A stretch of DNA of 64,000 nucleotides, taken from Spiroplasma clarkii. Its GTDB lineage: Bacteria; Bacillota_I; Bacilli_A; Mycoplasmatales; Mycoplasmataceae. The position numbers were made by a program, and so were the translations under genes. Positions 1-64,000 of this stretch are shown one piece after another. The stretch is taken from assembly GCF_002795265.1 (NCBI RefSeq), contig NZ_CP024870.1, positions 1 through 64,000 on the forward strand. The letters are read 5' to 3'. The notes beneath the pieces were generated by a model. That model did not search any database and had not been told where the DNA came from. It saw only the letters and a list, made by a program, of their open reading frames with translations. The first letter of the stretch is position 1. Each line of letters begins with the position of its first letter.

Positions 1-1320
1 ATGAAAGAAACAAACTTAATAAAAGAATTAAAACAGTGATTCATTTCATCAGATTTAATTACTCCTGAAGAATATAATGATTATATTAAGGATGCAAAAA
101 TTGAAACTGTTAATGATAGTGATTTTGAAATGATAGTAAATTCAAACTTAGCAAAATCACTCTTATTAAATATCAAAAAAGAAATTGAAAATGGATTTTC
201 AAAAATTGTTGGACATTCTGTAAAAGTTGTTTTGATGCACACTGATGAGCACAAAAACAAAGTAGCTTTTGATTCAATAAAAGATAATAACAAAATAAAT
301 AGTTTTTCAAAATTTACCTTTGATAACTATGTTTCTGGAGCAAGTAATAAAAATGCTATTAAAGCAGCACATGATATTGTTGAAAAACCAGGAACAGTTT
401 GAAACCCATTATTTATTCATGGTGAATCTGGTTTAGGTAAAACCCACTTGCTTGGAGCTATTTATAATAGTTTAATAGCAAAATATCCAGGAATTTCGGT
501 GCGTTATATGACTTCTGTTGATTTTAGAAAAGAGGTTGTGGGTTCACTAAATGCAGGTTATGAAAAAATTGAAGAAGTGAAACATAATTTAGCTGATCTA
601 CAAGTTTTATTACTTGATGATATTCAGTTTTTAGCAAATAGTTCAAAAACAAATGAAATCTTTTTTAATGTATTTAATCAACTAATTGAAAAAAATGCCC
701 AAATTGTTTTAACTTCTGATAAAGCACCTGAAAAACTTAATGGTTTTGATGTGCGTTTAGTTTCGCGATTCTCACAGGGTTTAAAAGTAAAATTAGAATC
801 TTTAGATACTCAAATAAAACATGAAATTATCAAATTTAAAGCAAGTGTTGCTAAAATCAAACTTTCTGACTCGGCAGTTTCTTATATTGCAAGTTGTCAT
901 GCAAATGACGTTCGTAGAATTGAAGGATCAATTAACATGATTTCCTTTGTTTTTTTAGAACAAGGGGATAAAGTTTTAGATTATGATGATATTTTTGAAA
1001 TATTAAAAGACAGCGTTTATGCACCCGGAAGTGAATTAACTGCTCAAAAAATTAAAGACGTTGTTGCAGATAAATATGGGGTTACTTCAACTCAACTTGA
1101 AGGAAAATCTCGAATTCAAACTGTTGCAAATCCAAGACATCTAGCTATGTATTTAATAAGTGATTTATTAAAAATGAATCAATCAGAAATTGGGAGTATT
1201 TTTGGTTCAAGAGATCATTCAACTGTGACTCATGCCATCAATAAAATTGAAACAAACATTAAGGCTGATAAAAAATTTAAAGATTTAGTAACAAAATTGA
1301 AAAAGGAAATTACTTCTTAG
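1..1320 (+). CDS. dnaA: chromosomal replication initiator protein DnaA
   Basis: AAA+ ATPase that binds DnaA boxes at oriC, opens the duplex and helps load DnaB. The 439-residue product has the N-terminal domain I, Walker A GESGLGKTH at about residues 141-149, Walker B DDIQFL at about 206, and the C-terminal helix-turn-helix signature GSRDHSTVTHAINKIE, so all domains are present. TGA codons occur at Trp positions (residues 13 and 134), so standard-code translation breaks the gene. The window starts exactly on its ATG, which is the usual base 1 of a circular chromosome record; its promoter lies outside. Identification is secure. Confidence 0.98.
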
Positions 1321-1451
1321 GCGTATTATTCTTACTAATAAAATGTTATTATAATTCTAGGTTAGTCTATTATTTATGGTGTTTGTGGTTGTTTTCCACT
1401 TTTCCACACCATAATAATAAAAAATAATTTTAATATAATTGGGGTGAATAT
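1321..1451. other. dnaA-dnaN intergenic region, probable oriC
   Basis: This 131-bp gap lies in the usual mollicute/Firmicute oriC position. It carries TTTTCCACT (1392-1400) directly followed by TTTTCCACA (1400-1408), both close to the DnaA-box consensus TTATCCACA. An AT-only stretch from about 1411 to 1440, rich in ATA/TAA triplets, follows at once and could be the unwinding element or DnaA-trio tract. Sequence and position are observed; origin function is inferred. Confidence 0.65.
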
Positions 1452-2576
1452 ATGTTTTTTAAAATTGAACGAAATTTTTTAATTGAAGAATTAACAAAAT
1501 GTAATCGTATTATTGATAATAAATCAGTGTTGTCTTATTCAATGGGTATTTTCGTTGAATGTGATGGTGATTGTGTTTCTTTTTCTTCAATGAATAGTAT
1601 CATGAATATTAAAAGTAAAGTTTTTTCTGGGCAAGGTGGTTTAGAGTTTAAAGATACTGGTAATTTTTTAATTAGAGGTAAATATATTTTAGAGATCTTA
1701 AAAAGAATGGATGATGCTTATGTTTCAATTTCAAAAATTGATGATAATTTAATTTCTTTATATGGGGATAGGTCTGAATTTTCTTTAAACATTTTAGATG
1801 ATAGTGGTTTTCCAACTGTTGCTTTTAAAGAAAGAGGACAAATTGCTAGTGTTGAAACTGAAGAGTTCAAAAAAGCTTTGGCTCAAACAATTATTTCTGT
1901 TAATGAGTCAAACCAAAAACTAGTTTTAACTGGGATAAATTTAAATGCAGCTGGGGAAAGTTTGTTTGTAACTGGAACAGATGGTTTTAGAGTTTCAAGA
2001 AAAGAAATTTATTTACATGAAAAAACTAATGAACATATTAATACCAACATTCCTTACAAAACTATTTTAGAGATCCAAAAATTATTAATGGATAAAGGTG
2101 TTTGCAAAATTAGTTTAATGGACAACACTTGTTGTTTTACAATAGGAAATACTTTAATTCAAACAAGTGTTTTAGAAGGTCAATACCCAAATGTGGAAGT
2201 AGTTTTCCCCGATGACTTTGCTACCAAAATAATTGTGGAAAATAAAAAAATTAGTAAACTAATTTCAAGAGCTGACATTCCAAGTGATGAAGCCAGCGCC
2301 ACTGTTGTTAACATGATGATTGAGGGAGACAAAATGATCATCAAATCAAACATTCAACAAATTGCAAGTTTCGAAGAAGAATTTAAAGAATATTCATTAG
2401 AAGGAATTGAAGAGCAAAACATTTATTTAAATCCCAGGTTTTTATTAGATGCATTAAGAACCTTTGAAGCAAAAACAATTGAGATTCAGCTTCTTGATGA
2501 AAAAAAACCAATTGTTATTTGTTCTGAAGAGGAGAAAACATTAAAACAAGTTATTTTACCAATGTCTTCAAATTAA
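1452..2576 (+). CDS. dnaN: DNA polymerase III beta subunit (sliding clamp)
   Basis: Ring-shaped processivity clamp that tethers the replicative polymerase to DNA and serves as a docking platform. The 374-residue product has the normal clamp length. It contains the family segments TGTDGFRVSRK and EGQYPNVE, and ends in VILPMSSN, matching the conserved VLPM(R/S) clamp C terminus. The start has a GGGGTG ribosome-binding site about 8 bases upstream (1440-1445). It follows dnaA across the origin gap and precedes gyrB by 24 bases. Confidence 0.97.
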   Translation: MFFKIERNFLIEELTKCNRIIDNKSVLSYSMGIFVECDGDCVSFSSMNSIMNIKSKVFSGQGGLEFKDTGNFLIRGKYILEILKRMDDAYVSISKIDDNLISLYGDRSEFSLNILDDSGFPTVAFKERGQIASVETEEFKKALAQTIISVNESNQKLVLTGINLNAAGESLFVTGTDGFRVSRKEIYLHEKTNEHINTNIPYKTILEIQKLLMDKGVCKISLMDNTCCFTIGNTLIQTSVLEGQYPNVEVVFPDDFATKIIVENKKISKLISRADIPSDEASATVVNMMIEGDKMIIKSNIQQIASFEEEFKEYSLEGIEEQNIYLNPRFLLDALRTFEAKTIEIQLLDEKKPIVICSEEEKTLKQVILPMSSN

Positions 2577-4502
<1,926 letters not shown>

Positions 4503-4522
4503 TATAACTGGAGGAAGAAAAA

Positions 4523-6958
4523 ATGGCAGACAATAATAAATTAGAGAAAATTATAGAAGTTGATTTTAAAGCAGAAGTTGAAAAAGATTTTTTAGAATAC
4601 TCTATGAGTGTTATTGTTAGTCGTGCTTTACCAGATTTAAAAGATGGACTAAAACCAGTTCACCGAAGAATTATTTATGCAATGAATGATTTAAAAATCA
4701 CTGCAGACACACCACATAAAAAATCTGCTCGTATTGTTGGGGAAGTTATTGGTAAATACCACCCACATGGAGATAGTTCAGTTTATGAAGCTATGGTAAG
4801 AATGTCTCAGGATTTTTCATATCGTTACCCATTAGTTGAAGGTCATGGAAACTTTGGATCCATCGATGGAGATGGAGCTGCTGCTATGAGATATACAGAA
4901 GCCAGACTTGCAAAAATATCAAATATGTTGTTAAAAGATATTGATATGGAAACAGTCCCTTTTGTTGATAATTATGATGCTTCAGAAAGAGAACCAAAAC
5001 ATTTAACAGGCTATTTCCCAAATCTTTTAGTAAATGGAGCCACTGGAATTGCAGTTGGTATGGCAACAAACATTCCACCACATAATTTGCGTGAAGTTAT
5101 TGCAGCCATTAGAGCTTACATTAGTGACGCCAACATTTCAATTAAAGAAATTTTAACATACATAAAAGGGCCTGATTTTCCTACTGGTGCTTTAATGACC
5201 AATGGTAAAACCATGGTTGATGGTTATGAAACAGGAAGAGGAAATTTAACTTTAAGAGCTAAGATTGAAATTGAAGAAAATAATAAAAAACAAAGAATTG
5301 TCATTAGTGAAATTCCCTACCAAACCAACAAAGCAAAAATAGTTGAAAAAATTGCTGAACTTTATAAAGAAAAAACCATTGTGGGAATTTCAGACATTAG
5401 GGATGAATCAAACTATGAAGGAATCAGAGTTGTTTTAGAGTTAGCAAATGCTGCAAATGCTCAGTTAATTATTAAAAGACTTTACAAATATACAAGCCTA
5501 CAAACAAATTTTACAATTAATATGTTAGCTTTAAATAATGGTATTCCCCAAGTTCTTAACATTAAAGATATTATTCGCTTGTATGTAAAACACCAAATTG
5601 AAATGATTTTAAAAAGATCTATTTTTGAAAAAAACAAATTGGATGCAAGATTACATATTCTAAAAGCTATCAGAATTGCCATAGACAATATTGATGAAGT
5701 TATAAAAATTATTAAAGAATCAAAAACAACTGAACTTGCCCACCAAAACCTAAATAAAAAATTTGGGTTTGATGAAAAACAATCAAAAGCAATTTTAGAC
5801 ATGAGATTGCAAAGACTGGTTGGTTTAGAAATTGAAAAAATTGATAATGAAATTCAAACCACTGAAGCTAGAATTTTAGAATTAATTAAAATTATTAATT
5901 CTAAAGAAGAACAAAATATAATTTTAGTTAATCAACTGCAAGAAATTGCAGATAAATATGGTGATGACCGCCGCACCCAAATAATCCAAGTTGAACAAAC
6001 AGTAATTGATGATGAAGAACTAATTCAAAACCAAAAAATGATTTTAACTTTAAGTGAAGATGGGTACTTGCGTCGTTTAAACAATGAAGACTTTAAAGCT
6101 CAAAAACGTGGTGGAAAAGGAATTATTATTAACTCATATCCAGAAGACAATATTATTATTTCAAGAATTGGTAAAACCAAAGACGACGTTTTATTTTTCT
6201 CAGATCAAGGAAAAGTTTATAAAGTTAAGGGGTATTCAATCACACAATTTTCAAGAACGTCGAGAGGGATGCCAATCATCAATTTCATTGGAATAAGTTC
6301 AAGTGAAAAAATTACTTCAATCTTATCAATGAAAAATAAAGGCAATAAATTTAAGTACTTAGCTTTTGTAACTTCAAATGGAATTGTAAAAAAAGTTGAT
6401 ATCAATGAATTTGAAAGAATAAATAATTTTGGAAAAATTGCAATCAATCTAGATAACAAAGATACCTTAAGAACAGTAATTCCAACTACTGGAAAAGATC
6501 ATATTTTAATTGCATCCAAAAGAGGAAAAATAATCAAAATAAATGAAAATGAATTTAGACCAATGTCTCGTTCTTCAAGAGGAGTCAAAGGAATAACTTT
6601 AGATAAAGAAGACAAAGTAATGTCAGCACTTTCTGATTATAACAACGACAGCATTGCCACAATCTCAGAACTAGGAATTATTAAAAAAACACTTATAAGT
6701 GAATATAACCCAATTAGGAGAGGTTCAAAAGGAATTGCTGTAATGAAGCTAAATGAGAAAACAGGTAAGTTTAAAGCAATTCATGCAATCAGAGACACAG
6801 ATGAAATTATAATGATTTCATCTCAAGGTAAAATTATTAAAATTCACTCTTCAGAAATAAAACAACAATCAAGAAACTCATCAGGAGTTATTGGATTTAA
6901 TTTAGATGAAAATGAATATATCACAACTTCATCAGTTGAATATAACAAAGGAGGCTAA
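4523..6958 (+). CDS. gyrA: DNA gyrase subunit A
   Basis: Breakage-reunion subunit of gyrase. The 811-residue protein has the winged-helix core with the catalytic Tyr124 in [10 protein letters not shown] and the quinolone-region motif [18 protein letters not shown] coiled-coil tower follows, then a six-bladed C-terminal DNA-wrapping domain. The GyrA-box variant QKRGGKG at residues 527-533 (consensus QRRGGKG) separates it from ParC. The start has a GGAGG ribosome-binding site just upstream (4510-4514). It lies in a dnaN-gyrB-gyrA-serS run. Confidence 0.96.
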
Positions 6959-6961
6959 CAC

Positions 6962-8224
<1,263 letters not shown>

Positions 8225-8229
8225 TATTT

Positions 8230-8256
8230 AACGTTTCACGTGAAACGTTTTTTATT
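8230..8256 (+). terminator. serS terminator built on a parS-like palindrome
   Basis: Bases 8230-8249 form a perfect 20-base palindrome (AACGTTTCACGTGAAACGTT) followed by TTTTTATTT, the shape of an intrinsic terminator placed 5 bases after the serS stop. The central 14 bases GTTTCACGTGAAAC equal the ParB parS core, so the DNA could serve both roles. A hairpin of a gapless palindrome needs a loop of about 4 bases, leaving about 8 pairs. Confidence 0.6.
8232..8247. other. parS-like site 1 (near-consensus)
   Basis: CGTTTCACGTGAAACG differs from the bacterial parS consensus TGTTTCACGTGAAACA only at the two outermost symmetric bases. It lies 30 bases before a perfect copy. Function as a ParB site is inferred; no ParB gene is visible in this window. 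Confidence 0.6.
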
Positions 8257-8277
8257 TGTATTTTTAAATCCCAACCG

Positions 8278-8293
8278 TGTTTCACGTGAAACA
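8278..8293. other. parS centromere-like site 2 (perfect consensus)
   Basis: TGTTTCACGTGAAACA is an exact match to the 16-bp parS consensus bound by ParB/Spo0J, about 8.3 kb from dnaA, where origin-proximal parS sites are normally found. It is intergenic between serS and the SRP RNA and is not followed by a T-run, so a terminator role does not explain it. The match is direct; ParB binding is inferred. Confidence 0.8.
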
Positions 8294-8348
8294 AAGATGA
8301 TATTTTAATTTCCTGAGAAAAATATAGTTTTTATGATATTATAAGTAT

Positions 8349-8432
8349 GTCATTGTAAGGGTGACGTTCGAAACTGGTCAGGACCGGAAGGTAGCAGCCA
8401 TAAGAATCCAGTGCCTTGTACAATGACTTTTT
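8349..8432 (+). ncRNA. ffs: signal recognition particle RNA (4.5S/scRNA)
   Basis: The conserved SRP domain IV apical sequence GGTCAGGACCGGAAGGTAGC starts at about 8377, with the GGAA tetraloop and asymmetric AGCA loop. The ends pair: GTCATTGTA (8349-8357) with TACAATGAC (8419-8427), followed by a T-run that terminates it. The size of about 80 nt fits the small SRP RNA. It lies just before tadA and dnaX, close to the tadA-scr-dnaX arrangement of Bacillus. It works with Ffh in co-translational targeting. A TATTAT-like -10 lies at about 8337. Confidence 0.93.
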
Positions 8433-8449
8433 TATTTTGAGAGGTATTT

Positions 8450-8878
8450 ATGAACAGTGAAATATTACAAAAAATAATCTTAGAAATTAAAAAATGTAAT
8501 AAGTCTAAGGACGTTCCTGTTGCAGCAATACTAGTGGACAAAAATAACAAGATTGTCGCTGTTGGCAAAAACAACAGAGAAAGAAAAAAATGTATTTTAG
8601 GCCATGCAGAAATAAAGGTAATTAATAAAATATTTAAAAAAACTAAATCGAAAAATCTTGCAGAGTACAAAATGTATGTTTCATTGAAACCCTGTCTTTT
8701 GTGTATTGCTGCAATTGAACAGAGCCACATTACTGAAGTTCACTATTTTTTAGAGAACATAAAATGTGACTACTGAAGATTCAAAACAAAGATAAATTTT
8801 TTTAAAGAAACTGATGGGACAGGAATTTTAGAAAAAGAGCTTAAACTTTTCTTTAAAAATTTAAGAAATAAAATGTAA
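8450..8878 (+). CDS. tadA: tRNA adenosine-34 deaminase TadA-like
   Basis: Zinc deaminase that converts A34 of tRNA(Arg)(ACG) to inosine. The 142-residue product contains the CDA-fold zinc motifs: GHAEIKVI (zinc His52, catalytic Glu54) and KPCLLCIAAI (Cys82, Cys85). The C-terminal 34 residues follow a TGA-Trp at 8774 and would be missed under the standard code. A GAGG ribosome-binding site precedes ATG 8450. The position before dnaX supports TadA over a cytidine deaminase. Confidence 0.88.
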
Positions 8879-8905
8879 AATATATTTGATTAGAGGTGCA
8901 AAAAC

Positions 8906-10813
8906 ATGGAGAACAAAAAATCATTATATAGACAGTACCGACCAAAAAACCTTGATGAGGTTGCTGGTCATGAAGGAATTAAAGAGATTTTAATTTCAGA
9001 AATCAAAAATAGCAACTTCCCTCACGCACTTCTATTTTCTGGACAAAGAGGAACAGGAAAAACATCAATTGCTAAAATAATGGCAAAAACAATTAACTGT
9101 GAAAACCTACAAGGTTATAACCCTTGTGAAGAATGTAACAGCTGCAAAGAGTTTAACAAGAATGCCCACGCCGACATTTTTGAAATGGATGCTGCTTCAA
9201 ATAATGGAGTTGATGAGATCAGAAATATCAAGATGAATGTTTCAACAATGCCGGTAATGTCAAAATATAAAGTTTATATAATTGATGAGGTTCATATGTT
9301 AACAAACTCTGCATTTAATGCATTGTTAAAAACTTTAGAAGAGCCACCAACACATGTGGTTTTTATTTTGGCAACAACAGAATTTTCAAAAATTCCTGAG
9401 ACAATCATCTCTAGATGTCAGCTATTCAATTTCAAAGGTATTACAAAAAACGCATTAGAAAAACGAATTAGCCAAGTTTGTGAAAAAGAAGGAATGTCAA
9501 TTAACAACGAAGCCCTTGAAGAAATTTTTTATATGTCAGATGGATCACTAAGAGATGCCCTTAATTATTTAGAGCAAACAATGGTAATTACAAATTCAGA
9601 GATAACAAGTGAAGATTTAAAAAAAGTTTTTTATATAACAACCAAGAAAGACAAACTAGTTTTAGTTAACAAAGTTTTTGAAAAAGACGCAAAAGAAATC
9701 ATCAACTTTTTTGAAACAGCAAATGACCAAGGTATTGATTTCCAAGTAACAACTTTAGGAATAATTGATATTTTAAAAGAAATCATAACTTTTAAAATGA
9801 CAAAAAATTCAGAGCTTTTAAAGTTGTTATCTTATGAAGAAGCAAAACAGTTTGACCAAGTTGAACTAAAAAATGTTTTCAATTTTGTTGATAACATAAT
9901 TGATGCTTATACAAAATCAAAGAATTCAAATGTTAACTATCAATACATTCTTATAAACATGCTAAAAACAATCAAGGATATTGAAACACCTATAAGTGTT
10001 GTTAAAATTGACAACTCTTTTGTTGATGAAAAACAAGAAGTTGTTGTAGAAACAAACAATTTTAAGATAGATGAAGTTGAACCAAAGCATTCTTTTGAAA
10101 CTAATCAAAGTTGCACAAATGTTCATCATGATGAAACTACACAAACACTTGAGCAACCAATCAACAATAGCGAACCAGAGATTAAGAACTTTTATGAAAA
10201 TAAAGTTGAACCAGAGATTAGTGATGAACCAATTATTCACAACTTTGCAGACAAAACAATTAATAATTCAGAGACTGAATTTGTCAGCCAAATGGTTTTG
10301 ATGAACCAAGAAATGAAAGATCAAAAATTCAATTTTAAAATTTCAAGTGAAAAAATTCTTGAAGTTATTGCAACCGCATCAAAAGAAGACCGCATTATGG
10401 TTGAGGACAAATTTAAGGAAGTTAATGCAAATCCACAATTAAAAAACAACCAGCTATTTTTACCATTCATAGATTCTAAAGTAAAAGCATCAAACAAAGA
10501 ATGTTTTGTGATTGTTCCAGATATTGACGAGGTTTCAAAATGAATAAATTGAAAAATGCAAAATAAGGATTATCGTGATAACCTCTCTGAGTTTTTAGGA
10601 TTTAAAAAAATTATTATCTGTATTACCAAAGAACAATGACAACAGTTAAAAAATGAATTTATGTTTCGCAAATCTCAAAATACATTGCCAACAACTTCAA
10701 CAATTACCGATGAGGAAAATTATTATCACAGTATAGTTGTGCCTGAAAATGTTGATGACATTACAAAAAAAGTTGTTTCAATTTTTGGGGAAGACGTTAA
10801 AGTGGTGGATTAG
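8906..10813 (+). CDS. dnaX: DNA polymerase III subunits gamma/tau
   Basis: Clamp-loader ATPase. The 635-residue product has Walker A SGQRGTGKTSIAK at about residues 49-61, a zinc module CENLQGYNPCEECNSCKEF, Walker B YIIDEVHML and an SRC arginine finger in ETIISRCQL. A long Asn/Glu-rich linker (about 375-470) leads to a tau-type C-terminal domain. The last 90 residues lie beyond a TGA-Trp at 10541. Its stop TAG overlaps or abuts the recR start. The YbaB/EbfC gene found between dnaX and recR in Bacillus is absent here. Confidence 0.95.
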
Positions 10814-10815
10814 TG

Positions 10816-11394
10816 ATGAATGAAATTATTGAAATTTTAAAAGAATTTGAGGGTATTGGCACAAAGGCAGCCAAAAAAATCTTTTTTGAAATTCTGACAA
10901 ATCAATCCAAAAAAGATAAACTTATCAAAGTCATATCTGAAATCAGCGAGAAATTTAGTTTTTGTGAAAGATGTTTTTATTATAAGAAAGAAAACTACTG
11001 TGACTTTTGTGATCAAAAAAAACGCAACCAAAACCAAATGTGTGTTGTCTCTTATTTAACTGACGCTCAAAAAATATCGGAAAGCAATTATAATGGTCTA
11101 ATTCATGTTTTGAATGGTGAAATTAACTTACCTAAAAATATTCAACCTGAAAATTTAAAAATAGCACAGTTGTTTGATAGAATAAGTACAGACATGGAAA
11201 TCATCCTAGCACTTAATTTGACATTTGAAGGTGAAGTAACCGCAAATTATTTAGGAGCTAGATTGAAAAGCAAATGCAAAAACATCACAAGAATTGCCCG
11301 CGGAATTCCTCTTGGAGGTGTATTGGATTACATTGATAACGATACAATTGATGATGCGATATTGAACAGAAAATCAATAAAAGAAGAGGAGTAG
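10816..11394 (+). CDS. recR: recombination mediator RecR
   Basis: Ring-forming protein that with RecO/RecF loads RecA on gapped DNA. The 192-residue product has the N-terminal HhH ([12 protein letters not shown]), a four-Cys zinc finger (CERC about residue 53, CDFC about 66) and a TOPRIM domain ending in [14 protein letters not shown]. An alternative GTG start at 10813 overlaps the dnaX stop by one base; ATG 10816 is chosen because it fits the usual RecR N terminus. Translation is probably coupled to dnaX. Confidence 0.93.
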
Positions 11395-11398
11395 ATTT

Positions 11399-12040
11399 AT
11401 GATATTCATTACACTTGAGGGTATTGACGGCTCAGGAAAAACAACAATTGCAAAAATGTTAAAAGACAGCATGACCCAAAAAGGTTTTAAGGTTTTATTG
11501 ACCAGAGAACCCGGGGGGGAACCGCTGGCTGAAAAAATTCGTCATATGATTTTAGATCATGAGAGTCAACCAACCCACTGAACTGAAACATTATTATACA
11601 TTGCAGCAAGAAAACAACATTTGGATAAAATCATTGTTCCTGCTTTAAAAAGCGGAACCCTAGTTATTTGTGACCGCTTTATGGATTCCACTTCAGCATA
11701 TCAAGGACATGCCCGCAATATTGGGATGGCAGATGTTGATGAGGTTCAAAATATTGTTCTTGGATCAACAAAACCTGACTTAACAATATTTTTTGATATC
11801 ACACCAAATGAGGCACAAGCCCGATTAATTAATAGAAAAAGAGCTGTCGACCGTATTGAAAAAGAAAAAAGTAATTTCCACAATGCAGTTTATGAAGGTT
11901 ATCAAATTTTAATTTCTGAACATTCAGACCGCATTAAAGTTGTTGATGCTCGCAAGACAATTCAAGAAGTATTAACTCAAGTTGAGTTTCTAGTTGAAAA
12001 CACAATTAATGAAAGAATTAATAGAAAAAATGCAAGATAG
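11399..12040 (+). CDS. tmk: thymidylate kinase
   Basis: Phosphorylates dTMP to dTDP in dTTP supply. The 213-residue product has the P-loop [10 protein letters not shown] near the N terminus, [15 protein letters not shown], the [15 protein letters not shown] motif and a lid rich in Arg. GAGGAG (11387-11392) provides the ribosome-binding site, overlapping the recR end 4 bases upstream. A TGA-Trp at 11579-11581 splits the frame under the standard code. It overlaps holB by 11 bases. Confidence 0.95.
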
Positions 12041-12785
12041 CAAAATTATCACTTACTTTAATGAGTTGTTAACTAATGGGCAGATGTTTCACTCAACAAT
12101 CTTTTCTTGTAATAATCAAACACAGTTAGAAAACATTGTTGAGGAAATTATCAGAATGACAATTTGTGAAAACCACGCCATAAAAAACGATGGCTGTGCT
12201 TTGTGTTGCAAATTTGAAAAAAACAACCTACTAAATTTAATCAGAATTGGTGACGGAGTTAATTTAATTAAAAAAGAAAGTGTCAATGAATTGATTACAA
12301 GTTTTTCTTCATCAACATTTGAACAATCTTCATTAAAAGTATACTTGATTAAAAACGTTGAGAATCTAACAGAAACGGCAGCCAATGCAATCTTGAAGCT
12401 TCTTGAAGAACCACCAACAGGCGTATTTGCATTTTTATTAACTAATGACAGAAACCAAATTATTTCAACCATTAAGTCAAGATGCAAAACAATCATGGTT
12501 GAAGAGCGCGTTGTAGATTTAGATATTGACCTAGAGTTACTAGACTTAATTCAAAATAATAAAAAAAATGAAGCCCTATTGTATTCAGAAAATTTTAAAA
12601 GAAAAGACAAGAAAGAACAAATTGAAATTTTAAATCAAATTTATAAAAAAGAAATCTTAACAAACCGCCAAGAGGTAGCCGAATTTTTCTTAGACACAAT
12701 TTTAGAAATTAAAAGATCCAGTTATACAAATTTAATTATTGAGAATTTTTTCATTAAAATTTTTGAGGCCCCAATATGAAAGTAG
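12030..12785 (+). CDS. holB: DNA polymerase III delta' subunit-like
   Basis: Clamp-loader delta' component: an AAA+-like protein without a P-loop, carrying KLLEEPPTG and the SRC motif (TIKSRCKTI). The 251-residue length fits short mollicute delta' proteins. A Cys-rich segment (CENHAIKNDGCALCC) sits where delta' binds zinc. The start is uncertain: ATG 12030 is chosen, with ATG 12009 and TTG 11994 also in frame. The apparent stop TGA at 12777 is Trp; the true stop is TAG 12783-12785, giving a 10-base overlap with the next gene. Confidence 0.88.
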
Positions 12786-13501
12786 TCAACAATGTATTAA
12801 ATTACAAAAATCTCAAGATTTTACAGGAAACAGAAATGTTTTCTTTTTCCCTTGATTCAATTTTGCTAGCTAGATTTTATACACCAAAAAAAAGTGATAA
12901 ATTGATTTGTGATTTTGGAACCAACAATGGCATCATCCCTTTAATTCTTTCTTGTTACACAAATGATGATTCAAAAATTATTGGTGTGGAAATAAATACA
13001 GAAGCTGCAGCACTAGCTAAAGAAAATTTAGAACTTAATAAATTAACTAATAAAGTTGAAATTGTAAATGAAGACATTAAAGAATTTATTAAAAACAAAA
13101 ATAATTTTTTTGATGTAGTTTATTCTAACCCTCCATTTTTTAAAGTGAATGAAGAGCCGAACCTAAATTCAAATCCTAAGTTATCAACTGCCAGACATGA
13201 ACTAACAATCACATTAGATCAACTGGTTTATGCTGCAAAGGTTGGACTTAAAAATGGTGGAAGGTTTCTATTAATCCACTTAGCTGAAAGATTGGATGAG
13301 ATAATTTTCGTACTAAAGAAACATAATTTTGCTGTGAAAAGGATCGAAGTGATTTATTCAAAAGCAGATCAAGATGCAAAAAAAGTTTTAATTGAAGCAA
13401 TTAATGATGGCAATCAAGGTTTGAAATTTTTAAAACCACTAATCATTCACAACCCAGATGGTACTTACACTCCAGAAGCAGAGGAACTTTTTCATGACTA
13501 A
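12776..13501 (+). CDS. tRNA1(Val) (adenine-37-N6)-methyltransferase-like (TrmN6/YabB family)
   Basis: SAM-dependent Rossmann methyltransferase. The 241-residue protein shows the glycine-rich motif region CDFGTNNGIIPLIL, the acidic GVEINTEAAALAKEN, and the N6-adenine active-site motif YSNPPFF. The family position next to holB and tilS is the same neighbourhood as Bacillus yabB. The exact tRNA target is inferred from family only. The gene begins inside the holB 3' end and overlaps tilS by 8 bases, suggesting a tightly coupled operon. Confidence 0.85.
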   Translation: MKVVNNVLNYKNLKILQETEMFSFSLDSILLARFYTPKKSDKLICDFGTNNGIIPLILSCYTNDDSKIIGVEINTEAAALAKENLELNKLTNKVEIVNEDIKEFIKNKNNFFDVVYSNPPFFKVNEEPNLNSNPKLSTARHELTITLDQLVYAAKVGLKNGGRFLLIHLAERLDEIIFVLKKHNFAVKRIEVIYSKADQDAKKVLIEAINDGNQGLKFLKPLIIHNPDGTYTPEAEELFHD

Positions 13502-14648
13502 ATTTAGTATTTGTAATAAAAAGAAATATGTTGTTGGTTTTTCTGGTGGACCTGATAGTTTGTTTTTGCTAGACAATCTTGTTAGAAAAGTTAATGCCAA
13601 AAACATTGTGGCTTGTCATGTCAATTATAACTACCGAGTTGATGCTAAAAATGATCAACAAATTTGTGAGAACTATTGTCAAGAAAAAAAGATAAAACTT
13701 TATATCAAAGTTATTGAGCAAGATTATTCAAAACTTAAAAGTAATTTTGAAAGTTGGGCTCGCCAAGTCAGGTATAATTTTTTTAAAGAAATACTAGCAG
13801 AGACCGGTTTTGATAAAGTTCTTATTGCTCACAATTTGAATGATGACATTGAAACCTACTTAATGCAAAAAAACAAAAATAGTTTAGTGGATTATTTTGG
13901 AATAAAAAAACAAAGTCTAGTTAATGAAATGCAAATATACAGACCAATTATTGGATTCAAAAAAAGTGAAATTCTGGACTATTTGCAGCAAAATAATCTG
14001 GTATATGCAGTAGATTCAACAAACACAGACATAAAATTTAAAAGAAATGCCATCAGAAAAAACCTTAAAGAAGCAGATTTTGATGAATTACTTGTAAAAA
14101 AGGCCATAGATAATAAAAGAATTAAAAATCTTGTTAAAAAGACCAACAATTTAGAACCTCAAAATTTTTACTCAATTGATAATTTTAGTGGAGATAAAGA
14201 ACAAGCTCAAAGATTTTTATTTAAGATTATTCAAAATTTGAATCTTGAAACAAATTTCTATTCAAGAAAAAAACAAACTCTAAAAGAAATTATAAATCAA
14301 TTGAATTCTGACAAGAGTTATATTAAAATTTTAATTGGAGAGTTGTTAATTATTAAAGATCGCCAAAACGTTCATTTTCTAAATAAGAACATGGTTTTAG
14401 TTATCAATAAAAAAATATGTGAACTAACCAAACAAGAAAAGGATTTTTTTAATCATATAGATTTAACAAGTTATAACAGCAATCTTTATGTTTCAAATGA
14501 TTGAGAACATCTAAAAAATTCTCTTACATATGAAAACAAAAAGCTGAGCAAACTTTATAAAAAGGCAAAAACAAGCTATTTTGAAAGGTTTTTTAAACCT
14601 ATTGTTTTTGACAAAACAAATAAAATAATCTTAAATAATTTATTTTAA
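13494..14648 (+). CDS. tilS: tRNA(Ile)-lysidine synthase
   Basis: Adds lysine to C34 of tRNA(Ile)(CAU) so that it decodes AUA; expected in an AT-rich genome. The 384-residue product starts near the PP-loop ATPase motif GFSGGPDSLFLL. It has AHNLNDDIET and RPIIGFKKSEILDYLQ segments typical of TilS, and an Arg-rich KFKRNAIRKN. ATG 13494 is preferred over the upstream ATG 13458, which would overlap the previous gene by 44 bases. The last 48 residues follow a TGA-Trp at 14502. Confidence 0.93.
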
Positions 14649-14688
14649 AATGATAAAATTAAACTATTGTCTTAGAAAAGGTGAAACA

Positions 14689-16590
<1,902 letters not shown>

Positions 16591-16593
16591 TTC

Positions 16594-16642
16594 AAAGCAT
16601 TTTAGTTGAGTTTATTTAAACCAACCAAAAATGCTTTTTTCT
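16594..16642 (+). terminator. intrinsic terminator after ftsH
   Basis: AAAGCATTTT (16594-16603) pairs with AAAAATGCTTT (16627-16637) across a loop of about 23 bases and runs into a T-tract. It starts 3 bases after the ftsH stop. Confidence 0.75.
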
Positions 16643-16674
16643 TATTAAAGTGTGCACTTTTAGATTAAAAAAAG

Positions 16675-16680
16675 TATAAT
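16675..16680 (+). promoter_or_regulatory. -10 element of hslO
   Basis: TATAAT lies 28 bases before the hslO start. An imperfect inverted repeat AAAGTG-TG-CACTTT at 16648-16661 sits where the -35 element would be, so it could be an operator; no known consensus is recognised. Confidence 0.55.
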
Positions 16681-16708
16681 AAATAAGTAAATTTGAGGGG
16701 GAAAAACA

Positions 16709-17578
16709 ATGGACATGCAAATTAGAGCAATCAGCGAAAAGAATAATATTAAGATGGCAGTTGTTGATATCACTGAATCACTAGCAGAAATAGTGAAATT
16801 ACAAGGAACCAATCCATTAACAAGTGTGGCACTAGGAAGGGCTTTAATTAATAATGCTTTAATTAGTTTGAGTTTGAAAGATGGTAACAAAATGACCACA
16901 AACCTAAATGGAATGGGTTTTGCAGGAACAATTATTACAGAATTCCAAAACAACACAATAAGAGGTTATGTTGAAAATCCTGATTTTGATGCAACACAAA
17001 TTTCAGAAGAAAAAGGAGATGGCAGCCCCTTGTCACAGACAGTGGGAACAAACGGTTTTTTACAAGTTTCACGTTATGATCAAGATAAAAAAGAGCCCTA
17101 TACTTCAAGAGTTGAATTAATTTCAGGAGAAATTAATTTAGATTATATGTATTATCTCCAAAAATCAGACCAAATCCACTCATTAATCACTTCTACAGTT
17201 GAAATTGATGATAAGGGCGGCATCGAAAAAGCTGTTGGAATTATTATTCAATTATTACCAGGATACACCGAAGAAAACATTAGCTTTATCGAAGAAAAGG
17301 TAGGGTCAATTGACTACCTTAAAAAGATTTTGATTGAAACCACAAATTATGAAGCACTATTAAAAGATATTGCTCAAGATGCCAAGGTTTTGGGTGTGGC
17401 TGAATTAAAATTTGAATGTACTTGCAATGAAAACAAAGTTATGGATTCAGTAAAAATGCTGGGTGTTGAGGAAATCACAAAAGCCTATGAACATGGCGAA
17501 GAAGTTGAAGTGGTTTGTGATTTTTGCAAGAAAAAATACATAATCAATCCTGAAAAATTAAAAACATTAATTAATTAA
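16709..17578 (+). CDS. hslO: 33 kDa redox-regulated chaperone Hsp33
   Basis: Holdase chaperone activated by oxidation, which unfolds its C-terminal zinc centre. The 289-residue product contains the Hsp33 N-terminal fold (LGRALINNALIS, GFAGTIITEF, GSPLSQTVGTNGFLQVSRYD). The redox zinc motif is present as CTC near residue 236 and CDFC near 272, so the switch looks intact. A GAGGGGG ribosome-binding site lies upstream of ATG 16709. It has its own promoter and is monocistronic or read through to the next gene. Confidence 0.93.
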   Translation: MDMQIRAISEKNNIKMAVVDITESLAEIVKLQGTNPLTSVALGRALINNALISLSLKDGNKMTTNLNGMGFAGTIITEFQNNTIRGYVENPDFDATQISEEKGDGSPLSQTVGTNGFLQVSRYDQDKKEPYTSRVELISGEINLDYMYYLQKSDQIHSLITSTVEIDDKGGIEKAVGIIIQLLPGYTEENISFIEEKVGSIDYLKKILIETTNYEALLKDIAQDAKVLGVAELKFECTCNENKVMDSVKMLGVEEITKAYEHGEEVEVVCDFCKKKYIINPEKLKTLIN

Positions 17579-17581
17579 AGA

Positions 17582-17590
17582 TGCTATAAT
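17582..17590 (+). promoter_or_regulatory. extended -10 promoter of the orphan ABC ATPase
   Basis: TGCTATAAT matches an extended -10 (TGnTATAAT), 38 bases before the ATG at 17629; no clear -35 is visible. Confidence 0.6.
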
Positions 17591-17628
17591 CATAGAGACG
17601 TTATTTAGTTTTCTGAAAGGATGAAAAC

Positions 17629-18642
17629 ATGGGTGAACCAAACAAAGAATTAGATCTTGATAAAAGTGTTCAAGCTAAGCAACCAAAAGCCGCAAAAGCA
17701 CCTAAGGCTCCCAAAGAGCCCAAAGCACCAAAAGTTTCAAAAAAACCTGAAGCAAATGTAATCAAGGTTAGAGAGTATAAAAATATTGAACTTCCCGCAG
17801 TAACCGAGGAAGGAATCAAAGGTTTTAGACAAAAACTTAAAGTTCAAAGACAAGCAACTTCAAAATATTCTAAAGAAATTTTGAACGGAGCCATTATTTC
17901 AACAACAAACAGTAAGCCAAATATTCAAGAATATGTTATTGAATTAAGCAATGTAAAAAAATGATATCCAGGTGGAGAGAGTGTCACTGAAATTTTAAAA
18001 GGAATTGACTTAAAAATTGAAAAAGGTAAATTTATTGTTATTTTAGGACCATCAGGTTCTGGAAAAACCACCTTGCTAAACATTATTTCTGGTCTAGATA
18101 AAGCTAACCAAGGTGATGTTTTTGTAATTGGTAATAATCTTTCACTATTAAAAGATTCACACCTTACAAAATTTAGACGTGATAATGTTGGATTTATTTT
18201 TCAACAATATAATTTATTGTCAAATTTAACTGCAAAAGAAAATGCAGAAGTTGGTGAAAATTTAAATAGTTCAAAAGAAAAATCAATGTCAATTGAAGAT
18301 ATTTTTAAAACAATTGGTATGGAAGAACAAATGAATAAATATCCACACCAAATGTCAGGTGGACAGCAACAAAGGGTTTCTATTGCAAGAGCCTTGGCAA
18401 AAAATCCTGAAATTCTTTTTGGTGATGAACCAACAGGAGCTTTAGATGAAGAGATGGGTAGAAAAGTTCTAGAAACTCTAGTAGAAATTAAAGATAAGTA
18501 TAGAACAACAATGATTGTGGTTACTCATAACCCGAACATTGCTGAAATTGGGGACAAGGTTATCCATGTCAGAAATGGATTAATTGATGAAATTAAAATA
18601 AACTCAAACCCAAAAAAACCATCAGAAATTGATTGATCATAG
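17629..18642 (+). CDS. ABC transporter ATP-binding protein, MacB/LolD-like, with K/A/P-rich N-terminal extension
   Basis: The 337-residue product is a complete nucleotide-binding domain from about residue 105. It has Walker A GPSGSGKTTL, signature MSGGQQQRVSIARAL, Walker B ILFGDEPTGALDE and switch His in VVTHNPNIAEIGD. The sequence type is that of the MacB/LolD/FtsE ATPases that pair with FtsX-like permeases. The first 105 residues are an unusual Lys/Ala/Pro-rich segment with repeated PKAPK. No permease is adjacent, since hairpins flank both sides, so its partner must be encoded elsewhere. Substrate is unknown. Confidence 0.88.
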
Positions 18643-18647
18643 TTGCT

Positions 18648-18681
18648 AAAAAACACATAAAACATTATGTGTTTTTTAATT
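18648..18681 (+). terminator. intrinsic terminator after the ABC ATPase
   Basis: AAAAAACACATAA (18648-18660) pairs perfectly with TTATGTGTTTTTT (18665-18677) around a 4-base loop. The symmetric A/T tails mean it could act in both directions. Confidence 0.8.
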
Positions 18682-18738
18682 TTATGTACAAAAAAATATG
18701 AAAAAAATATATAATCAAATAGAAAAGGTGGGAAATAT

Positions 18739-19053
18739 ATGCCAATTTTAAGTTTTAGGGGAGTACCTGAAGATAGGGTCCAAGAATATTTTAAAAAAGC
18801 AGGCGAGTTAGCACAAATGATCAATTCAGATGTTAAAAATGTGGTTTTTTGACATGAACCAAGTAAGTTAATAGGAAATGGTTATGACAAGGATGCTATC
18901 TTAGTCACAATTGATTGAATTGGAAGACCATTAAAGCAGGAGGCAGTAGCCAAGCACATCTGTGATTTCTTTGCAAATGATTCAAAACACATTTACATTA
19001 AGTTCACAGAAATAAACCACTTGTTATATTTGAACACCGAACTTGTGGGTTAG
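18739..19053 (+). CDS. DUF1904-like small protein
   Basis: A 104-residue protein too short for simple ORF screens because TGA-Trp codons interrupt it under the standard code. It starts MPILSFRGVPEDRVQ, and the tautomerase-like beta-alpha-beta pattern with KNVVFWHEPS and FTEINHLLYLN resembles the DUF1904 family. Function is unknown. A GGTGGG ribosome-binding site lies before ATG 18739. The dus start follows 5 bases after its TAG, so the two are probably cotranscribed. Confidence 0.7.
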
Positions 19054-19058
19054 TGCTT

Positions 19059-20039
19059 ATGAAAATTAAAAATATTGAAATTAATGGTAAGTTAATTTTA
19101 GGACCAATGGCCGGAACCACAAATGAAGCTTTTCGAATTATTTGTAAAGAATATGGAGCAGCGTTGGTTTATGCAGAAATGGTGAGCACTGAGGGTTTAG
19201 TCCACAATAATCAAAAAACTAAAACTATGATTGAGGTCTCGAAGTTTGAGCATCCAATTTCTTTACAGATATTTGGATTTGATGTTAACTCATTTGTAAC
19301 AGCCGCAAAAATTGTTGATGAACTTTCTGAATGTGATATTATTGATATCAACATGGGTTGTCCAGCACCAAAAGTTGCTGTTAGAAGTCAAGCTGGATCA
19401 AATTTATTAAAGTATCCCGAAAGAGTTGGAGAGGTAATTGCTGCAGTGGTTAAAAGCACTAGCAAACCTGTAACTGTAAAAATGAGAATTGGTTGAGATG
19501 AAAACAATAAAAATGTTGTTGAACTTGCAAAAATCGCCGAAGCAAATGGAGCTGCAGCAATTGCAATTCATGGGAGAACAAGAAATCAATTTTATACAGG
19601 TAAGGCTGATTGGTCATGAATTAAAAAAGTGAAAGATGCTATCAAGATCCCTGTTATTGGGAATGGCGATGTTGTGGATGGGCCAACAGCCAAGCAAATG
19701 TTTGAAGAAACGGGTTGTGATGCAATAATGATTGCCCGGGCAGCACAAGGAAACCCATGAGTTTTTAGAGAAATCAATCACTTTTTAGAAACTGGTGAAA
19801 CATTACCAAAACCAACTTTTACCGAATGAAAAGAAACGGTTGCCAGGCACACCAAATTATTAATGGAAGCAAAAACTGAGGAATTTGCTATTAGAGAAAT
19901 GCGCAAGCAACTATTATGATATATTGCAGTTTTAGGGAAGAACCCTATAACACTGCACATGAAAAAACTAGCAGTGGAAATACAATCATATAATGATTTA
20001 ATTGACATTTTTAATTATTATGAAATAAATTCAATATAA
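19059..20039 (+). CDS. dusB: tRNA-dihydrouridine synthase
   Basis: FMN/NADPH enzyme that reduces uridine to dihydrouridine in tRNA D loops. The 326-residue TIM-barrel product has the N-terminal [13 protein letters not shown], the catalytic-Cys motif [27 protein letters not shown] and [15 protein letters not shown] 19059 is chosen; GTG 19053, overlapping the previous stop, is also in frame. Many TGA-Trp codons fragment the 3' half under the standard code. The DusB label is by resemblance to Firmicute neighbours of lysS. Confidence 0.92.
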
Positions 20040-20051
20040 AGGAGAAAACAA

Positions 20052-21560
<1,509 letters not shown>

Positions 21561-21563
21561 ATT

Positions 21564-22568
21564 ATGAAACACGGGATAACACTTGGTTACATTTCAAAGT
21601 TAACACCAAAAGAAACAATCATGGGGATAGATTTTGTGGTGAGTAATTTGCGAGGAAAAATCAAAAGCACTTTTAATCTTTTAGAAATTCCAAGTGCAGC
21701 CATAACTGATCGCCAACTGTGATTGAATGATGATGCCCAAGGAACTAAAAGGGTTATTGACTTTGATAACAAATCTATTGATGGATATGGTGAGGTCATC
21801 CAGTCAAACAACAAATGAAGACGTTACTTTCTTTATAAAAATGATTTCACTGAAGATGGTAGTGGTATTCTAACAAATATGACAGTTATCGAAAGAGATG
21901 TTAAGGTTGATAACAGTTCATCAATTTCATATGAAGAAATGGGAATTGAAATTGTTAAGGACAAAAAAGATGATAAAGAAATTGTTGAAGTTGCTTCAAA
22001 AATCTTTTCAACTATTTTTGAAATTGATAATGAATGTAGCAAAATGTTCCCAACATTAGAAAAAAATCACTTTGGTAGCACTCTAACTTTTGTGACTTAC
22101 AAGAAACTAAAAGAGCTGTACCCACTGATTTCTTTTAAAGATAGATTAAACCGTTTTGCAAAAGATAATGGTTCATTTGTAATTCAAGATTACATTGAGA
22201 AAACAAATAGCCAAAACAGTACCCAACAGTTTTCAAGTGATGTTTTTGATTTTAAATCTTATGCCAAGATTTATTATTATAATAAAAGTTGCGAGAAAGT
22301 TATTAGTGCTGGGTATGTTGCCTACCAAGTGGATCGTGATACTTATAAAAATCAAAACACAATTTTAAAAGAATCTCAAAAATCTGAAACAATTTACAAT
22401 CACCTGATTAAGTCTGACCAATTGCCACTAACTTTAACATGTGGAATTTATGTAAATAGAATCATGATGGGTTTTTTGGAAAAACAACACATTGCTGAAG
22501 TGTATCCCTCAATTTGAAGTCAGGAATTTGTAGACTATTGTAATACAAATAACATTAATATTTTGTAA
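21564..22568 (+). CDS. divergent aspartate-ammonia ligase (AsnA)-like protein
   Basis: The 334-residue product has AsnA length and, aligned by eye, AsnA landmarks. LNDDAQG stands in the place of the GDG-LNDNLNG loop, KWRR is at residues 84-87, and FVTYKKLKELYPLISFKDR matches the FIHSEEL-YPDL-KER region. GIYVNRIMM with Arg299, then HIAEVYPSIW, matches the GIGQSRL...HIGEVQ...WP end. However, the canonical core VDQWDWE reads YEEMGIE at 123-129, and GGGIGQ is lost, so normal asparagine synthesis is doubtful. Family membership is inferred from pattern; function is unknown. It follows lysS by 3 bases and has its own terminator. Confidence 0.68.
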
Positions 22569-22597
22569 CCTTTTTGCTAAACAAAAAGGTTTTCTTT
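22567..22597 (+). terminator. intrinsic terminator after the AsnA-like gene
   Basis: AACCTTTTTG (22567-22576) pairs perfectly with CAAAAAGGTT (22582-22591) around CTAAA, followed by TTCTTTT. It overlaps the last two bases of the stop codon. Confidence 0.85.
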
Positions 22598-22623
22598 TAT
22601 AATTAGATTAAGGAGTAGGAAAA

Positions 22624-23241
22624 ATGTTTGATGTAGTAATTTTAGCAAATGGTCAAAGTATTCGTTTTGGTGAAAATAAATTATTAGCCAAAATTAATGA
22701 AGAATTATTAATCTTAAAAACAATTAAATGTTTTTTTGATCTTGAAGGTTTACAACAAATTATAGTTGTTGGCAATGAACAAATTAACAAACAATTACAA
22801 AAATTTGAACTACCAAACTTGGTTTTCACAGTTGGGGGTCCGACTCGAAGTTTGTCGGTTGCTAGAGGATTAGAAATGGTAACAGCACCAAATGTTTTGA
22901 TTCATGATGGGGCCCGCCCATTTGCTTCTAAAAAACTAATTACAGATGTTTATAAAAATCTAAAAGCATTTGATGTGGTAGTTCCAATTCAAAAAGTAGT
23001 TAATTGCTTAAAAAAAATAGTTAATGTGGAAATTTCAACAGTAAACAGAGATGAATACCTAACAACCCAAACACCTCAGGGGTTTAGAACCAAAATTATC
23101 AAAGAAGCCTTTGTAAATGTTGATGCAAATTGAAATGATGACTGTCAAGCAATTGAAAATAAGGGTTATAAAATTAAAACAGTTTGTGGAGAAAGTGAAA
23201 ATATTAAAATAACTTATGCTGATGATTTAAAAAATCTTTAA
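22624..23241 (+). CDS. ispD: 2-C-methyl-D-erythritol 4-phosphate cytidylyltransferase (IspD)-like
   Basis: Cytidylyltransferase, predicted to form CDP-methylerythritol in the MEP isoprenoid pathway. The 205-residue product has a GT-A nucleotide-binding start ([21 protein letters not shown]), a VGGPTRSLSVARGLE segment, the IspD motif IHDGARPF, QTPQGF, and the C-terminal NIKITYADDL. TarI-type ribitol cytidylyltransferases share this fold, so the substrate is not certain. The last codons are contained in the duplicated target site of the following insertion element, so the stop is preserved. Confidence 0.82.
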
Positions 23242-23249
23242 AATGTTGT
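23220..23249 (+). repeat. target-site duplication, left copy
   Basis: A 30-base direct repeat beginning TGATGATTTAAAAAATCTTT and ending TTGT, identical to 24800-24829. It contains the last six codons and stop of ispD. One or two edge bases may match by chance; IS1202-type elements are known for target duplications of about 27 bp. Confidence 0.85.
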
Positions 23250-23254
23250 GTAGC

Positions 23255-23274
23255 TATCAAAACAAATTTGGACT
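23255..23274 (+). repeat. left terminal inverted-repeat motif of the IS
   Basis: TATCAAAACAAATTTGGACT, 5 bases inside the left edge. Its exact complement occurs at 24748-24767. Confidence 0.8.
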
Positions 23275-23312
23275 TTTAGTAATTTTAATACAACTTTTAA
23301 TAAATTGCTAGT

Positions 23313-24713
23313 TTAATAGGAGTGCTTTTTATATCAACTTGAGTATTTTTTCTTAAAAAAGATAAAGTTTGATTGAGCTCAGACAGAGTTGTTTTTAATT
23401 TTTTGTGGCATATCTTCAGGTTTCACTCCTTCATTTTCAAGAACAACTTTTGATTTGTAGAGCATTTCATTATCAAATTCAATCATACTATAATAGTTAT
23501 CACCAAGTGATGCGATAAGGTTACCATCACAACATTGAATTATCATAATCTCTCGTCTAGGTATATTTAATGGTGTTGTGAAATTGCATATAAAGTACTT
23601 TTTCTTTTCATAGGTAACAGTTAGATCTCTTGCAACCACTCTAATTGATTTGTGTCCCAAAATAATATTTAGATCTCCCTCAAATTTTTTGAATGAATTT
23701 GTAGTAAAATCTTTTTGAAGGGTTACAACATGATTATTTAAATACTCAACAAATTTTGGTAAGACTAGATTGGCCTCATTAATATTTGTGACTTTATTTT
23801 GTTCCATAAAGGTAGTGATTGTACCTTTAATGGTTTTTCAGAGCCTTTCAATCCTTGGTTTGAATTGTGGTGAAATTGATGATTGGATGTCAATACCTAA
23901 GTTTTTAGCTACAAATGCAAACTGAATTCGAGAATCTTCGGGCGAAGATTCTTTTTTTTCACTCCAAAAAGTTCTGCGTTTGTCAGTTCTTAGCACTTCA
24001 AAAGTCCCATAATTTTTTAAGACCGGTTTCAAAGCATTGAAATAACCTTCAGTAGTTTCTTGATGATCAAAATATAATCCTAAAACCTCTCCACTTGCCT
24101 CATCAATATAACCATGCAATGCCCAAATCTCCTCATCACTGAATCTTCAAAATGTAGCATCAGCTTCAACAACATGACCACGCCTTTGGGTTCTTGGCCT
24201 TGCAATATGGATATTTTCTTTTGCTCTTTCTGTAGCTGAGGAGGGAACCAGTAGACTTTGAGGTCTATTTTTCAACTCTTCTTCTTTTGCTAACAATTTG
24301 ATAGTTTTTTTATGTGCCAGTTTTGAGCAATGATTTTTAGATCTTAAAATATTGTAAATATATGAATAACCCACCCACTGATAGTCATATCTTTTATCTG
24401 CTTTTAAATAGCGCATAAAATCCCTAAAATTACAGTTTAAGTACTCATCCCTAAAAATCCTGCTAATCTCTAGTGCTTGCATATGGGTTCGCTTTTGAGC
24501 ATGCTTATTGTTTTTATTTTTGTGGATAAAGAAGGCCTCACCAATTTCTTTGTATTTTTTAATGGCATCATAAAACCATGATCTACTACCACCACTTTTT
24601 ATCAAAAGTTCTCTTTTGGCTGCTTTATCCCTGGATAAAGCAGCCTCCCTAATAATATCTTGTATATGTTTGTTGGTTTTCATTTGTCTTTTACCTCTAT
24701 AATTTCTTTTCAT
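23313..24713 (-). CDS. IS1202-like DDE transposase (ISNCY family)
   Basis: With TGA as Trp the minus strand gives one frame of 466 residues. It has an N-terminal helix-turn-helix region (RDKAAKRELLIKSGGSRSWFYD), then a DDE core: VVEADATFWRF (first Asp), LRTDKRRTFW (second Asp) and FKPRIERLW (Glu), with LHGYIDEASGEVLGLYFDHQET between, as in IS1202-type enzymes. The start is ATG 24713 or ATG 24683 (AGAGG upstream); the TTG/ATG at 24797 lies in the terminal repeat. The frame is unbroken, so the enzyme looks intact. Half of its Trp codons are TGG, more than in its neighbours. Confidence 0.88.
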
Positions 24714-24747
24714 TTTTATTCCCTGATTTCCTTTATTATTATAATCA

Positions 24748-24793
24748 AGTCCAAATTTGTTTTGATAACATTTAGTCCTTTTTTGTTTTGATA
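24748..24793 (-). repeat. right end of the IS with two copies of the terminal motif
   Basis: The complement of TATCAAAACAAATTTGGACT lies at 24748-24767. A second copy with 3 mismatches (read outward-in, TATCAAAACAAAAAAGGACT) lies at 24774-24793, a 26-bp pitch. The left end has only one copy. The outer copy aligns with the IS tip. Confidence 0.75.
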
Positions 24794-24799
24794 ACAATG

Positions 24800-24829
24800 T
24801 GATGATTTAAAAAATCTTTAAAATGTTGT
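24800..24829 (+). repeat. target-site duplication, right copy
   Basis: Identical to 23220-23249. It carries a second, untranslated copy of the ispD C-terminal codons and ends within the probable -35 element of the rpsF promoter. Confidence 0.85.
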
Positions 24830-24855
24830 CGCAAACACTGTAAATAATGTATAAT
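24826..24855 (+). promoter_or_regulatory. promoter of the rpsF operon
   Basis: TTGTCG (24826-24831) and TATAAT (24850-24855) are 18 bases apart, a sigma-A-like arrangement. The first four bases of the -35 belong to the insertion's target duplication, so the insertion left the promoter rebuilt rather than cut. Confidence 0.65.
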
Positions 24856-24882
24856 AACTTGGTGAGTTAATTTTTAGATTAA

Positions 24883-24916
24883 CTCCTTGCCGTATAGGCC
24901 AAAAGACCACAAGGAG
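24883..24916 (+). promoter_or_regulatory. rpsF leader hairpin, candidate S6:S18 autoregulatory element
   Basis: CTCCTTG (24883-24889) pairs with CAAGGAG (24910-24916), burying the rpsF Shine-Dalgarno. CCG at 24890-24892 lies directly after the 5' strand of the stem, and ACCAC precedes the 3' strand. This is the layout of the conserved S6:S18-binding leader (stem with CCG bulge) reported for rpsF operons. Pairing is seen; binding is inferred. Confidence 0.65.
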
Positions 24917-24928
24917 AGTATTTAGTAC

Positions 24929-25420
24929 ATGATTAGAAAATATGAGATTATGTATATTGTTGATGAAGCTGCTGATCAAAAAGCAATTGCAGCAAAACTA
25001 AATGATATACTAACCGCTAATGGCGGAAAAATTCTTGCCTCAGATGAATGAGGATTAAAAGAATTTGCTTATGAAATTAACAAAAAGAAAAAAGGATTCT
25101 ATACAGTTTTAATTGTTGAAACAGATTCAGCAAACATATTAGAATTCCAACGTATTGTTCGTATTGACAACAGTATCATAAGAGAGTTAGTAATTAATAC
25201 TGAAACTGAAAAAAAATATATTCAGTCAACAAAATTGTCAAAAACTGACATGTCAAAATTTAAAGAAGAAAAAAAACCAACACGTAGTTTTGACAGACGT
25301 CCTCCAAGAAAATTTGAGGATAAACCAGGTGAAAGAAGACCAGCAACTGAGGCACCTAAGCCAGCTGACACACCAGAAGTTGAAAAACCAAAACCCAGCG
25401 AACCAAATTCGGCTGAATAA
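24929..25420 (+). CDS. rpsF: ribosomal protein bS6 with C-terminal extension
   Basis: 30S subunit protein that pairs with bS18. Residues 1-95 form the S6 fold (MIRKYEIMYIVD, EFAYEINKKKKGFYTV, RIDNSIIRELVI). A charged tail of about 65 residues rich in Lys, Arg, Pro and Glu follows, longer than in the E. coli protein but common in mollicutes. A TGA-Trp near residue 42 hides the N-terminal half from standard-code ORF calls. First gene of rpsF-ssb-rpsR; ribosome-binding site AAGGAG at 24911-24916. Confidence 0.95.
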
Positions 25421-25434
25421 TGAGGAGGTAAATT

Positions 25435-25890
25435 ATGAACTCAATTAGTTTAATTGGTAGAATTACAAAAGACCCTGAATTGCGCACATCAAGTGGTGGC
25501 AAATCATTTGTCGCTTTTACTGTTGCTGTGAATGAATTTAGTGGGGGAAACCAGTACACTCAATTTATTCCATGCATTGCTTGAGAAAAAGTTGCTGAAA
25601 ACATGGCAAAATTCTTAAAAAAAGGAGCACAAATTGCTGTTGAGGGATCTTTAAGTGTTCGTCAAGAAAATGCCAATGGTCAATACAACACAATTGTAAA
25701 TGTTAGAGCATCAAGAGTTCATTTTTTAGGAGGAGCAGCAGGAACATCACCCCAACCAATGGCGGGTGGTAACCCAGTTCCTCAACCTCAAATCCAAAAC
25801 CAACAAATTCCATCAAATAACATTGAGTTTGACTTGATTGACGACAATCAATCAGCAAAAGATGATGACTCAATCTTATGAGATGATTAA
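25435..25890 (+). CDS. ssb: single-stranded DNA-binding protein
   Basis: OB-fold protein coating single-stranded DNA in replication and repair. The 151-residue product begins MNSISLIGRITKDPELRT with the usual FIPCIAWEKVAENMAKFLKKG core. A Gln/Pro-rich linker ends in an acidic tail, DDDSILWDD, which lacks the terminal Pro-Phe of the standard DDDIPF tip. GAGGAGG (25421-25428) is the ribosome-binding site. The final Trp is TGA (25879-25881), so the real stop is TAA 25888-25890. Confidence 0.96.
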
Positions 25891-25910
25891 TTTAAAAGGA
25901 GAAATAGGTT

Positions 25911-26132
25911 ATGAAAAAATTTGTAAGAAGAAAAAAAGTAAACTTCTTTGCTAAAAACAACATAGATTATATTGACTATAAAGATGTTGAATTATTGAAA
26001 AAATTCATTTCTGGAAATGGACAGATTTTACCAAGAAGAATTACAGGTACTTCACCAAAACACCAAAGAATGCTGGCAACTGCAATTAAAAGAGCCAGAG
26101 TTGTTGGATTGCTACCATTTGTTGTTCAATAA
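25911..26132 (+). CDS. rpsR: ribosomal protein bS18
   Basis: A 73-residue basic 30S protein. It has the S18 signatures [31 protein letters not shown] and [21 protein letters not shown]. It lies 20 bases after ssb, with AAGGAG upstream (25896-25901), as third gene of the rpsF operon. No zinc-type Cys motif is present. Confidence 0.97.
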
Positions 26133-26148
26133 TTATTAATAAACATTT

Positions 26149-26176
26149 AAGTGCCTAAAAAATGGGTGCTTTTTTA
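26149..26176 (+). terminator. terminator after rpsR
   Basis: AAGTGCC pairs with GGGTGCTT (two G-T pairs) around an A-rich loop and leads into a T-run. Confidence 0.7.
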
Positions 26177-26183
26177 ATACTTT

Positions 26184-26189
26184 GATATA
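26184..26189 (+). promoter_or_regulatory. -10 element of rplI-dnaB
   Basis: The -10-like sequence TATAAT lies only about 20 bases before the rplI ATG at 26208, so the transcript would have a very short leader. Confidence 0.5.
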
Positions 26190-26207
26190 ATAATTATGGT
26201 GATAAAT

Positions 26208-26654
26208 ATGAAAGTAATATTAATTAAAGATGTTAAAAATTATGGACAAAAAGATCAAATTGTTGAGGTTAGTGATGGTTATGCAGCAAATTACTTAATT
26301 CCAAAGGGGTTTGCCATAAAAGCAACCAAAGATGACTTGAGTCATTTGAATGTTAGACTAAAAAAAGAAGAACAAGAAATTTCAGGACAGAAAATTAAAA
26401 ATGATTTGTTAAAAAAAGAAATTGAAGCTATTGAATTAAAGTTTCATCTAAGGGTTATGGATAAAAAACCTTTCGGAACTATTTCATTAACTCAAATTTG
26501 TGACAGACTTAATAAAGAATTTGGTTTAAACATAGATAAGCGTAAATTTGTAAGTCATGAAAACTTAAATAAGCTAGGTTTGCATTACTTAAAAATTAAA
26601 TTAGACTTTAAAGTTGTAGCAACTTTAAAAGTCCTAGTGGAAGGGAAAGAATAA
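26208..26654 (+). CDS. rplI: ribosomal protein bL9
   Basis: 50S protein with the canonical start MKVILIKDVKNYGQKDQIVEV and DGYAANYLIPKGFAIKAT, then the long connecting helix and C-terminal domain. The 148-residue length matches the family. ATG 26208 is chosen over the in-frame ATG 26196 because MKVI is the family N terminus. Its stop overlaps the dnaB start by one base. Confidence 0.95.
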   Translation: MKVILIKDVKNYGQKDQIVEVSDGYAANYLIPKGFAIKATKDDLSHLNVRLKKEEQEISGQKIKNDLLKKEIEAIELKFHLRVMDKKPFGTISLTQICDRLNKEFGLNIDKRKFVSHENLNKLGLHYLKIKLDFKVVATLKVLVEGKE

Positions 26655-28012
26655 TGACAAATGAATTTGAGGTAAATTCCATCAACATACTTTTGAATGC
26701 TGAAAAATATGTTTTGGCAGTTGCAATGCACTCTCCAAAGGCATGTTTTGAAATTATTACCCAACTTGAGCAAACAGACTTTTCTTCTGATGCTCACAGT
26801 ATAATTTTTGAAACTATTCAAGAAGTTTCTCAAACAGGAACCAAGGTGTCAAGTGCAACTGTTATCAACAAGTTACAAGAAAACAAGTTGTTAGCAAAAA
26901 TTGGGGGAATTGAAGCCATAACTGATATAAACTCATTTTATATTACAGATGAGGGATTTGAAGACCACATTGAAGTAATTTTTAAAAGTTCAATGGGAAG
27001 ACAATTAGACAGAGCAATTGGTGAAATCAAGCAACTTCGTGATAGTAGATCACCAGTTCTAGATGTTTTTATGGCTGCCCAACAAAAAATTATGGGAATT
27101 AGAACTGAAATTAAAAAGGATGATGCAGTTCCAATTAAAGAAACAGTTGTTGAAGTAATTAAAAAAATTGATAACTTGCAAAATAGTGGTGGGTCACTAA
27201 TAAATGGTATACCTTCAGGATTTACAGATATTGACAGTATTACCAATGGCTGACAAAAAGGAGACTTTATTATTTTGGCGGCTCGTCCATCAATGGGTAA
27301 AACTGCCTTTGCTTTAAACTTAGCAACAAATGCCGCTAAAAGAAACAAGGGTGTTGTCTTTTTTTCACTAGAGATGCCCAAAGAACAACTTGTACAAAGA
27401 ATTTTAGCCTCAGAATCAACAGTGGATTCAAACTTGTTGAGAATCCCTGCAGGTTTAAACCAAGATAAATGAAAACTTATTACTAGTGCTGGGGATAAAA
27501 TCCAAAAGATGAATATTGTTATTGATGATACCCCTGGACTTAATGTTATGCAAATTCAGTCTAAGTTAAGAAAGATCAAAAGAGATTTTGAGATTGAAGT
27601 TTGTTTCATTGATTATTTACAATTGATTTCATCAGTTAACAACAGATTTGATAGTCGTCAAAATGAAGTTGCTGCAATTTCTCGTCAATTAAAGTTAATT
27701 GCTAGGGAATTAAACATCCCAGTTATTTGTTTATCTCAACTTTCACGTAGTGTTGAAAAAAGAGAAGAAAAAACACCATTAATGTCAGACTTGCGTGATT
27801 CAGGAGCCATTGAACAAGATGCCGACATTATTATGTTCTTGTATCGTGAAGATTATTATGCAAAAAGAGAAGAATATTCAATGCAAAGCGGCAGTCAAGT
27901 TGAACCAACTGATGTAATTATTTCAAAACATCGTAACGGTGCAACTGGAACAGTAAAAGTTCAATTTGCAAAAAATTGTGGTAAATTTATGGACCAATCA
28001 AAAAATAACTAA
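26654..28012 (+). CDS. dnaB: replicative DNA helicase DnaB
   Basis: Hexameric 5'-3' helicase at the fork. The 452-residue product has the N-terminal helical collar (residues 1-150), then the RecA-like motor. The motor carries Walker [12 protein letters not shown], a [12 protein letters not shown] segment, Walker [22 protein letters not shown] and [17 protein letters not shown]. Two TGA-Trp codons split the standard-code frame. Translationally coupled to rplI through ATGA-type overlap (TAATG). Confidence 0.97.
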
Positions 28013-28031
28013 AAATTGTTAAATTTTAACA

Positions 28032-28037
28032 TATAAT
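28032..28037 (+). promoter_or_regulatory. -10 element of the lipoprotein gene
   Basis: TATAAT, 29 bases before the ATG at 28066. The inverted repeat GTTAAA-TTTTAAC sits just upstream; no spaced -35 is obvious. Confidence 0.5.
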
Positions 28038-28065
28038 ATATAGGTACAAAAAAGGAGAAATAACT

Positions 28066-29103
28066 ATGAAAAAATTACTATCTGTTTTAGCTGGGGTTGC
28101 CATATGTTCATCTTCACTTACTAGTGTTGTGGCATGTAGTGTAAGAAAAGAACTAATGACAGTACTTGTTAATGGAGATGAAGATACTAATACAACCGAT
28201 TATGACACAAACTTTAGAAAAGGAATGTTAGCTGACGGTGTTTATCAGCTTATGAATGCAGTTACCTACACTCCAAGTAAGTACCAAAATGCTGAAAAAA
28301 GAGCAGCATTTGAAAAAGTTCTTGGTGAAAGTGGTCAAGCCTTATCAATAAGTAAAGTTTTTGATAACAAGCCAGATAAAACTGATGATGAAAAAGAATT
28401 TTGAGCTTCATATTGAGCTGCTCGAAACACTAATTTTAGAACCTTTTCATTTGCAGATAGTAACATTGGAACCTACAAGTTAAAAGATGTCAAACCCTTT
28501 TTACAAACTATAGTAGTTGATGCAAGTGGTGATGAAACTAAAACAACATATGAAGAAATTACAGTTTCAGATAAAACCATTGGAGACTATACAAGTGATG
28601 ATGAAACCAAATCCCTTTTTGATGGTTTTAAATTTGATGACATTAAAATGTTGGGTTTTAAGCCTGAAACCCTGACTAATGTAGTGCCAGAACCTGAAGA
28701 ACCTGAATCAGATGATGCTTTGGCAATTAAAGAGTTTACAGATGAGCTTGCAATTAATCACAAAGAGAATAATGAACTTAATCTAAAAACTTTGTATTAT
28801 TCAAAAACCTCAACCAATAGTTTTGACTTAACTTTTAATGACCCAGGTGAAAAAAATGATGAGAAAAACTTTAATATTAACTACTCAATTTCAGCCGGAA
28901 TGATTATTAGATGAAATATTGGAAGAGTGACCTTGTCAGCAGATACAGAGAACAAGGTAACCACAAGCAAATATGCTTACTGATTTGAACCAACAAAATA
29001 CCAATTTAGTGTTCAAGAAGTCTCAGATCAAGGTACCGAAGACATGTTTAGGGGAATTGACTCAAACCCAGAAGAAATTAATGTTACAATAAAAAGAAGC
29101 TAG
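28066..29103 (+). CDS. lipoprotein of unknown function
   Basis: A 345-residue surface protein. The N terminus MKKLLSVLAGVAICSS leads to a lipobox-like TSVVAC with the lipidated Cys at residue 24, as in spiroplasma and entomoplasma lipoproteins. The mature part is hydrophilic, Asp/Glu/Thr-rich, with no recognised domain. Several TGA-Trp codons fragment it under the standard code. An AAGGAG ribosome-binding site and its own promoter and terminator make it a monocistronic unit. Confidence 0.85.
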
Positions 29104-29105
29104 CT

Positions 29106-29132
29106 AAAATACCTTAATAAAGGTATTTTTTG
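29106..29132 (+). terminator. terminator after the lipoprotein gene
   Basis: AAAATACCTT (29106-29115) and AAGGTATTTT (29120-29129) form a perfect stem with loop AATA, followed by T residues. Confidence 0.8.
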
Positions 29133-29202
29133 CATTCCTTTATTGTTTAAATCAAATATAATTTATGAGATAATAATTTAAGATTGAACTTGGAGGTAAA
29201 CT

Positions 29203-32200
29203 ATGAAATTCTACATAAAAAGAGATAAAGAGATGTATGTTGTAGTTGATGCATTGATAAATCAACCAGTTGCCTCTTTTATTGATGAGCAAGATGCTCA
29301 CAAATTTATCCAGTCTTTAATAAAATTGCCTACCAAAAAAGCTCCCTTTGAATTTATTAACAAAACTTTTCCTGGCAAAATGAATCTGGTTACTGATGAG
29401 GGACAAACTCAAGAATGGTCAAAACAAAAGTTTAATGCAAATGATTTAACTGATAAAAAGTTTTTACAAGAAACCATCAGAAATATTAATAATAAAACCA
29501 ATTCTCAAAAAAACTATATGAAAAGTTTTGAACAAGAGAGAATTGATGAAAACTTCATTCGCCGAATTGTTGCTGAAATGCAATTAGATTTTTTATTAAA
29601 ACAAGGTCAACAAATTGTTCAAGTTAAAGAACCAATTTACATTGGAGGTTATCCGCAATCTGCCAGCAGAAATGAAAACTTTAGTGATCGATGACAAGAT
29701 GACTATGATAATAAAAAAAGCCAACAGATCAATCGTTCAAGACAAAGAAATTACTTTGAGAACATAGAGGATATGGAAGAAAATTACATTAACCAGCACA
29801 ACAACAGAGTTAATAATAATTTTGATGAGTTTAGTAATGATTCTAGATCCCAAGCTCGTTACAATGATTATCAACAAGCCAGAAACTATGAAGCAGACAC
29901 TACTAACCAAAGCTATCAACAACAAAGTCGCCATAAAAACCAGGCTGAAAGATATGCAAATTCAAGTGCAGATAGCCAACAATATCAAAATCGCTTTGAC
30001 TCGAAGTTTGACAACCATTATGATGAAACTGCTGAAAATAAAAGAAGATACAATCAAAGACAAGATTTTGCTGATACCAACAAATCACAAAGTTCATTTG
30101 ATGCTAGAAACCAAAGTGCTCATGATTCAAGAGTGGGGAATACAGCCTCAAATCATGATGAACAAAAAAGCTATGAAATGAATCAAGCAAAGTCTAATAA
30201 TAGAATGTGAAATGAAGAGAGAAATTCTAATAATCTAAATGATAGAAGATTCGATGAGGAATATAGCAACCAAAGAGGATTTAGATCAAAAAACACAAAT
30301 GCCATGGATGAAAATTATCAAGAAGCATTGCGCAAAGAGAAACAAAAATTTCAAAACCAAGAAGACATTGTTGATAACAATGATTTTAGTGCTTCTCAAA
30401 GTTCATATAAGAACCAAAGACAAAATGAAGCAAACAGAGAATGAAATGATCAAAACCATTATTTAGATAATAATTCAAGAAATTATCAAAATCATTCAAA
30501 TAAAAGAGACAACTATGCTAATGGAAATAGCAATAATCAAAGTACTTTGAATAATGAAAAATTAAATAGAAGTCGAAGCAATTCTGATGAGCGTGGAAAC
30601 GAAAGCAACAATAGTCATTCTAGTGATGAGGAGTACTATTCGAATAATAATGATCACCGAGATTCTCAAAGCAGTTCAAAGTTTAACGACTCAGCACATG
30701 ATGATTATTTAGGAGTTAATGATAAAAATTCAAGATCAACAAAATCAGAAGACAGTAACTCTAAATATGACAAAAAAAAATCAAATCAAAATAAATTTCA
30801 AGCATCAAGAGATGGCAATGATTTTTCAGACAGCAGCAACTATCAAAATTCAAAAAATGATTCTAGATTTAATGATTCAAAAAATAATTTGAGATCTAAT
30901 CAAAACAAATCTGACTCAGCACATAATGACTATTCAGAAGACAATAATAAAAATTCAAGATCTACAAAATCAAAATCAATGAGAAGCAATGATGATTTTT
31001 CAGAAGATAGAGATTATCAAAGTGGATCTGAATTTGGCAACTCAAAAAATGAATATGATTCAAAATCTAAATATGATAAAAAAGATTCATCATATAACAA
31101 TCGCTTTAATGAAAATTCAAATAAAAACAGATCTCAAACATCAAGGGATGACAATGATTTTTCAGACAGCATCAACTATCAAAATTCAAAAAATAATTTG
31201 AGATCTAATCAAAACAAATCTGCATCAGAATCTGAATTCGACAAAAGAAACTTGGCAAACAAATCTGACTCAGCACATGATGATTATTTAGAAGCTAATA
31301 ATAAAAATTCAAAATCTGCTAGCAACTTTGATTATTCTGATAATGTTTCAAATCAAAATAAATCAAAATCAATGAAAAGCAATGATGATTATTCAGATGA
31401 CAGAGATTATCAAAGTAACTCTGAATTTGATAGTTCAAAAAATGAATATGATTCAAAAGCTAAATATGACAAAAGAAATTCATCATATGATAATCGTTTT
31501 GATGAAAACTCAAATAAAAACAAATCTCAAGCATCAAGGGATGACAATGATTTTTCAGACAGCAATGACTATCAAAATTCAAAAAATGATTCTAGATTTA
31601 ATGATTCAAAAAATAATTTGAGATCTAATCAAAACAAATCTGCATCAGAATCTGAATTCGACAAAAGAAACTTGGCCAACAAATCTGACTCAGCACATGA
31701 TTACTATTCAGAAGACAACAATAAAAATTCAAGATCTGCAAAATCAAAATCTGATAGTGATTTTGATAATGTTTCAAATCAAAATAAATCAAAATCAATG
31801 AGAAGCAATGATGACTATTCAGAAGACAAAGATTATCAAAGTAACTCTGAATTTGATAGTTCAAAAAATGAATATGATTCAAAATCTAAATATGACAAAA
31901 AAAATTCAAATCAAAACAAATCTCAAGCATCAAGGGATGGCAATGATTTTGCAGATAGCAACAACTATCAAAATTCAAAAAACGGTTTGAGATCTAATCA
32001 AAACAAATCTGACTCAGAACATGATGATTACTTAGACAATGATTTAGATCAAAACAGATTTCAATCAATGAAAGAAAGCAAAAACCTTAGAGATAGTAAT
32101 GAGTATCAAAATTCTAATGAAAATTATCAACAAGAGAGTAAGTTTAATAACAAAGATGTAAACAAACAAAAAGATTTTAGAGAAAATAGTGATATTGTTG

Positions 32201-35200
32201 ATAACAATGATTTTAGTGATTCTCTAAGTAAACAAGGTGCAAGAGCAGCCAACAGTAATTGAAATACTGAAGATGCTAAATTTTTTGAAGATGCAGTCAA
32301 TGCTCAATTAAGCAGAGAAAAAGAAAACAACAACAAAAAAGCCAAGAGTGCTGAATCAGATCTTGTTGAATCAAGAGGTGCTAATGAAAAAAAACAAATA
32401 GTTGTAGATTCAGATACAAACAGAATAAGTGATGAGGATTTTCATGCTGATGATTCAAATACTGAAGAGTTTGTTGCTAACTTCGAAGAGGTTGCAAGTA
32501 AAAAACAAAATAAAAAACAAATTGATGCAAATGATTCAAACCAATCAGGAGTCAAATTAGCAGAAGATACTGATAAATTAGAAGCTAAGCCATTGAGTTG
32601 TAAAGAAAAAAAACTTGAAGAAAAAAAATTAAAAAAATTAGAAAAAGAAAGAAGACAAACCAAAAAACAAGATGAACTTGTAACTGAGCAAGAAAACAAT
32701 GATCAAGAATACTTTGTTGATGATCAAAAACTAGAAGCTTTAATTGCAAAAATGAATGATAAACAAAAGGACACCTCATTTTTAAAAATTGATTCAGATG
32801 AAGCAGATGCTGAATCTAACTTAAAAAACAAAAGCATTGAAGAAACTTTAAAAAATAAAGACAAAGACACCAATGCCAAAAATGTCACTAGAGATAATGC
32901 TGATGCAAAATCAGAAGTCGATGATCAAATTAGTGAAGCTATGAAATTACTTGAAGATAGTTCAGAAACTGAACCACAAAGAAACGCAAAAGATAAAAAT
33001 TCTGCAAAAAAAAGCAAAGCAAATATTGAAGACAATCAAGATGGCAAAGACGCAATTCCAGGAAATAAAACTGATGATAATATTGATATTTCTTCACCAA
33101 GAGAACTTTATTCTTCATTAATCAACACTGAAGATTTTGATGACCAAATACAACAAACATCACCAAAATCTGCTCGAGCAAATAGAAAATCACCATCATC
33201 AAAATCAGTACCGCCAATTTATAATGAACCAGAGGAATTGTTGGGAAACAGAGATGGAGTGATTGATTTTAGAAATGAAGCACAAATTAGCGATCCTGAA
33301 ATTCAACAAAAAAATAAGGACTACTGAAGTTCAGATTGAAGAAAACCAGTTAAATCAAATACAAGTTCAGAACAAGAGTTTAATTCAAATGATGATGAAG
33401 CTGAGTTGAAAAATAAACCCTCAATGAGAAAACTAAATGAAGCATTTGCACAAAGCCAAGGTAAGTCTAAGAAAAGTGCCAATGCAAATGACACAATTGA
33501 TGACTTTTATGATGATGACTATATTGATGAAACCAACAAAGAGAAATTATCAAATGCAAGAGGGAGTGAAAATTCTGCTGAACAATATTTTGGAGATAGA
33601 CAACTTAAAAATCTTGATTCAAATTCTAGACCTTCACAATTTACTGGTAAAAATAAAGATGCAGAATATAAAAACCAAAATTTAGCAAATAACAATGGAG
33701 ATTATGATGACCATGATTTTTATGCTACACCAATAAGCAATAAAGATGCAGTTAAAAATTTAGATGATGAAAGAAATCAATTAAGTAGACAAAATCAAAA
33801 TGATAAAGCTACTTCTGGAAAGAATAAAACCAATCTCGGAAATAAAGGTGCAAGAACTTTTACAAGCCCAAATGATTCAGACTATGTTAATAATCTTGAA
33901 GACTACAATCAAACTCCATCAAGTCAAAGAGCAATGGGGAAACAAAATAGCAAAACACCATTAGGTCAATACCCCAACGATTTTAGAAATTCTGATTCAG
34001 GTTATGGTGATGTTAACAATCCCCAACAAACTGCTTCTGACATGAGAGCCCAAGGTCTTCAAGGTGACCCAAGTTATTTAGCAAATGATCAAAATCAATC
34101 AGCTAGAAGAAATCAAAATAACAACGCCCCAATGAATCAAGACCTTAATGATTTTAACCAAGCAGAAAATTACAAAGATGCTTCTGGAAAAAATAAAAAC
34201 AATCTTGGGAATAAAGGTTCAAGAACTTTTACAAATCCAAATGACTTAGACAATGCTAATAATTTTGAAAACTATAATCAAACTCTGCTGGACCAAAGAG
34301 CAATGGGAAAACAAGGCGACCCAAGATATCTAGCAAATGACCCAAATCAATTCGACAAAGAAAACCAAAATGGCAAAGCACCATTAGGCCAACATCCAAA
34401 TGACTTTAGAAATTCAGGCTATGGTGATGTTAACAATCCCCAACAAACAGATTCTGACATGAGAGCCCAAGGTCTTCAAGGTGACCCAAGATATTTAGCA
34501 AATGATCAAAATCAATCAGCTAGAAGAAATCAAAATAACAATGCCCCAATGAGTCAAGATCCAAAAGGTTTTGCAAGTCAGTTTAACAATGAAGGTGCAA
34601 GACTAAACCCTCTAACCCAAAATCAAGTAAATCCAAGCTATGATGAGGATATTGATGATTTCTATGATGACTACAAAACAGACCCAACTCCAAAATCACT
34701 GAAAAATATAGCCAACAATCTGCAAAATGATGATGACTTTTATGAAGATGATGTAACTGAATTTGATGATAATGGGCTTGAAACTAATTTAATTAATCTT
34801 GAAGAGGCAGTTCAACCAAGTCAAAATTATGGTAAAGTTTCAAGAGGAATTGGTAATGCTTATGGAAAAAACAAAAACCAAGAGCCATTGCCCCCAGGTA
34901 CCCTAGATCCAAGTCAAAACCAACAGTCAGGAGTTTCAAGCCTACAAGGCAAACCTGCAAATCAATATCTTGGCAACCAACCAAATTATAATCAAGGTTC
35001 AAAACAATATCAAAGTGAAATTGATCAATTGAGGGCAAAACAAAGAGGCGGTCAAGGTTATGATGGATTGGATAGAGAACACCTATTAAATCAGCAGTTA
35101 CCAACAGGTTATCCAGTAAATGTAGCAATTCAAAAATATGGAATTGATTATGAAAAATTGGGGTATAGAGACTATCAACCACCCCAAGCCCAGAACCATG

Positions 35201-35832
35201 CAAAAAACTTGCTTCAAAACACTGAAAGCAGTGATATTAACTTTAAGCAAAACTACCAACAGTCTGCAAAATCAGCAACTGTTGATGATTATTTAAAATA
35301 CTCTGCTTCATCTCCATATATAAGCAATGGGGAATACAATGAAACATTATTCGGTGAACAAATGTTATTTGGTGGAATTATGAAATTTAACAATAATGCC
35401 GATGATGATAGTTTGGGTGAAGTGGCTGCTTTTTCAAGTGTTAAAACTATGCAGCCAAAACCTGCTGTAAGGACTCAAATCACCCCTCAACAACCAGTAA
35501 CACCAAAGCCAGTAAATGATTGAAGTCGTGATTTACCTTCACTTGATGAGTTACATGAACAAATGCAAGCAAAACCACCAGCATTTTCTCAACCAGCAAC
35601 ACCAAAACCAGCACTTGAAAATCCAGCTCCGCAACAGGAAGTAAAACCAAGTAAAGATCCAAATGTGCTGGACTTAGGACCCATTGATGAAGAAGATGAT
35701 ATATTTTCAACTCCAAGAAGTGATTTGGATAAAACAAGTGATGATAAATTAACCAAAGAAGAGATGAAAGCATTGAAAAAAATTCGCAAAGACCAAGAAA
35801 AAAACCGCAACAGAAAAGCAAAGGGGTTCTAG
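29203..35832 (+). CDS. giant low-complexity repeat protein (2209 residues), unknown function
   Basis: One frame of 2210 codons without TAA or TAG. Residues 1 to about 165 look folded (MKFYIKRDKEMYVVVDALIN...). The rest is Asn/Ser/Asp/Lys/Gln-rich and predicted disordered. Block A (about 496-960) holds tandem units starting DSAHDDY; block B (about 1537-1786) holds two long copies with NKGSRTFTNPND and MRAQGLQGDP. Asp/Tyr clusters (IDDFYDDDY, DDDFYEDD) recur. A Lys/Glu helix lies near 1130, and the C terminus is basic (KALKKIRKDQEKNRNRKAKGF). No signal peptide, membrane segment or LPXTG is visible, so a cytoplasmic scaffold is likelier than an adhesin, but that is inference. ung starts one base after its stop. 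Confidence 0.85.
30688..32040 (+). repeat. tandem coding repeat block A
   Basis: Units beginning with the codons for DSAHDDY start at 30688, 30913, 31267, 31687 and 32011 (lengths 225, 354, 420 and 324 bases). Units two and three share long near-identical runs, for example 31201-31286 and 31621-31706 at a 420-base offset. Confidence 0.85.
33811..34560 (+). repeat. direct coding repeat block B
   Basis: Two copies, about 33811-34140 and 34180-34560. Each runs from a (T/A)SGKNK-NLGNKG segment through GYGDVNNPQQT to NQSARRNQNNNAPM. The second has an internal extra GDPRYLAND segment. Confidence 0.8.
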
Positions 35833-35833
35833 T

Positions 35834-36502
35834 ATGATTGGTGAATTATTTGCAAATTTAGATCTTGAGTGGTTAGAACTTTTTGAAAGAATTAATGCCA
35901 AAGAAGAAATTACTTCAATTTTGTCAAGAATAACAAATTTTGAAGAAGTATACCCAGATCAAGCAGATATTTTTAGAGTTTTTCAACTTGTAAAACCCTC
36001 AGCAATTAAGGTTGTGATTTTGGGTCAAGACCCATATCATGGTCCAAATCAAGCAAATGGGATTGCTTTTAGTGTTAAAACTGGGGTAAAAATGCCACCA
36101 AGCTTACGCAATATCTTTAGGGAATTAAAATCAGATTTAAACATAGATCGGACTGAAACTGATCTCTCAGATTGGGTAAAACAAGGAGTTTTCTTGTTAA
36201 ATTCAAGTTTAACAGTTCAAAAAAATAAACCCGGATCACATTCCAAATTAGGTTGAGAAAACATCATAATTAAAATTTTACAAGAGTTATGCACAATAAA
36301 CCCGAAAATAATTTTTTGTTTATGGGGAAATCAAGCAAAAAAGATTTATAATAATATAAGATGCATTGGAGTAGAAGTGTTGGCCTCAGCCCATCCCTCT
36401 CCATTCAGTTTTAAGAGAGGTTTTGAAAACTCAAAGCCATTTTCTAAAATTAATGCACTATTATTCGCTAACAATCAGTCGGTCATAAAATGAAGCAACT
36501 AG
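35834..36502 (+). CDS. ung: uracil-DNA glycosylase
   Basis: Removes uracil from DNA, the first step of base excision repair. The 222-residue product carries the catalytic water-activating motif GQDPYHGPNQANGIAFSV and the DNA-intercalating HPSPFSFKRGFENSKPFSKIN (family HPSPLS). The last 80 residues lie beyond a TGA-Trp at 36254. The gene starts one base after the giant repeat gene, so it depends on that transcript and on translation reaching its end. Confidence 0.95.
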
Positions 36503-36512
36503 ACAGGGGAAA

Positions 36513-37424
36513 ATGATGAAAAATTTAATTGTAAAACTGCTTGAAGGAAACAATCTGGCAATTTATATGTCAGCATTAATTGGATTCTTTGTTTTAGCAT
36601 ATATCATATATAATAGTGTCTCTTATTTTGTTCTAAGAGAAAGGTATCATGGGATTAGATTTACCACAAAAAATATTGCTTATATTACAATGTTTACTGC
36701 TGTAAGTGTTAGTGTCACTATAGTTATTTCATTAACAGCACCAATTACAGTCTTCCCCCCAATTAGGATTGCCTTTGAAGGGGTTATGGTGAAGATTACT
36801 GGGTTTATTTTTGGTCCAATTGTTGGAGTAATTGTTGGTTTAATTACTGAAGTATTGGTAATGCTTTTTGTTCCATCATTTATTCACCCAGCTTTCATAA
36901 TTTCAGTAATTTGTTTTGGATTTATTGCTGGAATAGGATCAAGTTTTCTAAGGGTTGGACATGGTAACAACTGAATCTTAATGTCAATAATAAATGTTTT
37001 CTTAATTTCTTTTACCATCTTTATTTATTTTGTCATTGAATATTCATCTCATGAAACTTTCTTAATTTTAAATGTCACTATGAATAAAAATGTCTTTAAA
37101 TGAGTATTTTTATCTTCTGTTTTATCTTGTACATTTATAATTTGGGGAATTTTCATAGTCATGATGGCAACAGGTAAAAGAAAATCATTAAATGTTGCTT
37201 TACCAATTTTACTATTTGCAACAGCCACAGAGTATTTAGTAACATCAGTCATTTCCGCCTGGGGGGACAGTGAGTTTTTAGGACTGTCCAATTCAGCAGA
37301 TGATGCATATATTGTAATGTTAATGTCTCGCTTGGTTCAAGCACCATTAAAAGTTGTGTTTAATACCCTAGTTTTATACTATACATATAAAGCAGTTTCA
37401 CCACTGATTAAGCGAGATAGATAG
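36513..37424 (+). CDS. ECF transporter S-component-like membrane protein
   Basis: A 303-residue protein with about seven hydrophobic segments. The second segment region, TKNIAYITMFTAVSVSV, followed by IRIAFEGVMVKITGFIFGPIVGVIVGLITE, has the conserved arrangement of vitamin-specific ECF S components. The vitamin is not evident; a folate-type S component is one possibility. ATG 36513 or the adjacent ATG 36516 could start it after the AGGGG ribosome-binding site. No ATPase or EcfT genes are nearby, so it would use a shared module. Confidence 0.72.
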
Positions 37425-37435
37425 GCTTGAGATAA

Positions 37436-38749
37436 ATGAAATTATTTGACACACTCTCACAAGAATTACACAATCTTGAAAGTGATCTAAAAATCTATTC
37501 ATGTGGACCCACAGTTTATAATGAAATCCATATTGGAAATACTAGACCCTTGTTTTTGACTGACACATTAACAAGATTTTTAGACTACCTCAATATCAAG
37601 TATACATATTTATTAAATATCACAGATATTGATGACAAAATTATCAACAGAGCCATGGATGAAGGTTGTTCTGAAAGTGAATTAGCCTTAAAATATAGTA
37701 CTGCTTTTTTTGAAGTGCTAAAAGCACTAAACATTAAGTCACCAACAAAAATTATCCCAATCTCAACTAAAATGGATGAAATGATTAAGTTCATTGATCA
37801 ATTAGTGGCAAAACAAGTAGCCTATGTGGTTGATGGTAATGTTTACTTTAATATAATGAATTATAGTAAAGAATATGGGAGACTTTCAAAACAAAACCTT
37901 GAAGCCTTAGAAGTGGGGGCGCGAAAAGATGTTGACACCAATAAACTTAATCCCTTAGATTTTGTTTTATGAAAAAACACAAAAAAAGGAATTAAATGAG
38001 ATTCACCATGAGGACCAGGTCGTCCAGGTTGACATACAGAGTGTGCAGTCTTAATTGCTGAAGAATTCCAATCGACAATTGATGTGCATGTTGGTGGAAT
38101 TGATTTAAAATTTCCCCATCATGAAAATGAGAGAATTCAATTTTTAGCTTTAAAAAATCAGGAGTTGGCTCGAAATTGAATCTACAATGGACACCTTGCT
38201 TTAGAGGGTGAAAAAATGTCCAAGTCATTGGGAAACACAATAACTGTAACAGATTATTTAAAAACTAATGACCCAAACCAGTTACGCTATATTTATTTAG
38301 CAACTAACTACTCTCAACCAATAAACATTGGAACAACCATATTAAAACAAGCTCATGATTGAATTAATAAAGTGCTGAACCTAATTAAAAATGTAAACTT
38401 AAACACAGCACTTAATAAGTACAACATTTTTGAAAATGATCAAACCAACGTACTTGAAATTGAATTTGTAAATTATATGAAAGACAACTTAAATACTGCA
38501 ATGGCAATTAGTACAATCGATAAAATAATCAAAGAAATTAATACCGAAATTAGAGCAAATAATCTTAATCGAGGTAAATATGAGTTACTCTTAAAAATGC
38601 TAGACGTTTTAGGATTTAACTTTAAAATCACACCAATTGATAATAATCTCAAAGAGATTATTATTGCTTGAAAAGAAAGTTTAGAAAAAAAAGATTACAA
38701 CAAAGCTGATCAATTGAGACAAGCACTTATAGATAAGGGGGTGTTATAA
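37436..38749 (+). CDS. cysS: cysteinyl-tRNA synthetase
   Basis: Class I synthetase. The 437-residue product has CGPTVYNEIHIGNTRP (HIGH motif, zinc Cys), WGPGRPGWHTECAV with the zinc-site Cys and His, and EKMSKSLGN (KMSKS). TGA-Trp codons are concentrated in the middle third, so standard-code calls lose most of the gene. It opens the Bacillus-like cysS to rpoC gene run and overlaps rlmB by one base. Confidence 0.96.
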
Positions 38750-39465
38750 TGAATTATGTTTATGGTAAAAATGCTGTTGAAAACATTATTTTAAAGTATT
38801 CACAGCAAATTAAAAAAATTTATATTTTAAAAGGAACCAGCTTTGCGCCAGATGTTTACAAACAAATTAAGTCACAAAACTTAGTTTGAGAAAGTGTTGA
38901 CAAACATGTGCTGAGCACCTTGTTTAAGGAAAAAGTTGCCCATCAAGGTTACGCTGCAGAAATTAATGAATTTAAATTCTCTCACATTAAAGATATTATA
39001 GCAAATGACAATCAAAAGCATATCATTTTAATGCTAGATCGGCTTCAAGACCCTCATAATTTTGGTTCAATTATTCGAACTGCATCACTATTGGGAATTG
39101 ATGGCATTGTTATTCAAGAGCATGATCAAGTAGGGGTGACCCCAGCAGTTTACAAAGTATCTGCTGGAACAGTTTATGATACACCAATTGTAAAAGTAGC
39201 GAACCTTTCAAATGCAATTCGAGAGTTAAAAGATAATGGCTATTGAATTTATGCCACAACTTTAGATGAAGATGCCGTTGACATTCAAACACTTGAATTT
39301 GCCAAAAAAACAGTTCTTGTTGTAGGTAATGAAGGAGATGGTGTTATGAAAAAAATTCAAAACAATTCAGATGTGAAAATTAAAATTTCTACAACCAATG
39401 CAATTGACTCACTAAATGTCTCTGTAGCAACAGGAATATTGCTGTATTATGTTATTAATCAATAG
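38749..39465 (+). CDS. rlmB: 23S rRNA (guanosine-2'-O)-methyltransferase, TrmH/RlmB family
   Basis: A SPOUT methyltransferase of 238 residues. The substrate-binding N-terminal domain starts MNYVYGKNAVENII. The knotted domain carries LDRLQDPHNFGSIIRTA, VVGNEGDGVMKKI and STTNAIDSLNVSVATGI, the three TrmH motifs. The start overlaps the cysS stop (TAATG). Its own stop overlaps the GTG of the next gene, so the three are translationally linked. Confidence 0.93.
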
Positions 39466-40082
39466 TGAACAACATCCTTGTCAAAAACGCTTTATATGAA
39501 CTTTTTGCAAAAATGTTACCAAAGCTAGTTGAACAAGAACTCATTCAACTTGCTCATGATGAATTCAACATTATGAGAAAGGCATGTCATACCTATACTA
39601 AAATTAAAATTACCCCAGATGAATTACTTAATGTTGCCTTTTTTTCAACAGTGGAAGCACTTGAAAAATATGATGAAACTCGTAATATACCAATCACAAA
39701 TTTCATTAAATATATCACAAAACAACGTGTTAAAGATGTTATTCGGAGTTGATACCGAAAAAATGAAGTAGACCATTTTGTTCATGAATATAACAACCCC
39801 AACAGTGATGGGGCAAGTCTTTATGAACAATCAATTGATATTTTCTCATGTTTGAAATACCAACAAAATCGAACACGTGAAGAAATTAGCAATTTAATGG
39901 TACAATATAATGAGAAAACAAATTCTTGAGTAAGAACCCGCTGCATTGAGTTAATTTGTGAAAATTACTCAGCCTCATATATTAGAAGAAAACTCTTTAT
40001 TAAAAGAAGAGAATATGAACTACTTCGCGATGATTTCTTTGATTTTGTAAGAAAATATTGAAATTATGATAATATATATTAG
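39465..40082 (+). CDS. sigma-70 family sigma factor at the sigH locus
   Basis: A 205-residue protein. Residues about 52-97 (PDELLNVAFFSTVEALEKYD...ITNFIKYITKQRVKDVIRS) match sigma region 2, the part that binds core polymerase and melts the -10, in the pattern DLiQEGxxGLxxAixxF...FxxxAxxxixrqixdaiR. The C-terminal part is basic with possible helix-turn-helix but weak family similarity. The gene lies between rlmB and rpmG-secE-nusG, the exact site of sigH in Bacillus. GTG start at 39465 overlaps the rlmB TAG. Most mollicutes have only RpoD. Promoters recognised are unknown. Confidence 0.78.
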
Positions 40083-40103
40083 AACTAGAAAGAGTTGATT
40101 CAT

Positions 40104-40265
40104 GTGGCAATTGGTAGTAAAAAAAAGACTATTCTTGTATGTGAAGACTGCTTGGGAAGAAATTATTCAATAAAAAAAAGCACAATAGCACAAAAAGAAA
40201 GGGTTATTGTGAAAAAATTTTGTAGTACCTGTAATGGAAGAACTACCCATAAGGAGACCAGATAG
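40104..40265 (+). CDS. rpmG: ribosomal protein bL33
   Basis: A 53-residue 50S protein. From GTG 40104 it reads AIGSKKKTILVCEDCLGRNYS and ends KFCSTCNGRTTHKETR, with both zinc pairs (CEDC and CSTC) of the zinc-type L33. The ATG two bases upstream is out of frame. It sits between the sigma gene and secE, as in Bacillus. Confidence 0.92.
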   Translation: MAIGSKKKTILVCEDCLGRNYSIKKSTIAQKERVIVKKFCSTCNGRTTHKETR

Positions 40266-40267
40266 CT

Positions 40268-40684
40268 ATGAGCGATAAAAACAAAGACAAAAAAAAGCCA
40301 ACTGCTGAAGAAAATGCCAAGGCTAAATTGGATAAAATCCAAAAAAAAGAAGCTAAAAAAGCAGAAAAATCTAAACGTAAAGAGGAAATGGAAGAGCTTT
40401 ACAGTCAACTTGATCCATACCGTGGGTTAACTAAAGAACAAAAAATTAAAAAAACTAAGGAAATAAAAATTAAAAAAACCAAAGAGAAAATTAACATTAG
40501 ACTTTCTCTAAAAGAGGCCCCTGTAAAAATGTTAAAAGAGGTTAATAAAATTCGTTGAAGTAATCGTAAAAACTTAGGTCAAAAGTTTACTTGAGTTATC
40601 ACTTTCTTAATTATTTTTGGAGCCTTCTTTTATGCAATTGACACAGGTTTAAAATATTTATTTGTCTTATTGAAAATAGTTTAG
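40268..40684 (+). CDS. secE: preprotein translocase subunit SecE
   Basis: Essential clamp subunit of the SecYEG channel. The 138-residue product has a very long Lys/Glu-rich cytoplasmic N terminus (about 85 residues), the amphipathic segment PVKMLKEVNKIRWSNRKNL, and one C-terminal membrane helix (TWVITFLIIFGAFFYAI). Bacterial single-TM SecE is usually about 60 residues, so the N-terminal extension is notable. Position before nusG supports the call. TGA-Trp codons hide the TM end under the standard code. Confidence 0.88.
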
Positions 40685-40697
40685 TGAGGATTTAATA

Positions 40698-41318
40698 ATG
40701 GACAACAAATTATTAGAATTAGAAGAAGAACTTGATTCGTACCAAGGACAGTGATTTGTCATCAACTGTAATAGTGGTCATGAAGAAAGAGTTAAAAGCG
40801 ACTTACTTCAAAAAATTGAAACTTCTGGATTAGAAGACCGTATTTTTGATATTAGAATTTCAAAAATGCCTTTTTTGGGTAAGGGTGGTAAAACTGTTGA
40901 AAAGAATAAATTCCCCGGTTATATCTTCATTAATATGTTAATGACTGATGAGACATGATTTATTGTGCGGAACACCCCTGGTGTTACTGGATTTATTGGG
41001 TCATCTGGGAAAGGTGCTAAACCCTTCCCACTTTCAATTGAAGAGGTTGCCAAAATGTTAACCGATACAACTGAAGTTAGTGGTGATAATGATTGCAAAG
41101 GTGGCAGCACTGAAAGAAAAGAAAAGATTCTTTATGAAGCATCATTTAAAATTAATGATGTAATAGTGGTTAAAGATGGGCCTTTTGCTGGAGTGGAAGG
41201 TCAAGTTATCCAAATGGATTATGAAAAAGGAATTGCTAGGGTTAACCTAGAATACTTTGGTAGAATTACAACTACAGAATTTGAGTTTGACAACCTAGAG
41301 TTGGCATACAAAGATTAA
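40698..41318 (+). CDS. nusG: transcription termination/antitermination factor NusG
   Basis: Binds RNA polymerase and modulates pausing and termination. The 206-residue product has the NGN domain (WFVINCNSGHEERVKSDL, FPGYIFINM, VRNTPGVTGFIGSSGKGAKP) and a C-terminal KOW domain (FKINDVIVVKDGPFAGVEG). The first 89 residues are separated by TGA-Trp codons. Ends just before a weak hairpin at 41325-41349. Confidence 0.95.
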
Positions 41319-41324
41319 TCGATT

Positions 41325-41349
41325 AAATGGGTCTATCACAGATCCATTT
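41325..41349 (+). terminator. hairpin after nusG (weak terminator)
   Basis: AAATGGGTCT pairs with AGATCCATTT around ATCAC (one G-T pair), but only a short T-rich stretch follows, so termination may be partial. Confidence 0.45.
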
Positions 41350-41370
41350 GTTATGTAAGGAGAAGCACAA

Positions 41371-41748
41371 ATGAGTGAAATTATTAAAATTAGAATTTGT
41401 TTAACTGATGGCAGAACTTTAAATGCTGAATTATACCCAAAATTAGCACCAATTAGTGTTAAGAACTTTGTCAACTTAATCAAAAAAGATTATTTTTCAG
41501 GCTTAATTTTCCACAGAGTCATTCCTGGATTTATGATTCAAGGTGGAGGAATGACCCCTGATTTAATTGAAAAAAATGATTTAAACCCAATTGTTGGCGA
41601 ATTTGCAATTAATGGGCGAAACAAAAATGCCACAGGGTTACCCCATATTTTGGGAACTCTCTCAATGGCACGAACAAATGTCATGAATAGTGCCACAAGT
41701 CAATTTTTTATTGTCACAGGAGATGCTAAGTTTTTAGATGGTCAATAG
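41371..41748 (+). pseudogene. C-terminally truncated cyclophilin-type peptidyl-prolyl isomerase
   Basis: The 125-residue product starts as a normal cyclophilin (RTLNAELYPKLAPISVKNFVNLI). It keeps the active-site strand FHRVIPGFMIQGGG with Arg, Phe, Met and Gln, and QFFIVTG. It stops at FLDGQ, exactly before the family's next conserved YAAFG-type segment. About 50-60 C-terminal residues (last beta strands and helix) are missing. A terminator follows 10 bases later, so the coding end is lost rather than shifted. It may be a decayed gene or an unstable short form. A good GGAG ribosome-binding site is retained. Confidence 0.75.
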
Positions 41749-41758
41749 AATTAGTATA

Positions 41759-41790
41759 AAAAAACTAATCTATCTAGATTAGTTTTTTAA
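41759..41790 (+). terminator. strong terminator after the truncated cyclophilin
   Basis: AAAAAACTAATCT (41759-41771) pairs perfectly with AGATTAGTTTTTT (41776-41788) around ATCT. Confidence 0.85.
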
Positions 41791-41793
41791 ACT

Positions 41794-42180
41794 CTAAATT
41801 GCACTAATTCTTTCAAATTTTTTGATTTTTTTGATGTCAGAGTTGGTTAAAGTGTTTTCTTGTTTCTCACTTATTCCATAAGCAATATCTACAGAATGGA
41901 TGGCATTGAAATAGTAACTTTGTAGAGTATGTAATTTGTTATAATTAATTTCTTCTGAGACAGTATTCAATAAGCTTTCTGTTTTTGATAACAATGCTTC
42001 TTGAATTAAATCTAACTTTATTAATAATTCTTCTTTCTTATTACTATTAGATTCTCTCTTTACCACCAAGTCATTGATTTTTTTGAATAGTTAATTTTGT
42101 CATATTTAATTTTTAGTTTGTGGACTTTCTCAATTTTTTCTTTTGCTAAAGCAATTAGAGTAATTATTTAATAATTTAAT
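41794..42180 (-). pseudogene. decayed minus-strand coding remnant between the cyclophilin and rplK
   Basis: The 545-base gap 41749-42293 holds a minus-strand frame ending at 41794 (about 91 codons, beginning only at TTG 42069), with an amphipathic helical look (LIKLDLIQEALLSKTESLLN). Upstream, two other minus frames carry short coding-like stretches (ALAKEKIEKVHKLKIKYDKI; MTKLTIQKNQWLGGKER), each ending in a stop. This pattern suggests a frameshifted, unrecognised gene; it may also be chance. Confidence 0.35.
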
Positions 42181-42199
42181 AAAATCTAACTGGTTTATG

Positions 42200-42208
42200 T
42201 GATATGAT
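42200..42208 (+). promoter_or_regulatory. extended -10 promoter of rplK-rplA
   Basis: TGATATGAT fits TGnTATAAT with one change. The leader of about 80 bases contains TGTGG and CCACA, which can pair (about 42232-42236 and 42267-42271), followed by the strong AGGAGG ribosome-binding site. Confidence 0.5.
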
Positions 42209-42293
42209 TATTTATGGCAGATTTTAATTGTGGAAGTAAGAATAGGAATCTATTCAAACGATTGGACCACAGCGAAAACAGGAGGTGTTGTTC

Positions 42294-42728
42294 GTGGCAA
42301 AGAAAATCACACGTATAGCAAAATTAGAATTTATGGCAATGCAAGCTAAACCAGGTGCTGAACTAGCATCATTAGGGATTAACATGCCTCAATTCACACA
42401 ACAATTTAATGATGCCACCAAAGACAGAGCAGGAGAAATAGTACCAGTAGTTATTACTGCATATGATGATAAGTCATTTGATTTTGTACTTAAAACCACA
42501 CCTGCAGCATTTATGCTAAAAAAAGCAGCAGGAATCCAAAAAGGATCAAAAACTCCAAAAGGAGAAACTATTGCAACTATTACAGCAGAAGATGTAAAGA
42601 AAATTGCAGAATACAAAATGGCAGACTTGAATGCACATACAATTGAAGCTGCAATGAGAATTATTGAAGGTACAGCAAGAAATATGGGTATTAAAGTAAC
42701 AGGAATGCCTGAAAAAGGGGATAACTAG
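42294..42728 (+). CDS. rplK: ribosomal protein uL11
   Basis: 50S stalk-base protein of 144 residues with [20 protein letters not shown] (family KLQIPAGKANPAPP region diverged), [21 protein letters not shown], and TPPA-like [17 protein letters not shown] 42294 is the start: AGGAGG lies 8 bases upstream, and the in-frame upstream codons at 42285 are within the ribosome-binding site. The central proline-rich motif of L11 reads [13 protein letters not shown], so Pro residues are partly lost. Followed by rplA after 2 bases. Confidence 0.95.
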
Positions 42729-42730
42729 TT

Positions 42731-43417
42731 ATGGCAAAAATTGGTAAAAAATTAAAAGCAGTTAATGCTAAAGTAGATAAAACAAAATTATACCCAATTG
42801 CTGAAGCTATTAAATTAGCAAAAGAAACTTCAATCACAAAATTTGATGCAACAGTTGAAGTTGCATTCAATCTAAATGTTGACCCAAGACATGCAGATCA
42901 ACAAATCAGAGGAGCACTTGTATTACCTGGAGGAACAGGAAAAACTCAAAAAGTTTTAGTTTTAACAAAAACTAAAGTTAAAGAAGCTGAAGAAGCTGGT
43001 GCTGACTTTGTTGGGGGAGAAGAATTAATTCAAAAAATTTCAAAAGAAAATTGATTTGAATATGATGTAATTGTAGCTACTCCAGAAATGATGGCAGAAC
43101 TAGGGAAAATTGGTAAAGTGCTTGGACCAAAAGGTTTAATGCCTAACCCAAAAACTGGAACTGTGACAGTTAATGTTAAAAAAGCTGTTGAAGAAATTAA
43201 ATCAGGTAAAGTTGAATACAGAACCGATAAAGAAGGAAACATCCACTCAATTTTAGGAAAAGTTTCATTCTCAGAGGACAACTTAATGAAAAACTATGCA
43301 GCTATTTTTGATGTAATTAAAAAAGCAAAACCAGCAGCCGTTAAAGGAACTTATATTAAAAATATTTCAGTAACCACCACAATGGGTCCTGGAATTAAAG
43401 TTCTAATTGAAGGCTAA
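42731..43417 (+). CDS. rplA: ribosomal protein uL1
   Basis: 50S protein that binds 23S rRNA and usually represses its own operon. The 228-residue product has [33 protein letters not shown], the signature [21 protein letters not shown] and [15 protein letters not shown]. Two bases separate it from rplK. A TGA-Trp at 43052-43054 breaks the standard-code frame. Ends at a clear terminator. Confidence 0.97.
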
Positions 43418-43425
43418 AACACTAG

Positions 43426-43453
43426 AAATAACCCCAGGGGGTTATTTTTTTAT
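43426..43453 (+). terminator. terminator after rplA
   Basis: AAATAACCCC pairs with GGGGTTATTT, followed by a long T-run. It separates rplKA from the HAD genes. Confidence 0.85.
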
Positions 43454-43478
43454 TAGAAAATATTACATAACATTATCG

Positions 43479-43519
43479 TATAATAATAAAGATAGTTTAC
43501 CCACAAATTGGGTAAACTA
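43479..43519 (+). promoter_or_regulatory. promoter and 11-bp inverted repeat upstream of the HAD genes
   Basis: TATAAT at 43479-43484 places the start site near 43491. A perfect inverted repeat begins at once: TAGTTTACCCA (43493-43503) and TGGGTAAACTA (43509-43519) around CAAAT. No T-run follows, so it is not a terminator. It could be an operator or a 5'-terminal mRNA hairpin. Confidence 0.65.
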
Positions 43520-43565
43520 TAATAATTTCTAGTTAAAGAAAGATTTTATAGACGGGAAATAACCA

Positions 43566-44354
43566 ATGAAATGATGATTTTCAGACTATGATGGAACCAT
43601 TAACATCCATCACAACGATGAAATTGAAACAAAGGATTTAAGATTCATTAAGAAATGAATTGAAACGGGGAACAAGTTTGCTATTGCCACAGGAAAGATG
43701 CACCATGAAATAGCACCAGTTTTAGCAATGAATAAAATCCCATATGATTACATGATTTGCAATAACGGGGCAATTGCTTATGGAAAAGATCAAGGGATTT
43801 TATATCACACTCCAATTTTAATGAGTTCAAGAGCTGCTATTATGGATAAATTAAAAGTGCTGCAAACCAAATATATTTTAGGGTACTGTACTTTGGATGC
43901 ACGTAAAGATTATTCATATGTGCCAACACCAGAAATTGATGATGACCCCTTTTTTGCTAATGCTCCAAAATGCAACAATTTAGATGAGGGTGCCAAAGAC
44001 ATTTTAAATAACCCAGACTTAAACTTAATTTATGTTTATTTGAGTTTAAAAGATGTTGAAAAGGTGAAAGATTTTTTACAAGATATTCCAGGTTGCAAAG
44101 TAGTTAGAACCCATAAAAATGTTTTAGAAGTCATGGATGCTAGTGTTTCAAAAGCACATGGAATTAAAGAAATTCAAAAAATTCATAAATTTAAAATTGA
44201 TGATGTCATCGCTAGCGGTGATGGTAAAAATGATATTGAAATGCTTCAAATTACTGCCAAAGCCTTTACAATGACCAATCACCAAAAAAATGTTGATAAA
44301 TATGCTAATGAAGTAATTGACAATGTTTGTGAAATTCAAAAATTTTTAGAATAA
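43566..44354 (+). CDS. HAD-superfamily (Cof-type) phosphatase, copy 1
   Basis: A 262-residue hydrolase, probably acting on sugar or nucleotide phosphates. HAD motif I is FSDYDGTIN at residues 5-13 (nucleophile Asp). Motif II lies near AIATGKM, and motifs III/IV near SKAHGIKEI and ASGDGKNDIEML. A C2-type cap fills the middle, as in the Cof/YbiV group. The first 40 residues contain TGA-Trp codons (MKWW). The next gene is a diverged duplicate. Substrate is not predictable from sequence. Confidence 0.9.
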
Positions 44355-44366
44355 GAGGAGAAAGAC

Positions 44367-45167
44367 ATGAAATGATGATTTTCAGACTATGACGGAACTT
44401 TGAACTTAGATCATAGCAACAAAATAAAGGACAAAGATTTAGAATTTATCAGGAATTGAAAAAAACAAGGGAACAAATTTGTGGTAGCAACTGGTAGAAT
44501 GGTGCAAGAAATCAGCACCATCTTAGAAGGTTATCAAATTGATTATGACTATTTAATTTGCAACAATGGTGCTACAGTTTATGATAGCAATAAGCAAATG
44601 ATTCATTGTCAAAGCATTAATCTGGCTTGTCGACCAAAAATTTGAGAGATTTTTGAAAAGATTAAAAATACTTATTCACTAGGTTATACAATTGAAGACA
44701 AAAGATACAATTATACAAAGGTAAAATCTGGAGATGTAACTGTTGATGAGTTTTTAGCTAGAATGCCACTTGATATAATTACAAGCATAACACCTGAACA
44801 AGATATTTTAAATAATCCAAATTTAAACCTTCTTTATGCTTTTGTTGCTGAAAACCAAGTTGAATAAGCAAGGGCTATCCTTGACAAAATTGAGGGATGT
44901 AAAGCTGTTAGAACCCACACAAATGTTTTAGAAGTTATGGATAATGATGTTTCAAAAGCTGCTGGAATTGGAATTATTCAAAAAATTCATAATTTTAGTA
45001 ATGATGATATTGTGGCTTGTGGAGATGGTGAAAATGATATTGAGATGTTAACTAAGGCCAAATATTCTTTTGCTATGACCAATCACCAGCCCAAAGTTTG
45101 CACATATGCAGATCACACAATTGATCAAGTTCACCAAATTGAAACCATTCTCAAAAAATATTATTAA
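44367..45167 (+). pseudogene. HAD-superfamily phosphatase, copy 2, interrupted by an in-frame TAA
   Basis: From ATG 44367 (GAGGAG upstream) it reads MKWWFSDYDGTLNLDH, closely like copy 1, up to NQVE. TAA at 44865-44867 then interrupts the frame, and the same frame resumes with ARAILDKIEGCKAVRTHTNVLEVMD and motif IV ACGDGENDIEML to 45167. In copy 1 the matching position is Lys (VEKVKD), so a single AAA-to-TAA change would explain it. TAA is a stop in code 4, so the product loses motifs III and IV. Likely a recent nonsense mutation in a tandem duplicate; a sequencing error is possible. Confidence 0.85.
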
Positions 45168-45190
45168 TTTAATAAATAAAGTTCAAACTA

Positions 45191-45199
45191 TGCTAAAAT
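45191..45199 (+). promoter_or_regulatory. extended -10 promoter of rplJ-rplL
   Basis: TGCTAAAAT fits an extended -10, 184 bases before rplJ, giving a long leader. Confidence 0.5.
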
Positions 45200-45204
45200 A
45201 TAAG

Positions 45205-45350
45205 TGCTATTCGTACCGAAGAAAGCAACTGGGGAAAAACCCTTAATTTGTTGCCGAGGAATGAAATCTCTAAATTATCAAATTTTTTAATTTGAATTAG
45301 TGTATTTTAATTTACCTCGGAAAAATTATATTTCTGAGGTTTTATTTTGA
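45205..45350 (+). promoter_or_regulatory. L10-type ribosomal leader with attenuator
   Basis: The 5' part (45220-45260) has the GAAGAAAGCAACTGGGG... and TTGTTGCC elements that resemble the L10(L12)4 binding leader. Downstream, ACCTCGGAAA (45314-45323) pairs with TTTCTGAGGT (45331-45340) and is followed by TTTATTTT, an intrinsic terminator. CCGAGG at 45254-45259 in the upstream part can pair with CCTCGG (45315-45320), a mutually exclusive antiterminator. This fits L10-controlled attenuation of rplJL; binding is inferred. Confidence 0.75.
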
Positions 45351-45382
45351 TTAGTATTATTTTAAAAAGGAGGTCAATATAA

Positions 45383-45883
45383 GTGTCATACACAAGACCA
45401 GCTCATGAACAAAAAGAGAAAATTGTTAATGAAATTAAAGCAAAAATCCAAGCAAGTAAAGGTATGGTTGTTGCTGAATACAAAAAATTAACAGTGGCTC
45501 AAATGTCAGACTTAAGAAACAAAGCTCGTGAACAAGGAATTATTGTAAAAGTTTACAAAGATTCATTGGTAAGAAGAGCAGTTAGTGAATTAAAAATTCA
45601 AGGTTTAGATGCATATTTAATTGAACAAAATGTTTACATTTTTTCAGAAGATGAAGCTCTATTACCACCAAAATTGGTTGCAGATTTTGCAAAAATCAAT
45701 GAAAACTTAAAATTGAAAGCCGGGATCTATGAAGGTAATGTTATGGATACAGCAGCAATTAATGAAATTGCTTCTATGCCATCAAAAGATGAACTTTACT
45801 CAATGTTCGCATCTTCATTGATTTGCCCATTACGTCAATTTATGTTAACTGTAAAAGAATTAGCAAAAACAAAATCAGAATAA
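45383..45883 (+). CDS. rplJ: ribosomal protein uL10
   Basis: Stalk protein that anchors L7/L12 dimers. The 166-residue product has the N-terminal rRNA-binding domain (KIVNEIKAKIQASKGMVVAEYKKL, RNKAREQGIIVKVYKDSLVRRAV) and a C-terminal helix ending MLTVKELAKTKSE. GTG 45383 is preceded by AAGGAGG at 45367-45373. Expression is probably limited by the leader attenuator upstream. Confidence 0.95.
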   Translation: MSYTRPAHEQKEKIVNEIKAKIQASKGMVVAEYKKLTVAQMSDLRNKAREQGIIVKVYKDSLVRRAVSELKIQGLDAYLIEQNVYIFSEDEALLPPKLVADFAKINENLKLKAGIYEGNVMDTAAINEIASMPSKDELYSMFASSLICPLRQFMLTVKELAKTKSE

Positions 45884-45938
45884 TTAAAATTTAAGTGTAC
45901 TAATAGCACCAATAAAATTATTAAAGGAGAAAAAAATC

Positions 45939-46304
45939 ATGGCAATTACAAAAGATGATATTATTAAAGCTTTAGAAGAAATGAAGCTTACAGAATTAAA
46001 TGACTTAGTTAAAGCAATCGAAGACCACTTTGGAGTTGTTGCAGCAGCTGCAGTTGCAGCACCAGCAGCAGCTGGAGCAGCAGCTGCACCAAGTGAAGTT
46101 AGCGTTATGTTAACAAATGCTGGTGGAAACAAAGTTTCAGTTATTAAAATTGTTAAAGAATTAACTGGATTAGGATTAATGGAAGCTAAAAAATTAGTTG
46201 ATGGAACTCTACCAGTAGCAATTAAAGAAAATGTTAAAGTTGAAGATGCAGAAGAAATGAAAAAACAATTAATGGACGCTGGAGCATCAGTAGACTTAAA
46301 ATAA
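45939..46304 (+). CDS. rplL: ribosomal protein bL12 (L7/L12)
   Basis: Mobile stalk protein that recruits translation factors. The 121-residue product has the N-terminal dimerisation helix pair, an Ala-rich hinge ([18 protein letters not shown]) and the C-terminal factor-binding domain ([35 protein letters not shown]). AAAGGAG precedes ATG 45939. It lies 55 bases after rplJ and ends at a strong terminator. Confidence 0.97.
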
Positions 46305-46312
46305 TATATTCC

Positions 46313-46343
46313 AAAATAGATAAATTCTTATCTATTTTTTTTT
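46313..46343 (+). terminator. terminator after rplL
   Basis: AAAATAGATAA (46313-46323) pairs perfectly with TTATCTATTTT (46328-46338) around ATTC, followed by a T-run. Confidence 0.85.
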
Positions 46344-46375
46344 GTAAATATTTAAATATTTGTCTAATTATTTTG

Positions 46376-46630
46376 TATAATAAAATTAAGTAGGGAAAGG
46401 TAGTTGCGGATAGTACATGTTAAAGCTTCAAAGACAGTAAAATTTATTTTTATATGAATTTGTATGAAAATAATTTAATCACATTCAATACATATAACAT
46501 GGATCCAATTGAACTCGTAAACCTACTATTTTTTTTTACAAAATAGTGGGTCCCTGCCTAAAGATACATTGAAAATAGCAGTTACGGGGGGTAATGTGGT
46601 TTTCAATAAAAAAAACTATAGGAGAGAAAA
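46376..46630 (+). promoter_or_regulatory. promoter and 230-base structured leader of the YczE-like gene
   Basis: TATAAT lies at 46376-46381. The 5' UTR then has a strong hairpin, ACCTACTATTTT (46521-46532) with AAAATAGTGGGT (46540-46551). A second follows: ATTGAAAA (46568-46575) with TTTTCAAT (46600-46607), enclosing GTTAC/GTAAT around a G-run. An A-rich tail AAAAAAAACTATAGG follows, whose CTA could pair with TAG (46576-46578) in the loop, next to the ribosome-binding site GGAG. No known riboswitch class is recognised. The rest of this 326-base gap shows no gene. Confidence 0.5.
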
Positions 46631-47521
46631 ATGAAAGATTGAATTAATGAGCGCCTTAGGTATGCTAAGGTAAATTACGAAGTCTTAATTATTAAAGGAG
46701 TTTTATTATTTTTAGGAATGACAATCATGGCACTTGGGATTGCATTGTATATTCCTACGGGATTAGGAAAAAGTCAGGTTGACTTCGCAGTATTTACATT
46801 TGTTTATGTTGCTAAGGGTAAATTCATGAGTGACGGAGATGCTGTGGCAACCATCTATTCTACAACTTTGATGTTGTTTTATGTAACAGCAATGATAGTT
46901 TCAGCAATTTTTGGTTTAATTGCCACTATTCGTGAATACAAAAAAAATAAATTGAAAGCAATTTGAATACCATTTGCAACAATTGTTGTAACTGACCTAA
47001 TTATTACATTTGTGTTTCCATATTTTGTTAACTTTTTCGCTAACCCATTAGGGACCAAAGGTCTGGGTGTGGTTGGTTTAGTTCCAAAAATGGCTGTCTG
47101 ACTAGATTCACTTGGAGCAAGTTCTCAGGGAGTTAGAAGCTGAATGTTTGTATTAGCATTTATTGTATTTTGTTTTGGGATTGCTTTATGAGTTAAATCA
47201 ACTTGAGCACCAGGATCATACAACAGTATTTGTACACAATTTATGGCTTTAACTAAACTTAACTACTCAATTTCAAGAATAATTTGTGATTTAATTATTG
47301 TAGCACCAGCAGTAGTGGCAGTGTGATTTGTACCTACCACTGATGGAATTACACCGGCAAATAGTTTCTTCACAAACTTCTCAATTGCAACAATTGCATT
47401 TGTGTTTGTAGCAGGACCCATTATTAACATTATGATTAATGGAATTGGTAAGTTAAAATTCTTAAATTTTGACAAAATGATAAAACCTCACATGCAAGAG
47501 GCAGAAACAATTAAAAAATAA
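46631..47521 (+). CDS. polytopic membrane protein, YczE/YyaS/YitT-like
   Basis: A 296-residue protein with about six hydrophobic segments. LFLGMTIMALGIALYIPTGLG near the N terminus, and FVLAFIVFCFGIALWVKSTW followed by a polar APGSYNS segment, recall the repeated halves of YczE-type inner-membrane proteins. Function in that family is unknown. Many TGA-Trp codons shorten it under the standard code. GGAGAG precedes ATG 46631. It is inserted between rplL and rpoB, where Bacillus has a methyltransferase gene. Confidence 0.7.
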
Positions 47522-47550
47522 GAATAAGACACATTAAGAAAGAAAAGTAG

Positions 47551-47577
47551 AAAGTGCGGTGATGCGCACTTTTTTGC
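47551..47577 (+). terminator. terminator after the YczE-like gene
   Basis: AAAGTGCG (47551-47558) pairs with CGCACTTT around a short loop, followed by T residues. Confidence 0.8.
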
Positions 47578-47603
47578 ATCAAAAGCAAAGCATAATAATA
47601 TCA

Positions 47604-47609
47604 TATAAT
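47604..47609 (+). promoter_or_regulatory. -10 element of rpoBC
   Basis: TATAAT, 86 bases before the rpoB ATG. The AT-rich leader contains repeated TTCA(A/T)-type stretches but no clear hairpin. Confidence 0.5.
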
Positions 47610-47694
47610 AATAAAAAATAAATAAAAGTATTGAATTTCAATTGCATTTCATATAAAATTTGTATGCATATGTTTTATTAAAGTGGAGGATACT

Positions 47695-50600
47695 ATGAGC
47701 TATAAAATCAAAAATGTAAACGCATTAGTGCAAAGAAGGGACTACACAAAGGTCTCAGGGGATTTAGAACTACCAAATTTAATTGAATTGCAAACAGATA
47801 CTTTTGACTGATTTGTAAAAAAAGGAATCAATGAAGTTTTCGAGGAGGTCTTTCCGGTTGTCTCAGCAGATGGGGACATTGTTTTAACAATGAGTGACTG
47901 AGCATTTAGAGAACCTCGTATGTCAATTCCAAAAGCAAAAGAAGAATCAAAGATATATGACGCACCAATTTATGCTAACTTATCACTGACAATTCACCAA
48001 GAAGATGTAGAAATTTTTAAAGAAGAAATTTCAGGAAATATGGAAACTTTCTTAAAAGGATGATTACAAGAAAAGGTTGAATCAACAGGGGTGGAATTTA
48101 AAAATAGCCAAGACAAGCTATACTTTTTTGAATTCAAGTCAAAATCAGGTGAAAAAGATTCAATCCAAATTGAAATAGTTGAGGAAACCGACGAAACTTA
48201 CATTGCCAATGTGGATATCTATAAAACAGGAGAAGTATTTTTTGGGGAATTCCCATTAATGACCGATAGAGGTACTTTTGTAATTAATGGTAGTGAAAAA
48301 GTTGTTGTTTCACAACTTGTTAGATCACCAGGAAGTTACTTTAAAAATGAAATCAACCGTAAAAATGGTGAGATGATTTACTTTGCAGATATTATTCCTT
48401 CAAGAGGGACTTGATTAGAGTTTGAATTAGATGATAAGAAAAATACTGAAAATAAAAAATCAAAGATTTTCAATGTCAAGATTGATAAATCTAGAAAAAC
48501 CACAGCCACAAGTTTATTAACTGCTTTTAAAATGAAACAAGAAGAAGTAATTGCTTTATTTCATGAAAGTGATTTAATTACTGCAAGTTATGAACAAGAC
48601 TCATTATCTGGAGATTTACAAATTGATTTTGAGACCCAAGTTCAAGAAATTTACAAAAAAATCCGTCAAGGTGAAACCGCCACTGCTGATGGGGCAAGTA
48701 AATACCTATATGGATTGTTATTTGATAAACGTAAATATGACTTAACAAGAGCTGGAAGATTTAAATTACAACAAAAATTAGCAGTTAAAAACCGACTATT
48801 GGGTAGAGTTCTAGCAGAAGATCTAGTTGATGTTAATAATAAAGTAATTATCCCAAAAGATACTGAAATCACAAAAGACTTACAAGGCCTTATTGAAAAA
48901 ACTCTTGATGCTGGGGCTATGGTACAAAAAATTAGTTTTAGTGAAAACATTACTTCAGATGATGAAGTACAAAAAATCATTGTTTATCGAAACAATGAAT
49001 TAAGAGATGAAGTTACAGCAATTATTGGAATTACTCCAAAATTAAGCAAGGAATGATTAAGTGTTCCTGATATTTTAGCAACCATTTCTTATGCAATTAA
49101 TTTAGTTGATGACATTGGTGAAATCGATGACATTGACCACCTTGGAAACAGAAGGGTGCGTACAGTGGGGGAATTATTGCAAAACCAATTTAGAATTGGG
49201 ATGATGCGTATTGAAAAGAATGTTAAAGAAAAACTTTCAACTTCAAACCCATTTAAAATGAAACCTTCAAGCATTATTAACAATAAACCGTTAACTGCAA
49301 TTATTGGGGAATTTTTTAACCTTTCTCAATTATCACAATTTATGGACCAAACAAATCCATTGGCAGAATTAACTAACAAACGTCGTTTAACTGCTTTGGG
49401 ACCTGGCGGGTTAAGTCGTGATCGTGCTGCACTTGAAGTTCGTGACGTTCACCCTTCTCATTATGGAAGAATCTGTCCAATTGAAACTCCAGAGGGGCCA
49501 AATATTGGATTGATCAATAACTTGTCAACCTATGCAAAAATCAATGAATATGGATTTATTGAAACTCCATACCGTAAAGTTGAAAATGGTAAAGTTATTT
49601 CAGAAAAATATGAATACTTAACTGCTGATAAAGAAAGAGACTACATTGTAGCTCAAGCTAACATTAAAATTGCTGAAGACGGTAGAATTTTAGATGAATC
49701 TGTTGTTGCTCGTTATCGAGGTGATGACATTATGGTAGCACCAAAAGATATTGACTATGTTGACGTTTCTCCAAAACAAATTGTGTCAATTGCCACATCA
49801 TGTATTCCTTTCTTGGAAAATGATGATGCTAACCGTGCTTTGATGGGAGCTAACATGCAACGTCAAGCAGTACCTTTAATTGACCCTCAATCACCAGTTG
49901 TTGGAACTGGAGTTGAGTATGAATCAGCTCGTGACTCAGGAGATGCAGTGCTTGCAAAAGAAGATGGAGTTGTAACCTATGTTGATTCTAAAAAAATCTA
50001 TGTAGAAAACTCAAATGGAACTAAAACTTATGATTTAAATAATTTTAATCGTTCAAACAATGGAACTGCTTTAACACATGTTCCAATTGTTAAGGTTGGC
50101 GATAAAGTTAAAACCCGTGACATATTAGCTGATGGACCTTCAATGGATAAAGGTGAACTTGCTTTAGGACAAAATGTTGTGGTCGCTTTTACAACTTGAA
50201 ATGGGTACAACTTTGAGGATGCTGTAATTGTTTCTGAAAGAATTGTAGTTGAAGACCGTTTTACATCAATTCACATTGATGAGTACACAATTGAAAGAAG
50301 ACAAACAAAACAAGGTCCTGAAGAAATCACCAGAGATATTCCTAATATCTCTGAGGTATCAAAAAAACACCTTGATGAAGAAGGAATTATTGCTATTGGA
50401 ACTGAAGTTAAAGTGGGAGATATTTTGGTTGGAAAAGTAACACCAAAATCTCAAACTCAACTTTCTCCAGAAGATAAATTATTACATGCAATTTTTGGTG
50501 AAAAATCAAGAAACGTAAAAGATAATTCATTAAGAGTACCAAATGGTGGAGAAGGAATTATTAAATCAATTAAAAGATTTAGTAAAGCAGAAGGACATGA

Positions 50601-51552
50601 TTTACCTGCAGATATTTTAGAAATTATTAAAATTTATGTTGTTCAAAAACGTAAAATCCAAGAAGGAGATAAAATGGCTGGACGACATGGTAACAAAGGG
50701 GTTATCTCAAAAATCTTACCAATTGAAGATATGCCACATATGGAAGATGGAACTCCAGTTGATATTATGTTAAACCCACAAGGGGTGCCTTCACGTATGA
50801 ACATTGGTCAAGTGCTTGAAATTCACTTGGGAATGGCAGCTCAAAAACTTGGAATTAAAGTTTCAACTCCTGTTTTTGAAGGAGTTAAAGACCAAGATTT
50901 ACTAGATATCATGGATGAAGCTGGTATGGAAAACTATGGTAAAGTAACTTTAATTGATGGTCAAACTGGTGAAGCCTTTGACAAACCAATTTCTGTTGGA
51001 GTAATGTACATGTTAAAACTATCACACATGGTTGATGACAAACTACATGCTCGTAACATTGGACCTTACTCACTGATTACTCAACAACCACTTGGAGGTA
51101 AAGCTCAAAATGGGGGACAAAGATTTGGAGAAATGGAAGTATGAGCACTGGAAGCTTATGGTGCTGCATATACTCTTCGTGAAATCTTGACAATTAAATC
51201 AGATGATATTAAAGGTCGTATTAAAACTTATGAATCAATTGTTCGTTCAAAACCAATTCCAAAACCAGGAATTCCAGAATCATTTAATGTGCTAACAAAA
51301 GAAATCCAAGGATTAGGATTTGATATGCACATGATTGATGAACATGGAAACAAAGTACAAATTAATGCTTATGAAGAAGAGGACATCACCACAGAATTTG
51401 ATGATGTAGAAATCCCAGGATTTGGCAAAGTTGTAGATCCAGTTGAACTTGATGGCTACACTGAAAATGATGGTGAAGATCTAGAAATTGATTTAGAAGA
51501 TGATGACTCTGAGCTTGAATTCGCCGATGACGATGATAGCCTTGATGATTAG
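47695..51552 (+). CDS. rpoB: RNA polymerase beta subunit
   Basis: Catalytic core subunit. The 1285-residue product has the N-terminal lobes ([28 protein letters not shown]). The rifampicin-region fold follows, with [38 protein letters not shown], in which Asn replaces the common His after LTN. It then has [22 protein letters not shown] and the C-terminal [25 protein letters not shown]. An acidic tail ([19 protein letters not shown]) is typical of mollicutes. ATG 47695 follows GGAGG. Eight or more TGA-Trp codons fragment it under the standard code. Confidence 0.98.
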
Positions 51553-51573
51553 AAAATGGAGGACAGTTAAAAA

Positions 51574-55330
<3,757 letters not shown>

Positions 55331-55332
<2 letters not shown>

Positions 55333-55356
55333 AAATTGCGTAAGCAATTTTTTTTA
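55331..55356 (+). terminator. terminator of the rpoBC operon
   Basis: AAAAATTGC (55331-55339) pairs perfectly with GCAATTTTT (55344-55352) around GTAA, followed by more T. Confidence 0.85.
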
Positions 55357-55414
55357 ATTTAAATGAATTTTTGGCCAAAAATGGTGTATAGTTTTATGGA
55401 AGGAGAATAAAAAA

Positions 55415-55846
55415 GTGAAGATATACATTGGTAATGACCACACTGGTATTGAAATGAAAAACGCTATTTCTAAATACCTAGTTGAACAAGGTCATGAAGT
55501 TATAAACATCGGAACAAATACAGCGGAAGCTGTAGATTATCCTGACTTTGGCCGTGAAGTAGCACAAAAAACTGTGGCAGATCAAGGGTCAATAGGAATT
55601 ATTATTTGTGGTAGTGGAATTGGCATTTCAATTGCTGCGAACAAAATTAAAGCTGCACGAGCTGCGCTTTGCTATGAAGAAAAAGCAGCAGAACTTGCTA
55701 GATTACATAATGACGCAAACATCATCGCACTTGGTGCCCGCTTTATTGCTGTTGAAAAAGCAATAAGTTTGGTTGATGTATTTTTAAAAACCGATTTTGA
55801 TGGGGAAAGACATCAATGTCGTGTTGACAAATTAAATGAACTTTAG
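55415..55846 (+). CDS. rpiB: ribose-5-phosphate isomerase B
   Basis: Interconverts ribulose 5-phosphate and ribose 5-phosphate. The 143-residue product has the RpiB/LacAB fold: KIYIGNDHTGIEMKNAI, DYPDFG, the active-site Cys in IIICGSGIGISIAANK, and HNDANIIALGAR. GTG 55415 has AAGGAG 9 bases upstream. The related LacA/LacB galactose-6-phosphate isomerases are an alternative, but single-gene context near upp favours RpiB. Confidence 0.9.
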   Translation: MKIYIGNDHTGIEMKNAISKYLVEQGHEVINIGTNTAEAVDYPDFGREVAQKTVADQGSIGIIICGSGIGISIAANKIKAARAALCYEEKAAELARLHNDANIIALGARFIAVEKAISLVDVFLKTDFDGERHQCRVDKLNEL

Positions 55847-55864
55847 AAAGATAGGTAAAAAAAT

Positions 55865-56488
55865 ATGGCATTAACAATAATTAACCACCCCTTAATTCTT
55901 GATAAATTAACAAGAATGAGAAGACAAGAAACATCATCAAAAGATTTTCGTGAAAACCTTAATGAAATTGGTCAATTAATGGCTTATGAAGTTTTTAGAG
56001 ATATCCCTTTAACTGAGGTTGAAATCACAACCCCAGTTGCAAAAGCTAAAGGACAGACAGTTGGAATTCCAGTTGTGTTAATCCCGATTATTCGTGCAGG
56101 TCTAGGTATGACTGAAGGAATTCAAAAATTGGTTCCAACTTCAAGAATTGCCCATGTTGGTTTGTACAGAAATGAAGAAACATTACAACCAGTTCAGTAT
56201 TATGCAAAACCAACAGAAGAAATGGATAAAAGCTATGTTTTAGTAGTTGACCCCATGTTGGCAACTGGTGGAAGTGGTGCAAAAGCAATTGAAATTGCAA
56301 AAGGATGAGGTGCAAAAAACATAAAATTTGTATGTTTAGTAGCAGTTCAAGAAGGTGTTGATAAATTACAAAAAGAACACCCAGATGTTGAGATTTACAC
56401 TGCAAGTTTGGATCCAAAATTAAATGAAAAAGGTTACATTGTTCCAGGTTTAGGAGATGCCGGGGACAGAATCTTTGGGACAAAATAA
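55865..56488 (+). CDS. upp: uracil phosphoribosyltransferase
   Basis: Salvages uracil to UMP with PRPP. The 207-residue product has [40 protein letters not shown], the PRPP-binding loop [18 protein letters not shown], and the uracil-binding [18 protein letters not shown] at the C terminus. A TGA-Trp at 56306 removes the C terminus under the standard code. It lies 18 bases after rpiB. Confidence 0.97.
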
Positions 56489-56500
56489 ATAATATCCATT

Positions 56501-56529
56501 AAAAAATGCTTGTCTAAAAGCATTTTTTA
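56501..56529 (+). terminator. terminator after upp
   Basis: AAAAAATGCTT pairs with AAAGCATTTTTT around a GTCTA loop. Confidence 0.85.
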
Positions 56530-56566
56530 GATTACAATAAAAAAAGATTTAGGGAGAAGAATTTAG

Positions 56567-57625
56567 ATGTTAATTGTATTAATGGTATTATTAATTATTT
56601 TGATAGTTTTAACTTCAGTTTTATTAATATTGTTTTTTGTTAAGAAAAATAATGTGGCAATTCAAGGAGTTGAAAAAGTAGACTTAGAGCTATTAGAATT
56701 AAAGTTAAACAATGATAATGAAAAAGTTAAAGGTGAAATTAAAGAGGCAATCAATCTTTTATCAAAAGAACAGTTAGAAAAACAAAGAGAACGTGAACGT
56801 GAACTCCATGAAAAGCTGTCAAATGCTAGTCATGAAATTACAAAACAATTTGCAGATCTAGCAACTAAAGCTCAACCAATTGCTGAAGTTAAAGAAAAAG
56901 TAAATAAGCTTGATGTACTTTTAAGTCAAAATAATAAGACAGGAAAAGCTGGAGAATACTTATTAGAAAGAATCTTTGACAATATCATCAATACCAAAGG
57001 AAATGATAAAATTATTTTTGAAAGACAGTACACAATGAAGAAAGTGACTGATGGGGGCAAAGGCTTAACTGTTGATATGTTTATTAAGGGTGATGGTAGC
57101 AAATATGTTAATATCCCAGTTGACGCCAAATTCCCTTTTAATGCATACACAGAATTAGTTAATTTAACTGAGGGTAGTCAAAATTACAAGGCAGCTGAAA
57201 CCAATTTTAAAGCAGATGTTAAAAAAAGAATTGAGGAGTGTACAAAATACATTAGTGATGCTGATAAAACAGTTTATGTTATTATGTTCATTCCAAGTGA
57301 AGGTGTTTTCTCATTTTTAGCAAGCCACACTGATATTATAGATTATGGTTTTAGTAAAAAAGTGATAGTTGCTGGACCAAGTACTTTAATGGCAATCATT
57401 AGTAGCATTGACAATTATATGAAATTGTTTGACAACATCAATTCTTTTGACAAAAATGCTGAAGCATTAGCAAAAGTATTAAGATTTATTGATAATTATG
57501 ATAATTCAATGCAAAATTTATTTAACTGTATTGAGGATTTAACTAAAAAATATGATGATTTAAAAACTAAAACCAAATCTTTAAAAAGCCAGTATCAAAA
57601 ATTTAGTACTGAACTTGAGGGTTAA
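56567..57625 (+). CDS. rmuC: DNA recombination protein RmuC
   Basis: Membrane-anchored nuclease-like protein. The 352-residue product has an N-terminal TM helix (LIVLMVLLIILIVLTSVLLI) and a coiled coil at about 50-125. The RmuC domain follows, with TGKAGEYLLERIFDNII, the PD-(D/E)XK-like IPVDAKFPFNAY, and VYVIMFIPSEGVFSFLA. Family role is proposed limitation of inversions; biochemistry is poorly known. Monocistronic between two terminators. Confidence 0.93.
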   Translation: MLIVLMVLLIILIVLTSVLLILFFVKKNNVAIQGVEKVDLELLELKLNNDNEKVKGEIKEAINLLSKEQLEKQRERERELHEKLSNASHEITKQFADLATKAQPIAEVKEKVNKLDVLLSQNNKTGKAGEYLLERIFDNIINTKGNDKIIFERQYTMKKVTDGGKGLTVDMFIKGDGSKYVNIPVDAKFPFNAYTELVNLTEGSQNYKAAETNFKADVKKRIEECTKYISDADKTVYVIMFIPSEGVFSFLASHTDIIDYGFSKKVIVAGPSTLMAIISSIDNYMKLFDNINSFDKNAEALAKVLRFIDNYDNSMQNLFNCIEDLTKKYDDLKTKTKSLKSQYQKFSTELEG

Positions 57626-57680
57626 GTACTTGCACATTTTCATTATAAATATTTAGACCTAAATTGCATACCAAGCATAA

Positions 57681-57712
57681 AAATAGAGATTTTACAATCT
57701 CTATTTTTTTTA
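57681..57712 (+). terminator. terminator after rmuC
   Basis: AAATAGAGATT (57681-57691) pairs perfectly with AATCTCTATTT (57696-57706) around TTAC, with a T-run to 57712. Confidence 0.88.
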
Positions 57713-57765
57713 ACGTGTATATACAAAATATTATTTGAAAACGGAATAAATGTGAGAATAATTTC

Positions 57766-57771
57766 TATAAT
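57766..57771 (+). promoter_or_regulatory. -10 element of the sugar ABC operon
   Basis: TATAAT, 73 bases before the lipoprotein ATG. No well-spaced -35 or clear operator is seen. Confidence 0.45.
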
Positions 57772-57844
57772 TTATGATAATAATTATAAGTAAATTGGAT
57801 GAAACAATTTACGATGATTATTTAAGGAAAGGTAAAATAAATAG

Positions 57845-59440
57845 ATGAAAAAAATGATATCATTGCTTAGCGCAATGGCAATTACAGCATCGTCAGTATC
57901 TGCAGTAGCAGCATGTGGCGGTGGAAACGACAATGAAATTATTGTCCAAATGAACAAACAATGAGTTGATGCATACAATCCAGCGATTACTGCAATCAAT
58001 GCAAAATTTGAATCATTGGGACTTGACTTCCGTGCAAAAACTAAAGAACTTGATGTTTTTGACAACTATGACAACATAGGTAAAAAAGGTGTTAGAGATA
58101 AAAACACACCAGATATTTTTATGTTAGGTTATGATAGATATCAAGGTTATAAAGCGCAAAACAATATTAAAGATTTATCAAGTGAGATAAAATCAGTATT
58201 AATTAAAGAAACAGCAAAACAAGAAAAATATGGTCTAACTATTGAAAATGATAAGATTCAAATTACTCAATCTCATTTAGCAACAAGTACATGAGAAGGA
58301 GCAAGAATTGCTCAATCAGGTGCTGATGACTATTATGGTATGGTTCCAGCATGAATTGAAAATTTAATATGAATTTTTGACAAAGATAAACTTGGGATTG
58401 AAGATGGAAAACTTGTTGGAAGTTATGTTGAAGATTATAGAACTGATCTTGAACTTGGTGATGATCCAGTAGTTTCTCTTGAAAATCTTGCAAAAATAAA
58501 TAGAAAAGCAGAGAAAACTGTTGGTTATTTTAGAACTGTTGATGGATATTATGCTGGAAATGCCCTAAATGGAGTATTACATGCAAATGAAGATAAAATA
58601 ACTCCTGTTACAGGCTCTTCAAAAGCAATTGTTTATCAAAAAACAGGAACTCATCCATCTGAAAATAAAGATGATTTTAGTTCAATTTGAGAAGAGGCAT
58701 CAACAGTTGAAGCCTTCAATAAGGCAGCAGATACATTAGTAGATATTGGATTTTCATATGGTAGTGATATGCGTGAAGCAACATATGGGAAAACATCTGA
58801 TGATGCATTATTACAAGCTCTTACAGCTAAAATAAAAGCCGGAGAAACTGTTATGTCAGTTTTAGGACCATGAGATTTACAATCATATAAAACTTTAATG
58901 GAAGAAAATGACAGAACTCCTAATTTAGGAATTGCAAGTATATCATCAATGCAAATTACAAATACTGTAGCTGATGGTAAGTTATCTGGATTTGCTGGTG
59001 GGTATGGATATGTTGTAAAATCAACAATTTCTAATAAAGTCAACCAAACAAATGATGGTGATGAAATTACTAAAACACAAGCAGCAATGATGGTTATAGA
59101 TGAGCTTGCAAAAAAAGATTATGCAACCGATCTTGCAAAAGGTGATGGAAAATACTCAACATATCAAGATAATATTGATAAAGCTTATAAGGACTTTAGT
59201 GATACTGAAGGTATGGAGTTGTTTGCACAAGCAATTGAACAGATTTCATTTAGTTACAATGATGGTGGAGTAACAGCTCGTCCAAATACAAGTCTATTTG
59301 ATATTTATTGAGCAGCATGAGCAGATAACTATAGATTATCTATGAATCCTGCTTGAACTTTGGACCATGCCAAAACTGAGTTCAGAAAACTTTTCAATAA
59401 CAAATGAGACACTGATAAAGCCGCATATGTATGAGGTTAG
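57845..59440 (+). CDS. carbohydrate ABC transporter substrate-binding lipoprotein
   Basis: A 531-residue extracellular solute-binding protein. The signal peptide MKKMISLLSAMAITASSVSA ends in a lipobox with the lipidated Cys at residue 24 (VAACGGG). The mature part has the family-1 (MalE-like) layout, with DIFMLGYDRYQ, GMVPAWIENLIWIFDKDKL, VMSVLGPWDLQSYK and SGFAGGYGYVVK. TGA-Trp codons break it repeatedly under the standard code. Permease genes follow. The sugar is not identifiable by eye; an oligosaccharide or maltodextrin type is likely. Confidence 0.88.
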
Positions 59441-59453
59441 GAATTAAGAATTT

Positions 59454-59482
59454 AAAAACCACTTAACAAAGTGGTTTTTAAT
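59454..59482 (+). terminator. hairpin after the substrate-binding lipoprotein gene
   Basis: AAAAACCACTT (59454-59464) pairs perfectly with AAGTGGTTTTT (59469-59479). It may reduce expression of the downstream permeases relative to the binding protein, or terminate; TATACT at 59485-59490 abuts the next ATG. Confidence 0.75.
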
Positions 59483-59490
59483 AATATACT

Positions 59491-60000
59491 ATGAAAACAA
59501 AAGTTAATTTCTCAAAATGAAATTTCTATGTTTCCATTTTGATTGTTGGAATCTTTATTCTGTTCGTCACAATTCATATTGCTAGTGATTTGGCCTATAA
59601 CACCACAAATGCAAATGAACGCGCATTGAATGCAGGACTTGTGACAGGAACACAAGAATTTATAGACTTTGTTGATGAAGTTGTAAACTCTACCATTAAA
59701 AACTGAATTATTCAATATTTAGCAGCAACAAGCTTTGCAATTACTTATTTAATCTATGTTATGTTTGCCACAAGTAAGATCCAAGTTGGATATTTATTTG
59801 TTGGAGTTTGACTAATTGTTTGATTTGCATTTGCCTTTGCACCAATCATCTTAAATAAAAAATTTACATGATACGATGGAATTGATGTGGCAGTTTTTAT
59901 TGCCATTCTAGGTTCGCTATTTTTTGTAGTAAAAGATTTATACACTTTAAAAACACATACAAATTACTTAAAAATGAAAAATCAAATTAAAAAAATTTAA
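59491..60000 (+). CDS. small four-TM membrane protein of unknown function
   Basis: A 169-residue protein missed by standard-code ORF calls because of many TGA-Trp codons. Hydrophobic segments lie near residues 13-30, 73-92, 97-117 and 128-148, with a predicted external loop after TM1 and a Lys-rich C terminus. No family is recognised. It sits between the binding-protein gene and the permease, 12 bases before the latter, so it may be an accessory part of this transporter; that is inference. Confidence 0.75.
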
Positions 60001-60012
60001 AGGAGGGAACAC

Positions 60013-62427
60013 ATGTTAGTTGAAAAAGTAAAACAACTTTCTTCTAAAGAAGAAGTTTGAAAATACTTCACAAGCTACTCATTTTATGAATGGTTAGATT
60101 TTTTTAAAACACTTGATGAAACACAAAAGAACAAGCCTGAATTACAAAATCAATTAAGTGAAAAAAATATTGCTCAATTTTGTTATCAATATGGTTTACA
60201 AAAAGTTTATGAAGACATTAATTATTTAACTTCAAAAAATTTTGCAAAGTTCAGTAGTTGAGAAAATAAAAAGTTTAATATAAATCAAAATGCACTTGAA
60301 GAATATTTTGTTGCCAAAGATGAAACATTCATTAGAGATATGTTTGAAATTAATGGTAGAATTCAGCTGGCCACTATTGGTTTAAAAGCTGAATTAAAAG
60401 AATTGAAGTATGAAAAAACTAAGTTAAATAAAAATTATTGTAATTTTTTAAAATTCTTAGTTCAAAAAGAATATGAGCTTAATTTAAAATTTATTAAAGC
60501 AACTTACAAAATTGCTAAGCGAAAAATTGAAGAATTAAAAATGCTCTTTACTTTTAATGGTGATGTTTATTTTTCAAAAACTAAAGATAAAAATTTAGTT
60601 GAATTTAAACAAACCAAAATTCAAGTTGCAAGTGAAATAAAAAAAGATCTAAAACAAATTGATAGTAAACTACCAGTTAGAGATAAATTAGCAAAACAAA
60701 TTGAGGTTTATCAAAAGGGTAAAGATTTTGATTACATTTTTGAATGAAAAGAAAAATGTGCACAAGCAAAAATTTCTTATCTTGATGAAGTCAATAAAGC
60801 AAAAACTAAATCTGATGCTCAAATCAGTAAAGCCCAAATTCATTGAGATAGCATCAAAAATGATAAAGCCAAATATTTTGCCAGTTCAAAAACAAAAGCA
60901 AACCATTTGTTTGAAGAATACAAAAGTAAATTAAGTAGTGCTGTCACTGCAAGTGAAATCAAGGATGTTAAGTTACAATATCATCAAGATAAAAAAGTGA
61001 TTAAGCACACTAATGAATATATTAAAGCTAAAACAGATTTAAAATATCAATATTATGTTAGAAAAATGGAATTGAAAAAAATTAAAACAACCTATGTTTC
61101 AAATTTAGAAAACATAAACAATTCAACTCCAATTGAAACACAAAAATGAAAATCATGAGTTGCCCCAGTTACTTCAGTAATTCCTGGAGTTGGGCAATTA
61201 ATCAATCATCAATTTAAAAAAGGATTAATTATGATGCTTTTGATTCCAATTGTTTTATTATTCATCATGTATGGATTTGGAATTGGAAACATTGAGGGAA
61301 CAGGTATTCTAGGTTTAATTGACTTTGGTGCTAGTGATCCAAATGGTGATGGTAGATTTTATTTGATTGAAGGAATCATTGCCATAATTTTAATTGCAGT
61401 TTCTGTAATCATTATGATTGGATCTGTAATTGATGCTAAACTTGTTGCTAAGCAACAATATATTGGTGCAAGAGCAAGAAATTGATCTCAAACTAATGAA
61501 TTTTTAAAATCACAAGGAACACCTTATTTGTTATCATTCCCAGCAATCATCGGAATTCTATTTATTGTATTAGTGCCAATTATTGCCACAATCATTATTG
61601 CTTTTACCAATTATGGAAAGGGAAATGACCCAGCAAGACCAGGTCAAGTAATTGAATGAGTAGGTTTTGATAACTTTGCAGCCATTTTTGGAGGTAGATA
61701 CTCATCATCATTTGGTTATGTAATGTTATGAACTGTAATGTGAGTTATGTTTGCTTCAGTTGGAGCAATTGTTGCTGGAACATTAGCTGCTTTAATGGTT
61801 AACAATGACAGATTAAAAGGAAAAGGATTTTTCAGATTATTTTTAATCTTACCATGAGCAGTTCCAGCCTTCATTATGATTATGATGTTTAGTTTATTAC
61901 TTGCCAATGAATCATTTAATGAATTTACTCAAAAGTTTTTTGGAGTCAGGGGCTGGACCAACCAGCAAACCCAAGCTAGGGTAGCATTGATTTTTATTCA
62001 AACCTGACTTGGACAATCTTATATGTTCTTATTAATCACAGGAATTTTACAAGGAGTTTCTAAAGATATTTATGATGCTTCATCAATTGATGGAGCTAGT
62101 CGTTTTAAACAAACTGTCAAATTAACTTTACCAATTGTCTTTGGACAAATTGCACCCTTGATTTTAGGACAATTCACATTTAACTTTGGAAACTTTGGAA
62201 TTATTAGTTTGTATGGTGCTAATGGTACAGCCCTTGGACCTGATGGTTTACCTTATCCAGGTGAACCAGGAATTACAGATATTTTAATTTCATTCGTTTA
62301 TAAATTATCAACAAGTCAAACTGCATATACATATGGAATTGCAGCATCATTTGTGATTGTTTCATCATTTGTTGTTGTTAGTATTTCTGCAGTTGGATTC
62401 AAAAATATGAAAGCATTTAAAAATTAG
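60013..62427 (+). CDS. sugar ABC transporter permease (MalF-like) with a long coiled-coil N-terminal extension
   Basis: An 804-residue protein. Residues 1 to about 375 are hydrophilic, Lys/Glu-rich and helical (coiled-coil-like), with no signal peptide. Two TM helices at about 385-480 (ending near SVIDAKLVAKQQYIGARARN) precede the canonical permease: YLLSFPAIIGILFIVLVPI, FFRLFLILPWAVPAFIM, and the ATPase-contact EAA loop DASSIDGASRFKQTVKLTLP at about residue 688. MalF is typically 500 residues or fewer, so the cytoplasmic extension is extra. Strong AGGAGG ribosome-binding site. The partner permease and ATPase should lie downstream. Confidence 0.88.
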
Positions 62428-62441
62428 AAAGGGTTTTAATT

Positions 62442-64000
62442 ATGGAACAAGCAAAATTAAATACCAAACAAAATATTGTTGAGTTAAGTTTTAGTGATTT
62501 ATTAAAACCCAACAAAAAATATGATCTTAAAAATTTTAAAGCAAATGGAAGTTGAGCTACAGTTCATCAATATTTTGTAAATGATGAAACAATTGTGGCA
62601 ACTTCAAAACAAAAAATTTATAAAAAGTTTTTAGAAAATAACCATGACTTTGGTGCAGTGCTAGATATTTTTGCAATGTACTCAAGTGATCAAAATTTAA
62701 GCAAAGAGTTTTGCTTAAACTTAATTGCTAATGCATTTTCAAAATTTGATGACAAATTAAAATTAGATATCAGCATTACTAATGAATTACTTTATAACAT
62801 TGCTGCAAAAAATTCAAGTCCTGAAAATTTAACAAAGATTACAGAGTATCAAAAATCAAAATCAGAATTTGATTTGAAATATTTTGAATTTAAAAATTTA
62901 GCTAACTATGAATTTATTTACCAGTGAAATAGAATTAATGCTGTAATCAATGTTTACTTTGATTTAATTGGTCAAAAAAAATTAGGAAGTGCAATTGCAA
63001 AATTATTTTTAATAGCTTATGAATCAAAAAAAGAATTACATGACTTTATTTCTTCAAGCTTAATTGCTAGTGAAAATTTATCTGAAGACTTTACTTTTAA
63101 TCAAGCAAATGAATTACTAAAAAATATTTATCAAGAATTAGAATTTCAAAATTGTGAAGAAACAAAAGTTAAAGACATTTTTAAGAATCTATTATCAATA
63201 ATTCCAAATTACCAAATTGAAGTTAAGAAAACAAATTTCTTTAAAAATATTTTATCAAGTAAAAAAAGTGGTGAAAAATTTAAACTCTATGCTTCTGATG
63301 AGATTTTGTCTGAGATCGGAAAAGATTTAAAAATAATCTCAAACAAATTAAAAACTGCTGACAAAAGTTTCAATCATGCTAGTGAGTTAAATGTTTCCAA
63401 CCTTAAATTTAATGTTTCTTCAAATGAACTATCTTGTGCAAAAGCAATTTTAATCAATACAGATAAAATTGATTACCTAACTGCATTAAGTGAAACTTAT
63501 TTTAAATCTAAAAAAATAAGTTTTAATAAATATAAAAATTATTTAACAATTATTAAGCTGGCAACATTAGCTTATGGATATTCTCAAAAGAATCTGAAAA
63601 CTAATTTAAAACATGATGCTGCCAGAAAATTATTTGAGTATTTAATGTTGAAACAAGCATCTTTAAAAGATGAAAAACTAGTTGAGAAATTAAATGCAGT
63701 TTTACAAAACAAAAATTTTAAAGATGATTTTATTGTAAAAAATTTACCTCAAGAATATGAACACCTTGACAAAATTAACAGTTTAATAAATGTTGTTAAG
63801 TTTATTTTTACAGAAATGAAACTAAACACAAAAATCATTGTTGAAACTATGCGTTACTATACTTTGAAAAATGAATTGTGAGCATTTGAATCAAACAAAA
63901 AATGTAAATCAATTTTTAGTTATGAAACCATAACAATTTCAGAAGCATCAAAATGACAAAATAATTTGATATCTGAAATTGAAAGTGAGTTTAAAAATGA
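62442..64000 (+). CDS. partial gene, probably N-terminal extension of the partner sugar permease
   Basis: The frame opens at ATG 62442, 14 bases after the MalF-like gene, and is still open at the window edge (519 codons). The visible part is helical and Lys/Asn/Leu-rich, with no signal peptide or membrane segment and no recognised domain. The preceding permease also has a long soluble N terminus, and MalG-type genes normally come next, so a MalG-like permease with such an extension is the best guess. It could instead be an independent cytoplasmic protein. Confidence 0.55.

Follow-up and report, generated by a model that had tools for sequence, protein, structure and literature searches.

An enlarged, largely disordered protein of Spiroplasma clarkii with a conserved N-terminal module: a possible cytoplasmic tether

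The reading frame and the predicted protein

What kind of protein is encoded by a single gene that occupies 6630 of the 64,000 bases (10.4%) of the analyzed stretch of the Spiroplasma clarkii chromosome (hereafter the window), and what might such a protein do in the cell? Under NCBI translation table 4 (TGA=Trp), positions 29203..35832 of the plus strand form one open frame that codes for 2209 aa (254 kDa) and includes seven in-frame TGA codons, whereas translation with table 11 breaks the interval into several ORFs. The longest open run in 200 base shuffles had a mean of 100 and a maximum of 180 codons, and the remaining five frames of the interval contain 52-181 stops. The claim of an initial annotation that one open gene of 2210 codons fills more than 10% of the window is thus confirmed. 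Its term "minimal-type genome" applies only loosely, because this genome (1.56 Mb) is the largest of the 20 in the genus considered here. The window begins at dnaA (1-1320, confirmed); it therefore covers the chromosome start and probably the origin region. Two further features of the window are an insertion sequence upstream of rpsF (23255-24767), which is bounded by perfect 21-nt inverted repeats and carries a minus-strand, ISNCY-like transposase gene (178.8 bits, below the family cut-off), and a TGA-rich lipoprotein-type gene of 531 aa (57845-59440) with a MOLPALP-like N-terminus (23 bits only).

The start of the giant-protein gene is preceded at a distance of 5 nt by a strong Shine-Dalgarno sequence, GGAGGT (29192..29197, plus strand). 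Between this gene and the lipoprotein gene upstream, a terminator-like element follows the 3' end of the latter (29106..29129, plus strand). It consists of an AT-rich, perfect 10-bp inverted repeat and a T-run, and is absent from a terminator scan that demanded three G-C pairs. A promoter-like sequence, TTTAAA-17-GATAAT with TG ahead of the second hexamer, was found by motif scan at 29146..29174 (plus strand), but this call is weak because such sites are no more frequent in the region than in shuffles. Downstream, ung (35834..36502, plus strand) starts only 1 nt past the stop of the giant-protein gene, which therefore probably heads a transcript shared with ung, the gene of an ECF transporter S component, cysS, and rlmB.

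The first 40 residues (29203..29322) constitute a small folded domain, the N-module, for which AlphaFold2 predicts three strands (residues 3-8, 11-16, and 21-26) and a helix (29-40) with pLDDT 96-98, and which is kept in all orthologs. Residues ~82-138 (29446..29616) are predicted to form helices with middling confidence and are not seen in a short ortholog; the remainder of residues 1-163 is of low confidence. A folded N-terminus had been anticipated and is borne out, but its confident part comprises just residues 1-40 and not about 165. From residue 161 to 2100 the FoldIndex is at or below zero, in line with the roughly 2000 low-complexity residues described previously. This linker changes in composition from N/S/D/K-rich in zone 1 (residues 161-1000; 29683..32202; repeat families D1-D4, D7, and D9) to K/D/E-rich in zone 2 (residues 1001-1420; 32203..33462) and N/D/Q/G-rich in zone 3 (residues 1421-1950; 33463..35052; repeat families D5, D6, D8, D10, and D11). 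Compared with shuffles, zone 1 has its aromatic residues at more regular distances (z -3.7), a pattern that may come from the repeats alone. Toward the C-terminus, comparison with orthologs revealed a conserved acidic motif, ...NADDDSLGEVAAF (residues ~2040-2078; 35320..35436), and a second conserved motif, DPNVLDLGPIDEEDDIFSTPRSDLD (residues ~2150-2178; 35650..35736; C-terminal profile match E 1.1e-18). They are followed by a basic tail (residues 2180-2209; 35740..35829), whose matching region in the short ortholog of genome G017 is a predicted helix (pLDDT 80-88). The protein is acidic overall (pI 5.0), with only the last ~30 residues basic. No hydrophobic transmembrane stretch was detected in the 2209 aa, and with the N-terminus taken up by the folded module a signal peptide or lipobox is not apparent. 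The earlier picture of an N-terminal domain, repeats, and a basic end without a membrane signal thus holds, but it overlooked the two conserved C-terminal motifs and the existence of short orthologs.

Scans of the complete protein against Pfam and NCBIfam gave insignificant matches only (no Pfam family at E<=0.1, at the sensitivity of sequence-profile searches), as did Pfam scans of 17 N-modules, and the best hit of a PDB sequence profile search had E 0.36. Structural comparison with the PDB using Foldseek and VIA-align retrieved a common small arrangement and nothing further: 2k7i and the N-terminal domain of lambda integrase (1z1b) share the strand-strand-strand-helix order of the N-module, but with E 0.35 and Z at most 4.8 a relation is not claimed. 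The 2k7i structure presumably represents the YegP/UPF0339-type small fold. A search of the literature found no described disordered scaffold of Spiroplasma. The N-module thus appears to be an undescribed domain, and by analogy the giant protein may be counted, as a kind, among the disordered bacterial scaffold proteins.

Orthologs at the locus and expansion of the linker

With residues 1-158 as query against 40 genomes, all 19 congeners were matched and no genome outside the genus. Every match opens an intact code-4 gene that lies, like the gene in the window, between a lipoprotein gene and ung, and the order dnaB-lipoprotein-gene-ung-ecfS-cysS-rlmB is found in 19/19 congeners. A profile built from these orthologs, leaving out the window protein, located the gene in five additional genomes (G024, G041, G042, G064, and G065), and a further ortholog (G063) was added by reading syntenic stretches. 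Outside the genus, orthologs thus occur at the same place in six genomes of four neighboring genera (g6, g17, g18, and g20). The same profile matches the window protein both at the C-terminus (E 2.7e-17; DDDSLGE, DLGPxxEEDxIFSTPR, and the basic tail are present) and at the N-module (E 2.2e-14); a profile of the N-module alone gives E 8.6e-18, with the window protein itself among the seeds. At this locus 24/25 relatives are intact and have the same three-module plan, and the only split copy, interrupted by a frame change, is in a draft assembly of 80 contigs (G042). These data support the earlier argument that the gene is under selection, and they speak against a locus littered with frameshifted remnants.

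The members of this family (family A) share the N-module consensus MNYYIKFxNNxYxVVDGNTNxVIASFxSExDAHKFxQSLF, a mid motif that ends INNTDDDSLGExxAY, and a C-terminal motif, IDLGPxxEEDEIFSTPRxDA, followed by a basic segment. Mid motif and DLGP motif hold invariant residues across 14 diverse alignment rows, although DLGP is present and STPR gone in three g20 genomes, and the DLGP-STPR part is doubled in G008 and G012. In the AlphaFold2 model of a 358-residue ortholog, the confident parts are just the N-module and a C-terminal helix (residues 333-357). Judged by sequence and position, the giant protein is an enlarged copy of this short three-part protein at the same locus.

The enlargement concerns the linker. 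Orthologs have 356-876 residues, and the first linker, from the N-module to the mid motif, measures 1991 residues in the window protein versus 96-439 elsewhere. Its sequence is not conserved among orthologs; the composition is Q/N/P/S/Y-rich in most of them and N/S/D/K-rich in the window protein. Direct repeats of 50-243 nt recur within the gene; their spacing is about 336-426 nt for those of zone 1 and 165-423 nt for those of zone 3. The 2209-residue form therefore reflects duplication of repeats, which enlarged the linker in this lineage specifically within a family otherwise of 350-880 residues, and the large size is peculiar to the S. clarkii genome and not to family A. The C-terminal motifs are conserved in frame ~2000 codons past the expansion, which implies that the full length is translated.

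Whether the added length matters is less certain. It is possible, though somewhat doubtful, that the linker owes its length to near-neutral expansion of repeats in a single genome, so that the N-module and the C-terminal motifs alone work and the length is functionless. Only the S. clarkii genome has the 2209-residue form and its relatives suffice with the shorter ones, the linker sequence is unconserved, and dN/dS of several repeat pairs approaches or exceeds 0.5-1 (individual pairs range from 0.22 to 1.3). However, seven repeat pairs pooled give pN 0.088 and pS 0.169 (pN/pS about 0.5, a rough figure as the pairs overlap), which suggests that the linker is not drifting freely and is under some constraint, if not strongly conserved. 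Moreover, the frame is held through 2210 codons and the composition remains hydrophobic-poor. Such an expansion can also be compatible with the tether function discussed below.

The N-module in other proteins and the MreB set

A core profile of family A that contains no rows from the citri clade (g19) gave weak matches, at one place each, in 9/14 g19 genomes (E 4.5e-4 to 0.049). The matched protein, of 310-430 residues and encoded near rplI and dnaB, resembles family A in its homologous N-module, disordered P/Q-rich linker, basic C-terminal segment, and nearby locus. In contrast to family A, it lacks TDDDSLGE and DLGP...STPR, occupies a different place, and has features of its own, a SSPQVFFIQQPA block and a Cys/His-rich stretch. 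Profile comparison (hhalign) aligned the two groups over the N-module only (E 3.2e-5). The citri-clade protein may be either orthologous or paralogous to family A.

A module profile that includes citri-clade and other paralogs, and whose seeds score by construction, found at a firm E-value at least one N-module copy in 40/60 genomes of the bacterial family and in 40/320 genomes of the order. No copy was found outside the Spiroplasma lineage among the 320 order genomes or in phage and plasmid records, and beyond the order there was one borderline match. Two weak matches in G067 proved unrelated on inspection. In a genome of another Bacilli family (G434), the gene L259 (1003-1914) encodes a C-terminal stretch similar to the N-module (YIVRFDNSIKKYVIFDPSEEQLAASFIDLKSAEKFAKSL; E 2.6e-5). 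A second soluble N-module family, with its own C-terminal motif, also exists. The S. clarkii genome has two adjacent N-module genes of this kind (L121, 5949-7446; G000:663948-665445), the second of which codes for a repeat of the VEKIVEKP type and, at the C-terminus, a LTPTELNNFISKLE motif common to proteins in other genomes. At L075, L076, L077, and L122, N-module genes are located immediately 3' of large lipoprotein-type genes as a recurrent pair.

Paralogs with a single membrane segment and a basic N-terminal flank occur in G009, G015, and G017, and that of G015 has Ig-like matches on the outer side. By the positive-inside rule, the N-module of these proteins is predicted to be cytoplasmic. 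Three membrane-anchored proteins, 901-1016 aa long and with an N-module on the inner side, encoded at L124 (1378-4083, minus strand), L125 (4196-7114, plus strand), and L126 (1625-4675, minus strand), have repeated, partly Ig-like outer domains and are candidate surface proteins.

The distribution of the N-module largely parallels that of an expanded MreB set, defined as 4-9 PF06723 matches with a best E below 1e-126. This set is present in 42 genomes of the bacterial family; the N-module occurs in 40/42 of them and in 0/18 genomes without the set. In the genera without MreB, dnaB and usually the lipoprotein gene are followed by ung or ecfS, with no room for the gene. In an rpoB tree the MreB-lacking clade, whose unity is fully supported, is nested within the N-module carriers, the citri clade is outermost, and g21 sits on a separate branch. 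The small genomes of g21 (G066 and G067) have several PF06723 matches and lack the N-module; in G066, ung is missing too between the lipoprotein and ecfS genes. The N-module looks ancestral, lost on the branch of MreB loss and lost separately in the MreB-keeping g21. The association with MreB thus amounts to about one supporting and one opposing event and not to 60 independent points. One match to the MreB_Mbl profile (E 2.4e-61) was observed in G022 of g4, a genus that otherwise lacks strong matches to MreB, and may represent a lone or remnant copy or else a related protein. PF01048 was dropped as a proxy for fibril, since it mixes nucleosidases with possible fibril.

In the loci read, mreB was never adjacent to the giant-protein gene. 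The fibril and SMreB proteins of the Spiroplasma ribbon (PMC9582952, PMC5289999) belong to the same broad lineage as the family described here, but they are folded filament proteins. The giant protein has no Pfam match to MreB, or to an actin-like or nucleosidase-like domain, and does not appear in the published ribbon lists. The genome taken as S. eriocheiris encodes an N-module protein of 47.9 kDa and 425-429 residues, and nothing in the lists of Triton-insoluble and ribbon proteins of this species (PMC5289999 Table 1, PMC9582952 Table 2) fits it by size or description. With 14 and 5 gel bands as their source, these lists may have missed the protein.

Possible role in the cell cortex

It is plausible, and proposed here tentatively, that the giant protein is a cytoplasmic, disordered, and multivalent tether or scaffold that docks through its N-module to a structure of the cell cortex. 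The N-module would bind a common cytoplasmic structure there, because membrane-anchored surface proteins are predicted to carry the same module on their cytoplasmic side. Both acidic motifs may bind partners as short linear motifs, and the basic C-terminal helix could hold acidic lipid or nucleic acid. The linker, with its aromatics evenly spread through zone 1, would set reach and multivalency and could also support condensates. The structure served might, with less confidence, belong to or adjoin the cytoskeleton that is based on MreB in helical cells. A more far-reaching hypothesis makes the N-module a cytoplasmic domain for docking to the helical cytoskeleton of Spiroplasma, common to disordered tethers and transmembrane surface proteins and connecting membrane and cell surface with the MreB ribbon; at present this appears unlikely. 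The initial annotation had considered a cytoskeletal scaffold or a condensate-forming protein. A real, selected, and largely disordered cytoplasmic protein is what the intact three-module relatives support, while the role itself is inferred from a distribution that follows the MreB-keeping lineage and from the cytoplasmic-side paralogs.

Alternatively, the protein might form condensates or act as a spacer apart from the cytoskeleton, as a prion-like Q/N-rich assembly that, for example, binds RNA or the nucleoid via the basic C-terminus and uses the N-module for oligomerization. The Q/N/P/S/Y-rich ortholog linkers with tandem repeats, the basic helical tail, and the aromatic spacing are consistent with this idea, but conservation of the acidic motifs points to specific partners and an N-module on membrane proteins suits cortical docking more than nucleoid binding, so that we consider it rather unlikely. 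It is less probable still that lipoproteins or adhesins are organized or anchored by N-module proteins from within the cell, independently of MreB, with the upstream lipoprotein gene providing the partner. A lipoprotein gene does lie directly upstream at the locus throughout the genus and before several other N-module genes, and the transmembrane paralogs carry Ig-like repeats. However, the upstream lipoprotein gene persists in G073, G071, G040, and G066, which have no copy of the giant-protein gene; the two are thus not strictly linked, and a lipoprotein offers no portion in the cytoplasm for binding.

The parallel with other mollicutes and their terminal-organelle proteins, also drawn earlier, survives only as an analogy. 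Mycoplasma pneumoniae P65, an assembly part of the attachment-organelle core, is disordered over residues 1-217 and forms a multimer (PMC11940719). Both P65 and the giant protein are cytoplasmic proteins of mollicutes in which a long disordered region lies beside structured parts, and the disorder and size of the giant protein resemble P65 and the HMW proteins. P65, however, has N-terminal disorder and C-terminal coiled coils, whereas the giant protein has an N-terminal fold and belongs to another lineage. No sequence relation was found between the two, nor did the giant protein yield an EAGR box or other Pfam match, and the N-module is confined to the Spiroplasma lineage among the 320 order genomes. 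Homology to HMW1, P65, or TopJ is therefore highly improbable.

For the tether proposed above, the N-module offers a concrete bait for a missing factor that would couple membrane and surface to the helical MreB ribbon in Spiroplasma, whose ribbon parts list derives from gel bands of one clade. The module is small, foldable, and lineage-wide, and it occurs in disordered cytoplasmic proteins as well as on the inner side of surface proteins. The putative tether encoded in the window exceeds every other one found by more than a factor of two in length, and the range of 356-2209 residues with conserved ends constitutes a natural series for the effect of linker length in a disordered scaffold.
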